Shown here piece by piece: positions 1-64,000 of a stretch of DNA of 64,000 nucleotides. Origin of the DNA: Micromonospora sp. NBC_00421 (GTDB lineage: Bacteria > Actinomycetota > Actinomycetes > Mycobacteriales > Micromonosporaceae); contig NZ_CP107929.1 of assembly GCF_036017915.1 (NCBI RefSeq), positions 5,088,001 to 5,152,000 of the forward strand. The letters are read 5' to 3'. The position numbers and the translations under genes were made by a program. Under the pieces are notes generated by a model. That model saw nothing but the letters and a program-made list of their open reading frames with translations, was not told the DNA's origin and ran no database searches. How positions within the stretch are numbered: the stretch's first letter is position 1; every line of letters begins with the position of its first letter.

Positions 1-567
1 GTCGGCCCAGTCGACCAGACCCCACAGCCGGTCGACGTAGTCCGGACGGACGTTGCGGTACTGCAGGTAGTAGGCGTGCTCCCAGGCGTCGAAGACCAGC
101 AGCGGCGTCGAGCCCTGCCCGACGTTGCCATGGTGGTCGTAGACCTGCTCCACGATCAGCCGCCGCCCCAGCGGCTCCCAGGCCAGCACTCCCCAGCCGG
201 AACCCTGCACGCTCTTGGTCGCCGCCGACAACTGCCCGGCGAAGCCCTCGAACGCGCCGAAGTGCTCGTCGATCGCCGCCGCCAGTTCCCCGTCGGGGCG
301 ACCACCGCCGTCCGGGGAGAGGTTGTTCCAGAAGATCGAGTGCAGCACGTGCCCGGACAGGTTGAACGCGAACGTCTTCTCCAGCCCGACCAAGGCCGCG
401 AAGTCACCCTTGTCGCGGGCCTCGGCGAGCTGCTCGACGGCGTCGTTGCTGCCCTTCACGTACGCCGCATGGTGCTTGCCGTGGTGCAGCTCCAGGATCT
501 CGCCGGACATGGCCGGCTCCAGCGCCCCGTAGTCGTACGGCAGGTCGGGCAGCGAGTAGAGGCCCAC
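1..567 (-). CDS. Superoxide dismutase, Fe/Mn family (partial, C-terminus off the left edge)
   Basis: Converts superoxide to oxygen and hydrogen peroxide in the cytoplasm with a bound Mn or Fe ion. The 189 visible residues start [18 protein letters not shown], the usual family opening, followed by a metal-ligand helix ([13 protein letters not shown]), a central [12 protein letters not shown] segment and the DAWEHAYY signature carrying two metal ligands. The GTG start sits behind GAGGAG. Only the last few residues are missing. Fe and Mn forms cannot be separated by eye. A 17-bp palindrome about 110 bp upstream may be its operator. Confidence 0.95.
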
Positions 568-673
568 AGCAACTCCTCGGAATCGTCGGTCGGTGGCGGG
601 GCGGGGCGGACACCCGGGCGAGGTCGGATCATCGCGCGCCCGGACGCCCGCCACTGCTGCCACTATTCCGCAG

Positions 674-690
674 TTGCCAAGTCTTGGCAA
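674..690 (-). promoter_or_regulatory. Fur-family-like palindrome upstream of superoxide dismutase
   Basis: TTGCCAAGTCTTGGCAA is a perfect 8-1-8 palindrome containing a 7-1-7 core (TGCCAAG-T-CTTGGCA). The 7-1-7 layout is typical of Fur/Zur/Nur-type metalloregulators, and actinomycete sod genes are known targets of such regulators (Nur in Streptomyces). The link to this gene is inference from position. The rest of the 568-856 interval shows no gene. Confidence 0.45.
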
Positions 691-856
691 TAAGGCCCGA
701 CGCGGATGGGCCTGCACAGGTCGCCTCGGCTCCCGGTGCTCCGCCGCCACGAGGGACACCGGCGCGAACGGCGCACCGGGACCGGCAGCGGACCGGGAGG
801 TGGGTGGACAGCGTCGTGGCCCGGAGCCGGTCGGCTCCGGGCCACGACGTCACAGG

Positions 857-2170
857 TCAGGCGCAGGTGATGTTGCTGGGCGGCGGGGTGCCGTTGCCGG
901 TGGCGGTGAATCCGAAGGTGGTCGAGCCGTTGGCGGCCAGCGCGCCGTTGTAGGCGGCGTTGCGGACGGTGACGTTACCGGTGCTGCCGGTGTTGACACC
1001 GTTCCAGACGCTGCTGATCGCCTGGCCGCTGGCCAGGCTCAGGCCCACGGCCCAGCCGCTGATGGCGCTGGCGCTGGTGTTGGTCACGGTGACCTCACCC
1101 TGGAACCCGCCGGGCCAGCTGTTGACCGCCTTGTAGGTGGCGGTGCAGCCGCCGGGTCCGCTGGTAGGCGGAGCCGTGGTCGGCGGCGCGGTCGTGGGCG
1201 GCGCGGTGGTGGGCGGCGCGGTCGTCGGCGGCGCGGTCGTCGGCGGGGTGGTCGTCGGCGGGGTGGTGGACGCGAACTGGGTGAAGAACTTCCAGATCTC
1301 CCCCGAGGTCCAGGTCCGGGAGTCGTTGGGGCTGCCCGACCCGTCTACCGGGCTGGGGGTGTGGTCCCCGTCGAACGCGGCCCACTGCACCGGGTAGCCG
1401 GAGCGGCAGCCGGAGTAGGTGGTGGTGATGTGGGTGAAGGTGTTCAGGCCGGGCTCACGCGGGCTCTGTGCGGTGCAGCCGTTGTTCCGGACGAACGTGT
1501 CCCGCAGCGACCGACCCATGGAGATGTTCAGCACGCTGTCGTGGGTGCCGTGGATGCCGAAGTAGGGCACCGGCTGGGTGCCGCCGTTGCAGCCGCTGAG
1601 CTGGGCGCCGGAGAGCACGGCGACCGCGCGGACGACGGTGGGCCGGGCGCAGGCCACCGCGTAGCTCATCGCCCCGCCGTAGCTCCAGCCCAGCACGAAC
1701 CGCTGGGTGGTGTCGACGCACAGGTCGTTCTCGACCTGCCGGGTGATGTCGTCGAAGAGGGTCAGGTCCCGACCGTTGGTGTTGGCCCAACCCGCGTCGA
1801 TGCCCTGGGGGGCGACGAAGATCGTGCTGTTGTTCGACAGCGGCAGCAGGCCGTAGTAGCCGGCCGAGGAGACATTCTGGGCCGAACCGTTCAACCAGTG
1901 GAAGCCGACGACCAGCCGGTACTGGCGGTTGCGGTCGTACCCGTCCGGGATCCGCAGGATGTAGCTGCGGTTCTGCCCGCTGCTGGAGATCGTGCGCGTC
2001 CCGTTGGTCAGCGTGGGGGCCTTGCCGCAGCCCGCGGTCGCCGCGAGGGCGCCGTTCGTCGCGGCCTCCGCCGTTGCCGGCAGGCCGCCGTTCAGCGCGC
2101 CGCCGACGGTCGCCGCGAGGAGGACGGCCGCGGCGGCGATGGTGGGGAGTAGATGTCTGTGTTTCACCAT
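857..2170 (-). CDS. Secreted PHB-depolymerase-family esterase with C-terminal CBM2
   Basis: Exported alpha/beta-hydrolase, probably a feruloyl/acetyl-xylan-type esterase acting on plant polysaccharide. 437 residues from an ATG behind AAGGAG. Domains: signal peptide (about 1-35), esterase domain (about 45-320), Pro/Thr linker of repeated PPTTA units (about 320-355), and a CBM2-like cellulose-binding module opening GGCTATYKAVNSWPGGFQG. The nucleophile is in GWSYGG (GxSxG). HGTHD and DGDH near the end of the catalytic domain are candidates for the remaining catalytic residues. Family members include PHB depolymerases and LpqC-like esterases; the CBM argues for a cell-wall substrate. Two palindromes lie upstream. 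Confidence 0.9.
   Translation of the reverse strand: MVKHRHLLPTIAAAAVLLAATVGGALNGGLPATAEAATNGALAATAGCGKAPTLTNGTRTISSSGQNRSYILRIPDGYDRNRQYRLVVGFHWLNGSAQNVSSAGYYGLLPLSNNSTIFVAPQGIDAGWANTNGRDLTLFDDITRQVENDLCVDTTQRFVLGWSYGGAMSYAVACARPTVVRAVAVLSGAQLSGCNGGTQPVPYFGIHGTHDSVLNISMGRSLRDTFVRNNGCTAQSPREPGLNTFTHITTTYSGCRSGYPVQWAAFDGDHTPSPVDGSGSPNDSRTWTSGEIWKFFTQFASTTPPTTTPPTTAPPTTAPPTTAPPTTAPPTTAPPTSGPGGCTATYKAVNSWPGGFQGEVTVTNTSASAISGWAVGLSLASGQAISSVWNGVNTGSTGNVTVRNAAYNGALAANGSTTFGFTATGNGTPPPSNITCA
1162..1266. repeat. 15-bp tandem repeats encoding the PPTTA linker
   Basis: About seven near-identical 15-bp units of the type GTCGTCGGCGGCGCG, read on the minus strand as Pro-Pro-Thr-Thr-Ala/Pro. They encode the flexible linker between the esterase and CBM2 domains. 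Copy number could vary by slippage. Confidence 0.8.
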
Positions 2171-2479
2171 TGCTTGGCTCCTTGCCAGGGGTGTTCTGTC
2201 CCAGTGGTGGTGGGTGCGAGGTCGACCCGACGAGCGCCGGCTGCGCCCCGCAGGGCAGCAGGATGCGCAGGACGATTCACACCTCGTCTCCTCGCGGTCA
2301 GCGAGTCGATTCGGGTAGGCGGACGCGCCCGTTCGGCGCAGGCGGCACGGCAGCTCGGTGGGGCGGCCCGGACTGGTCACCGACCGGCAGGACGGCGGGA
2401 GGGGTGCCCGCGGATGCCGCTGCCGATTGACTGAGGTGACTGGGAGCGTGCCCTTCGCTCCTGCGCCGAAAGATAGCAG

Positions 2480-2491
2480 GTTATCGATAAC
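2480..2491. promoter_or_regulatory. Palindromic operator candidate GTTATCGATAAC
   Basis: A perfect 12-bp palindrome with a central CG, AT-rich against its GC-rich surroundings, about 310 bp upstream of the esterase start. Such centre-CG palindromes are typical LacI-family operators in carbohydrate genes. No LacI-family gene is present in the window, so the regulator is unknown. Confidence 0.45.
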
Positions 2492-2622
2492 ATACTCAAC
2501 CGGGCGAGCGGCGACCGCAGCCGGCACGGGCGAAACAGGTCCACCGCTTGCGGACCGACCGCCGGCGTCCGACGGCTGCTCGGCGCAGGGCTGCGGGTGC
2601 GCAGGGCCGGGTCGACACCCTC

Positions 2623-2653
2623 GAAACTTGCGGTTGAGAAGTTCGCAACTTTC
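2623..2653. promoter_or_regulatory. Inverted repeat GAAACTTGCG / CGCAACTTTC
   Basis: Two 10-bp arms (2623-2632 and 2644-2653) match as an inverted repeat except at one position, around an 11-bp spacer. The GAAA..TTTC theme resembles regulatory sites of actinomycete polysaccharide-degradation genes. Function is inferred. Confidence 0.3.
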
Positions 2654-2945
2654 TGGGAATCTGGCGTTCCGCCGACGGCTCCAGCGCCGCCCGGCGTTTC
2701 TTCAACCTGCACGCACCGGCAACGACCGGATCGAGGCCGCGTTCCGCGCCGCCGATGCGGCCGACCCGAACGCCGAACTGGTCGGCTGGACCGGCAGGCG
2801 GCGGGCTCGGCACAGGCCGAGCCCGTCGCACGCCGCAGGGCCGGTGGCAGGAGAGGCGTACGGAGATCGGCAGTGCATGCCAGGTGGCTGTCGGCCAGGG
2901 GTGCCGGGGTCCTCGGCGCGCGACCGGCGTACGCGGATTCGACTG

Positions 2946-3251
2946 TCACTCCGGGCGCGGGTGGTCCTGGTTACGCCGGAGGGCCTCTTCGAGCTGGTCT
3001 TCGAGAATGATGATCCGGCACGCGGCTTCCAGCGCCGTGCCCTGGTCGACCATCTCCCGGGCCCGCGCGGCAAGACGCAACTGGTAACGGGAGTAGCGGC
3101 GGTGGCCACCGGCCGACCGGACCGGGGTGATCAGCTTCAGCTCGTCGAGGCGACGCAGAAAGTCCTGCGAGACGCCTGTCATCTCCGCGGCGCGACCCAT
3201 CGTGTAGGCGGGGTAGTCCTCGTCGTCGAACATGTCGTCGGGTTGGGCCAT
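2946..3251 (-). CDS. MerR-family transcriptional regulator
   Basis: A 101-residue DNA-binding protein. The winged-helix region reads YTMGRAAEMTGVSQDFLRRLDE followed by GGHRRYSRYQ, the MerR signature of helix-turn-helix and wing. A helical dimerisation tail (AAREMVDQGTALEAACRIIILEDQLEE) ends the protein and no effector domain follows, as in short HspR-like members. The ATG at 3251 was chosen because GAGGAG precedes it; an ATG 15 bp further upstream has no ribosome site. Targets cannot be predicted. Confidence 0.85.
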   Translation of the reverse strand: MAQPDDMFDDEDYPAYTMGRAAEMTGVSQDFLRRLDELKLITPVRSAGGHRRYSRYQLRLAARAREMVDQGTALEAACRIIILEDQLEEALRRNQDHPRPE

Positions 3252-3271
3252 CCACACTCCTCTCATGACGA

Positions 3272-3300
3272 GGGCCCCGGCGCGGGAAGCGCCGGGGCCC
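3272..3300 (-). terminator. Strong GC hairpin downstream of 3306-3635
   Basis: Perfect 12-bp stem (GGGCCCCGGCGC / GCGCCGGGGCCC) with a GGGAA loop, 5 bp past the TAA of the minus-strand ORF at 3306-3635 and before the MerR start. It looks like a transcription terminator separating the two. Confidence 0.7.
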
Positions 3301-3305
3301 GGGGT

Positions 3306-3635
3306 TTACGGGTCAAAAACACCATCTACCGACAGGTACGTCGGGTTGTCGTATCCGCACCCGCCACCAGCGGCGGCCTGAGGCGCGAGGATCGCATAAG
3401 CGTGACCGGAGACCACCTCTCGTTCGATGGAAACTGCGGTGTCCGGCTCCAGGCATGAGACTGCGTCCCGGAGACGGGCGATCCAACGGTGTTCGGGGCC
3501 CTCCCTTTCCTCTGCTTTCATTTCCTGGTACTGGTCGTGCTGTCCGCCGGTGGCGGAGCCCCACGCGACTTCACGGCCCCATCCACGTGCGACGGACTGT
3601 CCTACCAGGTGAGCCCTGAACCAGCATTGGCCCAC
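3306..3635 (-). CDS. Hypothetical protein
   Basis: 109 residues from a GTG, or about 71 from the internal ATG at 3521, which has a weak AGGA upstream. I do not recognise the family. It is charged and helical in the middle (KAEEREGPEHRWIARLRDAV), then predicted beta (TAVSIEREVVSGHAYAIL), ending GGCGYDNPTYLSVDGVFDP. A strong terminator hairpin immediately after the stop codon supports transcription on this strand. No membrane segment or signal peptide. Confidence 0.4.
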   Translation of the reverse strand: MGQCWFRAHLVGQSVARGWGREVAWGSATGGQHDQYQEMKAEEREGPEHRWIARLRDAVSCLEPDTAVSIEREVVSGHAYAILAPQAAAGGGCGYDNPTYLSVDGVFDP

Positions 3636-3680
3636 CTGTCTGCCCTGACCTGGAATTACGTCAGGGTCTTGACGTCAACT

Positions 3681-3824
3681 TCACGTTTCCTGTCGTGCTG
3701 TCTGCGGTGATCGAATTTCCACCGCTGTGCCGAGTGGGCCACGAGACATGTCCGCGGCTCCTGGATAACGCTCGGCTACTTCGTCGGCGTCTTCGACGAT
3801 CTCTGCTGTCAACAACAGGAACAT
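3681..3824 (-). CDS. Small ORF, 47 residues, coupled to a 12-codon ORF
   Basis: Encodes MFLLLTAEIVEDADEVAERY and continues to SPQTARQET. The start codon overlaps the stop (TAATG) of a 12-codon frame at 3824-3862 (MREALDILAAGG), the arrangement of translational coupling. Either this is a genuine micro-operon or one small gene broken by a frameshift near 3824. The family is unknown. It lies between the ABC exporter operon and the hypothetical gene at 3306. Confidence 0.25.
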   Translation of the reverse strand: MFLLLTAEIVEDADEVAERYPGAADMSRGPLGTAVEIRSPQTARQET

Positions 3825-3912
3825 TAACCACCCGCAGCAAGAATGTCTAGCGCTTCGCGCATAGATTTTCTCGGTGAGCGCGCGTACACCCTGGGTGTCG
3901 GCAGAGCCGTGG

Positions 3913-5172
3913 TCAGACGCTGGCGAGCGCCTCGGTCGGCGGGAGGGCGGCGGCCCGCATCGACGGGTAGACGCCGGCCACCATGCCGACCACCACGGCA
4001 CCGCCCAGCCCGGCGAGGGTCGACGACAGCGGCACCACGACCGGCCAGTGGTGGAAGGCGGCGTAACCGACGGTGACGGCCAGCCCGAGCAGCGTCCCGG
4101 TGACGCCGCCCAGCGTCGCCAGGGCCACCGACTCGGTGAGGAACTGGCCCCGGATCTGCCCCCGGTTCGCCCCGAGCGCGCGGCGCAGGCCGATTTCGGC
4201 CCGCCGTTCGAGCACCGAGATGACCATGGTGTTGGCCACCCCGATCCCGCCCACCAGCAACGCCACCGCAGCCAGGGCGAGGAAGAGGGCCGAGAAGGCG
4301 TTCTCCGTGGCGCGTTTCGCGGCGAGGGCGTCCGAGGGGCGACTGACCAGCACGTCGGCGGGCCGTTCCGGGCTGACCGTCTCCGGCAGCACCGCCCGGA
4401 CCTGCTCCACCGCGGGTTCCAGGGACCTGACGTACAGCACGGTGGGGTGACCGTCGAAGCCGAGTTCGGACTGCGCAGCCGGCCAGCCGACCAGCACGGA
4501 CCGGTCGATCTCCGGCAGCAGTGGGACGTCGGCCAGGATGCCGACGACGGTGAACCACCGGTCACCGATCATCACCTGCTGGCCGGGACCGTCCCCCGGG
4601 GACACGTCCAGGACTCCCAACCGGGTCGCCGCCACCGAGCCGAGCACCACTGTGGGAAACCGGGCGGTGGCCGGGGTGAGCCAGCTGCCGTGCTGCACCC
4701 GGGCATTGATGATCGGGAGCAGGTCGAGCTGGCTGGCCAGCACCGTCAGCCCGGAGCCGTCCCCCGGGTCGGTGCGGTCGGAGCGGCGGATCAGGGCGTG
4801 CGTGTTGGCGACCGCGCTGACGCTGGTCACCGGGCCGATCCGCCGCACCATGCCGGTCGACTCCGGGGGCAGCAGCGCCGGCGGATCCTGGTCGGGCAGT
4901 GCGTTCACCTGGAGCAGGTTGGTGCCGAGCGCGGAGAGTTCCCGCATCAGTTGGGCCTGGCTGGAGGCGGGGATGCCGGTGACCACGATCATGGTGGCGA
5001 TCCCGATGGCGATGCCGAGGGCGGACAACGCGGCCCGGGCCCGGCGGGTACGGATGCCGAGCAGCCCCAGGCCGAGCAGGTCGACCACGGCCAGCCGGAC
5101 CGGCCGGGCGGCGGCGAGTGCGGTACGGGGGTGCGCCTCGTGCCTCGTACCCGTGATGGTGGGTCTGGTCAT
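3913..5172 (-). CDS. ABC transporter permease, MacB/FtsX type
   Basis: Membrane subunit of an ATP-driven exporter, 419 residues. One transmembrane helix near residue 45-65 ([17 protein letters not shown]), a large extracytoplasmic MacB-like periplasmic core domain (about 75-290), then three C-terminal helices of the FtsX domain ([20 protein letters not shown]; the segment near [37 protein letters not shown]). The start overlaps the stop of the ATPase gene by 4 bp. With the adaptor and ATPase it forms a tripartite-like system for peptides, antibiotics or lipoproteins; substrate unknown. Confidence 0.92.
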
Positions 5173-5855
5173 CGGGCCGTCACCACCGTGCCGGAGTCGG
5201 CGACCAGGCTGCCGTCGCGCATCTCGATCCGGCGGGGCAGCCGGTCGGCGATGTCCCGGTCGTGGGTGATCACGGCGATGGTGGTGCCCTCCCCGTGCAG
5301 CCGGTAGAGCAGGTCCAGGACGGTCTGGCCGGTGCGGGTGTCCAGTGCCCCGGTGGGTTCGTCGGCGAGCAGCAGGGCGGGCTGGTGGACCAGGGCCCGG
5401 GCGATCGCCACCCGCTGCCGCTCGCCGCCGGAGAGCTGGTGCGGCAGGTGGGTGACCCGGTGCGACAGACCGACCCGGTCGAGCGCCGCGAGGGCCAACG
5501 GTCGGCGGTCCCGGCGCGGCACCCCGGCATAGAGCAGGCCGGTGGCGACGTTCTCGGTGGCGGTGAGCCCGGCGGTGAGGTGGAACTGTTGGAAGACGAA
5601 GCCGAGCCAGCGCCCGCGTAGCGCGGACAGTCGCCGGTCGGAGAGGTCGGCGACGTCGAGGCCGCCGAGGCGCACCGTGCCGGAGGTCGGCCGGTCCAGG
5701 GTGCCCATGATGTTGAGCAGCGTCGACTTGCCGGAGCCGGACGGGCCGACGATGGCCAGCATCTCCCCCTCGGTGATGTCGAGGGAGACGCCGGCGAGTG
5801 CGGTGACCCCGCCCGGATAGACCATGGAGGCGTCGCGTACGGCAAGTACGGTCAC
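5169..5855 (-). CDS. ABC transporter ATP-binding protein, MacB/LolD type
   Basis: 228-residue nucleotide-binding subunit. Walker [10 protein letters not shown] near residue 38, Q-loop in [11 protein letters not shown] signature LSGGERQRV, Walker [13 protein letters not shown] and the H-loop ITHD. The short LolD/MacB architecture and the neighbouring FtsX permease indicate export of a bulky substrate. It overlaps both neighbours by 4 bp, so all three genes are translationally coupled. Confidence 0.97.
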
Positions 5856-7093
5856 GAGGTGGTCACCACCTTCATGCCCTCGGTGAGGCCGTCGCCGTTG
5901 ACCTCGACCATCCCCTTGGCGAACATGCCGGTCGTGACGGCGACGAACCGGCCGTCGGCCAGTTGCAGGGCGTAGCCGCCCTCGCTGAGCGCCACCAGCG
6001 CGCCGACGGGGACGGCGAGGACGTCCGCCCGGGTCTCGCCGGCCAGGTCGACCTGCACGTCGGCGGCGTCGATGCCGGCCAGGTCTTCGTCCACGGTCAC
6101 CGTGACGGCACGCTTCGACTCGGCGGTCCCCGCCGGGCCGTCCTCCTGCTGCACGGTGGTGCTGACGGCGGAGACCGAGCCGTCGGCGGTCTTGTCGTCC
6201 GGCAGCGTCACCGTCACCTGGTCACCCCGCTGGATCGTGCCGGCCTCGGTGACGTTGGCCAGCACGGTGATCACCTTGGCGGTGGGCGTGACGGTCAGCA
6301 ACGGCGTGGCGGCGTCGTCCCCCCGCAACGCGGTGACGCCGTCCACCCGGACCGCGCCGGGCAGCACGGCGACGTCGCCGACCCCGATCCGGCCGGTCAC
6401 CGGCAGCTCGGCGTCCTGCTGCCAGCGCTTGACCGCCCGGATCAGCGCCCCGGTCAGCACGCCCTCGCCCTTGCGGACGACGACCCGGGTCGAGCCGCCC
6501 GCCGCCTGACCGCCCGCCGTCGACGCGGGATCCGCCACCGGCTCGCCCTGCCCCGCCGCCGGATTCCCCGGCTTGGCAGGCGATTTCCCCGGTGCCGCCG
6601 GCCGGGTGACCGTCTCCCCCGCGCCGGGCTGGCGACCGATCTCGTAGCCCAGCGCCTTGAGGTTCGCCGCGACGATCCGCACGTCGCGGCCCACCGTGCC
6701 GGGTTCCGCCAGATCGCGGTAGAGCGGCATGCCGCCGTAGAACAGCGGCACCGGTTGGTCGTCGACCCGGTAGAGCTGCTTGCCCCGGCTGATCGTCGAC
6801 CCGGCCTGCGGCAGCCAGGTGACGGTCCCGCTCCGGCCCCCCTTCACCGGTTCCGCCCGGCCGTATCCGAGGGTGCCGGTCAACGACACGGTGGCGGAGA
6901 GGTCGGTCCGGACGACGGCCACGGTCTCCACCGCGGCCGGCGGACCGGCCGAGGACCCGGGCGGGACACGGTGGACCGCCCAGACGACGCCGGCCCCGAC
7001 GACCGACGTCGCCAGGACCAGCACGGCCGAGAGGATGCTCCGTCGACTGATGCGGCGTGGTGAGCTCTGCGCTGGTGGCTGTTCTATTGGCAC
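5852..7093 (-). CDS. Efflux adaptor (HlyD/RND-type membrane-fusion protein) with peptidoglycan-binding-like insert
   Basis: First gene of the exporter operon. One N-terminal membrane anchor ([20 protein letters not shown]), then a biotinyl-lipoyl-like half ([20 protein letters not shown]), a central segment ([11 protein letters not shown] ... [20 protein letters not shown]) resembling a peptidoglycan-binding repeat, and a beta-barrel C-terminal half ([20 protein letters not shown]). It should link the permease to the cell envelope. The GTG at 7093 (413 residues) was preferred because upstream DNA carries a promoter-like palindrome; an in-frame ATG at 7174 would add 27 residues. Neither has a good ribosome site. 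Confidence 0.88.
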
Positions 7094-7110
7094 GCCGAGA
7101 GCATGGCGAC

Positions 7111-7125
7111 GGTTCTTCAGGAACC
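7111..7125 (-). promoter_or_regulatory. Palindrome GGTTC-N5-GAACC upstream of the exporter operon
   Basis: GGTTCTTCAGGAACC lies 18 bp upstream of the GTG of the adaptor gene, where the core promoter or transcription start should be. A repressor site is plausible, but the regulator is unknown. Confidence 0.35.
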
Positions 7126-7405
7126 TGTCAGGATCTCGAGGACCAGCGCCCGCTGATCCGCTTCGCGATCTCATGGCGGGGCGGTCGTCGACATCCGGTC
7201 GACCTTTCCCGCATCAGCCGTTCGGCTGGTAATCGATCCGTTTTTCGGGTAGCATTCGATCCCTGAACTGGACGACATGACGCGGTGACCAGACCCGTGA
7301 TCGTGACCTTGCGACAGTGCGCAGCCCGTCCGCGTGCTACGGCGACAAGCCGATTCGGAGCACTTCCGGTCGTACCGATCAGCGGGCACGTGCGGAAGGC
7401 CCACC

Positions 7406-8206
7406 ATGCTCACCACAGCCGAACCGACGACCCGCCAGCAGCACGACCAGAGCACCAGGGCCGCCAGTGCCGACGATCTCCTGGCGGCGATGGCCGCGAT
7501 GCCGGCCGACGACCCGCGCCGTCCGGCGCTGCGGGCACACGCCATCGAGGCATGGCTGCCGCTCGCCCGGCACCTGGCCCGTCGCTACTCGGGACGCGGG
7601 GTCCAGGACGAGGACCTGACCCAGACCGCGGCGGTCGGGCTGATCAAGGCGGTCGACCACTTCGACCCGACCCGGGGGGTCGCCTTCACCGGTTACGCCA
7701 TCCCCACGGTGGTCGGTGAGATCAAGCGCTACTTCCGGGACCGCACCTGGTCGGTGCGGGTTCCTCGCCGTCTCCAGGAACTGCGCCTGGCCGTCAGCGA
7801 GGCGAACAGCACCCTCACCCACACGCTGGGGCGCTCGCCGACCGTCGCCGACGTGGCTGACTACCTGAACCTGCCGGAGGAGACCGTCCTGGAAGGGCTG
7901 GAGGGTGCCCGGGCCTACCGGGCGACCTCGCTGTCCACCCCCATCGGCACGGACAGTGGCATGGATCTCGCCGACACGCTGGGCGCCGACGACCACGACT
8001 TCGAGCTGGTCGAGATCCACGTCGCCCTCGGCCCCGCCTTGGCCACCCTGCCGGAACGCCAACGCCAGATCCTGGCCCTACGCTTCCACGGCAACCTGAC
8101 CCAGGCGGAGATCGCCGACCGGATCGGCATCTCCCAGATGCACGTCTCCCGGCTCATCACCCGGGCGCTGGCCACGCTGCGCGGCCGGCTCACCGACGAG
8201 GGCTGA
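7406..8206 (+). CDS. RNA polymerase sigma factor, SigB/SigF/SigG family
   Basis: 266-residue group 3 sigma factor directing stress or developmental transcription. Region 2 (LARHLARRYSGRGVQDEDLTQ to GVAFTGYAIPTVVGEIKRYF), then RDRTWSVRVPRRLQEL, region 3, and region 4 with an HTH (LTQAEIADRIGISQMHVSRL). The conserved GEIKRYFRD and VRVPRR motifs are typical of the SigB/F group controlled by partner switching. The ATG was chosen for GGAAGG six bases upstream. The PP2C phosphatase and STAS protein just downstream fit its regulatory circuit. Confidence 0.95.
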   Translation: MLTTAEPTTRQQHDQSTRAASADDLLAAMAAMPADDPRRPALRAHAIEAWLPLARHLARRYSGRGVQDEDLTQTAAVGLIKAVDHFDPTRGVAFTGYAIPTVVGEIKRYFRDRTWSVRVPRRLQELRLAVSEANSTLTHTLGRSPTVADVADYLNLPEETVLEGLEGARAYRATSLSTPIGTDSGMDLADTLGADDHDFELVEIHVALGPALATLPERQRQILALRFHGNLTQAEIADRIGISQMHVSRLITRALATLRGRLTDEG

Positions 8207-8247
8207 GCCCCGCGAGTACGGCGGGCAGCCACGGGTATCCGGTGCCC

Positions 8248-8799
8248 ATGGCGCGGTACACGAAGCCCGAGCTGCGGGAGCAGCTGAAGGAAGAGATCCG
8301 GGCCGGCGACCGGGGCGGCCGGCCGGGGCAGTGGTCGGCACGCAAGTCGCAGCTGCTGACCAGGGAGTACCAGCAGCGCGGCGGCGGTTACCAGGGTCCC
8401 CGGGACGAGCGGCAGAAGTCCCTGCGGCGCTGGGGCGACCAGAAGTGGCGGACCAGGCAGGGCACCAGCCGGGCCCGCCACGACGGTGAGACCGACCGCT
8501 ACCTGCCAGACCAGGCCTGGAAGCAGCTCTCCCCGCAGCAGCAGCGCGCCACCGACGCCAGGAAGCGCAGGGCGTCGACGTCCGGCCGGCAGTACGTCGC
8601 CAACACCGGGCCGGCCAGACGCGCACGCCGCACCGCCGCGTCGGCCGTCTCCCTCACCGAGTTGCCCGTCGCGGAGGCGACCCGGCACGTCCGTGACCTC
8701 GACACCGCCCAGCTCCGGGCCGCCCTGCGGGCGGAACGTCGGGGCAAGGGACGCAAGACGCTCATCCGACGGCTGGAGTCCGCCCTCGACCGTCGCTGA
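8248..8799 (+). CDS. DUF5872-like basic protein
   Basis: 183 residues, strongly basic, no membrane segments. The N-terminus (RYTKPELREQLKEEI, then GDRGGRPGQWSARKSQLL) matches what I recall of the DUF5872 family of small actinobacterial and phage proteins. The C-terminal part (DLDTAQLRAALRAERRGKGRK) looks like a small helical DNA-binding motif. No function is known. An alternative GTG start lies two codons upstream. It sits between the sigma factor and the PP2C phosphatase and may be stress-induced with them. Confidence 0.8.
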   Translation: MARYTKPELREQLKEEIRAGDRGGRPGQWSARKSQLLTREYQQRGGGYQGPRDERQKSLRRWGDQKWRTRQGTSRARHDGETDRYLPDQAWKQLSPQQQRATDARKRRASTSGRQYVANTGPARRARRTAASAVSLTELPVAEATRHVRDLDTAQLRAALRAERRGKGRKTLIRRLESALDRR

Positions 8800-8833
8800 A
8801 TCCGCCCGTGAGGCGACCGGCACCCGGAGTGCA

Positions 8834-8839
8834 TATGCT
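8834..8839 (+). promoter_or_regulatory. -10 box (TATGCT) of a leaderless transcript
   Basis: TATGCT ends six bases before the GTG at 8846, the spacing expected if transcription begins at or next to the start codon. No ribosome-binding sequence precedes the GTG, which fits leaderless translation. Confidence 0.5.
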
Positions 8840-8845
8840 CGGCGG

Positions 8846-10093
8846 GTGGAGGACAGCGAGCAGGCCGTGCTGGTCGAGATGCTGCAGTCGGCCGAGGACG
8901 CCGCTCCGGTCGAGGCGGTCGAGGCGGTCACCGGGGCCATCGCCTCGGCGTTGAACGCGTTCGGTGTCTCGTTGCTGATCGCCGATCTCAGCGGGCGGGC
9001 GCTGGTGCGGCTGACCCACCAACCGGCCACCGACGGCCCCGGCGGCCTCCAGGACGACGAGGTCGCCGAGGTGCTGCCCTTCGACGGCGGCCCCTACGAG
9101 CAGGCGATTCGACAGCAGGCCGCCCGGGTGCTGCCCGGTCCCGGCCGGTGGCGGCTGCTCGCACCCGTCACCGAACGCGGCGAGGCCATCGGTCTGCTGG
9201 AGATCGACCTGCCCGACGAGCCGGACGCCGAGGTGATCGACCGGGTCGCCCGTACCGCGCACGCGCTGGCGTTCGTGGTGATCGCCAACCGGCGGCACAC
9301 CGACCTGTTCGAGTGGGGGCAGCGCAGCACTCCGTTCACCCTCTCCGCCGAGATCCAACGTCGACTGCTGCCCGCCTCGTTCACCTGCGAGGCCGGCGCG
9401 TTCACCCTCTCCGGTTGGCTGGAGCCGGCGGCGAGCGTCGGTGGGGACACCTTCGACTACAGCGTCGACCGGGACGTGCTGCACCTCGGGGTCACCGACG
9501 CGATGGGCCACGGGGTCGCCAGCGCGCTGACCGCCACCCTCGGGGTGGGCAGCCTGCGCAACACCCGTCGCCGTGGCCTGGGCCTGGTCGCCCAGGCCGA
9601 GGAGGCCAACCGGGCCATCGCCGAGCATGCCAACGTCCGTGGCGCGTACGTGACGGCCGTGCTGGGCCGCATCGACCTGCCGACCGGGCGCTGCGAACTG
9701 CTCAACGCCGGGCACATCCCGCCGATACTGGTCCGCGACGGCCGGGTCACGCCTGTGGAACTGCCCGGCAACTTTCCGCTGGGGATGTTCCCCGAGGCGA
9801 GCTTTCGCAGCGGCGAGATCCCCTTGCGGCCCGGTGACCGGCTGGTCGTGGTCACCGACGGGATGCGCGAACGCAACGCCGCCGACCTCGACCTGCCCGC
9901 CGCCCTGCTCGACATCGCGCACCTGCACCCCCGCGAGGCCGTCCGGGCCCTGTCCGACGCGGTGCTGGCCACCGCCGGGCCCCACCTGGCCGACGACGCC
10001 ACCCTGATGATCGTCGACTGGTACGACAGCCACGGGCCGCGCCGCAGCAGCGCCGGGGCCGACACCAGCCGGGCCAGCGTCGCACCCCGGTGA
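8846..10093 (+). CDS. GAF-PP2C (SpoIIE/RsbU-type) serine phosphatase
   Basis: 415 residues. An N-terminal GAF-like sensor (about 20-150) precedes an SpoIIE phosphatase domain (about 175-395). Metal-binding acidic motifs are visible: GGDTFDY, TDAMGHGVASAL and LADDATLMIVDW. Such proteins dephosphorylate STAS anti-anti-sigma factors, freeing sigma from its RsbW-type kinase. Position between a SigB-type sigma gene and a convergent STAS gene supports that role. The start is GTG with no ribosome site and a -10 box immediately upstream. Confidence 0.93.
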   Translation: MEDSEQAVLVEMLQSAEDAAPVEAVEAVTGAIASALNAFGVSLLIADLSGRALVRLTHQPATDGPGGLQDDEVAEVLPFDGGPYEQAIRQQAARVLPGPGRWRLLAPVTERGEAIGLLEIDLPDEPDAEVIDRVARTAHALAFVVIANRRHTDLFEWGQRSTPFTLSAEIQRRLLPASFTCEAGAFTLSGWLEPAASVGGDTFDYSVDRDVLHLGVTDAMGHGVASALTATLGVGSLRNTRRRGLGLVAQAEEANRAIAEHANVRGAYVTAVLGRIDLPTGRCELLNAGHIPPILVRDGRVTPVELPGNFPLGMFPEASFRSGEIPLRPGDRLVVVTDGMRERNAADLDLPAALLDIAHLHPREAVRALSDAVLATAGPHLADDATLMIVDWYDSHGPRRSSAGADTSRASVAPR

Positions 10094-10100
10094 GGACGTC

Positions 10101-10448
10101 TCACGACACCGGGGCGGCCTCCTCGGCGTCCCGCACGGTGTCGTAGATGCCGATGACCTGGTCCACCGAGGTGATCGAGAACACCGTGCGGACCGACCGA
10201 CGGACCCCGGCCAGCCCGAGCCAGCCGTCGCGTTGTTGCAGGTCCCGGTAGGCGACCACGAGCGCGCCCAGGCCGCTGGAATCCATGAACCCCACCCCGG
10301 TCAGGTCGACCACCACGACCCGGGTGCCACCCTCCACCACCTCGCGTAACCGGTCCCGCAGCTGCGGTGTGGTGCTCATGTCCAGGTCACCGGCGACCTC
10401 CAGCACCGTGCCTGCGCCCTCCTGGCGGGTCGACATCGTGAACTCCAC
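10101..10448 (-). CDS. STAS-domain anti-anti-sigma factor
   Basis: 115 residues, entirely one STAS domain (SpoIIAA/RsbV type). The phosphorylatable serine lies in MDSSGLGALV, and the N-terminal strand reads GTVLEVAGDLDMSTTPQL. Unphosphorylated protein would sequester an RsbW-like kinase. The GTG start follows GAGGGGG by five bases. It converges on the PP2C gene with only 7 bp between stop codons. Confidence 0.95.
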   Translation of the reverse strand: MEFTMSTRQEGAGTVLEVAGDLDMSTTPQLRDRLREVVEGGTRVVVVDLTGVGFMDSSGLGALVVAYRDLQQRDGWLGLAGVRRSVRTVFSITSVDQVIGIYDTVRDAEEAAPVS

Positions 10449-10786
10449 GTGAACCCCCTCTGATCTCGGCGTACCGGGCCTCGGGTCCGCAATACGTGTC
10501 ACCCACGGTGCCAGAAACCGGCCGCGAGCGCTCGGCGACCGGCTGCCGGCGGACCGGCGCCGGCAGCGGGGCGGTGACTCGACGAGTGGCGCACGGACGG
10601 GGCCCGCGGCTCCTACGACTGTCGTGACCTGCGCGATCGCCTGAGGGTGAATGTGCAGGGCTTGTCGCGCAAACACGTACATAGCTCACATCAACCCCTT
10701 GACCAGCGATTGATCGTCGGTACGGTCCTTACTCACACGACGCCAATGTGGACGTCGTGGCTGGTCCTTCGATCGGAAGGCGATAC
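10449..10786. other. Divergent intergenic region
   Basis: 338 bp between the STAS gene and the LVIVD protein gene. Apart from the promoter at 10699-10726 no gene or RNA is apparent. Confidence 0.6.
10699..10726 (+). promoter_or_regulatory. Housekeeping-type promoter of the LVIVD protein
   Basis: TTGACC, 16-bp spacer, TACGGT: a good -35/-10 pair for the principal sigma factor, ending 60 bp upstream of the ATG at 10787. Confidence 0.6.
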
Positions 10787-13336
10787 ATGACATCTCACTC
10801 GACCACCAGGACACGCCGGGGTCGACAGACCCTCGGCCTGGCAGCCGCGGGGTTGCTCCTGGTCGGCGCGATGCCCGGCACGGCGTCGGCGGCGGAGCCC
10901 GATCCGCGCGTCGGCCTCGGCGCGGGCTGGCTCGACGCACAGTCCGCGATCAGCAACCTGGAACAGGTGGCGCACCGCGACAAGCCAGCCGGATTCGTCG
11001 ACCCGACAAACCCGGGTAACGGCGGATATTACAACTCGGACCTCGCCTTCGGCGGACGGTACGCCTTCCAGGGCAACTACAACGGGTTCACCATCACCGA
11101 CGTCGCCGACCCGGCCGAGCCGACCCTGGTCACCAGCGTGGTGTGCCCCGGCGGGCAGGGTGACCTCTCCGTCCAGGGCAACCTGCTCTTCATGTCGGTC
11201 GAGGAGACCCGGGGACGGGTCGACTGCGGCACGAACCCCAACGTCGGCACCCGGTTCCAGGGCGTGCGGGTCTTCGACATCAGCGACGTGCGCAACCCGG
11301 TGCAGGTCGCGGGGGTGCAGCTCTGCAGGGGCTCGCACACCCACACGGTGGTGACCGACCCCCGGGACGCCGACAACGTCTACGTCTACGTCTCCGGTAC
11401 GGCATCCGTGCGCCCGGCGACCACGATGGAGGGTTGCAACAACAACGCCGCCGACGGGGAGAACCCGTCGCGGTGGCGGATCGACGTCATCAAGGTGCCG
11501 GTGGCGGCCCCCCAGAACGCCGCCGTGGTCAACCAGCCGAGGCTGTTCCAGGACCCGGCCACGGGCCGGGTCGACGGCCTCCAGAACGGCCCGGTGACGC
11601 CCCGGCACCCGTCCGGGTCGACCTGGTCGCCCTCGCCGAACACCAACGCCTGCCACGACATCACCGCGTATCCGGAGATCGGGCTGGCGGCCGGCGCGTG
11701 CCAGGGCAACGGCATCCTGATCGACATCTCGGACCCGGCGAACCCGAAGCGGATCGACGAGGTGGCCGACCCGAACTTCGCGTACTGGCACTCGGCGACG
11801 TTCAACAACGACGGCACCAAGGTGATCTTCACCGACGAGTGGGGCGGGGGCAGCGGGGCCCGCTGCCGCGACACCGACCTGCCGCAGTGGGGCGCGAACG
11901 CCATCTTCGACATCGTCGACCGGAAGATGACCTTCGCCAGCTACTACAAGCTGCCGGTGCCCCAGTCGCTCCAGGAGAACTGCGTGGCGCACAACGGCTC
12001 GCTGATCCCCGTGCCCGGCCGCGACATCATGATGCAGGCCTGGTACCAGGGCGGCATCTCGGTGTTCGACTTCACCGACTCGACGCACCCGCGCGAGATC
12101 GCGTACTTCGACCGGGGTCCGGTCAACCCGAACTCGCTCGTGCTGGGTGGCTTCTGGTCGGCGTACTGGTACAACGGCAACCTCTACGGCAACGAGATCG
12201 CCCGCGGCCTCGACGTGTTCAAACTGACCCCCAGCGCACACCTGTCGGCGGCCGAGATCGAGGCTGCAGGCCAGGTGAAGCTGGCCGGGTTCAACGCCCA
12301 GGGGCAGCCGAAGATCAGCTGGACGCCGAGCTTCGCGCTCGCCCGCGCCTACCACGACCAGTTGGTCCGGGCCGACGCGATCGACCAGGCGTTGAGCGCG
12401 GAGGTCGACGCGGCCCTGCGCCGGGCCGGGGAGTTCGCGGCCGACGGCCGGCGGTACGCCGCCGAGACGCAACTGCGGACGCTTGCCGACACGCTCGACG
12501 CCGCACCGCACCGCACGCTCCGACAGGCCGTGGTGGACCTGGCGGACACCTTCAACCCCAGGGTCTCCGCCACGGTGGGCCCGGCCGAGCCGACCGGCAA
12601 CAACGGCTGGTACACCGGTGACGTCACGCTCACCCTGACCGGCCTGATCGCCGGCATGTGGACCGGCCAGTACTCCGTCGACGACGGTGTCACCTGGGTG
12701 GACGTGCCGGCCAGCGGCGTCGCGACGATCAGCGCCGACGTCAGGGGCCCGGTGCGCTACCGGGCCGTCGACGGTGCCGGCAACACCTCCCGGCAGGGCA
12801 GCCAGTGGCTCAAGGTCGACCGGACCGCACCTGCCGTGCAGGTCTCCGGACTGACCGACGGGACGTCGTACGGTGACTCCGGCGCGGTGACGGTGGACTG
12901 GACGATCACCGACAGCGGCTCCGGGCCCGGCATCAACCCGGACAGCGCGCTGCTGGACGGCAAGCGGGTCGCCCGAGGGGCCACGGTCGTCCTGTCCGGC
13001 CTCCCGCTGGGCGGTCACACCCTGGTGGTGACCGCGAAGGACAAGGCCGGCAACACCACCACCCGGTCCGTCGCGTTCACCACCACGACGTCCTTCGCCG
13101 ATCTCCAGGCGCTCGTCGACGGTTACCGGTCCGCCGGCACCGTCAGCGCGGGCAACGCCGACAGGCTGACGACCAGCCTCGGCAAGGCCGGCACAGCGGC
13201 CACCGGCGGCCAGCAGGCGGAGGCGGTCGGGCACCTGACCACCTTCGTCGACCAGGCCGGCGCGCTCAACGCCGCCGGCGCACGCAACCTGCTGGTCCGT
13301 GACGCGCGGGCGCTGATCGACCAGCTCGACGGGTAA
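10787..13336 (+). CDS. Secreted LVIVD-repeat protein with Ig-like and FIMAH-like C-terminal domains
   Basis: 849 residues, exported. The N-terminus has a twin-arginine-like RRGRQTLG segment, hydrophobic core and AxA site (GTASAAEP). Residues about 60-500 form a propeller of LVIVD-like blades (NGFTITDVADPAEPTLV; VRVFDISDVRNPVQVAGV; ILIDISDPANPKRIDEV; ISVFDFTDSTHPREIAYF). An Ig-like domain follows (VTLTLTGLIAGMWTGQYSVD; AGNTTTRSV) and a helical C-terminus (FADLQALVDGYRSAGTVSAG) of the FIMAH type. Binding partner unknown. GGAAGG precedes the ATG and a strong promoter lies upstream. Confidence 0.9.
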   Translation: MTSHSTTRTRRGRQTLGLAAAGLLLVGAMPGTASAAEPDPRVGLGAGWLDAQSAISNLEQVAHRDKPAGFVDPTNPGNGGYYNSDLAFGGRYAFQGNYNGFTITDVADPAEPTLVTSVVCPGGQGDLSVQGNLLFMSVEETRGRVDCGTNPNVGTRFQGVRVFDISDVRNPVQVAGVQLCRGSHTHTVVTDPRDADNVYVYVSGTASVRPATTMEGCNNNAADGENPSRWRIDVIKVPVAAPQNAAVVNQPRLFQDPATGRVDGLQNGPVTPRHPSGSTWSPSPNTNACHDITAYPEIGLAAGACQGNGILIDISDPANPKRIDEVADPNFAYWHSATFNNDGTKVIFTDEWGGGSGARCRDTDLPQWGANAIFDIVDRKMTFASYYKLPVPQSLQENCVAHNGSLIPVPGRDIMMQAWYQGGISVFDFTDSTHPREIAYFDRGPVNPNSLVLGGFWSAYWYNGNLYGNEIARGLDVFKLTPSAHLSAAEIEAAGQVKLAGFNAQGQPKISWTPSFALARAYHDQLVRADAIDQALSAEVDAALRRAGEFAADGRRYAAETQLRTLADTLDAAPHRTLRQAVVDLADTFNPRVSATVGPAEPTGNNGWYTGDVTLTLTGLIAGMWTGQYSVDDGVTWVDVPASGVATISADVRGPVRYRAVDGAGNTSRQGSQWLKVDRTAPAVQVSGLTDGTSYGDSGAVTVDWTITDSGSGPGINPDSALLDGKRVARGATVVLSGLPLGGHTLVVTAKDKAGNTTTRSVAFTTTTSFADLQALVDGYRSAGTVSAGNADRLTTSLGKAGTAATGGQQAEAVGHLTTFVDQAGALNAAGARNLLVRDARALIDQLDG

Positions 13337-13371
13337 CCCGTCCGGTCCTGTCGGACCGGCGGACCGCACGG

Positions 13372-13410
13372 AACCGGGGCCTGCCCAGCATCTCCGGGCA
13401 GGCCCCGGTT
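13372..13410. terminator. Bidirectional terminator hairpin
   Basis: Perfect 15-bp stem (AACCGGGGCCTGCCC and its complement) around a 9-base loop, exactly between the convergent LVIVD and DUF305 genes. The last base touches the DUF305 stop codon. Confidence 0.85.
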
Positions 13411-14081
13411 CAGCCGAGCTTGGCCAGCATCTGCTGCATGCGCTGGATCTCGATGCCCTGGTCGGCGTTGACCTCGCGGGCGAACTGGTCGCTCGCCGGT
13501 TCCAGCCCGCCGCCGCCCGCGTACAGCTGCTCCACCATGGTCAGTGCCCCCTGGTGGTGGCGGATCATCGCGGTGAGGAAGAGCCTGTCGAACTCCGCGC
13601 CGCGCGCCTGCCTGAGCTGGTCGAGCTGCGCGGCGGTGAGCATCCCCGGCATGAGGGCGTCGTGCCCCGCGCCGCCGTGCGGGCCGGTGGTCGGTACGTT
13701 GCGCTCGGCGAGCCAGTTCCGCATCCGGGCGATCTCGTCGCCCTGCGACACCTCGATCCGCTTGGCGAGCAGCGTGACGTCCGGGCTGGTGGTCCGCCCG
13801 GCCAGCAGCGCGGTCATCGCCAGGGCCTGGGTGTGGTGCGGGATCATGCCCTGGACGAACAGGCTGTCGGCCGCGGTGAACCCGGGCGGTGAGACCTGCG
13901 ACAGGTCGGTGCCGGACAGTTGCCGGCCCGGCTGGCCGGGTGCTCCGGGCTGCACCACATGCGACATCGGCGGCTGGTACGCCGGATCGTCCCGGCCCGC
14001 CCAGACGACCGCGCCCACCGCCGCACCGAGGACGGCCGTGGCGACCACACCTGACACGACCACGCGACGGGGCAGCGGCAC
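13410..14081 (-). CDS. DUF305-family exported protein
   Basis: 223 residues. One N-terminal membrane or signal segment (VVVSGVVATAVLGAAVGAVVW), then two tandem ferritin-like helical halves, each with the DUF305 signature: FVQGMIPHHTQALAM and FLTAMIRHHQGALTM, plus GDEIARMRNWL and GIEIQRMQQML. The paired HH and Met-rich motifs suggest metal (often copper) binding outside the membrane. Starts at GTG behind AGGTAGG. Confidence 0.93.
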   Translation of the reverse strand: MPLPRRVVVSGVVATAVLGAAVGAVVWAGRDDPAYQPPMSHVVQPGAPGQPGRQLSGTDLSQVSPPGFTAADSLFVQGMIPHHTQALAMTALLAGRTTSPDVTLLAKRIEVSQGDEIARMRNWLAERNVPTTGPHGGAGHDALMPGMLTAAQLDQLRQARGAEFDRLFLTAMIRHHQGALTMVEQLYAGGGGLEPASDQFAREVNADQGIEIQRMQQMLAKLG

Positions 14082-14190
14082 GATTCACCTACCTGTCCGA
14101 GCTTGAGCTGCGCAGATTCCACCGGCATAGTGCCTCAACTCCGGCACCCCCACCAGCCCACGACCCGGTGGAATCAGGCCCACTCCGGGT

Positions 14191-14237
14191 CACTTTCGTT
14201 CATGCATCGAAAAGTTTCCCCGAATCGATCGAAAGTG
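14191..14237. promoter_or_regulatory. Inverted repeat CACTTTCG ... CGAAAGTG upstream of 14345
   Basis: Perfect 8-bp arms at 14191-14198 and 14230-14237, with CGAAAAGTTTC between them. The clustering of GAAA/TTTC half-sites suggests a repressor region. A -10-like TAGCGT follows directly. Confidence 0.4.
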
Positions 14238-14344
14238 CTAGCGTCTGCGATCAATCTTTGGTGTGACGTGTTCCATACCTACCCGCCATCGGAAGAAAGT
14301 GGCGCGGTCCCTCCCCGGCCGGGCCCACCACCACTGGAGGAAGC

Positions 14345-17300
14345 ATGACCACCCCGCACCGGCGTCGCCGGCGTCGCAGACCCGGGCTCGTGGCCGCCGG
14401 CACCGCCCTGGCGACCGTGCTCGCCACCGCGTCCGTCACCCCGGCCACCGCCGCACCCGCCGCCGACGTCCCGCCACAGGAACCCGGCGTCACCCTGCGC
14501 ACGTACGACATGGGCACCCCACTGTCGGCGCTGTGCACCCTCAAACCCGCGCAGACACCCAACGTCGACAAGCTGATGCCGCAGGTCAACTGGACCAGCA
14601 CGGACGACTTCGGGCTCTCCGACCGGTTCGTCAGCCACGTCACCGGCAACCTCGCCGCACCTGTCGACGGCACCTACGCCTTCCGCCTGACCAGTGACGA
14701 CGGCTCCCGGCTGACCGTCGGCGACACGGTCGTGGTCGACCACGACGGGCTGCACGGCGAGACCGCCAAGGAGGGGTCGGCCACCCTCACCGCCGGCCTG
14801 CACCCGTTGCGGATCGAGCACTTCGACGACGGCGGCGGCCAGGTGCTGCGGCTCGAATGGCGTCCGCCGGGGGCCGCCGACTTCACCCTGGTCCCGAACT
14901 CCGCGTTGAGCACCGACGCCGGGGTCGTCCGGGTCACCGCGCCGGGCTGGAAGTACTGCGAGGGGGCCACCGACTCGGCAGGTGACGGCCTGCCGCTCGA
15001 CCGGACGCACCCCGGCTACACCCTCACCGACCTGCGCCCCGACGGGTTCCGACCGCAGGTCACCGGGATGGCGTTCCGCCCCGACGGCGGCCTGGTCCTG
15101 AGCACCTGGGGCGGCACCGACAACGCGACAGGCGAGATCTACCTGGTCGAGGGGGCCACCGGCGCGACCGGTCCCGGACAGGTCACCTACCGCAGGTTCG
15201 CCGACGGGCTGCGCGAGCCGCAGGGCGTCGCCGTGGTCGACGGCACCGTCTACGTCAGCCAGAAGCACGAGCTGACCGCGCTGCGCGACACCGACGGTGA
15301 CGGCGTCGCCGACGACAGGCGTACGGTGGCCACCTGGCCGTGGGGCGGCAACTTCCACGAGTTCGCCTTCGGCCTGCTCTACCGGGACGGGTTCTTCCAC
15401 CTCAACCTGTCGGTCGCGATCAACCAGGGTGGTGCCACCACCGTGCCGCAGCCCGCCCCCAACCGGGGCACCTCGATCAAGGTGAACGCCCGGACCGGCA
15501 AGATCACGTATGTGGCCGGTGGCCTGCGCACTCCGAACGGGATCGGCTGGGGGCCGCGCGGCGAGGTCCTCGTCACCGACAACCAGGGTGGTTGGCTGCC
15601 CGCGTCCAAGCTGGTCCAGATCCAGCAGGGGGCGTTCTTCAACCACTACACCAGCCCCGACGGGCCGTTCGACGACAAGCCGGTCACCCGGCCGATCGCC
15701 TGGCTTCCGCAGAACGAGATCGGCAACTCACCGTCCACTCCGGTGCTGCTGGCGCAGGGACCGTACGCCGGGCAGCTCGTCGTCGGCGACGTGACCTACG
15801 GGGGCCTGCAACGGGTCTACCTCGACGAGGTCGAGGGGCAGTACCAGGGGGCGGTGTTCCGGCACACCCAGGGCCTGGAGGCCGGCGTCAACGAGGTCGC
15901 CCTCGGCCCCGACGGCGCGCTCTACGTCGGCGGCGTGGGTGCCGGCGGCAACTGGGGGCAGGAGGGCAAGCTCAGCTACGGCCTGCAGAAGCTCACCCCC
16001 AACGGCACCTCGACGTTCGAGGTCAAGCAGATGCGGGCCACCGCAGGCGGGTTCGACCTGGAATACACCGAGCCGGTCTCGGCCGAGACCGCCGCGCGGC
16101 TCGCCGAGGCGTACCAGGTGACGCAGTGGCGCTACGGGGCGACCAGCCAGTACGGCGGTCCCAAGCTCGACCTGGAGAAGCTCACCGTGACCAAGGCGGT
16201 GCTGGCGGCCAACGGTCGCACCGTCCGGCTGCGGATCCCGGGCCTGAAGGAGAACCGGGTGGTGCACGTCCGCTCCCCGCGCCCGTTCTCCGCCGCCGAC
16301 GGCGAGCAGCTGTGGAACACCGAGGCCTGGTACACGCTCAACGAGATCCCCGGCCGGGTGTCCCAGCCGCAGACCTTCTTCGAGGCCGAGGAGGGTCGTA
16401 CCGTCGGCGTCGGCCTGGCCACCGACCACGCCGCCTACTCCGGTGCCGGCTTCGCCGCCGGGTTCGCCGACGACGGCTCGTCGACCCGGATCTCCGTGGA
16501 CGTCCCCGAGGCCGGCAACCACGACCTGGCCATGCGCTACAGCAACGGCCCCAACCCGTTCTCCGGCCCGAAACAGCTCAGTCTCTATGTCAACGGCAAG
16601 CGGATCGAACAGACGGTCTTCCCCTCCACCGTCACCTGGGAGGAGTGGGGCACCGTCAGCACGAAGGCGCACCTGCGGCGGGGCCGCAACATCGTCGAAT
16701 ACCGTAAGGAGGGCGCGGACTCCGGGCACGTGAACCTCGACGTGCTCGCCGTCCGGCCGCGCGGTGAACGGATCACCCTGTTCGACGGCGGTGACCTCAC
16801 CGAGTGGCAGCACACCGACGGGCGCGAACCGGAGTGGACGCTCGCCGGCAACACCATGACCGTACGCGGCGGCGACCTGCGCACCGTGCAGGCGTTCGGC
16901 GACTTCCGGCTGCACGTGGAGTTCAACCTGCCGCTCTACCCGCCGGAGGTGACCGGCCAGCAGCGCGCCAACAGCGGGGTCTACCTCCAGGACCGCTACG
17001 AGATCCAGGTGCTCGACTCGTTCGGCGTCGACCCGCCGCAGCACAACGACGCCGCCGCCATCTACACCCAGAAGGCGCCCGACGTGAACGCGGCCCGACC
17101 GCCGCAGACCTGGCAGACGTACGACATCGAATACCGTCAGGCCCGCTACGACGCGGCCGGCGTCAAGGTGGCGAACCCCCGGGTCACCGTGGTGTGGAAC
17201 GGCGTCACGGTGCACGACGACGTGGAGATCCTGGGCCCGACCGGCGGCAGCCGGCCGGAGGGTCCGGCGGCCGGCGCGATCCGGCTCCAGGACCATGGCA

Positions 17301-17347
17301 ACCCGGTCCAGTACCGCAAGATCTGGATCAAGCCACTCGACGGGTGA
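14345..17347 (+). CDS. Secreted multidomain protein: PA14, beta-propeller, CBM6/35-like, DUF1080
   Basis: 1000 residues, exported (signal about 1-40). Domains: PA14-like fold (about 45-190; GTYAFRLTSDDGSRLTV and LRIEHFDDGGGQVLRLEW); soluble-dehydrogenase-like propeller (about 215-560; GMAFRPDGGLVLSTWGG, LREPQGVAVVDGTVYV, LRTPNGIGWGPRGEVLVTDN); a linker domain; a CBM6/35-like module (about 680-800; FFEAEEGRTVGVG, GHVNLDVLAV); and a C-terminal 3-keto-disaccharide hydrolase (DUF1080) domain (about 805-1000; LFDGGDLTEWQH, NSGVYLQDRYEIQVLDSFG). It likely acts on sugars or glycans at the cell surface. GGAGGAAG precedes the ATG. Confidence 0.9.
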   Translation: MTTPHRRRRRRRPGLVAAGTALATVLATASVTPATAAPAADVPPQEPGVTLRTYDMGTPLSALCTLKPAQTPNVDKLMPQVNWTSTDDFGLSDRFVSHVTGNLAAPVDGTYAFRLTSDDGSRLTVGDTVVVDHDGLHGETAKEGSATLTAGLHPLRIEHFDDGGGQVLRLEWRPPGAADFTLVPNSALSTDAGVVRVTAPGWKYCEGATDSAGDGLPLDRTHPGYTLTDLRPDGFRPQVTGMAFRPDGGLVLSTWGGTDNATGEIYLVEGATGATGPGQVTYRRFADGLREPQGVAVVDGTVYVSQKHELTALRDTDGDGVADDRRTVATWPWGGNFHEFAFGLLYRDGFFHLNLSVAINQGGATTVPQPAPNRGTSIKVNARTGKITYVAGGLRTPNGIGWGPRGEVLVTDNQGGWLPASKLVQIQQGAFFNHYTSPDGPFDDKPVTRPIAWLPQNEIGNSPSTPVLLAQGPYAGQLVVGDVTYGGLQRVYLDEVEGQYQGAVFRHTQGLEAGVNEVALGPDGALYVGGVGAGGNWGQEGKLSYGLQKLTPNGTSTFEVKQMRATAGGFDLEYTEPVSAETAARLAEAYQVTQWRYGATSQYGGPKLDLEKLTVTKAVLAANGRTVRLRIPGLKENRVVHVRSPRPFSAADGEQLWNTEAWYTLNEIPGRVSQPQTFFEAEEGRTVGVGLATDHAAYSGAGFAAGFADDGSSTRISVDVPEAGNHDLAMRYSNGPNPFSGPKQLSLYVNGKRIEQTVFPSTVTWEEWGTVSTKAHLRRGRNIVEYRKEGADSGHVNLDVLAVRPRGERITLFDGGDLTEWQHTDGREPEWTLAGNTMTVRGGDLRTVQAFGDFRLHVEFNLPLYPPEVTGQQRANSGVYLQDRYEIQVLDSFGVDPPQHNDAAAIYTQKAPDVNAARPPQTWQTYDIEYRQARYDAAGVKVANPRVTVVWNGVTVHDDVEILGPTGGSRPEGPAAGAIRLQDHGNPVQYRKIWIKPLDG

Positions 17348-17360
17348 CCCCCGCTGGAGA

Positions 17361-17394
17361 CGCGGCCGGGACCGTTTCGGCGGCCCCGGCCGCG
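17361..17394 (+). terminator. Terminator hairpin after the DUF1080 protein
   Basis: 10-bp stem CGCGGCCGGG / CCCGGCCGCG with a 14-base loop, starting 14 bp past the stop codon. Confidence 0.6.
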
Positions 17395-17523
17395 CCGTGC
17401 CGGCGGGCCGAGGTCCCTGCCGACGTACGTTCCTGCCGACGGTCCGCCACGTCGGCGGTCGCTCACGCTGGCCCACATCGCGGCCTAACCAGATTGCCGA
17501 ACCTGATCGTCTTCCTTGCGTTA

Positions 17524-18597
17524 CTAGGGGTCTCGGGGGTGCCGCAGGTGGTGGAGGTGGTCGGCCATACGTTGGGTGGCGGGGTGGTCGGGGTGGGCGC
17601 GGCGGTGGCGGGTGATGGTGTCGGTGAGGAGGGTGTGGGCGGCGTCGTGGTGGCCGAGGTCGTGCAGGACTAGCGCGGTGGTGGCCCGCACGGCGAGGGT
17701 GGGGTGCGCGTCGGGTCCGGCGGTGGTGGTGAGGTGGTCGGCGAGTTGCCGGTAGAGGCGGTAGGCGCGTTGGTGGTGTCCGGCCCGGTGGTGGGCGGTG
17801 GCGAGGGTGTGCGCGGCGCCCAGGGTGAGCGGGTCGGTGGGGCCGTGGAGGTGGGTGAAGCTGCGGTGGGCGTAGTCCGCCCAACGGATCGCGGCACGGC
17901 TGTGCAGGAGGGTGGCGAGGAGGTGTGCGGCGTCGGCGTGGTGGGTGCTGGTGGCGGTGGTGGCGGGATCGACGCCGGCGAGGATGCTCTGTAGGAGGTG
18001 GTGGGTGCGGGTGGGGTCGGTGGTGGCGAGTTGCCGGGCCACGCGCAACTCCTCGACCAGAGCATGCCGGGGTTGACCTGCAATGGTGGGCCAGGTGATG
18101 CGCAGGTCGGCGGGGCGCAGGCCGACGGTGATGCGGTTGACGAGCCGGTGAGCATGAGCAGCGGCGATGCCCGCCTGCTTGGGGTGGGTGAGGGCCGGTA
18201 CGAGGTGCGCGGCGTGCCCCAGCACCACCTTCCCCACGGCCTGGGCGACAGCCACCGCGTTCAGTGGGGGGCGGCGGCATGGCGGCGGGCAGTCGTAGAC
18301 GAGACCGGCGGCGGTGAAGGTTGCGGTCATGGGTTGTTGGCAGAACCGGCAGTGCAGCAGACCGTCCGGCAGCACCACCGGATCATCCCCAGCATCGGTG
18401 CGCGGCGTGGTGGGTGGGACTGCTGTGGTTGCTTGGGTGCGGGCTTTGGTGACCCAGGTTTGGAGGAGCCGGCGGTCGAGGTGGAGTTCCCGGGCGACGC
18501 TGCTGATCGGGCCACGCCGGCCGGTCGCGCGGGCGGCTTCGACCTGACGCACGGCGGCGGTCATGACATCGGAGGTGTACTTACGGGGCAAGGCCAT
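17524..18597 (-). CDS. Helix-turn-helix protein with zinc-ribbon-like motif and TPR-like region
   Basis: 357 residues. The N-terminus (PRKYTSDVMTAAVRQVEAA; SSVARELHLDRRLLQTWVTK) resembles transposase/Hin-like HTH domains. It is followed by paired cysteines (CRFCQQPM ... YDCPPPC) like the zinc ribbon of recombinases, then a long His/Ala-rich helical part (about 120-350) with TPR character (RAYRLYRQLADHL; LHDLGHHDAAHTLL). It may be a regulator of the neighbouring decarboxylase/permease operon, which lies upstream on the same strand after a 144-bp gap. I know no named family with this combination. Confidence 0.7.
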   Translation of the reverse strand: MALPRKYTSDVMTAAVRQVEAARATGRRGPISSVARELHLDRRLLQTWVTKARTQATTAVPPTTPRTDAGDDPVVLPDGLLHCRFCQQPMTATFTAAGLVYDCPPPCRRPPLNAVAVAQAVGKVVLGHAAHLVPALTHPKQAGIAAAHAHRLVNRITVGLRPADLRITWPTIAGQPRHALVEELRVARQLATTDPTRTHHLLQSILAGVDPATTATSTHHADAAHLLATLLHSRAAIRWADYAHRSFTHLHGPTDPLTLGAAHTLATAHHRAGHHQRAYRLYRQLADHLTTTAGPDAHPTLAVRATTALVLHDLGHHDAAHTLLTDTITRHRRAHPDHPATQRMADHLHHLRHPRDP

Positions 18598-18741
18598 CAG
18601 GAAGATCGGTCCCTCGGCAAGACGGATGGGCAGGGGGCGAGGTGAGGCCGGCGGGCCCGACCAGGGCGATGCGCCGGTTTGGTCGGGCTCGTGGACGCCG
18701 GCCGATGCGTCTGACCAGGCAGTCAGGGCTGCGGACGGCGG

Positions 18742-19965
18742 TCAGGGGGTGCTGATGCTGGCGGTTGGTGAGGACGCTGGTCGGGGGCGTGGGATCGATC
18801 TCGGGGTGCTGTCGGTGAGGTCGGCGACGAAGGCGTCGATCTGCCCTTGGGTGACGCCGGGCATACAGATGAGGTGACTGACGTCCGCGTCGGTAGCGAG
18901 CAGCCACTTCGCCCGTACCGGGGCGGGTGGGGTGGGCAGGACGACGGTGAAGGCGTGGGGGTGTCGCCAGGCGGGCCAGCCGGCGGCGGTGAGCTGGTCG
19001 ACGGTGTACGCGGCGAGACGGCGGGCTTCGCTGACCCGCCACCGGTGCCCCTCCCGCCCATGCGTGGCGATGGCATGCCACAGCAGGGCGGCAGCCAGCC
19101 CACAGCGCGACCCGGTGACCGTCGAGTCGAGCGTCGCGGTGTAGGTGACCGGGGCGCCCTCGCGGCGGAGGCTGTCGCGGATGAGGACCACCCCACACGG
19201 CGTCGGCACCCCGAAGAACTTGTGCCCCGACACCGCGATGCTGCCAATGCCGCTGTCGTCGTCCAGGCGCAGCCGCCCGTCGAGGGCCAGGGGGATGCCG
19301 GACAGGGCCGCATCGACGTGCACATGCCGGCCCGGCACCTCGAAGGCGTCGAGGACGGCCCGGATACGGGTGGTGTCGTCTACCGCCTCGGTCATGGTGG
19401 TCCCGGCGGTGGCGACCACGATCGCCGGCCACCGCCGGTGCCGGCGCACCCCGACGGCGAGGTGGTCGTAGTCCATCTCCCCGTCCGCACCCGCCTGGAC
19501 CACCACCCCGCGTGCGCCGAGCATCTCGACGATCTTCGGGATCGAGTAGTGCGCGGTAGTCGAGTAGTAGATCCGTGCCGTCGGAAGACGACGGCGGGCG
19601 GCGTGCAGGGCGGAGAGGTTGCCTTCGGTGCCGCCGGTGGTGACGTAGCCCCACCGGTCGTCGACCGGCATGGTCAGGGTGTCGGCGAGCCAAGCGATGA
19701 CGGCTTGTTCGAGGACCCGGGTGTGGGCGGTCCCGCCGACGTCGGTCGGGTCGCCGATGTTGTTCCACAGCCGGCGGCCGAGGCGGGCCATCACCTCCCG
19801 ATGGTCCAGGTCGACCGCGCCAGGGAAGCCGATGCTCGTCGGCGCGGCTGTGTCCGCATGGGTGACGAGGTGGTCGAGGACGGCGGTGATGTCGACCGGG
19901 GTACGGCTGAGGTCGGCGGCCTCGGCGAGACCACGCAGACGAGCGGGCACGGGGGTGTGGGTCAT
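18742..19965 (-). CDS. PLP-dependent amino-acid decarboxylase, histidine-decarboxylase-like (group II)
   Basis: 407 residues. Removes CO2 from an amino acid using pyridoxal phosphate. Motifs: FPGAVDLDHREVM and NNIGDPTDVGG at the N-terminus, VTTGGTEGNLSAL, STTAHYSIPKIVEMLG, ATAGTTMTEAVDD, HVDAALSGI (cofactor-ring Asp) and SGHKFFGVPTPCGVV with the Schiff-base lysine. NIGDP and the K-F-G-P-CGVV stretch are closest to bacterial histidine decarboxylases and related valine-type enzymes; substrate is not certain. Its start overlaps the upstream stop by 4 bp, and an amino-acid permease lies in the same operon. Confidence 0.9.
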   Translation of the reverse strand: MTHTPVPARLRGLAEAADLSRTPVDITAVLDHLVTHADTAAPTSIGFPGAVDLDHREVMARLGRRLWNNIGDPTDVGGTAHTRVLEQAVIAWLADTLTMPVDDRWGYVTTGGTEGNLSALHAARRRLPTARIYYSTTAHYSIPKIVEMLGARGVVVQAGADGEMDYDHLAVGVRRHRRWPAIVVATAGTTMTEAVDDTTRIRAVLDAFEVPGRHVHVDAALSGIPLALDGRLRLDDDSGIGSIAVSGHKFFGVPTPCGVVLIRDSLRREGAPVTYTATLDSTVTGSRCGLAAALLWHAIATHGREGHRWRVSEARRLAAYTVDQLTAAGWPAWRHPHAFTVVLPTPPAPVRAKWLLATDADVSHLICMPGVTQGQIDAFVADLTDSTPRSIPRPRPASSPTASISTP

Positions 19966-20975
19966 GCGCGGCGTCCGGTGAGGAGGTGCCCGGTGAGGGT
20001 GTGGTGCAGCATGGTCACCTGCCGCCAGGTGTCACGCGTGATGCTGTCGCCCTGGTCGGTGAGGTGTTCGTGGGGGTTGTAGTAGGTGACCCGGTCGGGG
20101 TCGAGGGGTTTGGTGCAGCGGACACCGTCCGCGCCGATCGGGGCATGGGGGTCACGGTCGACGTGCAGGACGGTGCCGTCGGTCAGCAGGACGAAACACT
20201 GACCCTTGAGGTCGAACACCGAACGGCGACGGTCATCGCCCGGGTGGCGCAGGGTCCGGGCGAGCTGCTGCCAACGCCCCTGGTCTGAGTCGAGGGTGGT
20301 CACCCCCACCCCGACGTAGACGGCCCCGGAAGGCAGGGTCATGTCGCCGCCGTTGACCATCGACCCCTGCGGGCCCAACGGATGCCACCACCGACCCGCC
20401 GACCCGGCCCGCGCAATGCTGTCCCCGACAACCTCGGTCAGGTCCGCCAGCAGGCGGGGCAGGTGCTGCGACTCCGGAGACGCCAGCCACAACCGGTAGG
20501 CGGTGTGCAGCTGGTAGCCGTGCGGCTGGGCCGCAGCTTCGGAGACGAAGAACAACATCACCCCGTGCGGGCCGAGCGCGTCACGCTGCCCGTACCGCTG
20601 GTCTGCTTCGATCATGTGTCCGGTGTTCAGGCGTTTCGCCCGGTAGACGACCTGCTGGCGCAGGTCGGCCCACCATCGGGCCTCGGCCGACACCCCGCTG
20701 TCGGGCTCCCCCTGCTGCGGGGGAGGTGACGGGGTGTGCTCGGGTGGGGCCGGGTGGACAGGGGTGTCCCGGCGGTACGGTCGCTCGTCGGGCATCCGGT
20801 AGTCCGGCGGGGGCGGCTGGACCAGGCTGAGACCCGGTGGGGGTTGGTGGTCTGCTGGTCGGCGGGGGCCGGGTGGTGGCGTCGGTCGTGGGGGTTCGGG
20901 TCGCCAGGCCGGGTCCAGCGGGTCACTGCTGTGGTGCCCCCGTGCCGCTGGTATGTGGACGGTGTAGGTCTTCAT
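19962..20975 (-). CDS. Hypothetical protein in the decarboxylase operon
   Basis: 337 residues. A proline-rich N-terminal third (about 20-95) leads to a globular part from about 100 (ARWWADLRQQVVYRAKRL; GPHGVMLFFVSEAAAQ; KGQCFVLLTDGTVLHVDRD; RVTYYNPHEHL). No family recognised, no membrane segment. GAGGAAG precedes the ATG. It overlaps the decarboxylase by 4 bp and follows the permease by 20 bp, so co-expression is expected. The Pro-rich tail suggests partner binding. Confidence 0.75.
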   Translation of the reverse strand: MKTYTVHIPAARGHHSSDPLDPAWRPEPPRPTPPPGPRRPADHQPPPGLSLVQPPPPDYRMPDERPYRRDTPVHPAPPEHTPSPPPQQGEPDSGVSAEARWWADLRQQVVYRAKRLNTGHMIEADQRYGQRDALGPHGVMLFFVSEAAAQPHGYQLHTAYRLWLASPESQHLPRLLADLTEVVGDSIARAGSAGRWWHPLGPQGSMVNGGDMTLPSGAVYVGVGVTTLDSDQGRWQQLARTLRHPGDDRRRSVFDLKGQCFVLLTDGTVLHVDRDPHAPIGADGVRCTKPLDPDRVTYYNPHEHLTDQGDSITRDTWRQVTMLHHTLTGHLLTGRRA

Positions 20976-20995
20976 GGTCGGGTCTTCCTCGGGGG

Positions 20996-22453
20996 TCAGA
21001 TGGAGATGTGGAGGGCGTCGGGTACGGCGTGGGTTTTCGGGGTGCCGTGGCCGATGCCGGCGTAGACCTCCGGCTGAGACCGCCGCAGGTGGGCGGCCCA
21101 CACGCCGCCCGCAATGGCGGTGGCGACGAGGATCGCCGGAAGCAGCAGCGGATACGGCGACCCCGGTACGGCTCCGAGGAGGGAGCCGACGTTGCCGACC
21201 ATCGCGACGAGGACCACCGACCCGCCGAGCACCCCCAACGCGGGTGCGACCTTCCACTGCCACATTCCGGCCCGTTCACCCCGCACTGCGGGTGGGGCGG
21301 CCAGTGCGGCGATCGAGGCGGCGAGGAGGAGGCAGAGCAAACCGAGCGCGCCGAGGGTGGACAGCCAGGTGAACGTCACCGCCACCGGATCAGTCCCGCT
21401 GACGGCGAACACCCCCACGACGAGGGCTGCCACCCCGGTTTGGCTGAGGGAGCCGCCGCGTGGGGCGCTGACCCGGGTCGTACTCCCGGTCTGGGCGAGA
21501 CCGGTGGGGAGGACACCTTCACGGGCCATGGCAAACACGTAGCGGGCGATGACGTTGTGGAACGCCAGCATCGAGGTGACGATCGCGAACACGAGCACCA
21601 GCCCGGCGATGCCCACCCACATCCCGCCTGCGGCTTCGAGGATCGTGAAGGGCAGGCCGGAGGACGGGTCGGCAGCGCGGGTGGCGACAGTCTGCGGGCC
21701 GACGGCGACACCCATCGCCCACGCCGCAGCGGCATACACACCACCCAGGACGAGGACGGCGGTGATCGTGGCGCGGCCAATCGACCGGCGGTCGACGGCT
21801 TCCTCGACGAACGAGCCGGGGGCGTCGACGCCCATGAACGCGGCCACACACAACGCCACCGCCCCACCGATCCCCCCGACCCCCAGACCGGAGACGTCGA
21901 ACCCCTCCCACGACACCGTCCCGTCGGACGGAGAACCGAGACCGGCGACGACGAACAGGCCGACGATCAGCAGCGACACCGCGAGGACCCCGCCGAGGAC
22001 CCAGGTGGACAGGACGATCGCCCGCACCCCGAGCGCGCTGACAACAGCCCAGGCGATGCCGGCCCACACCCACCAGGTGCCGCCGAGCTGGGCGGCGAGG
22101 GTCGCCCCGAACAGCCCGTACAGGCTGGTCTGGATCGCCGTGTACGCGACCAGGGCGACCAGGCCGGCGGCGACACCCCAACTGCGGCTGAGACCGTGGG
22201 CGAGGATGCCGTAGTACGCCGCCGGATGACCGACCTGCCGGGCCAGCGCGGTGTAACCCACCATCAGCAGTGCCACCACTGCGGCGACCAGGATGAACGT
22301 CAACGGCAACGCCGTCACCCGGGTCGTGGCGTAGGTGGTGACGAGACCACCGGCGAGGACCACCATCGGCGCGGACGCCGCCGCACCGAAAATCGACAAG
22401 CCAGTCGGAGTCATCGTCCGCCGGGCGAGCGCCACCTGCACATACGGCGTCAT
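20996..22453 (-). CDS. APC-superfamily amino-acid permease
   Basis: About 485 residues with roughly 12 to 14 hydrophobic helices. The first, FGAAASAPMVVLAGGL, lies in the position of the APC substrate-binding helix; LVALVAYTAIQTSLYGLFGA and VALCVAAFMGVDAPGSFVEEAVD (the APC helix-6 region) also fit. Likely imports or exchanges the decarboxylase substrate and amine product. The ATG at 22453 was chosen because it overlaps the upstream stop (ATGA) and has GGGGG five bases before it; a TTG 45 bp upstream is an alternative. Confidence 0.9.
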   Translation of the reverse strand: MTPYVQVALARRTMTPTGLSIFGAAASAPMVVLAGGLVTTYATTRVTALPLTFILVAAVVALLMVGYTALARQVGHPAAYYGILAHGLSRSWGVAAGLVALVAYTAIQTSLYGLFGATLAAQLGGTWWVWAGIAWAVVSALGVRAIVLSTWVLGGVLAVSLLIVGLFVVAGLGSPSDGTVSWEGFDVSGLGVGGIGGAVALCVAAFMGVDAPGSFVEEAVDRRSIGRATITAVLVLGGVYAAAAWAMGVAVGPQTVATRAADPSSGLPFTILEAAGGMWVGIAGLVLVFAIVTSMLAFHNVIARYVFAMAREGVLPTGLAQTGSTTRVSAPRGGSLSQTGVAALVVGVFAVSGTDPVAVTFTWLSTLGALGLLCLLLAASIAALAAPPAVRGERAGMWQWKVAPALGVLGGSVVLVAMVGNVGSLLGAVPGSPYPLLLPAILVATAIAGGVWAAHLRRSQPEVYAGIGHGTPKTHAVPDALHISI

Positions 22454-22851
22454 CGCTGCCCCCACTGCAACGAGTCCGGGCACGACAACTTCCGGCAACC
22501 CCGCACCGGATGTGACACCACATCGCCGGCGCTCGCGGTGACCAGCAACACCGCCGTCGGACGCACCGGCCCACCCCGCCAGTAACCCCGATCCCGGTCC
22601 AACCGCCGCAACGCCACACCCGCACGCGGCGTGAACCCGAACAGGTCATGCGCACCGTCCGACCACTCCCGACGGATCGCATACCCCCACAGATCCACCC
22701 CCGCCCCTACCCCCGCGCCGTCCTCGCCGTCCGCGCTGTCGGGGGCGGTGGGCCGCGAGCGGACAGGAGCCAACCAGGGCGGCAACCACCAGCCCAGCTC
22801 ACGCCGACGGGGCGGGAACATGACCACCGGACGATCGACAACAAACAACAT
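22450..22851 (-). CDS. Small hypothetical protein translationally coupled to the permease
   Basis: 133 residues, no family recognised. Trp/Arg-rich, with the segments ELGWWLPPWLAPVRS, LWGYAIRREWSDGAHDLFGF and LDRDRGYWRGGPVRPTAVLL. AAGGAGGG stands upstream of the ATG and the stop overlaps the permease start by 4 bp, so it is a true gene of the operon. The middle part resembles short all-beta or mixed domains fused to nothing else. Role unknown. Confidence 0.7.
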   Translation of the reverse strand: MLFVVDRPVVMFPPRRRELGWWLPPWLAPVRSRPTAPDSADGEDGAGVGAGVDLWGYAIRREWSDGAHDLFGFTPRAGVALRRLDRDRGYWRGGPVRPTAVLLVTASAGDVVSHPVRGCRKLSCPDSLQWGQR

Positions 22852-22964
22852 GAAGCAAGCCCTCCTTCAGAGAACGGGTACACAGGGATGACCGGCGGGC
22901 CACACGGCCATCGCCAGCTGCTGATCGGGGTGGTGCCCTACCGGGCGTGGTCAGGGAAACGTGG

Positions 22965-23654
22965 TCAGGGAGAACGCGGCGGTGCGGGGATGAGCCGGCC
23001 GCGCGACACGGTCACGCCACGGCGCAGCCGGGCCCGAGGGGGAAGCCCGCCACACGACCGACCGCTGTCGGGGGTGGGCCGCCACATCCGCCACAGGGCG
23101 GGACCGTCCGGCTCCAGCAGGATCGGTGACCTCGGCTCGTATCCCAGCGCGGCCAACAGGCCCTCCCGGGGGCGGCCACCCGGGCACTCCGCGTACGCAG
23201 GAAGCCCTTCGGTGTCTAACACCCGGTGGTGGGCGGCCAGCAACGCCCGCGCGGTGTCGTCGTGGCCGGGGTGGGTGGCGAGGTGCGCGAGGTAGGCGTG
23301 CGGGACGTGCGGCACCACGGCATCGAGGTACGCGTGCCACAGGGCAAACCGGGACGCCTGCGAGCCGAGGACCCGGTGCAGGTCGTACATCCACACCGCC
23401 GACGGCACCGGCACCTCCCCACGCCGGAACCACACCGCCACCGCCGACCGGTCCCCGGTTGTGTCGACCTGGCCGTGCGCCAACCCCCACGACACGGCCA
23501 GCCGCGCATACCGGCGCAGCACCTGCGGACGATCTGTGGCGACCGGCACCAACCAGGCACCCACCGGGCCCACCGACAACGCCTGCACGACGAGGACCGA
23601 CAACACGTCGAGATCCGCACCCGACGCCCGGCACACCACCGCCGACCGCGTCAC
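22965..23654 (-). CDS. GNAT-like acetyltransferase
   Basis: 229 residues. The C-terminal half reads like a GNAT fold: LAHLATHPGHDDTARALLAAH (acetyl-CoA-binding loop region), LPAYAECPGGRPREGLLAALGY and LWRMWRP. The N-terminal half is less conserved. The GTG start overlaps the stop of the oxidoreductase gene by 4 bp. The acceptor is unknown; an amine product of the downstream decarboxylase is one possibility. A 113-bp gap separates it from the next operon gene. Confidence 0.75.
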   Translation of the reverse strand: MTRSAVVCRASGADLDVLSVLVVQALSVGPVGAWLVPVATDRPQVLRRYARLAVSWGLAHGQVDTTGDRSAVAVWFRRGEVPVPSAVWMYDLHRVLGSQASRFALWHAYLDAVVPHVPHAYLAHLATHPGHDDTARALLAAHHRVLDTEGLPAYAECPGGRPREGLLAALGYEPRSPILLEPDGPALWRMWRPTPDSGRSCGGLPPRARLRRGVTVSRGRLIPAPPRSP

Positions 23655-24880
23655 GACACATCCCCCGCCCGGCGGTCCCCACCCTCGCCACCGGACGCCT
23701 CGCCGACCGTGGAAGTGCGTTGGCGGGATGCCCACAACGCCGCGTCGAAGGTGTGCCGGAACGTCACCGCCAGATGCAGATCACCCGGCTCCACCCCACC
23801 GATCGGCAACCACGCCCGTGCTTCCTCGACCAACTGCGGCGGCCCACACACCAACACCGCCTGCCCCGGTACGTAGTGGTACAACACCAGACCCACCAGG
23901 CCACCCTGCGCGGCCGGGTCGACATCCCCGTCGTCGGAGAACGCCAACACCACCGACAACCAGTCGCCATGCACCCGCCGCAGCATGGTCAACACCGCCG
24001 CGTCATACAGATCCCACAGGGTGCGGGAACCCACCACCAACGTCACCCGCCGCCGCACCGGCGACGCCGCGACCTGTTCCACCAACGCCCGCAACGGCGC
24101 CCACCCGGTACCCCCGGCAACCAGCAGTAGATCGGCGTCACCCGCCGGCAATGACAACCCCACCTCACACGCCGGCCCCAACCACAGCAACTCCCCCACC
24201 TCCACCTGCCCCACGAGCACAGGTGAGACGGCACCATTGGGAATGGCACGGATGTGGAACTCGACCGTCCCGTCCGGACGTGGCGCGTTCGCCGGAGACA
24301 ACCACCGCCACTGGCCCGGCATCCGAGGCGAGCACACCGGCAGGGCGTCACCCGGGGTGTAACGCAGACGCCGCACCGGACGGACCGTCACCACCGCGAC
24401 GTCGTCACACGCCGACACCACCGACTCCACCACACCGAACGTCACACTCGGGCCGTCACCCAGCATCCCTGCGGACTGCCCGGCCGAACGCCACACCCGA
24501 AGACAATCCTGCTCCCAGATGTGGGCCAACTCCGGCTTCCATGACTCCCCCGCGAACCGGCGCACCGTGTCCACCAGGGCCGCCGCGATCACCGCCCCGT
24601 GGTGCGGATGCAGGTCACACCGCCGATACCACCGGCCCAACACCACCAGACCCGCCCGACGGGCAGCAGGATCACCCCGACCAGCGATCGACTCCACCAA
24701 CGTCGAGAAGAACAGCGGCGCAAGCCGCTCCGGAAGGAATCGCACATCCCGATCCACCATGACCGACCAGAAGTGCTCCGCCGCCCGCTCATGATCAGCG
24801 GAGATGATAGTCGGCACCTCTGTTGGACCAAACTCGCGCGTTCGACCATTGGCCGAGAGGAGCCATTTCATCCGGCGCAT
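23651..24880 (-). CDS. Flavohaemoglobin-like oxidoreductase with an altered globin haem site
   Basis: 409 residues. The N-terminal about 150 residues follow a globin pattern (RAAEHFWSVMVDRDVRFLPE; GRWYRRCDLHPHHGAVIAAA; WEQ). From about 150 a ferredoxin-reductase half follows: FAD region RRLRYTPGDALPV, NAD-binding LLLVAGGTGWAPLRALVEQ, and CGPPQLVEEA. By eye, the residue in the usual proximal-His position of flavohaemoglobins is Tyr (in GRWYRR), so haem ligation may differ or be lost. GGAGAAGG precedes the ATG. First gene of the operon. Confidence 0.8.
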   Translation of the reverse strand: MRRMKWLLSANGRTREFGPTEVPTIISADHERAAEHFWSVMVDRDVRFLPERLAPLFFSTLVESIAGRGDPAARRAGLVVLGRWYRRCDLHPHHGAVIAAALVDTVRRFAGESWKPELAHIWEQDCLRVWRSAGQSAGMLGDGPSVTFGVVESVVSACDDVAVVTVRPVRRLRYTPGDALPVCSPRMPGQWRWLSPANAPRPDGTVEFHIRAIPNGAVSPVLVGQVEVGELLWLGPACEVGLSLPAGDADLLLVAGGTGWAPLRALVEQVAASPVRRRVTLVVGSRTLWDLYDAAVLTMLRRVHGDWLSVVLAFSDDGDVDPAAQGGLVGLVLYHYVPGQAVLVCGPPQLVEEARAWLPIGGVEPGDLHLAVTFRHTFDAALWASRQRTSTVGEASGGEGGDRRAGDVS

Positions 24881-25115
24881 TCACCTTCTCCGCCCAGGGT
24901 CCACGCTCGGGGATTGCTAGCCATAGATCAACAATCCCCGAAGGGCGGAGCTCCGGGAAGGCCGACCTTCGGTCCCACCTCACGTACTGACCTACGGTCC
25001 GACCAGCACATGAACTGCTAAGGAATCGCAGACATGAACTTTACTGGGATCCACAAGAGCGCCGCGATACGCGAAGCTCGCCGGCGAGCAAGGAGATATG
25101 ACACCCGAGCCAAGT

Positions 25116-26018
25116 TCAGGAAATCTCGCAGATGGGGGGTAGCGAGAGGATGGGGCGACGAAGTCGAACGCGCACGCCGCTACCGCCGGAAGCGATGTCG
25201 GCCAACTCGAAGCCGGGCGGGGTGAGGCACCATGCGGCTGCGAGATCAGCGGACGGTGAAGTTGCGTCTAGAGAGATCACGATCTCGTCGACGCAGTCGA
25301 GGCCCTCGCGGAGTTCGTCAGAGTGTTGGTCACCTATCAACAGGATGGACCGAGAGCCAGCGGCATAGCAGGTTGACAGCCACTCGCGAAGATCACTGGT
25401 CGGGTCGGTGGGTATCGTGAAGTGTGCGGAGGCGTGGCCACCGGGGGTGCCCTCCTCTATCGGGCCTCCGCCAAAAACGAGGTCTGCCGTCATACGCAGG
25501 TCGTTTGTCAGCCGCTCATCGGCCGCGACGCTGTCCTTGCCATCCGAGGCGTAGGCCCATGTCAGGTAGGGCCGGCGGCGCCGGGTAGCGACGAGCCAGG
25601 GCCCGAGGACTATAAGGGTCTCGTCGGGGATCACGTTCGTCTCGACGTCGACGCCGTGAGCGGTCAGGACGGCGGCACCCCCGTCGCCCCGGGATGTGGG
25701 ATCGATAATGCTGATAACGACTCGGGCTATGCCAGCATTAATGAGTTCTTGGCGGCAGGCCGGAGTGACGCCGATGTGGTTGCATGGTTCGAGCGTGACG
25801 ACGGCTGTGCCCCCTCGCGCTGCGCTCCCAGCTGCGCGCAGGGCGTTGACCTCGGCATGTGCTTCTCCCTTACGCCGGTGATACCCCGTGCCTACAACAT
25901 CGCCGTGGCGATCGAGGACGACGCAGCCGACAGGCGGGTTCGGACTCGTGGTGCCAAGACCGAATGATGACAGTGTGATCGCGTACCGCATCGCGGCCAA
26001 CTCTGATGCGGATGCCAT
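25116..26018 (-). CDS. RibD-like deaminase/reductase paralogue
   Basis: 300 residues. The N-terminal half is a riboflavin-pathway (diaminohydroxyphosphoribosylaminopyrimidine) deaminase: SPNPPVGCVVLDRHG, zinc-site HAEVNAL and TLEPCNHIGVTPAC. The C-terminal half keeps the RibD reductase opening (RPYLTWAYASDGKDSVAADE) but is shorter and diverged; bifunctional RibD is usually about 350-370 residues. No other riboflavin gene is nearby, so a role in a specialised pathway is more likely than housekeeping riboflavin synthesis. Start overlaps the upstream regulator stop (TGATG). Confidence 0.85.
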   Translation of the reverse strand: MASASELAAMRYAITLSSFGLGTTSPNPPVGCVVLDRHGDVVGTGYHRRKGEAHAEVNALRAAGSAARGGTAVVTLEPCNHIGVTPACRQELINAGIARVVISIIDPTSRGDGGAAVLTAHGVDVETNVIPDETLIVLGPWLVATRRRRPYLTWAYASDGKDSVAADERLTNDLRMTADLVFGGGPIEEGTPGGHASAHFTIPTDPTSDLREWLSTCYAAGSRSILLIGDQHSDELREGLDCVDEIVISLDATSPSADLAAAWCLTPPGFELADIASGGSGVRVRLRRPILSLPPICEIS

Positions 26019-27259
26019 CAGGAAGCCTCCTTGAGTTCATCGAGGAAGGCACGGACGTGCGGGAGTTGCTGGTGCACGCGAATGATGGTGCCGAGTTGGG
26101 CGAGTCCATCAAGGACTCGCCGTGCTCCCGCCCGACGGGCGATGCGCAAAGCACGATGTGCCGTCGCGGCGGCCAAGTCGGGCTGGCTGGCTGCGGCATG
26201 GGCGGCGGCCTTGGTCAAGAGGGCGGATGCGAAGTCTTGACGATGCCGCGATGGGATCGTCGGAAGAGCTTCGTCCAGCACAGCGATCGCCTCCGTTGGA
26301 CGCTGCGCCAACCGAAGGCATGCGCCCCGGTGCACCTCGATGTAACCGCTGGTGCAGTAGGAGCCGTGCTCCCCCTCAGGCTTGCCTGGACGACGGTCTG
26401 CTGCCCAGTTATGCGCGTCGTCGAGCAGACGCATGGCCGCGTGGTGCTCGCCCGTACCCGCCAGGGCGTGCGCGTGCTGAACCCGCAGTGCCGCTCGCAT
26501 CGGTCCAGGCAGCTTCTGGTCGTAGCGCAACGCCGCTTCGGCCTGCTCAACTGCTCGGGTAAATCGCCCAGCGGCCAGTTTCTGCTGACTGCTGCGGTAG
26601 ATGGCCCAAGCAGTCATCGCGGGGTCGGCGATCTGCCGTGCCCAGAAGAGTGCTTGCTGGGCCCAGCGCTGGCCTGCGTAGTGGTCATTGAGGGACTGGT
26701 TGAGCCAAGCAGCAGACTCGGCGTACTGGGCAGCGAGCCGAACCGCCGCAGGCCGCAGGGTCTCAGGTACCTCATGCAGAAGCGCCTCGATCGTCGCGAG
26801 TTGCCTACTGACCCCCATCAAGGCATACTCCGGCCCGAACGTCTTGTCGTTCTGAACCAGAAGATGCCACTCCTCGCGCAGCAAGTGGATCGTCTCGTCC
26901 CAACTGCCTGGTCGAGCTTCGAGCTGCCCGTCGACGATGTGCGCCCCATCGCTCCTTCGCGGACTGTAGAGATCAATATCCGCATCGGTGGCGGCATCGA
27001 GCACCTTGCGCAGGGCAGCCCTTCGTGCTGCGCTGGGCCAACGATGCTCGCCGCGCTCCAACTTGCCAATCCAACGAAAGTCGACGTAGTGGGCGGTAAC
27101 GTCACGGCCCGAGTAAATGGCGTCAAGCGTCGCGTTGACTGCGTCAGCCAGCTCACTCCGGGACATACACTGGCCGGGACGCATCGGTGACGGCAACCGT
27201 TTCCGGGCAGCGGTGAGCACGGTGTTCGGCGCGATCACCGTGTCCGGATGACGAGGCAC
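26018..27259 (-). CDS. XRE-like regulator with TPR domain
   Basis: 413 residues. The N-terminal about 90 residues carry an XRE-like helix-turn-helix region (MSRSELADAVNATLDAIYSG; VDFRWIGKLERGEHRWPS), followed by helical repeats of TPR type (SAAWLNQSLNDHYAGQRWAQ; AIAVLDEALPTIPSRHRQDF; ATAHRALRIARRAG). The GTG at 27259 has GGAG upstream. Such proteins often sense small peptides or metabolites in actinomycetes. It is coupled to the RibD-like gene and divergent from another TPR gene. Confidence 0.85.
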   Translation of the reverse strand: MPRHPDTVIAPNTVLTAARKRLPSPMRPGQCMSRSELADAVNATLDAIYSGRDVTAHYVDFRWIGKLERGEHRWPSAARRAALRKVLDAATDADIDLYSPRRSDGAHIVDGQLEARPGSWDETIHLLREEWHLLVQNDKTFGPEYALMGVSRQLATIEALLHEVPETLRPAAVRLAAQYAESAAWLNQSLNDHYAGQRWAQQALFWARQIADPAMTAWAIYRSSQQKLAAGRFTRAVEQAEAALRYDQKLPGPMRAALRVQHAHALAGTGEHHAAMRLLDDAHNWAADRRPGKPEGEHGSYCTSGYIEVHRGACLRLAQRPTEAIAVLDEALPTIPSRHRQDFASALLTKAAAHAAASQPDLAAATAHRALRIARRAGARRVLDGLAQLGTIIRVHQQLPHVRAFLDELKEAS

Positions 27260-27474
27260 CCTCTCTCCTCTCGGTCCAGCTTGCCGGGCCCTGCCGACTA
27301 TGCCACCGGCTGTATAGATCAGCCACCTGCGATACAGCACAGGTCTGGAAACAACACGGCTGAGTTTAAGGACGTCAGTGTCCTGCCGAGAGTGCCGACA
27401 CCCGTCTGTCGTACGGCAAGGCCAACCACACCCCGGACGAAGCGGCGGACACCTTCGTCTCAGTCCTGCGCGCG

Positions 27475-28581
27475 ATGGGCACCAACGGTGCAGCCGAAAG
27501 CACCACGCTGCCGCATACCGGTCCGGATGCCGATACTGGTGAGGACAGCCACCACAGCTCGGACTCGGATGGTGACGTGCGACGGCGAGACTTTCTGCGC
27601 AGCGCTGCGGTCAGCGTCGCCGGTGCCCCCGGCGTCGCGCCGGTGCTCGACGCGCTCGTCTCGCTCCGGCAACCACCGGCCACGGTGTTGTCCGTGCAGC
27701 AGCTCTCCCGCAAGGTGGCCACCGTCAAACACGACTACCAGGCATGCCGGTACGAGCGCGTCCTCGATCAGCTCGTCACGCTGCTACCCGCCCTCGAGCC
27801 CGCAACGGTCGACGCGGAAAGCGGGCATCAGATGCAGGTCAACGTCCTCGCCGCCGAGCTGTACCACGTCGTCGGTAGCGTCCTGCTCAAGCTGGGCGAC
27901 CGTGGGATGGCCCTGATCGCCGCCGAGCGGAGCACCCGCGCCGCCGCGACGAGCCAGGACCCGGTGGCGGTCGCCGCGAGCGCACGGATCATGACCCACG
28001 CTCTGATGAGCAACCACCACGACGACCAGGCGGTAACCCTCGCCGCAGACGCGGCCGGCGTACTCGACCGGGACACCCGCCTCGCATCGACCGACGCGGT
28101 CGCCGTGTACGGCTCCCTCGTCCTACGCGGTGCCGTCGCCGCAGCCCGCCGCGACGACCGGGACACCGCACACACCATGCTCGACGAAGCGACCCGCGCC
28201 GCGACCCGACTCGGCTATGACGGCAACGACCGGTGGACCGGCTTCGGTGCCACCAACGTCCTGCTGCACCGGGTCAACATCGCCCTCACCCTCGGCGACG
28301 CCGGCACCGCCATCGACATCGCCCGCACCGTGCCCCTGGAAAAGGTGACCCTCGCCGAACGCAAAGCCACGCTGCACGTCGATGTGGCCCGCGCCTACAC
28401 CCAGTGGGGACGCCACGAACAGGGCCTCAACGCCCTCCGCACCGCATACGAGGTCGCACCCGAAGAGATCCGCTGCCGCCCAGCAGTCCACCGCCTCACC
28501 AACGACCTCACCCGCCTCACCACGGGCCCGATACGCGCAGCCGTCGTCAACTTCACCCAGACCGCCGGAATCCCCCAATGA
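27475..28581 (+). CDS. TPR-domain regulator, apparently lacking its N-terminal HTH
   Basis: 368 residues from an ATG. It begins inside a pattern that in relatives lies downstream of a DNA-binding domain: the in-frame DNA before the ATG still reads like coding (SYGKANHTPDEAADTF ...) until a TAA near 27367. RRRDFLRSAAVSVAGAP and TPR-like repeats (VLDQLVTLLPALEPATVD; MALIAAERSTRAAATS; LHVDVARAYTQWGRHEQGL) follow. It may be a 5'-truncated XRE regulator or start at an unusual codon. The stop overlaps the flavoprotein start by 4 bp. Confidence 0.75.
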   Translation: MGTNGAAESTTLPHTGPDADTGEDSHHSSDSDGDVRRRDFLRSAAVSVAGAPGVAPVLDALVSLRQPPATVLSVQQLSRKVATVKHDYQACRYERVLDQLVTLLPALEPATVDAESGHQMQVNVLAAELYHVVGSVLLKLGDRGMALIAAERSTRAAATSQDPVAVAASARIMTHALMSNHHDDQAVTLAADAAGVLDRDTRLASTDAVAVYGSLVLRGAVAAARRDDRDTAHTMLDEATRAATRLGYDGNDRWTGFGATNVLLHRVNIALTLGDAGTAIDIARTVPLEKVTLAERKATLHVDVARAYTQWGRHEQGLNALRTAYEVAPEEIRCRPAVHRLTNDLTRLTTGPIRAAVVNFTQTAGIPQ

Positions 28582-29123
28582 CAGGCAACCACCTCCAGAT
28601 CGTCGTCTGCGCCGCCGGCCCCGCACCCGACGTCACCACCCTGATTAACACCGCACACCAGCAGTCCTGGACCGCAGCGGTCACCGCCACACCCGACGCA
28701 ACCAGCTTCATCGACATACCGGCCATCGAAAAGCTGACCGGCACTCCCGTGCGATCCGACTACCGCGCAGCTCCGGGCACCCGCCGCTCGCTACCCACCA
28801 CCGATGCACTGGTCGTCGCACCCGCGACCTATAACTCCATCAACAAGATCGCCCTCGGCCTCGCCGACAACTACGCCATGACCACCATCGCCGAACTCAT
28901 CGGACGACACATACCCACCGTCATTGTCCCCTTCGTCAACACCGCCCTCGCCACACGACTCCCCTTCCGCCACGCCGTAGCCAGCCTCCGCGCCGAAGGG
29001 CTACACATCATGCTCGGCCCGGAACACGGCTGGGAGCCACACCCGCCCGGTGGCGGCAACGACCGGCAGAGCGACTTTCCCTGGACAACCGCGTTCGAGA
29101 TCGCGGCCCGGCATGCTGCCTAA
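28578..29123 (+). CDS. Flavoprotein of the HFCD/Dfp family
   Basis: 181 residues, a single Rossmann-like flavoprotein domain as in phosphopantothenoylcysteine decarboxylase and LanD. Visible: VVCAAGPAPDVTTL at the N-terminus (replacing the usual GSI/A motif), TDALVVAPATYNSINKIALGLADNY (the PAT and NxxxK flavin/active-site region), TVIVPFVN and MLGPEHGWEP. Actinomycetes often pair such a flavoprotein with a TPR/XRE regulator. Substrate unknown. The ATG overlaps the upstream stop (ATGA). Confidence 0.85.
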   Translation: MTGNHLQIVVCAAGPAPDVTTLINTAHQQSWTAAVTATPDATSFIDIPAIEKLTGTPVRSDYRAAPGTRRSLPTTDALVVAPATYNSINKIALGLADNYAMTTIAELIGRHIPTVIVPFVNTALATRLPFRHAVASLRAEGLHIMLGPEHGWEPHPPGGGNDRQSDFPWTTAFEIAARHAA

Positions 29124-29582
29124 TCGATGAAAAGCGCCGAGGCGAACGGGTGCGGGGGTGGGAAAGCCCGCAGCAGCACCAAACGCGCCTTGCCGTCGAA
29201 CTGCGGTCAGCCGACGTCTTCCGCGACAGGTTCCGACTCAACCCCCGCGTCGTACGCGGATGAAGCCAGGCGAAGGCCGCCGAGAAATGGAACCAGCGCT
29301 TGCCCAACTCACATCGGTCACGCCCACCACCCTACGGACGCCCCACACCCCACCCTTCCCCGCGCGACGGGGAACTACGCTGAGCAAGTATCAAGTACAC
29401 GAACAAGAAGACGCCTACCGACGGCGAACGTAGCTGTTGATCAATGCGACCAGAGCCGGCAGAACTATCGACGGGCGCGCCCCGACGCGACACGGCGGCG
29501 GGCCGCAGGCCCACCCTTGACCAAGTAAAGAAATCCCAAACACACGTACGCGAATATTCCTGACCTCATTCTGACGCCGACA
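29124..29582. other. Gene-free interval with possible coding debris
   Basis: 459 bp between the convergent flavoprotein and HNH genes. Short frames such as RLAVELRSADVFRDRFRLNP (about 29190-29250) have actinomycete-like codon use but break quickly, suggesting a gene remnant. No terminator or RNA gene recognised. Confidence 0.45.
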
Positions 29583-30314
29583 CTACAGACGGCAACCCGC
29601 AAAAATCGACTTCACTATAGGAAGACTGTGCAATGCATAACGGGCCAGTTCGGGAGCGACGGCCTTATGGATGAGGCGGTCGGTGGCGACGTCGTGCGCG
29701 AAGTGGTGAAATGCGTCGACCACTGGCAAGAAGCGCAGATCCTCCAGGTCATCGGCATCGATCGTAGGCTTTTCGCGTGCCGCCTGCTCGAAGACGCGGA
29801 TGACACCCCGCCACGATCGATATCGCGCCTCAACTAACTCGCTGCGGGCATTGAGTCCGAGCAGGTCGATGGTCTCGCGGCCCTGGGGCGTGAGGTCGAT
29901 AAACTGCCCGGTACTGGCGAGGGTCATGTGGTCGGCGGAGTCGTCCACGCTAGGGTCCAGCAGCAGCGGATGCCCGGTCAGGTCGACCGGGAAACGCTCC
30001 TTCTTTGCCTGCTGATTGCAATAGCCGCAGGCGAGGATGTGGTTTTTCCATTCGAAGGTTCGCGCAGGATCGCGGGCAATCGGCACGAAATGGTCGACGT
30101 CCGTGCCGCGGCTTTCGTAGCAGTACATGCAGAATGAAGGTCGCGCACACATTCGTAGAAGCTGAGCCTTGAGCTGTCGGCGGGTACCGGTTGCGGCGCT
30201 CCAACTCGCGCGAGCCGTCTTTTGAGGGGTTGCGCTGGCCACAATCTGCGCGGTTTTGTCGATTAGGCGCTCTGAGATCTGCACGGGAAGCGGCCGACGC
30301 GCGATCGGGATCAA
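29583..30314 (-). CDS. ptuB: HNH endonuclease of a Septu-like (PtuB) defence pair
   Basis: 243 residues. Zinc-finger HNH nuclease: CMYC (62-65), DVDHF (catalytic His about 75), the N-H pair (91-92) and CGYCN (96-100). The C-terminal half is helical with no known domain. Its ATG overlaps the stop of the upstream ATPase gene by 4 bp (ATGA). The ATPase-then-HNH order is that of the Septu anti-phage system (PtuA + PtuB). Base composition is less GC-rich than neighbours, consistent with transfer. Confidence 0.8.
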   Translation of the reverse strand: MIPIARRPLPVQISERLIDKTAQIVASATPQKTARASWSAATGTRRQLKAQLLRMCARPSFCMYCYESRGTDVDHFVPIARDPARTFEWKNHILACGYCNQQAKKERFPVDLTGHPLLLDPSVDDSADHMTLASTGQFIDLTPQGRETIDLLGLNARSELVEARYRSWRGVIRVFEQAAREKPTIDADDLEDLRFLPVVDAFHHFAHDVATDRLIHKAVAPELARYALHSLPIVKSIFAGCRL

Positions 30315-31648
30315 ACGTCGTCCCCCAACACGTCACGCACCCGGCTCCCGGGCGACGGCGACAGAGCCTCGGACAACTCCGTCAGCCTGGCGAGATCTTC
30401 TGGGCTTGCCTGACCGCGAATGGCGAGCCGCTCCAGTCGGGTCAGCGCACTTCGCAGCTCGTCAACGCGTTCGGAGTACGGTGAGTCCAATCCGAATAGC
30501 TCCGTCAAAACAGCATCGTCACCACTTCCATTCACGACACGCCGGAAGAGTTCCTCGTTGGCGATACGCGGTGGGAACAATTCCTCCGGCCCTGGAAGCT
30601 GAATCAGGCCACCCGGCGACGCACTCTGACAAATATACGGGCTATGGCTTGTGACAATGAACTGAATGAATGGGAAATGCTCCAGCAGCCATGGCGCGAT
30701 ACGTTTTTGCCAGGAAACGTGAAGATGGACGTCGATCTCGTCAATGAGTACGACTCCCGACGTGAAGATGACCGCCTGACCTTCTTCACCCCACTCAATC
30801 TTCCCGTCGAAGCATTCGTTTATTTGGCGCACGATATCGGTTACCAGTGCCGTGACGGTGCGGTAGCCGTCGCTCATCTCGTCGATTCGGACGGGCATTC
30901 CGGACTCCTTGGTAATCCACAGACCGTCCGGATCGACCCTATCAACCAAATAGCCGTCGGGAAACAGGCCGTCGTTAAGAAGCCCGATGACACGCTCCTC
31001 CAACTCCGCATAACCGGCACGCCCGGATCTGGCGCGATAGTTGACCTGCTGAAGCCACTGCACCGTCTCGGCGAGTGAGGCTTCCTCTCGGAACAGAGTT
31101 ATGAAGCGTGCCGCTGTCCAGTCTCCGGCCATCAGGCGTGCGACCTCGCCGCTCGTGCCGGCCAAGCGCCGGAATGGCCCGTAGCCCGCGGCGAACCAGC
31201 CAGTCGGTTTCGGAGACCAGAGCGATCGCTCGGCCATCTTGCCGCCTCGACCGCGGCGTGTGTCGGCCTGAGGCCGCGCTCGCGCACCTTCAGTCCGTTC
31301 CCATTTCAGTGCAGCGGCGAAGGAGTCCGCAGGTCGGCCCGCGCCCAGGTTGACCTCGAAGGAGTCTCGTACGATCTCTGCGCTGACCGTTGCCATTGTC
31401 TGTCCATGACTGATCCAGTCCCGATCGCCCTCCGTCAAGCTGTTCGCTACCTCGGGACCGGCCAGCGCAGTTGCGGCGGCACGAAGGAGGGTTGTTTTAC
31501 CTGACCCATTGCGGCCAGCGATAACGCAGAATCCCCGATAGCGCTTGAAAAGATCTTTATCGTCGGTGTTCCGCTCAAAGCGGAGGTCGACAGCGCGAGA
31601 CCCCTGGAAGCCTCGCACTCCCTGGATGCGCAGGCGCTGTAAGTACAC
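30311..31648 (-). CDS. ptuA: AAA/ABC-type ATPase of a Septu-like (PtuA) defence pair
   Basis: 445 residues. RecF/SMC-related overcoming-lysogenisation-type ATPase: MYLQRLRIQGVRGFQG start, Walker A GRNGSGKT (45-52), signature-like EMSDGYRTV, Walker B VVLIDEIDVHLH and a switch-region IVTSHSPYI. No C-terminal TOPRIM domain is visible, unlike OLD nucleases, so nuclease activity is supplied by the coupled HNH protein. This matches PtuA. GC content is visibly lower than in flanking chromosomal genes. Confidence 0.82.
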   Translation of the reverse strand: MYLQRLRIQGVRGFQGSRAVDLRFERNTDDKDLFKRYRGFCVIAGRNGSGKTTLLRAAATALAGPEVANSLTEGDRDWISHGQTMATVSAEIVRDSFEVNLGAGRPADSFAAALKWERTEGARARPQADTRRGRGGKMAERSLWSPKPTGWFAAGYGPFRRLAGTSGEVARLMAGDWTAARFITLFREEASLAETVQWLQQVNYRARSGRAGYAELEERVIGLLNDGLFPDGYLVDRVDPDGLWITKESGMPVRIDEMSDGYRTVTALVTDIVRQINECFDGKIEWGEEGQAVIFTSGVVLIDEIDVHLHVSWQKRIAPWLLEHFPFIQFIVTSHSPYICQSASPGGLIQLPGPEELFPPRIANEELFRRVVNGSGDDAVLTELFGLDSPYSERVDELRSALTRLERLAIRGQASPEDLARLTELSEALSPSPGSRVRDVLGDDV

Positions 31649-32129
31649 CGACAGTCCTCCACCAATCTACGGTCCGTGCTTAGTCGATAGCGCTGATCGC
31701 TGCGAGCAGTCTACTGCTGTAGCCGGGAGCGGGTCATCGTCTCGGTGCTCCGGTGGACTGCTCCTTGGCTAGAGGTGTTGGCTCGCACAGGTCTCACCCG
31801 ACATCAGACACTGAGAGTCGCTTGACACATGCATCAACGACCTCCCGCAGTTGGTCACCACCAAATCCTCTCCGGCTGCCTGGAACCTCTCGGCTTTGGC
31901 GGACGGTTCGCGTACCCGATCACGCGACCTCCGGGTGCCCGCGCGCCGTCGATGTTCGTGAGGGAGTCGCCACTCAGTACGCATCGGGCTGGCGGCTCGC
32001 CTACTGCGTACGCAGCTTGCCGGATCGGTTCCGGGCTGGGCTACTGCTGCCGTCTCTGGTGACCCGTGGCGTGCCTTCGGCAGCGTCAGGTACACCCGTT
32101 CGCCGTTATCGATTGGGGATGCCGCCTCC
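31649..32129. other. Gene-free interval
   Basis: 481 bp upstream of the ATPase. Mixed composition, no ORF with a ribosome site or recognisable protein. It probably holds the promoter of the ATPase/HNH pair and degraded sequence. Confidence 0.5.
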
Positions 32130-32661
32130 GTGTCACACGTCGAGAAGATCACCGGTGAACTCCGCGCCCTGACGGCCGGCGTCGAGCGGGCCCAGGGGTT
32201 GACGGCCGCCGCCCACCTTCAGGCGCAGGAGATCGCGCTGCGGGCCACCACCGCCGGCTTCCTCGTCGTCGCCGCAGCGTCGCCCGGGCCCGCACCGCGC
32301 TCACCGACGTCCAGGGCGGCCTGCCTGGGAAGACTCGAAGGGTCGACCGGTGAGGCGACGAAAGCCGTCACCCCCGTACCCCAGCAGGCCACCCCGCAGA
32401 AGACGATCGCCGCACTGACGCCCGTGCAGAGCGCCGTCGGCACCGCCCGCGACTCGGCAGGCAGCGCCATCACCCGGATCGGTGAGACACAACAACTCCG
32501 TCACCACGATCCTCCACGGTGGACAATCCGGACCCCTGCTACAGGCCCTGGACGGCATCAAGCAGGTGCTGATGCAGGTTGTCGCCCGCACCAGCGGCGC
32601 ACGAAAGGCCATCGAGACGGCGATCGCCGAGGCACAACGGGTGGGATCAACGGGAAACTGA
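32130..32661 (+). pseudogene. DUF6244-like protein, frameshifted
   Basis: Starts MSHVEKITGELRALTAGVER with a clear helical protein, but the frame is broken. After about residue 45 the coding signal moves to another frame (VARARTALTDVQGG), returns (LEGSTGEATKAVTAVP-like), then shifts again near 32490 (NSVTTILHGGQSGPLLQAL ... IAEAQRVGSTGN, stop at 32659-32661). Reassembled, it would be a helical protein of about 175 residues like the DUF6244 family I recall from Micromonospora. Confidence 0.65.
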
Positions 32662-32879
32662 CCGGGGCTGGAGGCCACCCACCGCCCAGCCCCAGCCCCA
32701 GCCGCGCGGATCGTGTCCCTGGAAGGACGCTGCGCGCAGTCAGCACATCTGGGTGATCTCCCATGACGGGCCCGAGTCGTTCGAGGAGGCCAATGCCGCC
32801 TACCGGGCTTCGGATCGCCGTAAGACGCTGGGGCTGGACCCGGGCAACTACCTCGTGGATGAGGAAACCTGGGAGGTAG

Positions 32880-33066
32880 AGCAGACGCTAGGAGTTCCCG
32901 CTGCCCGGGAGCAGGTGGGTTCGCCGCTCGTCGTCGGTGAGCGCGCGGAACACTCGGGTACGGGCTCGGGTGCCCAGGCCACCACGCCGACCCGCTTCTC
33001 GTGGCCGCTGAGCACGAGGGGCCGGTTGGTGCCGGCGAGGTCCCAAATCTCTACGATCATTACCAA
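32880..33066 (-). pseudogene. Remnant of a WD40-repeat gene
   Basis: The minus strand encodes one clear WD40 blade (VEIWDLAGTNRPLVLSGHEK, then RVGVVAWAPE), after which the reading shifts frame (RTRVFRALTDDE). Only about one repeat remains. No start region or further blades are present, so this is a fragment. Confidence 0.5.
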
Positions 33067-33125
33067 TTACTAAAAGTGCTTTTATCCTTAACAATAGTAT
33101 TCATAACCCCACACTATTTGCCGCA
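33057..33125. other. AT-rich patch at the edge of the accessory region
   Basis: About 70 bp of strikingly AT-rich DNA in a GC-rich genome, including the small inverted repeat TAAAAG-TG-CTTTTA (33071-33084). It marks the junction between debris and the conserved PP2C gene and could be an old integration boundary. Confidence 0.4.
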
Positions 33126-33180
33126 TCATCTCGGCGCGCCGTAGGCGGATCATCGATCCGGGACTCCGGCGACGGCCGAC

Positions 33181-34395
33181 TCAGGGGGCTGTTGTCCGCA
33201 GGTCGTGCAGGTGGGACAGCGGTGCGTGCGGTGGACGCCACTCCAGCAACAGCGCCGTCGCGTCGTCGTCGAGCTGCCCCGACTGGTACGCGACCACCGC
33301 GCGCACCAGCCGGCGCATCGTCTCCGGGGTGGCCAGCTGGTCGTTGAGGGCCCGGTTGACGAAGTCGACGAGACGCGTCAACCCGAACCGTTCCCCGTCG
33401 ATGCCACGCGCGTCGGTGATGCCGTCGGTGTAGGCGAGGATGCGGTCCCCAGGGTGCAGCTCCTCCTCGTACACCTCGGGGCGGTGGGTCGCGAGGTGAC
33501 CCAGGCCGAGCGGGAGCGCGGTCGGGCCCGGCAGCTCCCGGATCGCCTTGCCGTCGCGCAGCAGCAGGGCACCCGGGTGGCCGGCGTTGATCATCCGGAG
33601 CCGGCCGGTGCTCCGCTCCAGCTCGACCAGGAGCGCCGTGGCGAACATGTGCGGGTGCTCGGAGCGCACCCACCTGTCGATGCTGGTCGCCGTGTCGACC
33701 AGGTCGAGGCCACAGCGGCGCGCGTTGCGGTAGGCGCTCACCACCAGGGAGGCCAGGGTGCTCGCCTTGATGCCGTGCCCGCAGGTGTCGAACAGCCCGA
33801 CGCTGAGCACGTCACCGTTGAGCGCGTAGTCGAAGATGTCCCCGCCGACGTCGTAGCACGGTTCGAGGATGGTGGTGAGCACCATGTCGTCGGTGGCGAA
33901 GGTCAGCGGCGGCAGCAGGCCCCAGACGATCTCGGCGGCGACCTGCATCGGCAGCCGACGCCGCAGCCGTTCCACGACGTCGCCGTACGGTCGGCGGTTC
34001 ACCACGAGTTGCGCGACACAGGTCGCCAACTCCCAGGCCGGCTCGTTCATCGCCGGGTCCCCGGCGGCCGGCGAGACGATCTCCAGCACGCCCATCCGTT
34101 CGCACCCGACGAGCAGCGGGACCCAGATCCGGTCCGGGCTGTCGGGCGCGCGCTGCACGTCGAGGCCGGTGAACGCCCGACCGGCGAGGGTCGTCTCGAT
34201 CGGCAGCGCCTCGCGGTCCAGGCCGGCACCGAGCAGCGGTACGAGGCTGGCCTGCTGGTAGTCCGCCAGGTAGATCACGATCTCGGTGGCGTCGATGGCC
34301 GGCGCGGCCCGGTTCACCAGCAATGGCAGGTCGTCCGGCCCCCCGCGAGGCGCGGCGAGCTGGAGCCAACGCACCGCGTCACCCGCGTCGACCAA
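33181..34395 (-). CDS. PP2C (SpoIIE-type) serine phosphatase
   Basis: 404 residues. N-terminal GAF-like region (about 10-150; ATEIVIYLADYQQASLVPLL; GRAFTGLDVQRA; WVPLLVGCERMGVLEIV), then an SpoIIE domain with metal-binding GGDIFDYA, FDTCGHGIKAS, INAGHPGALLL and LDDDATALLLEW. It should act on a STAS protein, as the paralogue at 8846 does. The TTG at 34395 was chosen for GGGGGAGG six bases upstream; a GTG 30 bp further up is possible. Confidence 0.9.
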   Translation of the reverse strand: MVDAGDAVRWLQLAAPRGGPDDLPLLVNRAAPAIDATEIVIYLADYQQASLVPLLGAGLDREALPIETTLAGRAFTGLDVQRAPDSPDRIWVPLLVGCERMGVLEIVSPAAGDPAMNEPAWELATCVAQLVVNRRPYGDVVERLRRRLPMQVAAEIVWGLLPPLTFATDDMVLTTILEPCYDVGGDIFDYALNGDVLSVGLFDTCGHGIKASTLASLVVSAYRNARRCGLDLVDTATSIDRWVRSEHPHMFATALLVELERSTGRLRMINAGHPGALLLRDGKAIRELPGPTALPLGLGHLATHRPEVYEEELHPGDRILAYTDGITDARGIDGERFGLTRLVDFVNRALNDQLATPETMRRLVRAVVAYQSGQLDDDATALLLEWRPPHAPLSHLHDLRTTAP

Positions 34396-34530
34396 TCTGA
34401 ACCTCCCCCACGTCTCCCCCACCGTAGGAGGCGCACGGGAAACCCGCCACCACCTGATTCGAGGACACGGCGGACAGGAAGAATGACGGTGGCGGACATC
34501 TCCGTCCGCGCGTACGAAGGAGGCAGCGTC

Positions 34531-34920
34531 ATGGTCGTCGCAGGGCTCATCCTGGCCGGCATCGCCGGCCTCATCCACGTCTACATCTTCTACCTGGAGT
34601 CCGTCGTCTGGACGACCGCCCGCGCGCGCTCGGTCTTCGGCACCAGCCGCGAGGAGGCGGAGGCGACCCGGCAGCTCGCCTTCAACCAGGGCTTCTACAA
34701 CCTCTTCCTGGCGATCACGATCGTCGTCGGCATCATCGCCTACGCCGTCGGCGCGCACACCGTCGGCGCGACCCTGGTCTTCGTCGGCGCCGGTTCGATG
34801 GTCGCCGCCGGTCTGGTGCTGCTGATCTCGGCACCGGCGAAGGCGAGCGCCGCGCTCAAGCAGCTCGTCCCCCCACTCCTGGCCGTCGTCGCCCTGGCGA
34901 TCGGGCTCAGCCTCGGCTGA
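34531..34920 (+). CDS. DUF1304 membrane protein
   Basis: 129 residues with four hydrophobic helices (VVAGLILAGIAGLIHVYIFY; FLAITIVVGIIAYAVG; TLVFVGAGSMVAAGLVLLI; LLAVVALAIGLSLG). The EATRQLAFNQGFYNLFLA segment is the DUF1304 signature. Function unknown. AAGGAGG stands eight bases before the ATG. Convergent with kdpE. Confidence 0.92.
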   Translation: MVVAGLILAGIAGLIHVYIFYLESVVWTTARARSVFGTSREEAEATRQLAFNQGFYNLFLAITIVVGIIAYAVGAHTVGATLVFVGAGSMVAAGLVLLISAPAKASAALKQLVPPLLAVVALAIGLSLG

Positions 34921-34954
34921 GCCCGATCGGTCACGACCCGGCACGGGAGCCCGG

Positions 34955-35638
34955 TCAGGGGCGGTAGCGGTAGCCCATCCCCGGCTCGGTGATCAGGTGC
35001 CGGGGCCGGGCCGGGTCGTCCTCCAGCTTGCGCCGCAACTGGGCCAGGTACTGCCGCAGGTAGTTGGTCTCGTGCTGGTATTCCGGCCCCCACACCTCGT
35101 GCAGGAGCTGGCGCTGGCTGATCAGCTTCCCGGGGTGGCGCAGCAGCCGCTCCAGCACCGCCCACTGGGTGGGGGTGAGCCGGACCTCGACACCGTCGTC
35201 GCGGGTGACGACGCGGGCGGCGAGATCGACGGTGTGCCGGCCCACCCGGGCCTCGGCGGCGGCGTCGACCGGCGCGCTGGTGAGCCGACGGGTGACGGCG
35301 CGGATCCGGGCGAGGAGTTCGTCGACCCCGAACGGCTTGGTGACGTAGTCGTCGGCACCGGCGTCGAGGGCGGCGACCTTGTCCGCGCTGCCGGCCCGGC
35401 CGGAGAGCACGATGATCGGGATCGTGGTCCAGCCGCGCAGGCCCCGGATGACCTCGACGCCGTCGAGGTCGGGCAGCCCGAGGTCGAGCACCACCAGGTC
35501 CGGCGGGTGGCTGGCGGCGGCCTTCAGCGCGGCGGTGCCGGTCCCGGCGACCTCGACGTCGTACCCCCGGGCACGCAGGTTGATCCGGAGTGCGCGGAGG
35601 ATCTGGGGTTCGTCGTCGACGACCAGGATGCGGGTCAC
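34955..35638 (-). CDS. kdpE: KdpE response regulator
   Basis: 227-residue OmpR-type regulator. Receiver domain (1-120): DDEPQ acidic pocket, phospho-Asp in LVVLDLGLPDLDG, switch Ser in VLSGRAG and Lys in YVTKPFGVDELLARI. Winged-helix DNA-binding domain (130-227): LTPTQWAVLERLLRHPGKLI and HYLRQYL-type recognition helix (ETNYLRQYLAQLRRKLE). Overlaps kdpD by 4 bp. Activates the kdp operon under potassium limitation or osmotic stress. Confidence 0.97.
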   Translation of the reverse strand: MTRILVVDDEPQILRALRINLRARGYDVEVAGTGTAALKAAASHPPDLVVLDLGLPDLDGVEVIRGLRGWTTIPIIVLSGRAGSADKVAALDAGADDYVTKPFGVDELLARIRAVTRRLTSAPVDAAAEARVGRHTVDLAARVVTRDDGVEVRLTPTQWAVLERLLRHPGKLISQRQLLHEVWGPEYQHETNYLRQYLAQLRRKLEDDPARPRHLITEPGMGYRYRP

Positions 35639-38175
35639 CGGTCCGGCCTCTCGTCGGCGGCAGGCAGCCGCAGCACCATGGTCAGTCCTCCGCCGGGGGT
35701 GGTCTCCGGGGTGATGCTGCCACCCATCGCCTCGGTCAGCCCCCGGGACAGCGCCAGCCCCAGCCCCACCCCGGTCTGGTTGTCCCGGTCGCCGAGCCGC
35801 TGGAACGGCAGGAAGACGTGCTCCCAGCGGTCCTCGGGGATGCCGGGGCCGGTGTCGATGACCCGCAGCTCCACCTGCCCGGCGTGGGCGCTGGCGGTGA
35901 GCGTGGGCGGCTGCCCGGGTGGGCTGTGCCGCAGGGCGTTGGCGACGATGTTGACAAGCACCCGTTCCAGCAGGCCCGGGTCGGCGTCGACCGCCGGCAG
36001 GTCGGCGGGGATGTCGGTCCGCACGTCGGCGGCGGCCGGCCCCAGCTCGTCCAGGGCCAGCGGTACGGCGTCCTCCAGGCCGATCGCGGTGCGGGTGACG
36101 CCCAGCGCGCCGGCCTGCAACCGGCTCATGTCGAGCAGGTTCGCCACCAGCCGACCGAGCCGGTCCAGTGACTCGTCGGCGGTGGCGAGCAACTCGGCCC
36201 GGTCCTCGGGGTCGAAGTCGACGTCCGGGCTGCGCAGGCTGCTCACCGCGGCCTTCGCCGACGCCAGCGGCGTACGCAGGTCGTGGCTGACCGCGGCGAG
36301 CAACGCGGTGCGCAACCGGTCGGCCTCGGCGAGCGGCCGGGCGGTGGCCGCCTCCTCGGCGAGCCGTTCCTGGCGCAGCGCGACGGCGGCCTGGGCGGCG
36401 AACGCCTCGACGATGCGCCGGTCGGCGGCCTCCAGCCGACGGCCGCTGAGCACCACGGTCAGCCGGTCGTCGACAGGTACCGTGGTCTCCCCCGCGCCGG
36501 GGCTGCCCGCCGGGTCCGCGCCGACGCTGGCGACCAGACGCCAGGCACCTTCTTCGTGGGCCCGGCCGGGCCGCCCCTGGGCGTCGGGGGCGAGCTCCAG
36601 GACGCTGACCGCGCGCAGCGCGAAGGTCTCCCGCAGCCGGGCGAGCAGCGCCGGCAGCGGCCGTTCACCGCGCAGCACGCTGCCGGCGACGGTGGCCAGG
36701 GTCTGCGCGTCGGCGGCGGCACGGGCGGCCTCCCGGGTACGCCGGGCCGCCACGTCCACCACCCAGCTCACCGCGACCGCCACCCCGACGAAGACGCCCA
36801 GTGCGAGGAGGTTGTCCGCCTCGGCGATGGTCAGCGTGCGGTACGGCGGGGTGAAGAACCAGTTCAGCAGCAGTGATCCGCCGAGCGCGGCGACCAACGC
36901 GGGCCACAGCCCGCCGACCAGCGCCACCCCGACCACCCCGGCCAGGAAGATCAGGATGTCGTTGGTCAGGGTCAGGTCCGGCAGCGTCGACAGCAGCAGG
37001 GTGAGCAGCGGCAGGCCAAGCCCGGCGAGGGCGAACCCGAGCAGTCGACGCCGTCGGGACAGCGCGGCCGGCACCCCGGCCCCGCGCCGGCCCCGCCCGG
37101 CCTGCGGGTGGGTGACCAGGTGCACGTCGATCGCCCCGGAGCGGGCGGTGGTGGTGACGCCGACGCCCCGGGCGAGCAGTTGGGCGAACCGACCGCGCCG
37201 ACTCGCCCCGAGCACCAGTTGGGTGGCGTTGACCCCCCGGGCGAAGTCGAGCAGGGCGGCCGGGACGTCCCCGCCGAGCACCTGGTGGTAGCTGCCGCCG
37301 AGGCTCTCCACCAGGACCCGCTGCCGGGCGAGCTGGGCCGGGTCCGCCCCGGCCAACCCGTCGTTGCGGGCCACGTGCACGGCGAGCAGGTCGGCCCCCT
37401 TGCTCCGGGCGGCGATCCGGGCGGCCCGGCGGATCAGCGTCTCCCCCTCCGGGCCGCCGGTGAGGGCGACGACGACCCGTTCCCGGGCCTCCCAGGTGGC
37501 AGAGATGCCCTGCTGGGCCCGGTACCGGTCGAGCTGGTCGTCGACCTTGTCGGCCAGCCAGAGCAGGGCCAGCTCGCGCAGCGCGGTGAGGTTGCCGACC
37601 CGGAAGTAGTTGCCCAGCGCCGCGTCGATCCGGTCCGGCCGGTAGATGTTCCCGTGCGCCATCCGCCGGCGCAGCGCCTCCGGGGTCATGTCGACCAGTT
37701 CGACCTGCCCGGCGGCGCGGACGACGGCGTCCGGGACGGTCTCCCGCTGGGTGGTGCCGGTGATCCGGGCGACCACGTCGTTGATCGACTCCAGGTGCTG
37801 GATGTTGACCGTCGACAGCACCGAGATGCCCGCGTCGAGCAGTTCCTGGACGTCCTGCCAGCGCTTCTCGTGCCGGGAGCCGGGCACGTTGGTGTGCGCC
37901 AGTTCGTCGACCACGACGAGGTCCGGGCGGCGGGCCAGCACGGCGTCGAGGTCCAGCTCGGTGAACTCGACGCCCCGGTGGCGCAACGTGCGGCGGGGCA
38001 GCACCGTCAGGTCGCCGATCATCGCGGCGGTGTGCGGCCGGCCGTGCGTCTCCACCAGGCCGACCAGCACGTCGGTGCCCCGCCCGGCCCGCCGCCGGGC
38101 CTCCTCCAACATGGCGTACGTCTTGCCGACGCCGGGGGCGGCGCCCAGGTAGATGCGCAGTTCACCTCGGGGCAC
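35635..38175 (-). CDS. kdpD: KdpD sensor histidine kinase
   Basis: 846 residues. N-terminal KdpD domain with Walker A GAAPGVGKT near residue 13 and DELAHTNVPGSRHEKRW, a universal-stress-like domain (about 230-350), four transmembrane helices (about 385-490), a GAF-like region, then HisKA (AVSHDLRTPLASAKAAV) and HATPase_c (NIVANALRHSPPG; DTGPGIP; GVGLGLALSRGLTEAMGG). The GTG at 38175 gives the standard N-terminus. Signals to KdpE. A 94-bp gap separates it from kdpC. Confidence 0.97.
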   Translation of the reverse strand: MPRGELRIYLGAAPGVGKTYAMLEEARRRAGRGTDVLVGLVETHGRPHTAAMIGDLTVLPRRTLRHRGVEFTELDLDAVLARRPDLVVVDELAHTNVPGSRHEKRWQDVQELLDAGISVLSTVNIQHLESINDVVARITGTTQRETVPDAVVRAAGQVELVDMTPEALRRRMAHGNIYRPDRIDAALGNYFRVGNLTALRELALLWLADKVDDQLDRYRAQQGISATWEARERVVVALTGGPEGETLIRRAARIAARSKGADLLAVHVARNDGLAGADPAQLARQRVLVESLGGSYHQVLGGDVPAALLDFARGVNATQLVLGASRRGRFAQLLARGVGVTTTARSGAIDVHLVTHPQAGRGRRGAGVPAALSRRRRLLGFALAGLGLPLLTLLLSTLPDLTLTNDILIFLAGVVGVALVGGLWPALVAALGGSLLLNWFFTPPYRTLTIAEADNLLALGVFVGVAVAVSWVVDVAARRTREAARAAADAQTLATVAGSVLRGERPLPALLARLRETFALRAVSVLELAPDAQGRPGRAHEEGAWRLVASVGADPAGSPGAGETTVPVDDRLTVVLSGRRLEAADRRIVEAFAAQAAVALRQERLAEEAATARPLAEADRLRTALLAAVSHDLRTPLASAKAAVSSLRSPDVDFDPEDRAELLATADESLDRLGRLVANLLDMSRLQAGALGVTRTAIGLEDAVPLALDELGPAAADVRTDIPADLPAVDADPGLLERVLVNIVANALRHSPPGQPPTLTASAHAGQVELRVIDTGPGIPEDRWEHVFLPFQRLGDRDNQTGVGLGLALSRGLTEAMGGSITPETTPGGGLTMVLRLPAADERPDR

Positions 38176-38269
38176 GGGACCATCCTCTCGCTGTGCGCAC
38201 CCTCCCCGGGCCACGACTGCCGGGCCGGCACCCGACCTGTCGGGCGCGGACGGGGTGCGTTGTCGGTCG

Positions 38270-39150
38270 TCAGCGGGCGGGGAAACTCCGGTCGAGGGCC
38301 AGGTTCAGTTCCAGCACGTTCACCGTGGGGGCACCCAGGAAGCCGAGCGTCCGGCCGGTGGTGTGCTCCCGGACCAGCCGCCGGACCACCGCCGGGTCCG
38401 CGCCGCGCTCCCGCGCCACCCGGGCCACCTGGATCTCGGCGTACGCCGGGCTGATGTGCGGGTCGAGGCCGCTGCCGCTGGCGGTGACCGCGTCAGCGGG
38501 GACGGCGGGGTGTTCCGGGGCGTCCCCCCGGACCGGGGTCACCAGCCCACCGGCCGCCCGGTAGTCCTCCCCGGGCTTCGCCAACTCCACAGGCACCCCC
38601 TGCCAGGAGGAGACGAAGGGGGTGGCCGGGGCGGTCTGGTTGACGCTTACCACCCGGGTGACCCGGCCGGTCAGCCCGTCGGCGCGGAACACGGCCAGCA
38701 CCGCCCCCACCCCGTCCGGCGTGCAGTACGGCCGCCGCCCGTCGACGCCGTCCAGGGCACCGACCGCCCGGCTGCGCGCGCAGACCTGGCTGAGCAGGCT
38801 CCGGTTCGAGTCCTGTGGGTCGGCGGCGAGGGTGTCCACCACGCTCTCCGGGCCGAGGTTCGAGGCGGCGGAGGCGGTCGGGTCGTAGCCGTCGCCGGCC
38901 GCCGACGGGCGGGACTGGAAGTAACGCGGGACGGGGTTGCCGTCGGCGTCGGTGAAGGACTGCCCGATCAGGGCGCTGCCGACGGTGCGGCCGTTGACGG
39001 TCAGCAGCGACCCGGCGGCCCGGCCGTCGAGGCCGGGGAGCCGACCGACGGCGACCAGGGTGAGGGGGTAGGCCACCCCGAGCAGCACGGTGAACACGAG
39101 CAGGGCGCGCAGCGCGGCGAGGTGGGCGGCGAGCCAGGCGGGTGGGCGCA

Positions 39151-39151
<1 letters not shown>
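38270..39151 (-). CDS. kdpC: Potassium-transporting ATPase subunit KdpC
   Basis: 293 residues, longer than the usual about 190-200 because of a middle insertion (about 110-180). One N-terminal membrane helix (ALLVFTVLLGVAYPLTLVAV); GSALIGQSFT and YFQSRPSAAG near the start and ASGSGLDPHISPAYAEIQVARVA plus GRTLGFLGAPTVNVLELNLAL at the end are the KdpC hallmarks. Stabilises nucleotide binding by KdpB. The ATG overlaps the kdpB stop (TGATG); a GTG one codon upstream is equally possible. Confidence 0.95.
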
Positions 39152-41415
<2,264 letters not shown>

Positions 41416-41420
41416 GGTGG

Positions 41421-43076
41421 TCACCGCCCTTCGGCCAGCGGGCCGAGGGCGAGCGCGGGCAGGAAGGTGAGCGCCACCAGGATCACCGTGACGCCGACGA
41501 CCAGCCCGACGAAGAGCGGGCGGTGGGTCGGCAGGGTGCCCTCGGAGGCGGGGGTGGGTGCCTGCCGGGCGAGCGAGCCGCCCAACGCGAGCACCAGGAT
41601 GATCGGCAGGAACCGGCCGAGCAGCATGCACAACCCGAGCGCGGTGTTCCACCACGGGGTGTCCACGGTGATCCCGGCGAACGCCGAGCCGTTGTTGTTG
41701 CTCGCCGAGGTGAACGCGTAGAGCACCTCGGACAGGCCGTGCGGGCCGACGTTCAACGTGGTCGAGTCGTTGCCGGTGGCGAAGGCGGCGGCCGTGCCGA
41801 TCAGCACCAGGGCCGGGGTGACCAGGAAGTACAGCGAGGCGAAGGTGATCTCGCGGGAACCGATCTTCTTACCCAGGTACTCCGGGGTCCGGCCGACCAT
41901 CAGACCGGCGACGAACACCGTGATCACCGCGAGGACCAGCAGCCCGTACAGGCCCGCGCCGACGCCGCCGGGGGCGACCTCACCGAGCATCATGTTGCCC
42001 AGCGTCATCATCCCGCCCAGCGCGGTGTACGAGTCGTGGGCCGAGTTCACCGCGCCGGTGGAGGTCAGCGTGGTGACCGCCCCGAAGGTCGCCGAGTTCG
42101 ACACGTCGAAGCGGACCTCCTTGCCCTCCAGCGCCGCGCCGACGGCCTGCGGCACGGTGCCCTGCCCCGCCAGCTCGAACACGTTGGTGAGGGTGACGCT
42201 GCCGAGCGCCAGGACGGCCATCACCGCGACGATCGCGTAGCCCTGCCGGTGCTGGCCGACCATCCGGCCGAACACCCGGGGCAGGCTGAACGGGATCAGC
42301 AGGATCAGGAACAGCTCGACCCAGTTCGTCCAGGCCGTCGGGTTCTCGAACGGGTGGGCGCTGTTGGCGTTGTAGAAACCACCGCCGTTGGTGCCCAACT
42401 CCTTGATCACCTCCTGGCTGGCCACCGGCCCACCGGTGACGGTCTGACCGCCGCCGGTCAGGGTGGTCACGTCGGTGCCGGCGGAGAGGTTCTGCACCAC
42501 GCCGCCGAGCATCAGCACGAGCGCGCCGAGCACCGCCACCGGCAGCAGCACCCGCAGCGTGATCCGGACCAGGTCCACCCAGAAGTTGCCCAGTTCGCCG
42601 GTACGGCTGCGGGCGAACCCCCGGACCAGTGCCACCGCCACGGCGATGCCCACCGCGGCGGAGAGGAAGTTCTGCACCGCCAGCCCGGCCATCTGCACCA
42701 GGTGCCCCATGGTCGACTCGCCCGCGTACCACTGCCAGTTCGTGTTGGTCACGAACGACACGGCGGTGTTCCAGGCGCCGTGCGGGACCACCGGGCCGGA
42801 GCCCAGCGACAGCCACAGGTGGTCCTGCCACCGCTGGAGGGCATAGAGGAACAGCACCGAGACGGCGGAGAAGGCCAGCAGGCTGCGGGCGTACACGCCC
42901 CACGGCTGCTCGGCGGCCGGATTCACCCCGACCAGCCGGAACACCCCGCGCTCGACCCGGGAATGCCGGGTGCCGGCGACCACCCGGTACAGGTGGTCGC
43001 CGAACAGCCGGTACGCGGCGGCCAGCGCCACCACCAGGGACAGGACGAAGATGACGCCGGTCGTGGTCGTGGTCAT
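41421..43076 (-). CDS. kdpA: Potassium-transporting ATPase subunit KdpA
   Basis: 551 residues, about ten transmembrane helices, potassium-selective channel-like subunit. Conserved selectivity-filter-like loops are visible: [44 protein letters not shown] and [11 protein letters not shown]. Its start overlaps the kdpF stop (TGATG). It receives ions pumped with energy from KdpB. Confidence 0.98.
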
Positions 43077-43165
43077 CAGAAGCGCTCCGGGAACAGCAGC
43101 GCGACGACCATGAACACACCCAGACCGATCGCCAGCACCAGGCCGACGGCGTTGACGGCGTTCAC
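43076..43165 (-). CDS. kdpF: KdpF small membrane subunit
   Basis: 29 residues: one membrane helix ([19 protein letters not shown]) ending PERF, typical of KdpF. It stabilises the KdpABC complex. The GTG start overlaps the upstream 27-codon ORF stop (GTGA), with GGAGAAGCG upstream, and its own stop overlaps the kdpA ATG (TGATG). Confidence 0.88.
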
Positions 43166-43245
43166 CGCTTCTCCACGCCCCTCACCACGAGGGCGAGCGC
43201 CGCGAACAGCACCACCGTCACCAGAACGAACACCACGTCAGCCAC
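43162..43245 (-). CDS. 27-residue single-helix protein leading the kdp operon
   Basis: Sequence begins [20 protein letters not shown] and ends in charged RGVEKR. GGGGGAG precedes the GTG by five bases, and the stop overlaps the kdpF start. Size and topology parallel KdpF; it may be a second small regulatory subunit. I recall similar tiny ORFs ahead of kdpF in actinomycetes, but no assigned function. Confidence 0.7.
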
Positions 43246-43362
43246 GCGGACTCCCCCAACCGGACCGGTACGCCGTGACCGCCTCCCGGCCACGCCGGGG
43301 CAATCACAACGCGCTGTCGTCCGATGGGCAGGGTCCATAACGCGACCGTGACGGGCGGCCAG

Positions 43363-43384
43363 GGTTTCTTGACGCGTTCTTCAC
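43363..43384 (-). promoter_or_regulatory. Candidate KdpE-binding direct repeat
   Basis: On the minus strand GTGAAGAACGC is followed directly by GTCAAGAAACC: two 11-bp repeats in tandem, the spacing bound by OmpR-family dimers. It lies about 120-140 bp upstream of the first kdp ORF. Confidence 0.45.
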
Positions 43385-43452
43385 GCCGGCCAACGGGTCG
43401 GTGACGGTGGTCACCACGGTGTCGGCCCCGTCCCGTTCCGGGGGCGACCGGG

Positions 43453-44988
43453 TCAGCGGCGGATGGCCCGCCGGATCGACTCGGGCACCCGACGGGCCAC
43501 CGCCCGGCGCAGCCGGAAGCGCAGGCTGTCCAGGTGCGGCACGACGACCGGGCGGGCACCGTCGGCCGCGCAGCGGAAGGCCACCGGGAGTACGGCGTCC
43601 TCGGTCCACCCGCAGCAGGTGACCCGGGCCTTCAGATCCCAGGTGCCCCGGCTCCGGCCTCCGTTGAGCGCGCCGACGTCGAGTCGGGCGGTACCGCTCT
43701 GGACCAGCCGAAGGGTGTCGTCGGCCGACGGGACCAGCTCGACGGTGCCGGTGACCGGCACGAAGAACTCCTCCCTGGTGTCCCGCCGCCGGGCGATGAC
43801 GTCGAGCTTGGACTGCTTGATCCGGCTGGTCGCGTCCCGCAGTTCGGCCGGCACGTCGTCCACCGGCACCACCAGCAGCCGCTGCTCGCCGTCGGCGGTG
43901 AGGGTGAGCGGGCGGTCGCCGAAGCACAGCTCGGCGGAGAGGGTGACGGTCAGGGCGGCGCCGTCCCGCTCGACCTGCTGCACGGTGGGCACGGCCCGGA
44001 CGGCCGCCTCCCACTGGGCGAGCCGGCGCAGGTCCGCCGTGCGGCCCTGCTCGATGAGCCGGGTGATGATCCGTTGCAGCGGGGGCAGACCGGCGGCGAC
44101 GCCCGGGGCGAACCGGTCCCGGATCACCCGCTGTGCCTCGCCGACCAACTGGTCGGCCCAGTCGGCGGGCGCGTCGAGCAGCCGCCGGCCGCGTACCCGG
44201 GCCACCATCTCGTTGCGCAGCCAACGCCGGTGCAGCCGGTCCCGCAGGGGGCCGGGCTCGGTGTGCGCGTCGACGATGTCCAGCGCCTCGCGCAGGTTGA
44301 CGAAGTAGCCCGCCGGCTCCAACGCGGTGGCCGTGACGTTGCCGGCGTCGACCCGTCGCTGGTGGTGGTAGCAGACGTAGTCGGCCAGCACGCAGGTGCG
44401 CCGGGACAGGAAGTAGGCCCGGGTGACCAGGACGTGGTCCTCCAGCCGCCGCTTGCCCTCCGGGAAGCGCAGGTCGTGTTCGACCAGAAGGGAGCGGCGG
44501 AACAACTTGTGCGCGGTGAGGCTGTCGATCAGGGGCGTGTTCGCCAGGGTCGCGTCGAACCGGTTACGCCGGAACAGCTCACGCGGCACCGAACGGCGGT
44601 GCCCGGCCATCTTGCCGACCACCAGGTCCGCGTCGTGCGCGGTCGCGCAGGCGTACAGGCGCTCCAGGGCTTCCTCGCCGAACCAGTCGTCGTCGTCGGC
44701 GAAGAAGACGTACTCGCCGCGGGCGTGGTCGACACCGAGGTTACGGGGCCGCGACGGCCAGCCGGAGTTGTCGATGTGCAGCACCCGGAAGTGCGGGTGG
44801 GCGGCGGCCAGCTCGTCGAGCCGGGCACCTGTCGAGTCGGTCGAACCGTCGTCGACGAACATGACCTCGAACTCGCCGGCCGGCAGCGACTGGTTCAGCA
44901 ACGAGGTGACGAGTTTCTCGATGTGCGGCCCGGAGTTGTACGCCGGGACCACGACGGTCACCTTGGGAGCATTCGTACTGGCGGTCAT
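43453..44988 (-). CDS. Glycosyltransferase family 2 protein
   Basis: 511 residues. GT-A fold in residues 1-about 230: VTVVVPAYNSGPHIEKLVTS, VDDGSTDST (nucleotide-sugar Asp) and FFADDDDWFGEEALERL (metal-binding DxD). The remaining about 280 residues form a helical linker and a beta-rich C-terminal region (ALTVTLSAELCFGDRPLTL; TGTVELVPSADDTLRLV), as in teichoic-acid-like polymer transferases of actinomycetes. AGGAAGAG precedes the ATG. It may build a cell-wall glycopolymer; acceptor unknown. Confidence 0.9.
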   Translation of the reverse strand: MTASTNAPKVTVVVPAYNSGPHIEKLVTSLLNQSLPAGEFEVMFVDDGSTDSTGARLDELAAAHPHFRVLHIDNSGWPSRPRNLGVDHARGEYVFFADDDDWFGEEALERLYACATAHDADLVVGKMAGHRRSVPRELFRRNRFDATLANTPLIDSLTAHKLFRRSLLVEHDLRFPEGKRRLEDHVLVTRAYFLSRRTCVLADYVCYHHQRRVDAGNVTATALEPAGYFVNLREALDIVDAHTEPGPLRDRLHRRWLRNEMVARVRGRRLLDAPADWADQLVGEAQRVIRDRFAPGVAAGLPPLQRIITRLIEQGRTADLRRLAQWEAAVRAVPTVQQVERDGAALTVTLSAELCFGDRPLTLTADGEQRLLVVPVDDVPAELRDATSRIKQSKLDVIARRRDTREEFFVPVTGTVELVPSADDTLRLVQSGTARLDVGALNGGRSRGTWDLKARVTCCGWTEDAVLPVAFRCAADGARPVVVPHLDSLRFRLRRAVARRVPESIRRAIRR

Positions 44989-45440
44989 GGCTCTTCCTGA
45001 GGCGGTCCGCGAGCCGGCGCGGGGATGCGCCCAACCGTGCGGACGGGCACCCGTAAGCGGGGCGTTCCGTCGCCGACATGGCCCGTTCAGTTTGCGGACT
45101 TTACGCGACCGCGGGCGCTGACGCAGGCCCCGAACCGGGTGATTTCTCGATCCCCGGCATGGCGGCGGTGGGCGACCCGGCCCCGCCTGGAACACCACCC
45201 TCGACAGTGGCCCGAACCACACTCCGCCCGGTGTCCCACCCAACCGGGGTCGCCCGCACGACGGCTCCGAGCCACCGCACGACGGCCTCCGAGGTGAGCA
45301 GGCGCGGCGGCTTCGACATGAGCTGCGCGGGCGAGGCGCCGACGTCGGCCGGTACGGCGGAGCGTTCCGGGTGCCCGACGGGACGAATCCCCGACAGCGG
45401 GCCCGGCATGGGAGACCGCTACGCAGGGTAAACCGAGATC
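44989..45440. other. Divergent intergenic region, no gene supported
   Basis: 452 bp between the glycosyltransferase and the RsbW-like gene. Frames present are low-quality and lack ribosome sites. Confidence 0.5.
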
Positions 45441-45869
45441 ATGGCACCGCTTCTCACCTCGCCGCCCCCGCCTCAGGCCACCGAGTTGCGCCGGTGGGAG
45501 CTGGCCGATCCCGCCGGCCTGCGTGCCCTCCGCGCCTCCCTGCACGAGGCCCTCACCGGTGAGCAGCTTCTCGACGGTCAGAGCTTGGACGAGGTGCCGG
45601 AGCTGATCGTCCTGGTCGCCACCGAGCTGGCCACCAATGCCCTCAAACACGGCATTCCGCCCACGGTTGTCCGGCTGCTCACCATCGACGAGTCGCTCAT
45701 CCTCGACGTCGCCGACCACGACATCAGCACCATCCCCGAGTTGGCCGACACCCGACCGATGGGGGCCGGTGGCCGGGGACTCCAGATCGCCATGGCGGTC
45801 TCCCTGGAGGTCGGCTGGTACGCCACCGACCGCACCAAGAACATCTGGGCCTCCTTCCCCCGTCGCTGA
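45441..45869 (+). CDS. RsbW-like ATP-binding protein (anti-sigma kinase type)
   Basis: 142 residues, one HATPase_c domain of the GHKL class. N-box LVATELATNALKHG and G1-type VADHDISTIP with a G2-like GAGGRGLQIAMAVS loop. RsbW-type proteins bind a sigma factor and phosphorylate a STAS partner. The N-box has E and N for Mg-ATP, but the D-x-G-x-G box is degraded (VADHDIS), so kinase activity is not certain. Partners could be the sigma and STAS proteins near 7.4-10.4 kb. Confidence 0.85.
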   Translation: MAPLLTSPPPPQATELRRWELADPAGLRALRASLHEALTGEQLLDGQSLDEVPELIVLVATELATNALKHGIPPTVVRLLTIDESLILDVADHDISTIPELADTRPMGAGGRGLQIAMAVSLEVGWYATDRTKNIWASFPRR

Positions 45870-45901
45870 CCCGCCCGAACGACGACACCCGCCCGGGTGG
45901 C

Positions 45902-46780
45902 TCAGTTGTCGGCCGGGATCGGGTCGTCGTACTCGCCGGCGGGACCGGTGAGCAGGGCGCCGCCCACCATCGGCCAGGCGTTCGGCCGGCAGCCGTGCAG
46001 GCCGAGGGTCTGCTGCTGCATCACCGGTGCCGGCCCGCCCGCCGCCGGGCACCGTTCGTGACCCCGACCCAGCCGGTGTCCCACCTCGTGGTTCAGCACG
46101 TACGACCGGTAGGTGCCGAGGTCACCCCGGAAGTCCGGTACGCCCCGCGCCCACCGCGCCACGTTGATCACCACCCGGTCGCCGTTGCGGCAGGAGGTGT
46201 ACCGGTCCGAGGTGTCCCCGCACAACTCACCCCGGGTGACCGGGGTGGTCAGCAACACGGTGAAGTCGGCCGGAGCGTCGGCACCGACCCGTTGCAGCCG
46301 CCACCGGCCGTCGGCGGTCCAGCCCCGGCGGTCGGCGAGCACCACCGCCACGTCCCGGCCGAACCGCTCCGGGTCGACGTCGTCGATGCCGCCCTCCACC
46401 GCCACCCGGTAGCGCAGCAGTTGGCCGGACCGCCCGGCGACCGCGCCCTGGGCGTTCGCCGTCCGCCAGGTGCCGGTCCCGCGCTGGGGATAGCGCAGCG
46501 GAGCCGGGGCGGGGGCGGCGGCGGATCCGAGCGGGCCGGGTGCCTCCGCCCGGGTCGGCACGGGCGGCACCGCGGCGGCGGGTGGCCGGACCGGTGCCCG
46601 CCGTACGTCGCCGACGAGAGCGCCCAGGTCGACGCCCTGCCGCTGGGCCACCACCGCACCACCAGCGGTCAACCCGGCCACCACCAGCACCGCCGTCAGG
46701 ACACCCGCCGGGGTCACGCCCCGGCGTCGCCCCCGGTGCCGGCCCCGGTCGGCGGCCTCGCTCACCGTCAGGGTGCTCAC
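45902..46780 (-). CDS. DUF3152 membrane-anchored metalloprotease-like protein
   Basis: 292 residues. One membrane anchor near residue 25-45 (AGVLTAVLVVAGLTAGGAVV), a Pro/Ala-rich stalk, and a C-terminal domain with NHEVGHRLGRGH, a metzincin-like HExxHxxGxxH zinc site, plus CGDTSDRYTSCRNGDRVVIN. DUF3152 proteins are widespread in actinomycetes; the zinc motif predicts proteolysis at the cell surface. The GTG at 46780 follows GGGGAGG. Confidence 0.92.
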   Translation of the reverse strand: MSTLTVSEAADRGRHRGRRRGVTPAGVLTAVLVVAGLTAGGAVVAQRQGVDLGALVGDVRRAPVRPPAAAVPPVPTRAEAPGPLGSAAAPAPAPLRYPQRGTGTWRTANAQGAVAGRSGQLLRYRVAVEGGIDDVDPERFGRDVAVVLADRRGWTADGRWRLQRVGADAPADFTVLLTTPVTRGELCGDTSDRYTSCRNGDRVVINVARWARGVPDFRGDLGTYRSYVLNHEVGHRLGRGHERCPAAGGPAPVMQQQTLGLHGCRPNAWPMVGGALLTGPAGEYDDPIPADN

Positions 46781-46949
46781 CGTTCGCCTCCCCGTCCACC
46801 TGTGGTCCACTCCGGGCAGGAGTACGGGCGCGAGGCGCGTACGGATGAGTGCCCGGGGTGGGCAATCCAGGGTACGGGTACCGTTGCCGGGCAGACACTC
46901 CCGGCGATCCGGACACCACCCGGCCGTCATCCCCCAGGAAGGACCACCC

Positions 46950-48197
46950 GTGCCGGACGCCGACGCCCTCATCACCGCCGCGGTCACGGCGGTGCGTGGC
47001 ACCGACGTACGCGACGCGGAGCGGAAGCTGGACCGGCTGGTGGTCGGCGGCGATGGTGGCCGGGGTACGGCAGGCGCCCTCGACGGCCCGGCGGCGGTGG
47101 ACGCCGTGCTGCTCGGCCGGCTGGTCGCCGCCCTGGGCCGGCTCTGGCCGCGCGGCTGGCAGCCGGCCGACGTGGCCCGGATCGTGACCCGCCGACTCGG
47201 TGCGGGCCCCGGTCGGCTGGTCACCGACGCCCTCGCCGCGGACCGGGCGGCCCAGCCCGGTCCGGTGCCGCAGTGGTGGGACGACCAGTTGACCGGCCTG
47301 GACGCCCTGGTCCGCTGGGACGACGACGCCGGGTGGCTGAGTGGTTGGGCCACCCGGGAGGGTACGGACCGGATCACCGCCCTGCGTGACGCGATCGAGG
47401 TGCTGGCACTGCTGGCCGGCCTGCCGCCGGTCGCGGTGCTCCGCCCTCCGCCCGGCAGCCCCAACGGCACGGCCGCGACCGGGCCGACCGGGTCCCGGGT
47501 GCTCGACCGGGTACGGGCGTTGCTGGCCAAGGCGGAGTCCACCACCTTCCCGGCCGAGGCGGAGGCGTTCACCGGTAAGGCCCAGGAGCTGATCGCCCGG
47601 CACAGCCTGGAACGGGCGCTGGTCGAGGCGACCGCCGCCGACCCCGGCCGGGCCGGTGGAATCCGGATCGGCACCGACGCTCCGTACCCGGGCGCGAAGG
47701 CGCTGCTGGTGCAGGAGGTGGCGGCGGCGAACCGGTGCGAGTCGGTCTGGTCGGACGATCTCGGTTTCGCCACAGTGCTCGGCTTCCCCGCCGATCTGGA
47801 GGCGGTCGAGCTGCTGCACACCTCACTGCTGGTGCAGGCCACCGCCGCGATGCTGCGTGGACGCCGGGAACGTCAGGGTGGCGGTCGACGCACCAAGGCG
47901 TACGACGAGGCTTTCCTGCACGCCTTCGCCCGACGGATCGGCGAGCGGCTGCGGGCCGCGACCGACGAGGCGAACCGGCAGGCGACGGAGGCCGCCGGGC
48001 CGGATCGGCTGCTGCCGGTGCTCGCCGCCCGCTCCGGTGCGGTACGGGAGCGGATGGACACCCTCTTCCCCGGCGTCACCCGGGCCCGGCTGACCGTGCG
48101 GGACGCCGAGGGCTGGCAGTCCGGCACCTCCGCCGCCGACCGTGCCTCGCTCGCCGGCGCCACCCCGCCGGCCCGGCCGCTCCCCGGCCGACGCTGA
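46950..48197 (+). CDS. DUF2786-domain protein
   Basis: 415 residues. The DUF2786 segment is in the middle (VLDRVRALLAKAESTTFPAE; AEAFTGKAQELIARHSLERA). An N-terminal helical region (about 1-165) and a C-terminal region ending in AYDEAFLHAFARRIGERL complete it. Function unknown. AGGAAGGA stands upstream of the GTG. The stop codon falls in a short tandem duplication. Confidence 0.9.
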   Translation: MPDADALITAAVTAVRGTDVRDAERKLDRLVVGGDGGRGTAGALDGPAAVDAVLLGRLVAALGRLWPRGWQPADVARIVTRRLGAGPGRLVTDALAADRAAQPGPVPQWWDDQLTGLDALVRWDDDAGWLSGWATREGTDRITALRDAIEVLALLAGLPPVAVLRPPPGSPNGTAATGPTGSRVLDRVRALLAKAESTTFPAEAEAFTGKAQELIARHSLERALVEATAADPGRAGGIRIGTDAPYPGAKALLVQEVAAANRCESVWSDDLGFATVLGFPADLEAVELLHTSLLVQATAAMLRGRRERQGGGRRTKAYDEAFLHAFARRIGERLRAATDEANRQATEAAGPDRLLPVLAARSGAVRERMDTLFPGVTRARLTVRDAEGWQSGTSAADRASLAGATPPARPLPGRR

Positions 48198-48279
48198 CCC
48201 GGGTGGGCGGAACGGCCGGGGTCCGGCTCACCGGTCGACGCTGACCCGGGGTGAACGGACCGGCCGGGGTCCGGCTCAG
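48189..48279. repeat. Tandem duplication of about 45 bp
   Basis: Two near-copies (48189-48234 and 48237-48279) both begin CGACGCTGACCCGGG and end GGCCGGGGTCCGGCTCA. The first copy overlaps the DUF2786 stop; the second ends at the lipoprotein stop. Probably a slippage product. Confidence 0.7.
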
Positions 48280-48788
48280 ACGTGACAGTCGCGGGTGAGC
48301 CGGGGCGGGATGTCGACGAAGTCGGTGCCCATCCAGGTTGCCGGGCTCTTGGCCGCCGCACCCTTGTCGATCTTCGCGGCGGTCTCGTCGACCAGCTTCC
48401 TGATCCGGGCGTCCTGGGCCTTTCGGGACTGCGCGCGGACGTCGTCGGCGAGCCGGCTCAGCCGCCCCTTGAGCTTGCCGTTGAGCTGCTCCGGGGTGAG
48501 TTCCTCGCGGGTGGCCTCGGTCGAGTCGGCGACGATCTGCCGGCTGCCGTCGATGATCAACTGATCGACGGCACGACAGACCTGCGCGGTGTTCGCGGCA
48601 CTGCCCGCGGTCGGGGTGGCATCGGCGGTGGCCGTCACCGTGTCGGGCGTGGACTCCACGGTGGGGGTCCCGGTGGCACCGGCCGACGGGCCGGGTGCGG
48701 CATCGGTGTCGGCCCCACCGTCCGAGCAGCCGGTGGCGAGGACGGTCAAGACGGCGAGGGTGAGCGCGGTGGCGGAGCTACGGTGCAT
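48276..48788 (-). CDS. Putative lipoprotein
   Basis: 170 residues. Lipobox LATGC at residues 17-21 follows a hydrophobic signal, then a Thr/Ser/Pro-rich linker to about residue 65 and a helical domain (CRAVDQLIIDGSRQIVADS; LKGRLSRLADDVRAQSRKAQ; FVDIPPRLTRDC). No family recognised. Two cysteines in the mature domain could form a disulfide. Confidence 0.82.
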   Translation of the reverse strand: MHRSSATALTLAVLTVLATGCSDGGADTDAAPGPSAGATGTPTVESTPDTVTATADATPTAGSAANTAQVCRAVDQLIIDGSRQIVADSTEATREELTPEQLNGKLKGRLSRLADDVRAQSRKAQDARIRKLVDETAAKIDKGAAAKSPATWMGTDFVDIPPRLTRDCHV

Positions 48789-48863
48789 CGACTTCCCCGT
48801 TTCGATGTGTCGGCGTTACCACGGACACGATGCCGCACGGCCCGGGTCGGCCGACGCCTCACC

Positions 48864-48912
48864 CCCGGCACGCCGCACGCCGGGCCGACGAGTGTCGGTC
48901 CGGCGTGCCGGG
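48864..48912 (-). terminator. Hairpin downstream of the CsbD gene
   Basis: 12-bp stem (CCCGGCACGCCG / CGGCGTGCCGGG) ending 10 bp after the CsbD stop codon on the minus strand; the 25-base loop can itself pair. Confidence 0.55.
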
Positions 48913-48922
48913 CTGGAGCGGT

Positions 48923-49096
48923 TCAGCTCTTGAAAGCGTCCTTGACCTTCTCGGCGGCCTGCTTGAGGCTGGACTTGGCCTGGTCGTTGCGACCCTCGGC
49001 CTCCAGGCGCTCGTTGTCGGTCGCCCGGCCGACGCCTTCCTTGACCTTGCCGGCAGTGTTCTCGGTCGTGTTTTCGATCTTGTCGTCGAATCCCAT
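48923..49096 (-). CDS. CsbD-family stress protein
   Basis: 57 residues from the ATG behind GGGAGG (an ATG 10 codons upstream lacks one). Sequence DDKIENTTENTAGKVKEGVG and ATDNERLEAEGRNDQ are classic CsbD. Small hydrophilic general-stress protein, SigB-controlled in Bacillus. Consistent with a stress regulon here. Confidence 0.92.
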   Translation of the reverse strand: MGFDDKIENTTENTAGKVKEGVGRATDNERLEAEGRNDQAKSSLKQAAEKVKDAFKS

Positions 49097-49187
49097 GAGA
49101 GCCTCCCGTATAAGCATTTCTTCCAACGCCCCTCAACTACCCCCACCCCCCGAACCCAAAACACCCCACCCACCGCTCCAGCGGGTC

Positions 49188-49241
49188 GATCAAGAGGTTT
49201 GCGTCACCCGTGAGTCGGCGGATGACGCAAACCTCTTGATC
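49188..49241. repeat. Perfect 19-bp inverted repeat at the copA 3' end
   Basis: Arms GATCAAGAGGTTTGCGTCA (49188-49206) and its exact complement (49223-49241) around a 16-base loop. It overlaps the copA stop codon. It may act as a terminator or be one copy of a dispersed palindromic repeat. Confidence 0.8.
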
Positions 49242-51516
49242 AACGCGGTTGTCCGGGGTGGGGGGTGGCGGGCGGGAAGCGGCGGAGGCGGAGGCTGTTG
49301 GCGACCACGAAGACCGAGGAGAAGGCCATCGCCGCGCCGGCGATCATCGGGTTGAGCAGGCCGGCGGCGGCCAGTGGCAGCGCTGCCACGTTGTAGGCGA
49401 ACGCCCAGAACAGGTTGCCCTTGATCACGGCGAGGGTGCGCCGGGAGAGCCGGATCGCGTCCACTGCGGCGGTCAGGTCGCCCCGGACCAGGGTCAGGTC
49501 GGACGCCTCGATCGCCACGTCGGTGCCGGTGCCCATGGCCAACCCCAGGTCGGCCTGGGCCAGGGCGGCGGCGTCGTTGATCCCGTCACCGACCATGGCG
49601 ACCGTACGGCCCTGTGCCTGGAGCCGGCGGACCACGTCGACCTTGTCGACCGGCAGCACCTCGGCGGTCACCTGGTCGATGCCCACCTCGGCGGCGACCG
49701 CCCGCGCGACTGTGGCGTTGTCCCCGGTGAGCAGCACCGGAGTGAGGCCCAGGGCACGCAGGCCGGCGATCGCCGCCCGGCTGGTGGGCCGGACCACGTC
49801 GGCGACCGCGAGGACGCCCCGGGCCCGCCCGGACCAACCCGCCACCACCGCCGTACGGCCGGCGGCCTCCGCCTCGGCCACCGCCCGGACCACCTCCTCC
49901 GGTACGTCAAGACCCCGCTCGCGGAGCATTCCCGGCCGCCCGACGACGAGGTCGTGGCCGTCGACGGTGCCGGTCACGCCCAACCCCTCGGTGGCGGCGA
50001 ACCCGGTGACCGACGGCAGTTCACCGGCCTCGGCCGCGCCGGCCGCGACGGCCCGCGCGATCGGATGCTCCGAGCCGGCCTCCACCGCCCCGGCGAGCCG
50101 GAGCAGTTCGGCCTGGTCCTGCCCGTCGGCGGGGCGGACGTCGACCAGGGTCATCCGGCCGGTGGTGACCGTGCCGGTCTTGTCCAGCACCACCGTGTCG
50201 ACCTGGCGGGTGGACTCCAGCACCTCCGGCCCCTTGATCAGGATGCCGAGCTGGGCCCCCCGCCCGGTGCCGACCAGCAGCGCGGTCGGGGTGGCCAGAC
50301 CGAGGGCACACGGGCAGGCGATGATCAGCACGGCCACCGCGGCGGTGAAGGCGGCGGTCGGACCGGCACCGGTGCCCAGCCACCAGCCCAGCGTGCCGAC
50401 GGCCAACGCGATCACGATCGGCACGAACACCCCGGAGATCCGGTCGGCCAACCGCTGCACCGCTGCCTTGCCGGTCTGTGCCGCCTCCACCAGTTTCGCC
50501 ATCTGGGCGAGCTGGGTGTCCGCACCGACCCGGGTGGCGGTGACGACCAGCCGGCCGCCCGCGTTGACGGTGGCGCCGGCCACCAGGTCGCCCGGTCCGA
50601 CCTCGACCGGCACCGACTCGCCGGTGAGCATGCTGGCGTCGACCGCCGAGGTGCCCTCCTCGACCCGCCCGTCAGTGGCGATCTTCTCGCCCGGTCGGAC
50701 CACGAACCGGTCGCCCACGACGAGCTGGTCGACCGGGATCCGGGCCTCCGTGCCGCCCCGCAGCACCGCGACGTCGCGCGCGCCGAGTTCCAGCAGGGCG
50801 CGCAGGGCCGCCCCGGCGGTCCGCTTGGACCGGGCCTCGAAGTAGCGACCGGCCAGGAGGAACAGGGTCACCCCGGCGGCGGCCTCCAGGTAGATGTTGC
50901 CGGCCCCGTCGGTGCGGGTGACGTCCAGGCGGAACGGGTGGGTCATCCCGGGCATCCCGGCGTCGCCGAGGAAGAGCGCCCAGAGCGACCAGCCGAACGC
51001 GGCGAGGGTGCCGAGCGAGACCAGGGTGTCCATGGTCGCCGCGCCGTGCCGCAGGTTGGTCCAGGCGGCCCGGTGGAACGGCAGCCCGCCGTACGCCACC
51101 ACCGGGGCGGCCAGGGTCAGCGACAGCCACTGCCAGTAGGTGAACTGCCAGGCCGGCACCATCGCCAACACGATCACCGGCACGGTCAGCACGGCCGACA
51201 CCCGCAGCCGGGTACGCAGGGCGGTCAGCTCGTCCACCGACCCACCGGCCGGTTCCGCCCCGGCGGGGGTGGGCGGCGGCGGCACGACTGCGGTGTAGCC
51301 GGTCTTCTCGACGGTGGCGATCAGGTCGCCCGGGGTGATCTCGTCGGCGTACCGGACGGTGGCCTTCTCGGTGGCGTAGTTGACGGTCGCCTCCACGCCG
51401 TCCATCCGGTTGAGCTTCTTCTCGATCCGGGCGGCGCAGGACGCGCAGGTCATCCCGCCGATGGTGAGTTCGATCAGGTGGGGGGCGGTGGGCAGGTCGT
51501 TCGCGGTCGGGGTCAT
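49240..51516 (-). CDS. copA: Copper-exporting P1B-type ATPase
   Basis: 758 residues. N-terminal heavy-metal domain with GMTCASC (21-27), about eight membrane helices, metal-transport CPC in [17 protein letters not shown], phosphorylation DKTGTVTTG, the HP motif ([10 protein letters not shown]), and [19 protein letters not shown] plus GMTCASC and a CsoR/CopZ neighbourhood mark Cu(I) export. It overlaps the upstream small gene by 4 bp. Confidence 0.96.
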
Positions 51517-51758
51517 CGCGGCACCTCCGGTCGACCGTGGGGGTGACCTGCCCCGCCGGTGACGGTCCCGGTCGGCGTCGGGTCGGGGCCGGGGGCAGGG
51601 GCGTCGGTGGGGCGGGTGGGATCCGGGGTGTGCGCCGGGTCGTGGCGGGTCTCGGCGGGCGGGCGTACGGGGCCGGTCAGCTGACCGGCCCCGTACGCCG
51701 CGCCGAACACCACCGCGAGACCGAGGGCGAAGCCACCCAGCCTGGTCGCCGTGTTCAT
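51513..51758 (-). CDS. Small membrane protein in the copper operon
   Basis: 81 residues. One N-terminal helix ([20 protein letters not shown]) and a Pro/Thr-rich tail with a few histidines ([13 protein letters not shown]). Overlaps copA by 4 bp and follows copZ by 34 bp. A metal-related surface role is inference. A 38-bp perfect DNA palindrome lies inside the gene. Confidence 0.75.
51662..51699. repeat. 38-bp perfect palindrome inside the small copper-operon gene
   Basis: Every base from 51662 to 51699 pairs around the centre GGTCAGCTGACC. It encodes the residues [12 protein letters not shown] of the 81-residue protein. It could fold into a strong mRNA hairpin between copZ and copA. Confidence 0.85.
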
Positions 51759-51792
51759 CGGTTGCCCCGGCCCCCGGCGGGCCGGTGGCCCG

Positions 51793-51999
51793 TCACGCCT
51801 CGACGAGGTCGTAGCCGGCCTCGTCGACGGCGGCGCGCACGGCCTCGGTGTCGAGCGGACGGTCGCTGGTGACGGCGACCCGGCCGGAGGAGAGGTCCAC
51901 CTGGACGTCGGTGACGCCGTCGAGCGCGCCCACCTCGCCGCTCACCGCGTTGACGCAGTGCCCGCAGGTCATGCCGTTCACCTGGTAGTTCGTGATCAT
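51793..51999 (-). CDS. copZ: CopZ-like heavy-metal-associated protein
   Basis: 68 residues: one HMA domain with GMTCGHCV metal-binding motif (residues about 8-15) and a betaalphabeta pattern (DVQVDLSSGRVAVTS). Cytoplasmic copper chaperone handing Cu(I) to CopA or CsoR. The ATG at 51999 follows GGGAGGGG by eight bases; a GTG six codons upstream is less likely. Confidence 0.93.
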   Translation of the reverse strand: MITNYQVNGMTCGHCVNAVSGEVGALDGVTDVQVDLSSGRVAVTSDRPLDTEAVRAAVDEAGYDLVEA

Positions 52000-52026
52000 C
52001 GAATGTTCCCCTCCCACTCTTCGAAC

Positions 52027-52043
52027 ATACCCCCTAGGGGTAC
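52027..52043. promoter_or_regulatory. CsoR operator, copZ side
   Basis: ATACCCCCTAGGGGTAC is a near-perfect palindrome of the GC-tract type bound by CsoR-family repressors (ATACCCC..GGGGTAT). It lies 28 bp upstream of copZ. Confidence 0.75.
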
Positions 52044-52062
52044 CTTTCCCGGCGACCGTAGC

Positions 52063-52079
52063 ATACCCCCCAGGGGTAC
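52063..52079. promoter_or_regulatory. CsoR operator, csoR side
   Basis: ATACCCCCCAGGGGTAC, a second site 36 bp from the first and overlapping the csoR -10 box region (TACGCT), so CsoR should repress both divergent promoters. Confidence 0.75.
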
Positions 52080-52094
52080 GCTATCGTGGTGGTC

Positions 52095-52394
52095 ATGACC
52101 ACACCGAGTACCCCGGTCCGGGGCTACACCACCAGCAAGGACCAGCTGCTGGCCCGGCTGCGCCGGGTGGAGGGCCAGGTCCGGGGCATCGAGAAGATGG
52201 TCGACGACGACCGGTACTGCATCGACGTGCTCACCCAGATCTCCGCCGTGCAGGCCGCCCTGGACAAGGTCGCCCTCGGCCTGCTCGACGGCCACGCCCG
52301 GCACTGCATGCACGAGGGGGCCGCCGAGGGCCGGGCCGACGAGATGGCCGCCGAGATGATGGCCGCCGTCGGTCGCCTGATGAAGCGCGGCTGA
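52095..52394 (+). CDS. csoR: CsoR-family copper-sensing repressor
   Basis: 99 residues, all-helical CsoR/RcnR family. Cu(I) ligands are visible as Cys in DRYCIDVLTQ and the His-x3-Cys pair in GHARHC. GQVRGIEKMV is the family signature. Cu(I) releases it from the two flanking operators. The ATG at 52095 was preferred over the GTG three codons upstream. Confidence 0.95.
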   Translation: MTTPSTPVRGYTTSKDQLLARLRRVEGQVRGIEKMVDDDRYCIDVLTQISAVQAALDKVALGLLDGHARHCMHEGAAEGRADEMAAEMMAAVGRLMKRG

Positions 52395-52597
52395 CCCACC
52401 TCCGGTGCGGACCGGGGGGCATCCCGTCTGCGAAGCACCCGCACCGTGACGAGCCGGAGCCCTGCCGGCAGGGTCGACCACGCCGGTCGGCCGGGACGCT
52501 GGCTACCATCGTCCGACGACGACCCGCCGCCCGTGGGATGAACCGGTTGGCCAACTGACACGTATCCCGTCCCGGATCGTTGGGAGGACTCGCACAC

Positions 52598-53941
52598 ATG
52601 GGCGCCGACCACACCCGTCCCGCTCCGTCCACCCCGCCCGGGGTGCGGCGGATCCTCGTCATGACCGTGGTGCCGCTCATCGTCGTCACGGTGATCGCCA
52701 CGCTGGCGCTCTGGCCGGGTGACACCCCGCAGATCGACCAGGGGGATCAGGTCCCCCGCCACCACGGCACGGTGACCCGGGTGGTGACCGAGGCCTGCCC
52801 GCCCGCCCCGCAGACCCCCGACGGCCCGTCCGGGGCGGCAGCCGGTCCGTGCGGCACGGTGACGGTCTCCGTCGAGCAGGGGCCGGACAGCGGGAAGCAG
52901 GTCGAGACGCCGATCCCGTCCGGCCCCGGCGCACCGACGGTGGCCGTCGGTGACCGGGTGGTGCTCGTCGCGTTGGCCGACCCGACCGATCCCTCGACGA
53001 GCAGTTACCACATCGCCGAGCACCAGCGGGGTACGCCGCTGCTCTGGCTGGTCGCCCTGTTCGCGGCGGCGATCGTGGCGTTCGGCCGGCTGCGCGGGCT
53101 GGCCGCGCTGGCCGGTCTGGGCGCCAGCTTCGCCATCCTGTTGACCTTCGTGGTGCCGGGCATCTCCGCCGGGGGCGCGCCGCTGCCGATCGCGATCACC
53201 GGCGCCGCGCTGATCATGTTCGTGGTGCTGTACCTGACCCACGGGATCACCGCGCAGACCTCGGTGGCGGTGCTCGGCACGCTGGGCAGCCTGGTGCTGA
53301 CCGGCGTGCTGGGCACGCTGGCCACCGCCGCCACCCACCTGACCGGGTACGGCAGCGAGGAGGCCACCACGCTGTCGATGTACCAGCGTGACGTGGACCT
53401 GCACGGCCTGCTGCTGGCCGGGATCATCATCGGTTCCCTCGGCGTGCTGGACGACGTGACGGTCACCCAGTCGGCCACCGTCACCGAGCTGGCGCACGCC
53501 AATCCGGGGTTGTCCCGGTTGCAGCTCTACCGGGCGGCGACCCGGGTCGGCCGGGCGCACATCGCCTCCACGGTCAACACGATCGTGCTGGCCTACGCGG
53601 GAGCCTCGTTGCCGCTGCTGCTCCTGCTCACCGCCGACAGCCGGCCGGTGGGGCAGATCCTCACCAGCGAGTTCCTGGCCCAGGAGATCGTCCGCAGTGC
53701 GGTGGCGACCCTCGGCCTGGTGGCGGCGGTGCCGCTGACCACCGGGTTGGCCGCGCTGGTCACCACCGCCGGGCGCGGTCCCGCCGACGCCGACCCGACC
53801 GGGCCGACACCCACCCCACGCCCCGCGCCCGACCGCGCCGAGGCGCTGGCGGCGCTGAGCGCGCCCCGGCACGGCGAACCGTCCACCCCGGCCCCCACCC
53901 GGTGGCCGGACCCGGAAAGGAGCACGGACTCGGCATGGTGA
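52598..53941 (+). CDS. YibE/F-family membrane protein
   Basis: 447 residues. One N-terminal helix, an extracytoplasmic domain (about 45-140), then about seven helices with YibE/F hallmarks (ALAGLGASFAILLTFVVPG; THGITAQTSVAVLGTLGSL; GSLGVLDDVTVTQSATVTEL; STVNTIVLAYAGASLPLLLL). The C-terminal tail is cytoplasmic and Pro-rich. Function unknown in actinomycetes; distantly transporter-like. GGGAGGA precedes the ATG by ten bases. Confidence 0.92.
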   Translation: MGADHTRPAPSTPPGVRRILVMTVVPLIVVTVIATLALWPGDTPQIDQGDQVPRHHGTVTRVVTEACPPAPQTPDGPSGAAAGPCGTVTVSVEQGPDSGKQVETPIPSGPGAPTVAVGDRVVLVALADPTDPSTSSYHIAEHQRGTPLLWLVALFAAAIVAFGRLRGLAALAGLGASFAILLTFVVPGISAGGAPLPIAITGAALIMFVVLYLTHGITAQTSVAVLGTLGSLVLTGVLGTLATAATHLTGYGSEEATTLSMYQRDVDLHGLLLAGIIIGSLGVLDDVTVTQSATVTELAHANPGLSRLQLYRAATRVGRAHIASTVNTIVLAYAGASLPLLLLLTADSRPVGQILTSEFLAQEIVRSAVATLGLVAAVPLTTGLAALVTTAGRGPADADPTGPTPTPRPAPDRAEALAALSAPRHGEPSTPAPTRWPDPERSTDSAW

Positions 53942-54079
53942 CACTCCGCTGCGTAACCGGAGGCGAGGTCGCAGTTGTCGGCCGCGTCACTGGTCACGCC
54001 CGGTTATCGGAAAAATACACATTTTGTCGAGTTGTGACCGTAGATCCCCGGTACGACTCTCGGGTAACCTCGCTGCCGG

Positions 54080-54230
54080 TCACCGCCGAAGGCGCCCACC
54101 GGTGCCAGCGGGGCCACCGCCCAATCGCCGTACGGCGAGCCGGGGAACCGAGCACCTGGGGTGAATCCGCGCCAGCGGTAGGGGCCACTTCCGTCCCGAA
54201 CCCGTCAGCTAACCCGGTCGGCGGTCGACG
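54080..54230 (+). promoter_or_regulatory. c-di-AMP riboswitch (ydaO/yuaA type)
   Basis: Contains the conserved blocks GGGGAACCGAGCACC, GGGTGAATCCGCGCC, GTAGGG and CCGAACCCGTCAGCTAACC in order, with an outer helix ACCGCC (54082-54087) / GGCGGT (54220-54225). These are the core elements of the ydaO class, which in actinomycetes sits in front of cell-wall hydrolase genes. It ends just before the ribosome site of the gene at 54243. Confidence 0.9.
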
Positions 54231-54242
54231 GAAGGGAAAACT

Positions 54243-55268
54243 GTGACGGCACCCCTACGCCGCTGGATGACTCCGGCAGTGGCCGTACTCGCCGCCCTGG
54301 CGATCGTCGCCGGTCCGGCAGCCGCCCCCGCGGCAGCCGCCCTCAACGCGCCCACCCCCTCCGGGCACGAGGAGGACGAGGAGCCGAAGCTGCTCACCGA
54401 CGTCATCGAGGCCACCAACCGGGATTACTCGGCGGCGAAGAACCGGCTGGAGAAGTCCAAGAAGCGCCAACTCGAGTACGCCATCGAGGTGGAGAAGGCC
54501 GAGCAGGAGCTGGCGGCGCTGGCCCCGCAGGTAAACGAGATCGCCGCCCAGTCGTACCGGACGGGTCGGGTCGGCGCGGTCGCCGCGCTGCTGGAGAGCG
54601 ACGCCCCGGACACCTTCGTCCGGCGGGCCGCCGCCCTGGACGAGCTGAACATGGTCAACGCCGGCAAGCTGGCCGAGGTCAACGAGGCCAGGACCCGGGC
54701 CGAGAACGCCAAGCTCGCCGTCGACGCCGAAGTGCGTGAGCAGCAGAAGCAGACCAACCTGATGGCCAAGAAGAAGACCGAGGCCGACAAGGCGCTGGCC
54801 CTGGTCGGCGGCCGGGGCTTCACCGGTGGCCTGGTCAACGCCACCTCGCCGGTGGCCCGCGTCGCCCCGGGCCAGACCTCCGACGGCGAGTGGCGCGGCG
54901 AGTCGTGCAGCGAGAACGACCCGACCACGTCGGGCTGCATCACGCCGCGCACGCTGCACATGTACAAGGAGGTCAAGCGGGCCGGCTTCAGCCGGTTCGT
55001 CGGCTGCTACCGCCCGGGTGGGCCGTGGGAGCACCCCAAGGGCAAGGCGTGCGACTGGTCGTTGCAGAACAGCGGCTTCAGCCCCTGGCACAACAACGAC
55101 ACCCGGATGTACGGCAACAACCTCGCCGCATTCCTGATCCGCAACGCGGACCGGCTGGGCATCTACTACGTGATCTGGAACCGGCAGATCTGGTTCCCGG
55201 CCAACGGCTGGAGCTCGTACTCCGGACCGTCCAACCACACCGACCACGTACACGTGTCACTGCTGTAG
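54243..55268 (+). CDS. Secreted coiled-coil cell-wall protein, riboswitch-controlled
   Basis: 341 residues. Signal peptide (about 1-34), a coiled-coil region (about 50-190; KNRLEKSKKRQLEYAIEVEK; AENAKLAVDAEVREQQKQ), and a C-terminal domain with CITPRTLHMYKEVKRAGFSR, DWSLQNSGFSPW and SGPSNHTDHVHVSL, as in ARB_07466-like D,D-peptidase-related proteins. The HTDHVHVS motif suggests a metal site. Likely shapes peptidoglycan. The GTG follows GGAAGGG. The c-di-AMP riboswitch should lower expression when c-di-AMP is high, as for other targets. Confidence 0.9.
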   Translation: MTAPLRRWMTPAVAVLAALAIVAGPAAAPAAAALNAPTPSGHEEDEEPKLLTDVIEATNRDYSAAKNRLEKSKKRQLEYAIEVEKAEQELAALAPQVNEIAAQSYRTGRVGAVAALLESDAPDTFVRRAAALDELNMVNAGKLAEVNEARTRAENAKLAVDAEVREQQKQTNLMAKKKTEADKALALVGGRGFTGGLVNATSPVARVAPGQTSDGEWRGESCSENDPTTSGCITPRTLHMYKEVKRAGFSRFVGCYRPGGPWEHPKGKACDWSLQNSGFSPWHNNDTRMYGNNLAAFLIRNADRLGIYYVIWNRQIWFPANGWSSYSGPSNHTDHVHVSLL

Positions 55269-55283
55269 CAGTTCATGATCGAC

Positions 55284-55318
55284 ACGAGGGCCGCCCGGCT
55301 GAGCCGGGCGGCCCTCGT
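55284..55318. terminator. Bidirectional terminator hairpin
   Basis: Perfect 15-bp stem (ACGAGGGCCGCCCGG / CCGGGCGGCCCTCGT) with a CTGAG loop, between the convergent cell-wall gene and carbonic anhydrase gene. Confidence 0.85.
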
Positions 55319-55330
55319 CGTGATCGCGTC

Positions 55331-56041
55331 TCAGCCGGCGACGGCCGCCGGCTCGCCGGCCGGCGCGGCGTCGGCACCCGGCGTCGCCCGGACGGACCCG
55401 GGCACCGTGGCGGTGAGGGCGGACGACTCGGCGGGAGCGTGGGCCGGGGCCACCGGGCGCACCTCACCGGCGGCCAGCCGGTAGGACATGCCGACCACCG
55501 CGCAACGCCCGGCCGCCACCTCGGCGGCGATCACCGGGGAGTTGCCGAGCAGCACCTCGACGGTCTGTGCGATGTGGATGTCGACGATCCCGTCGATGTC
55601 GTGCACCCCCTCCTGGGCCGCCCGACGCAGGCTGGGCCCGACGGCGGCGACCACCGAATAGAGGTGCCCGGGGGGTTGGGTGCCGGTGCGGGCCGCCTCC
55701 CGGGCTGCCTGCACCGCCCCGCAGGAGTCGTGCCCGAGGACCACCACCAACGGGGTGCCGAGCACCGTCACCGCGTACTCGACGCTGCCGAGCACCTCGG
55801 GCCCGGCGGTGTGCCCGGCGGTCCGGACCACGAAGAGGTCACCCAGACCCCGGTCGAAGATGATCTCGGCGGCGAGCCGGGAGTCGGAGCACCCGACGAT
55901 GACCGCGAAGGGGTGTTGGCCGTCGGCGACTGCCGCCCGGTGGCCGGCGCCCTGGTTGGGGTGCCGGGGCGCCCCGGCGACGAAACGCCTGTTGCCGGCT
56001 TGCAGCTCGGCCAGCGCCTGGGTCGGAGTGATCGGGGCCAT
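55331..56041 (-). CDS. Beta-class carbonic anhydrase
   Basis: 236 residues. Zinc ligands in CSDSR (GCSDSRLAAE) and HDSCGAV (VVLGHDSCGAVQAA): Cys, Asp-Arg dyad, His, Cys, as in beta carbonic anhydrases. Interconverts CO2 and bicarbonate. About 35 extra Ala/Pro-rich residues follow the domain. Starts at ATG in GGGGCCATTG context; no obvious strong ribosome site. Confidence 0.95.
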   Translation of the reverse strand: MAPITPTQALAELQAGNRRFVAGAPRHPNQGAGHRAAVADGQHPFAVIVGCSDSRLAAEIIFDRGLGDLFVVRTAGHTAGPEVLGSVEYAVTVLGTPLVVVLGHDSCGAVQAAREAARTGTQPPGHLYSVVAAVGPSLRRAAQEGVHDIDGIVDIHIAQTVEVLLGNSPVIAAEVAAGRCAVVGMSYRLAAGEVRPVAPAHAPAESSALTATVPGSVRATPGADAAPAGEPAAVAG

Positions 56042-56249
56042 TGCCTCACCTCGGTCCGGGATCGCACCTGGTCACGCCGGCCGGCGGCGACGACGGCCGT
56101 GTCCCCACGGTCACACGCAGCGAAAGGTACGTCAAGATTTCGTGATACACGTTTCAGGCGTTGGTCCGGGGGATGTCGACGGCGGGTCGAACGCCGGGCG
56201 TGGGCGGACGCGAACACCGGCCGGCGGCGGGCTTTCCGGGTACGGGCCA

Positions 56250-56255
56250 TACGAT
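56250..56255 (+). promoter_or_regulatory. -10 box (TACGAT) of a leaderless transcript
   Basis: TACGAT ends seven bases before the ATG at 56263, so the mRNA probably begins at the start codon. This decided that start over an ATG nine bases upstream. Confidence 0.5.
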
Positions 56256-56262
56256 GACCGGC

Positions 56263-56586
56263 ATGGCAACGACGGCAGGCGGCACCGGGAGCACCCGGAA
56301 CTGGACGTTCCTCACCAACCACGGTCACGTGCTGCTCGCCATCGCCCGCAACCCCACCGCCCGCCTGCGGGACGTCGCAGGGGAGGTCGGGGTGACCGAA
56401 CGGGCCGCCCAGGCGATCGTCGCGGACCTGGAGGCCGGCGGCTACCTGCGGCGTACCCGGGTCGGCCGCCGCAACGAGTACACGATCGACCCGAGCGGGC
56501 ACTTCCGGCACCCGGCCGAGGCCGACCGCCAGGTCGGTGACCTGCTCGCCCTCTTCACCCCCGACCCGGCCGACTCCGACGCCTGA
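56263..56586 (+). CDS. Winged-helix (MarR/ArsR-like) regulator
   Basis: 107 residues, a compact winged helix: NHGHVLLAIARNPTARLRD, VAGEVGVTERAAQAIVADLE as the HTH and YLRRTRVGRRNEYTID as the wing. No effector domain. Divergent from the carbonic anhydrase gene. Confidence 0.85.
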   Translation: MATTAGGTGSTRNWTFLTNHGHVLLAIARNPTARLRDVAGEVGVTERAAQAIVADLEAGGYLRRTRVGRRNEYTIDPSGHFRHPAEADRQVGDLLALFTPDPADSDA

Positions 56587-56685
56587 GCGGCAGGTGTCCG
56601 CCACCCGGCACCCGGTGGCCCGGGTCACCGGTCCGGTCGGATCGCCGACGCTGCGCGGACGGCCGGGTGTGGATAGGCTGTACGG

Positions 56686-57054
56686 GTGATCCGCGTAGCT
56701 TCCGCCCCGCCCGTCTGGGTGTCGAGGCTGCGCGACCTGACCCGGCTGGCGGTGACCGCGCTGGTGCTCGCGGTCGGTCTCGGTGGGATGTTCGCCACCA
56801 CCGGCGGCCCGGCCGCCACCGCTGTCCGACCGCCCGTGGTGACCTCCCGGGTGGCTGCGCTGCCCGGCGAAGACCGGCCCGGAAACGAGCGGTTCGCCGA
56901 CACCCGCCCCGGTGACGAACGGATCGTCGACGAGACCGTCCGGCCGGATCCGCTGCCGGCCGCCTCCGCCGAAGGCTCCACCGCGCGGGCCCCCGAGGCG
57001 ACGCCGGACCCGGCCCGGGACGCCACCGGCCGACGCGGTCCACCCCGGAGCTGA
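56686..57054 (+). CDS. Hypothetical single-pass membrane protein
   Basis: 122 residues, one membrane helix (LTRLAVTALVLAVGLGGMFA) and a Pro/Arg/Asp-rich disordered tail. No family recognised. TAGGCT six bases before the GTG is a leaderless -10 box. Confidence 0.6.
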   Translation: MIRVASAPPVWVSRLRDLTRLAVTALVLAVGLGGMFATTGGPAATAVRPPVVTSRVAALPGEDRPGNERFADTRPGDERIVDETVRPDPLPAASAEGSTARAPEATPDPARDATGRRGPPRS

Positions 57055-57222
57055 GCGGCGCGGCACCCCTCGGTGCCCGTCCGGCCGCCGCGAACGGCCG
57101 CTCCCGACCGAGATCCGGTCCGGCGCGAGCCGGCCCGGTGGTCCCAGGACCCGCCGCCCACAGCTCCCCGTCCGTCGGGCTTCCGTCCGTCCACATCGTT
57201 GTACCACCGTGAGGTGCTGGTA

Positions 57223-58020
57223 ATGCAGACCGTGTTCTCCGCCGTCCTGCCCGATGTCCCCGCCGCCGCCGGAATCTGGCTGATCCTGCTCGCCGTCGCG
57301 GCCGTCGCCGTCGCGGTCCTGGTGGTCCGTCCCGACCGGCTCCGGCCGGCGGTGACAGGCCGGTTCCGGGAGGCCGCCCTGCCGACCGACCCGGAGCGCG
57401 CCGAGCAGGACCGGGAGCACACCCGGTACGCCGAGGAGGTGGCGGTGGCAGCCGACCGGGCCGGCACCACCGCCGGCCGGCTGCGCGCCGAGTGGTTGGC
57501 CGCCCAGGACGAGGTCGAGTCGGCCTGGGCGACCCTGGAGTCGGCCGAGGTCCACCTCAGTCGGCTCGTCGCCGCCGCGGCCATGCCGCTGCCGCACACC
57601 GGCCAGACCCCGGCCGAGTACGCCGACCGGGAGCGCTGGCTGCACCGGGCCGCCGTGGACGCGCACCAACGGGGCGAGTTGTCGGACGCACAACTCGACG
57701 ACGTCTTCGCGCACCGCGCCGGCTGGGACCCGCGCCGGCACCCGGTGGAGCAGGAACTGGTGCTGCGCCGCGCGACGCGGGACCACCTGGCGGCCCGGCA
57801 CCGGGCGGCGGTCGCGCGGGAGCAGGCGGCCTGGCGGGCCGCCGACCTGGCCGGCGCCGCGGCCCGCAGCCTGCGTGACGAGGCGTTCGCGGCGATCGAC
57901 CGCCGACCGGAACGGGCCGAGTCGGTGGTGCCGATGCCGGAGAACCCCCGCCCGTGGGCGGAAACCACCCGGGAGAACACCACCGTGGCGCGCGGTCGGG
58001 CCGCCGTCGCCGCCTACTGA
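57223..58020 (+). CDS. Hypothetical membrane-anchored coiled-coil protein
   Basis: 265 residues. One N-terminal membrane helix (GIWLILLAVAAVAVAVLVV) and a long charged helical region (ERAEQDREHTRYAEEVAVAA; LRAEWLAAQDEVESAWATLE; VAREQAAWRAADLAGAAARS). Probably a cell-envelope structural protein. Family unknown. The IS110 element starts just downstream. Confidence 0.75.
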   Translation: MQTVFSAVLPDVPAAAGIWLILLAVAAVAVAVLVVRPDRLRPAVTGRFREAALPTDPERAEQDREHTRYAEEVAVAADRAGTTAGRLRAEWLAAQDEVESAWATLESAEVHLSRLVAAAAMPLPHTGQTPAEYADRERWLHRAAVDAHQRGELSDAQLDDVFAHRAGWDPRRHPVEQELVLRRATRDHLAARHRAAVAREQAAWRAADLAGAAARSLRDEAFAAIDRRPERAESVVPMPENPRPWAETTRENTTVARGRAAVAAY

Positions 58021-58035
58021 CAGAGATGATGTTGG

Positions 58036-58125
58036 TGAGCACCTCCCGCCCGGGGTCTGACCCAGCTACTGACTGACTTCGGGTCCTTAACGGGATTTGT
58101 CGGCCTCGGTCGGGAGGTGCTCGTG
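58036..58125 (+). ncRNA. Possible structured RNA 5' of the IS110 transposase
   Basis: A 12-bp inverted repeat (58037-58048 with 58111-58122) closes a loop containing a GGGTCTGACCC hairpin. IS110-group elements encode a bridge RNA in the noncoding left end. The location fits, but the element boundary is uncertain, so this is a candidate only. Confidence 0.3.
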
Positions 58126-58247
58126 CACTCACTGGACGTGGCGTTGTGACTTCATAGGAGCCTGGCTAGAGGCCCCGTCTCTGTCTTGTCCGCGTTGCCC
58201 GGCTGGTGCGTGCCGCCCTGCTGCCAGCCACGAACGACAGGACGACG

Positions 58248-59318
58248 ATGCCCTCTATTACACCCGATATCGCCATGATCGAGGTCGCCGGCGGCGTCGA
58301 TACTCACCTGGACACCCACACCGCGGCGGTGATCGACCAGGTCGGCCGAGTGTTGGGCACCCAGCAGTTCCCGGCCACGGTGGCCGGCTACACCGCGTTG
58401 TTGGCCTGGATGCGCGGTTTCGGTCGCCTGGGGCGAGTCGGGATCGAGGGCACCGGCGCTTATGGGGCCGGTCTGGCCCGCCGGCTGCGCGACGAGCAGG
58501 TCGAGGTGATTGAGGTCGACCGGCCCGACCGTAAGACCCGCCGGTTCCAGGGCAAGTCCGACCCGATCGACGCCATCCAAGCGGCCAAGGCCGCCCTGGC
58601 CGGCGACCGGACCGGGATCCCCAAGCAGCGCGACGGCCGCGTCGAAGCCCTGCGCAACCTGCGGGTGGCCCGGCGCAGCGCCGTCGACCAGCGCGCCGAC
58701 ACCCAACGCCAGATCAAGACCCTGATCGTCACCGCCCCCGACGAACTACGCGCCCAGCTACCCGGCCTGACCGTCAAGCAGCTGATCACCGTCTGCGCGA
58801 GGATGCGACTCGACCCGGCCGACGCCGCAGCCCCCGTAACCGCCGTCAAAATCGCCCTGCGGTCCCTGGCCCGTCGCCACCAACAACTGTCCGCCGAGAT
58901 CACCGACCTGGACGAGGTCCTCGATCCCTTGGTGGCCGCCATCAACCCCGGCCTACTCGCCGCCAACGGCGTCGGCACCGACGTCGCCGGCCAACTGCTG
59001 GTCACCGCCGGCGAAAACCACGAACGGCTCGCCTCCGAAGCAGCCTTCGCCATGCTCTGCGGTGTCGCCCCGATCCCCGCCTCGTCCGGCAAGACCACCC
59101 GGCACCGCCTCAACCGCGGCGGCGACCGCCAGGCCAACGCCGTCCTATACCGAGTCGTGCTCTGCCGCCTGCGCTGGGACCCCCACACCCGCGAATACAT
59201 GCAACGCCGCACCAAGGAAGGCCTCTCCAAGAAAGAGATCATCCGCTGCCTCAAGCGCTACATCGCCCGCGAGCTCTACCAGCTCATCACCTCAAACGAT
59301 CTCCAACTCGCCGCTTGA
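58248..59318 (+). CDS. IS110-family transposase/recombinase
   Basis: 356 residues. N-terminal DEDD (RuvC-like) domain: GGVDTHLDTH, GIEGTGAYG and GKSDPIDA with the acidic residues. C-terminal IS116/IS110/IS902 domain: LLAANGVGTDVAGQLLV, LCGVAPIPASSGKT (catalytic Ser region) and RLNRGGDRQANAVLY. Intact and possibly active. RNA-guided target choice has been shown for relatives such as IS621. Confidence 0.95.
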   Translation: MPSITPDIAMIEVAGGVDTHLDTHTAAVIDQVGRVLGTQQFPATVAGYTALLAWMRGFGRLGRVGIEGTGAYGAGLARRLRDEQVEVIEVDRPDRKTRRFQGKSDPIDAIQAAKAALAGDRTGIPKQRDGRVEALRNLRVARRSAVDQRADTQRQIKTLIVTAPDELRAQLPGLTVKQLITVCARMRLDPADAAAPVTAVKIALRSLARRHQQLSAEITDLDEVLDPLVAAINPGLLAANGVGTDVAGQLLVTAGENHERLASEAAFAMLCGVAPIPASSGKTTRHRLNRGGDRQANAVLYRVVLCRLRWDPHTREYMQRRTKEGLSKKEIIRCLKRYIARELYQLITSNDLQLAA

Positions 59319-59419
59319 CATCCATAGGAGCATCCACCCCGCCGACGGCCGACCCGCCGACCCGCCGGGCCGGCGGCGGACCACGGCAGAGCGGGCCGGG
59401 TTGGGCTAGCGTTGCGGGC

Positions 59420-59782
59420 ATGTCCCGGGAGATGTGGGTACTCGTCGTCGTCGGCGGCATCCTGGCGCTGGCGACGCTTGTCGGCGCGGTCCTGCTGGCG
59501 ATACGGGTGGTCCGCACCCGGCGGCTGCTCGGCACGCTCGGCATGGGCGGCAAGGTGGCCTTCTACGGCGCCCTGATCTACACGATCCTCCCGGTCGACG
59601 TGTTGCCCGACCCGATCTACCTGGACGACATGGGGGTGCTGGCCGGGGCCCTGATCTATCTGACCCGCCTGGCCCACCAGCGCCGGACGGCCGATCGACC
59701 GCTGCCCGGCCGACCGGATGCTCCGACCGCCGGATCCGGCACCCCGCCCGGTCCGGGTCGGTCCCGCCAGATCGTGTCATGA
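59420..59782 (+). CDS. DUF1232 (YkvA-like) membrane protein
   Basis: 120 residues. Hydrophobic helix (VLVVVGGILALATLVGAVLL), then the DUF1232 motif KVAFYGALIYTILPVDVLPDP and YLDDMGVLAGAL. The tail is Pro/Gly-rich. TAGCGT seven bases before the ATG suggests a leaderless mRNA. Confidence 0.85.
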   Translation: MSREMWVLVVVGGILALATLVGAVLLAIRVVRTRRLLGTLGMGGKVAFYGALIYTILPVDVLPDPIYLDDMGVLAGALIYLTRLAHQRRTADRPLPGRPDAPTAGSGTPPGPGRSRQIVS

Positions 59783-59828
59783 TCGGGGCCGAGCCGGGGC
59801 GACGCCGGCCACGGGACGGGGAACGGAC

Positions 59829-60254
59829 ATGGCCGGCAGGCACCAGTTGGACCCGTACGACGAGCGCGTCCTGGCGTTCTGCCGCGAGCGGCACCTGGCC
59901 ACGCTGACCACCCCGCGTGCCGACGGCACGCCGCACGTCGTACCGGTCGGGGTGACCTACGACGCGCCGGCCGGGCTGGCCCGGGTGATCACGTCCGGTG
60001 GTTCGGCAAAGGCCCGGCACGTGGAGGCCGCCGGAGCGGCGGGGGTTCCGGTAGCGGCCTGCCACGTCGACGGCCGCTGGTGGCTGACCATCGAGGGTCG
60101 GGCGGTGCTGCGCACGGACCCCGAGGCGGTGGCCGAGGCGGAGCGCCGGTACGCCGAGCGCTACCGCCAGCCGCGCCCCAATCCGGAGCGGGTGGTCATC
60201 GAGATCACCGTGAACCGCCTCCTGGGCGCCCTCCCACCCGCCGCGTCCCACTAG
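59829..60254 (+). CDS. PNPOx-fold protein, likely F420-dependent
   Basis: 141 residues. Split beta-barrel: ERHLATLTTPRADGTPHVVPVG at the N-terminus, then KARHVEAAG and WWLTIEGRAVL. This subfamily of actinomycete proteins typically uses F420 or FMN for reductions. Substrate unknown. Confidence 0.85.
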   Translation: MAGRHQLDPYDERVLAFCRERHLATLTTPRADGTPHVVPVGVTYDAPAGLARVITSGGSAKARHVEAAGAAGVPVAACHVDGRWWLTIEGRAVLRTDPEAVAEAERRYAERYRQPRPNPERVVIEITVNRLLGALPPAASH

Positions 60255-60444
60255 GACCCGCGACGGCGGGCCTTGCCCCACCAGAAAAGCGTCTCGCGAC
60301 CCGCCGGCCTACTGACGACGGGCGGCGGGCAGGTGCGTGCGGGTCCTCGTCCGCTCATCGACGGTGATGGGTTCGGGTGGCCCGGGGCGGGGGTACAGGC
60401 CCCACCGGGAGCCGATCCGTCCGCAACCGGTAAGGGGCACCGAG

Positions 60445-61050
60445 ATGAGCAACGCACAGGCCACCACGGGTCAGGACGTCGTGGACGTCCTGACCACCGA
60501 CCACCACGAGATCGAGGCGATCTTCATGGAGCTGGCGGCCCGACAGGGTGACGCGGAGCATCGTCGCCGACTGGCCGACGTGTTGATCGCCGAGTTGGTC
60601 CGGCACGCGGTCGCCGAGGAGATGTACGTCTACCCGACCGCCCGCCGGGCACTGCCCGACGGCGACCAGCTCGCCGAGCACGAGATCGCCGAGCACGCCG
60701 CGGCCGAGCGGACGCTGAAGGAGCTGGAGCCGTTGGACCCGTCCGACGCCCGCTTCGAGCCACTGATCAGCCATCTGACCAAGGCCATCCGGCACCACGT
60801 GCAGGAGGAGGAGTCGGAGCTCTTTCCCCGGCTGCGGGCGGCTGTCGCCCGCGAGGAGCTCGTCGAGCTGGCCGACCGGGTGCGGGCGGCGAAGCGGCAC
60901 CTGCCGACCCGCCCGCATCCCGGCGCCCCGGACCACCCGCCGGCGAACCGGCTGATCAACCCCGGCACCGGGCTGGTCGACCGGATCAGGGACGCGCTGA
61001 GCGGGCGACCGACCACCATGGCGGAACTGCACGACGACGCGCAGGACTGA
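60445..61050 (+). CDS. Hemerythrin-domain protein
   Basis: 201 residues. Four-helix di-iron domain with DHHEIEAIFMEL, VRHAVAEEMYVYPTAR, EHEIAEHAAAE and HHVQEEESELFPRL carrying the His/Glu ligands. A C-terminal tail of about 55 residues is Pro-rich. Could bind oxygen or NO. AAGGGG precedes the ATG. Confidence 0.92.
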   Translation: MSNAQATTGQDVVDVLTTDHHEIEAIFMELAARQGDAEHRRRLADVLIAELVRHAVAEEMYVYPTARRALPDGDQLAEHEIAEHAAAERTLKELEPLDPSDARFEPLISHLTKAIRHHVQEEESELFPRLRAAVAREELVELADRVRAAKRHLPTRPHPGAPDHPPANRLINPGTGLVDRIRDALSGRPTTMAELHDDAQD

Positions 61051-61054
61051 GCGG

Positions 61055-61100
61055 GGGTGGTGGTCGCTTCCGGGTACCCCGCCGGAGGCGACCACCACCC
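61055..61100 (+). terminator. Terminator hairpin after hemerythrin gene
   Basis: 13-bp stem GGGTGGTGGTCGC / GCGACCACCACCC starting five bases past the stop; it may also serve the convergent ferredoxin gene. Confidence 0.8.
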
Positions 61101-61102
61101 GG

Positions 61103-61342
61103 TCAGGGTTCCGGAGCGATCCGGCTGTCGTCCGCCGCGTCGGAGACCACGATCGCCTCCATCGGGCAGGACTCGGCGGCGTCCAGCACCGCTTCCGCCG
61201 GGTCGATCCGCTCGGCCACCGGCCGGGACAACCCGTCCACCAGCACGAAGTGGGTCGGGGCGTAGCCCGCGCAGATTCCCGTCCCGATGCACCGGGTCGG
61301 GTCCACGTGCACCCGCCAGCCGCGCTCCCCCATCTGCCCCAT
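61103..61342 (-). CDS. Ferredoxin, [3Fe-4S] type
   Basis: 79 residues. VDPTRCIGTGICAGYAPTHF and SCPMEAI give CxxxxxC ... CP: the usual second-cluster Cys is Ala (ICAGYA), so a [3Fe-4S] cluster is likely. Starts at ATG with GGAAGGG upstream. It lies 11 bp downstream of the P450 gene and probably supplies it with electrons. Confidence 0.93.
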   Translation of the reverse strand: MGQMGERGWRVHVDPTRCIGTGICAGYAPTHFVLVDGLSRPVAERIDPAEAVLDAAESCPMEAIVVSDAADDSRIAPEP

Positions 61343-61353
61343 CGTCCCTTCCG

Positions 61354-62562
61354 CTACCAGCCGACGGGCAACGCCGTCAGGCCCCGGACCAGCAGGCCGC
61401 TCTTCCAGGTCAGCGCCGACTGGGGCACCGCCAATCGCAGGCCCGGGGCCCTGGCCAACAGCGTCTCGATCACCACCTGGAGTTCCATCCTGGCCAGTTG
61501 GGCACCGATGCAGTGGTGCGGCCCGTGCCCGAAGGCGAGGTGCGGGTTGGCCTCCCGGTCGAGGTCCAACCGGTCGGCGTCGGGGAAGACGGTCTCGTCC
61601 CGATTGGCCGAGGGGATGGAGACCAGCACCGGTTCCCCGGCCCGGACCAGCACCCCACCGAGCTCGACGTCCACCAGGGCGTACCGGGCGAACGCGGAGG
61701 TGGCACCGAGCGGGATGAAGCGCAGCAGCTCCTCCACGGCGGACGGCACCAGGGCCGGCTCGGCGCACAGCCGCTGCCAGACGTCCGGCTCGGTCAGCAG
61801 GACGTAGACCAGGTTGGGGATCTGGGTCACGGTGGTCTCGTGCCCGGCGGCCAGCAGCCCCGCCGCCAGGCGTACCACCTCGTCCTCGGTGAGTCGGTCG
61901 GCGTTCTCGTCGCGGGCCCGGACCATCGCCCCGATCAGGTCGTCGGTGGGCGTCACCCGCCGCTGGGCGATCAGCCCGGCCATGTACGACAACAGGTTGT
62001 CGAGATAGCTCTGTGCCACCTCCGGTCGTAGCGACGTGGTCGACACGATCGCCTCCGACCAGGTGTGGAACCGGTCCTGGTCGGCGACCGGCACCCCGAG
62101 CATGTCGCAGATGACCCGGATGGGCAGCGGGGTGGCGACGTGCGCGACCAGATCGGCCGGTGACCCGGCGGCGATCATGCCGGCCACCAGTTCCCCGGCC
62201 AGCTCCCGGGTACGCGGGCGGAGTTCCTCGACCCGGCGGGCGGTGAACGCCTTCGCCGCCAACCGGCGCAGCCGGCTGTGCTCGGGCGGATCCATTCCGA
62301 GGATGCCGGCCTCCCGCTGGTACGGGATGCTGCGCGGCTCGTCCCGGCCGACGGCGGCGGCCCGGCTGAACCGGGGGTCGCCCAGCACGGTACGCACGTC
62401 GGCGTGCCGGGTGGCCAGCCAGGCCGGTTCGCCGTACGGGAGTTGGACCCGGATCAGCGGCTCGTCGCGCCGCAGCCCGGCGTAGCGGGGGTCGACGTCG
62501 AGCCGGTGCGGATCGCTGAACGGATACGGCCGGGCGATCGTGGCGTGCGTTGTCTCGGTCAC
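61354..62562 (-). CDS. Cytochrome P450
   Basis: 402 residues, CYP105-like bacterial class. I-helix GLLAAGHETT, K-helix EELLRF (ExxR), and haem-binding FGHGPHHCIGAQLAR with the thiolate Cys. Oxidises an unknown small molecule with the adjacent ferredoxin. The GTG at 62562 follows GAGGGAG. Confidence 0.96.
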   Translation of the reverse strand: MTETTHATIARPYPFSDPHRLDVDPRYAGLRRDEPLIRVQLPYGEPAWLATRHADVRTVLGDPRFSRAAAVGRDEPRSIPYQREAGILGMDPPEHSRLRRLAAKAFTARRVEELRPRTRELAGELVAGMIAAGSPADLVAHVATPLPIRVICDMLGVPVADQDRFHTWSEAIVSTTSLRPEVAQSYLDNLLSYMAGLIAQRRVTPTDDLIGAMVRARDENADRLTEDEVVRLAAGLLAAGHETTVTQIPNLVYVLLTEPDVWQRLCAEPALVPSAVEELLRFIPLGATSAFARYALVDVELGGVLVRAGEPVLVSIPSANRDETVFPDADRLDLDREANPHLAFGHGPHHCIGAQLARMELQVVIETLLARAPGLRLAVPQSALTWKSGLLVRGLTALPVGW

Positions 62563-62705
62563 CGGGGATGCTCCCTCTCGTCGACGGCCCGCAGTGCCGC
62601 GCGCCGGTCCACTCCACACGACTCCACGGTGAGTCATGCCCCGACTGCGGATAGTAGCGAGACTCTTCGATGGTTGCCAGAGGTGAGCAGTTTTTGACAC
62701 GACAC

Positions 62706-62736
62706 TGCCGGGCCACCCGTGTTCGGTGGCCCGGCA
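62706..62736 (-). terminator. Terminator hairpin after 62749-62931
   Basis: Perfect 12-bp stem TGCCGGGCCACC / GGTGGCCCGGCA with a 7-base loop, 13 bp past the stop codon of the minus-strand gene. Confidence 0.8.
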
Positions 62737-62748
62737 GGTGGGAAGCGC

Positions 62749-62931
62749 TCAGCGACCCTGGTCGCCCTCACCGGTGCGCGCCTGGGCCGCGTCGACACCC
62801 TTGTCGATCTGCTCGTCGTACCTGCCGCCGGTCCGCTTGTCGGCGTAGTCGCCGGCCTTGTCCAGACCCTGATCGACCTGCTTGTCGTGCTTGTCGGCGA
62901 AGTCCTTGGCCTTGTTCATGAAATCGCTCAT
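62749..62931 (-). CDS. MT0933-like small antitoxin-type protein
   Basis: 60 residues, charged and helical: MNKAKDFADKHDKQVDQGLD and RTGGRYDEQIDKGVDAAQAR. Matches the MT0933 (Rv0909-like) family. No toxin gene is adjacent, so a general-stress role is equally possible. GAGGAGG precedes the ATG. Confidence 0.85.
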   Translation of the reverse strand: MSDFMNKAKDFADKHDKQVDQGLDKAGDYADKRTGGRYDEQIDKGVDAAQARTGEGDQGR

Positions 62932-63100
62932 GACGTCCTCCTCGTCGTCAGCCTGCTGGTTCCCCGACCACCCGGGCGCAAACACCACGGCGCGCCGTGG
63001 CACGGCGGCAGCAGGCGAGCCGGGGCGCGGGGTGGGCCGACCGGGTGTCGAGACCGACCGGGTCGGGTATCGACCCCGCCGAGACCGAGGAGGATCCGAC

Positions 63101-64000
63101 GTGGTCGAGGACGGTGCCGGGCGTACGCCCGAAGTGACGGCGGCGGGCGCCCGCCCCACCCCACGGCAGGCCTGGGCGACGCTGCCCTGGCTGGTCCGCA
63201 CGGCGGTGGTGTGGAGCGCCTGCCTGGTGGTCGTGGTGCTCGGGTGCTACCTGCTGGGCAAGGTGGCGGTGCTGCTGGCGCCGCTGGCGATCGCGGTGGC
63301 GGTGACCCTGTTCCTCACCGCGCTGCTGGATCCGGTGCTGCTGGGCCTGCGGCGGCTACGGGTGCCGGCCGCGCCGGCCGCCCTGCTGACCGTCCTGTTG
63401 CTGCTCGGCGTGCTGGTCGGGGTGGGGGTGCTGGTGTGGAACCTGACCGCCGCCCAGTTCGGGGAGCTGAGCCAACAGCTCGACGAAGGGCTGCAACGCT
63501 CCCGCGACTTCGTCACCGAGACCCTGCCGGTCAGTGACGCCCAACTCGACAAGCTGGTCGGGCAGGTCCGGGACGGCCTGGGCGGCGGCGCCCCCGACCC
63601 GGTCGGCGGGGCCCGTACGGCGGCCGAGGCGGCCGGCTCCACCCTGCTCGCCCTGGTGCTGCTGTTCTTCCTGCTCAAGGACGGCCGGTCGATGTGGCAC
63701 TGGGTGCTGCGCCGGATGACCGGCCCGAACCGTACGGTGACCGCCGAGGCGGGCCGGGCCGGCTGGCGGACCCTCGGCTCGTACAGCCGGGGCACGATGC
63801 TCATCGCGGCCATCGACGCGATCGGCATCGGGCTGGCGCTGGTGCTGCTCGGGGTGCCGTTGGCGCTGCCACTGGCGCTGATCACCTTCCTCGGCGGCTT
63901 CGTCCCGATCATCGGGGCGACGGTGGCCGGCGCGGTCGCCGTCCTGGTGGCGTTGGCCGCCAACGGCCCGACCACCGCGTTGCTGGTGCTGGCGGCGGTG
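63101..64000 (+). CDS. AI-2E/PerM-family transporter (partial, C-terminus off the right edge)
   Basis: 300 residues visible without a stop. Helices LLAPLAIAVAVTLFLTALLD, LLTVLLLLGVLVGVGVLVW, LLALVLLFFLLKDGRSMWHW and LALPLALITFLGGFVPIIGA are typical of the AI-2E/PerM family; LKDG and GGFVPIIGA are its signatures. Substrate unknown. The GTG start follows GAGGAGG. Confidence 0.92.
   Translation, partial: MVEDGAGRTPEVTAAGARPTPRQAWATLPWLVRTAVVWSACLVVVVLGCYLLGKVAVLLAPLAIAVAVTLFLTALLDPVLLGLRRLRVPAAPAALLTVLLLLGVLVGVGVLVWNLTAAQFGELSQQLDEGLQRSRDFVTETLPVSDAQLDKLVGQVRDGLGGGAPDPVGGARTAAEAAGSTLLALVLLFFLLKDGRSMWHWVLRRMTGPNRTVTAEAGRAGWRTLGSYSRGTMLIAAIDAIGIGLALVLLGVPLALPLALITFLGGFVPIIGATVAGAVAVLVALAANGPTTALLVLAAV

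Follow-up and report, generated by a model that had tools for sequence, protein, structure and literature searches.

A stand-alone Septu-like ATPase and HNH nuclease pair in a replaceable segment of a Micromonospora genome

We analyzed a 64,000-nucleotide stretch (hereafter the window) of the single-contig, 7.23-Mb genome of Micromonospora sp. NBC_00421, in which two adjoining reverse-strand genes, here called ptuA and ptuB, encode an SMC/ABC-type ATPase and an HNH nuclease (Table 1). The initial annotation placed the ATPase gene ahead of the nuclease gene with a 4-bp overlap, and the coordinates and strand of the open reading frames agree with this; the shared TTGA suggests translational coupling. 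Coordinates of both genes are those of the open reading frame list, as the codon-based gene caller had missed ptuA and shortened ptuB. The motifs first noted in the pair are all present in the translations, namely Walker A GRNGSGKT and Walker B VVLIDEIDVHLH in PtuA, and CMYC, DVDH and CGYCN in PtuB.

Table 1. Features of the locus and their positions in the window
Feature	Position	Strand	Description
ptuA	30311..31648	-	445-aa SMC/ABC-type ATPase; GTG start; Walker A K51, Walker B D303/E304, signature-like S259-D260-G261
ptuB	29583..30314	-	243-aa HNH nuclease; TTG start; H75, N91, zinc-type cysteines C62/C65/C96/C99
ptuA/ptuB stop/start overlap, TTGA	30311..30314	-	4 bp, read from sequence
Variable (accessory) segment holding the pair	17398..33203	.	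15.8 kb; blastn of window against L045
Broken DUF6244 gene	32130-32756		Domain in two reading frames; related DNA in several genus genomes

Residue conservation was counted over aligned rows only, comprising 40 PtuA sequences (the window protein and 39 of 120 listed homologues, from 1372 found) and 28 PtuB sequences (the window protein and 27 of 51 homologues), at least 420 and 225 aa long, respectively, and picked for spread. Within these alignments, K51, D303 and E304 of PtuA are invariant (40/40) and S259-D260-G261 is conserved at 90% or more. Similarly, D74, H75, N91 and the four cysteines C62, C65, C96 and C99 are invariant in PtuB (28/28), and the catalytic histidine and asparagine of the window protein (H75 and N91) are 16 residues apart.

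The PADLOC and HMM searches proposed as a check on the initial annotation returned the Septu profiles first for their respective genes, with PtuA (PDLC00269) matching the ATPase at 510.9 bits (E=9.7e-154, profile positions 1-440 of 446) and PtuB (PDLC00317) matching the nuclease at 246.6 bits (E=7.9e-74), both well beyond what chance would give. The runner-up for both genes is the mREase_IV pair, 'Type IV methyl-directed restriction enzyme' (PDLC03660 and PDLC03661), at 300.2 bits for the ATPase and 131.1 bits for the HNH protein, which leaves the PtuA/PtuB profiles ahead by approximately 211 and 116 bits. In Pfam, AAA_21 (ATPase) and HNH (PtuB) exceed their cut-offs. Pfam lists 16 families on the ATPase (AAA_21, AAA_15, AAA_23 and 13 others), of which none is a TOPRIM domain, as originally stated, and a match to the OLD family, which had been named as evidence that would speak against a Septu assignment, did not appear among them.

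Predicted structures point in the same direction. AlphaFold models of the two proteins have the folds of solved Septu PtuA and PtuB, their best matches being solved Septu and retron PtuA/PtuB chains, and the PtuB model matches the fold of E. coli Septu PtuB (8eea_G). A sequence search of solved structures placed Septu and retron PtuA first for the ATPase and retron PtuB first for the HNH protein. No OLD protein is among the VIA-align rows listed, an absence that carries no weight.

Gene order was compared across 21 relatives' loci from distinct genomes, with the weak genus match in genome G006 left out. A PtuB match lies directly downstream of ptuA in 18 of these loci and extends over most of its length in 15 of the 18; among the 18, L039 is cut by a contig end, L034 is without the HNH core and L033 is in two frames. 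In L004, L038 and L040 (3/21) there is no PtuB match beside ptuA, and these three, together with L034 and L033, possibly represent decay or ATPase-only variants. Judged from the PtuA stop and the start of the PtuB alignment, the 4-bp overlap recurs in all nine closer relatives that carry ptuB (L003, L005 and L026-L032) and in five of nine more distant ones (L035, L036, L039, L042 and L043). The proposed PtuA/PtuB arrangement is therefore supported by gene order as well as by the profile and fold tests.

A search of the window's open reading frames within about 7 kb on each side of ptuA against the 21 loci (E<=1e-12) revealed no third conserved gene beside the pair. Outside ptuAB, four reading frames match just 4, 1, 1 and 1 of the loci; two of them lie over kdpE/kdpD and one over a DUF1304 gene, all outside the variable segment, and the fourth overlaps the ptuA start on the opposite strand. 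Synteny of other genes is confined to subgroups of relatives, for example L028-L032. Related ATPases also occur on plasmids, where 89 records match, 15 of them over at least 80% of the query. A second gene follows the ATPase gene in the three plasmid records examined: an annotated HNH gene with no overlap in Kitasatospora, and genes for a 'hypothetical protein' in Methylobacterium and Hymenobacter, where the overlap with the ATPase gene amounts to 4 bp and 11 bp, respectively. A phage-borne origin was considered and rejected, as none of the eight matching phage records covers 80% of the query.

The window's genome carries a single PtuA copy. Presence in all relatives, as expected of a core locus, had been named as an outcome contrary to the initial annotation and did not appear: of 101 genus genomes searched, two match PtuA at E<=0.001, these being the window's own, which alone has it at full length, and G006 (50 residues), while in the family 38 of 300 genomes match and 27, including the window's, span at least 400 of 445 residues in one match, all of these counts being lower bounds with few candidates scored per genome (up to 16 for the genus and 5 for the family). 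The closest PtuA among the matches listed, from Micromonospora sp. NBRC 101691, is 93% identical. At the G006 locus (L002, 1501-2555), weak matches to PtuA (50 residues, 36%) and PtuB (30% over 62-202) lie side by side, and since the latter is close downstream of the former, this is probably a distant ATPase and HNH pair of a different subgroup.

In the nearest relative, G011 (locus L045), 1,434 bp of other sequence replaces the 15.8-kb segment at the same site. The flanks, which are approximately 90-95% identical, end at window position 17397 and resume at 33204 (7385 and 8820 in L045), and because they stand 1,434 bp apart in G011, and not 15.8 kb, the pair is part of a segment that can be replaced. 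The comparison of neighborhoods thus bears out the accessory character ascribed to this stretch, and the gene debris reported next to the pair corresponds to the DUF6244 domain, split over two frames (profile positions 1-37 and 38-87). Other parts of the segment contain a block (18802-24801) that includes a PLP enzyme resembling histidine decarboxylase together with an FAD/NAD oxidoreductase and that recurs twice elsewhere in G011 (85% identical, and 82-87% identical in two pieces); a RibD-type deaminase gene adjoining that of an NsdA-family TPR regulator (25116-27340); and a weakly NsdA-like TPR protein whose gene overlaps that of a CoaBC-like flavoprotein by 4 bp (27475-29123), of which positions 27849-29096 recur at another G011 site with 91% identity. 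Elsewhere in the window, a c-di-AMP (ydaO/yuaA) riboswitch is located at 54108-54239 on the forward strand (84.5 bits, cut-off 38).

The low GC content first noted for the pair is evident at positions 30001-31000 (0.585, compared with 0.712 for the window), and codon use is atypical for the window, with GC3 values of 0.675 for ptuA and 0.717 for ptuB, whereas 33 script-called window genes longer than 600 bp average 0.922 (sd 0.034, minimum 0.828), a mean that is biased upward because the gene caller was trained on high-GC3 reading frames. The GC content of ptuA is clearly below that of its locus in 20 of 22 loci, including the window (the exceptions are L032 and L040); low GC is therefore in part characteristic of this gene family, and alone does not prove recent transfer. 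The pair was probably acquired horizontally.

We conclude that the pair is very probably a fresh example of the known Septu system, with a gated nuclease, and not a different kind of system. The gene pair, its catalytic residues, their predicted folds and its accessory status are established here, and homology lends good support to a putative Septu-like role in defence. For complex formation, ATP gating, trigger and defence phenotype, we infer the following course from solved relatives. PtuA would form an oligomer, an SMC-like ATPase scaffold to which PtuB is recruited, and in its ATP-bound state would restrain the HNH nuclease; the Septu structure of Li et al. from 2024 (NSMB) is reportedly a PtuA hexamer with PtuB that is inhibited by ATP. 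Phage infection, the presumed trigger, would free the nuclease, which may then cut a nucleic acid and so bring phage production to a halt, with the infected cell probably sacrificed.

The chief point of interest is what PtuB cuts, whether phage DNA, modified DNA or tRNA. Our weak preference is for DNA, because this branch keeps a four-cysteine HNH protein and is neighbored by actinobacterial ATPases with an additional match to a type IV restriction profile. A tentative alternative within Septu, to which we give less credence, is that the nuclease depletes host tRNA-Tyr and thereby causes abortive infection. Such depletion has been described for two PtuAB pairs studied by experiment: the E. coli Septu EcB88 cleaves the variable loop of tRNA-Tyr in what is described as typical abortive infection, with T6-infected cells nonetheless lysed at high multiplicity (PMC13096335), and retron-Eco7 PtuAB depletes tRNA-Tyr according to a second study (PMC11555353). 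The catalytic histidine and asparagine, moreover, have the same spacing and the same numbers, H75 and N91, in the PtuB proteins of the window and of EcB88, as given in the former source (PMC13096335). On the other hand, the second study describes the Septu of E. coli ATCC 25922 as reported to be DNA-targeting and retron-Eco4 PtuAB as likely not targeting tRNA (PMC11555353), and C99, the latter of the two cysteines in CGYC, is invariant in the PtuB proteins aligned here but has no counterpart in the four retron PtuB alignments shown. Given these differing reports, the target seems to vary among PtuAB systems.

A further reading, which we regard as rather unlikely, is a two-subunit, NTP-dependent type IV system, in which the ATPase and HNH protein would recognize and cut incoming m5C DNA and mount no general response to infection. 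It draws on the second-ranked mREase_IV profiles and on ten scanned relatives that score on both profile sets. It also has a precedent in ScoA3II+III (Sco3261-62) of Streptomyces coelicolor, a two-gene system that, as entered in Table 1 of a review, restricts m5C but not m6A DNA in vivo (PMC3874153); that PDLC03660 and PDLC03661 derive from Sco3261-62 is our guess. The Septu profiles nevertheless rank above mREase_IV in 10 of the 10 relatives scanned (seven ATPases and three HNH proteins), as they do in the window pair, and the best stretch of the window ATPase on mREase_IV is limited to 150-442. PDLC03660 matches 14 of 394 genomes of the class, including the window's, with a best score of 459 bits. 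In a tree of 26 PtuA sequences the window protein falls in a 12-row clade with support of 100/100, and the seven rows taken from the mREase_IV search fall outside that clade, among Streptomyces- and Streptosporangium-type proteins. Additionally, the window genome encodes a C5-cytosine methyltransferase of its own (PF00145, 215.6 bits), which is a mild argument against indiscriminate m5C restriction, though not a decisive one because restriction may need a different sequence context.

The two readings could also be combined, with actinobacterial PtuA/PtuB forming a methyl-sensing branch of Septu that would carry out ATP-dependent type IV restriction of m5C DNA. We consider this combination improbable. 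If true, it would unite the genetically described Streptomyces Sco3261-62 with Septu, and would mean that the choice of target, modified DNA or tRNA, differs among branches.

Two further candidates, an ATPase-nuclease of the OLD/Gabija type and an effector cassette of retron type I-A, are highly improbable and were rejected, since, although retron effectors are PtuA/PtuB homologues, the ATPase has no TOPRIM domain by Pfam, a search for the reverse transcriptase family RVT_1 gave no match in the whole genome while detecting matches in 3 of 14 control genomes, the NCBIfam retron models for PtuA and PtuB score 93.1 and 38.2, far below their respective cut-offs of 500 and 150, and the PADLOC retron ATPase_I-A profile reaches 101.5 bits against 511 for PtuA. 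The pair accordingly stands alone, outside any retron.

Our preferred reading thus remains a Septu pair that stands alone and looks intact, in a genus in which this PtuA is rare (full length in 1 of 101 genomes). Literature searches on Septu, alone and combined with Streptomyces or with Actinobacteria/Micromonospora (the last of these noisy through matches to 'septum'), brought no study of an actinobacterial Septu to our notice. The Septu PtuA/PtuB label and that of type IV methyl-directed restriction both land on the same actinobacterial ATPase and HNH proteins, and the target of PtuB is therefore directly testable in actinobacterial hosts.

Among known systems, the PADLOC mREase_IV pair, possibly ScoA3II+III, likewise joins an ATPase to an HNH protein and scores below the PtuA/PtuB profiles. 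The effectors of retrons I-A (Ec78/Eco7, Ec83 and one further retron IA) are a homologous ATPase and HNH protein and supply the top VIA-align rows for PtuA, but they are accompanied by a reverse transcriptase, whereas none was found in the window genome, and their PtuA has an N-terminal extension that is absent from the window protein, which begins at retron I-A PtuA residues 45-64. EcB88 has the same gene make-up; its target is tRNA-Tyr, and substitutions in the PtuB H-N-H motif or the PtuA Walker motifs, which correspond to the Walker A/B and H/N residues of the window pair, abolish immunity (PMC13096335). Compared with the E. coli Septu proteins of solved structure (8eea, 8ee4 and 8sux), to which it is 16-22% identical over aligned residues, the window pair represents an actinobacterial branch whose HNH protein has four invariant cysteines.
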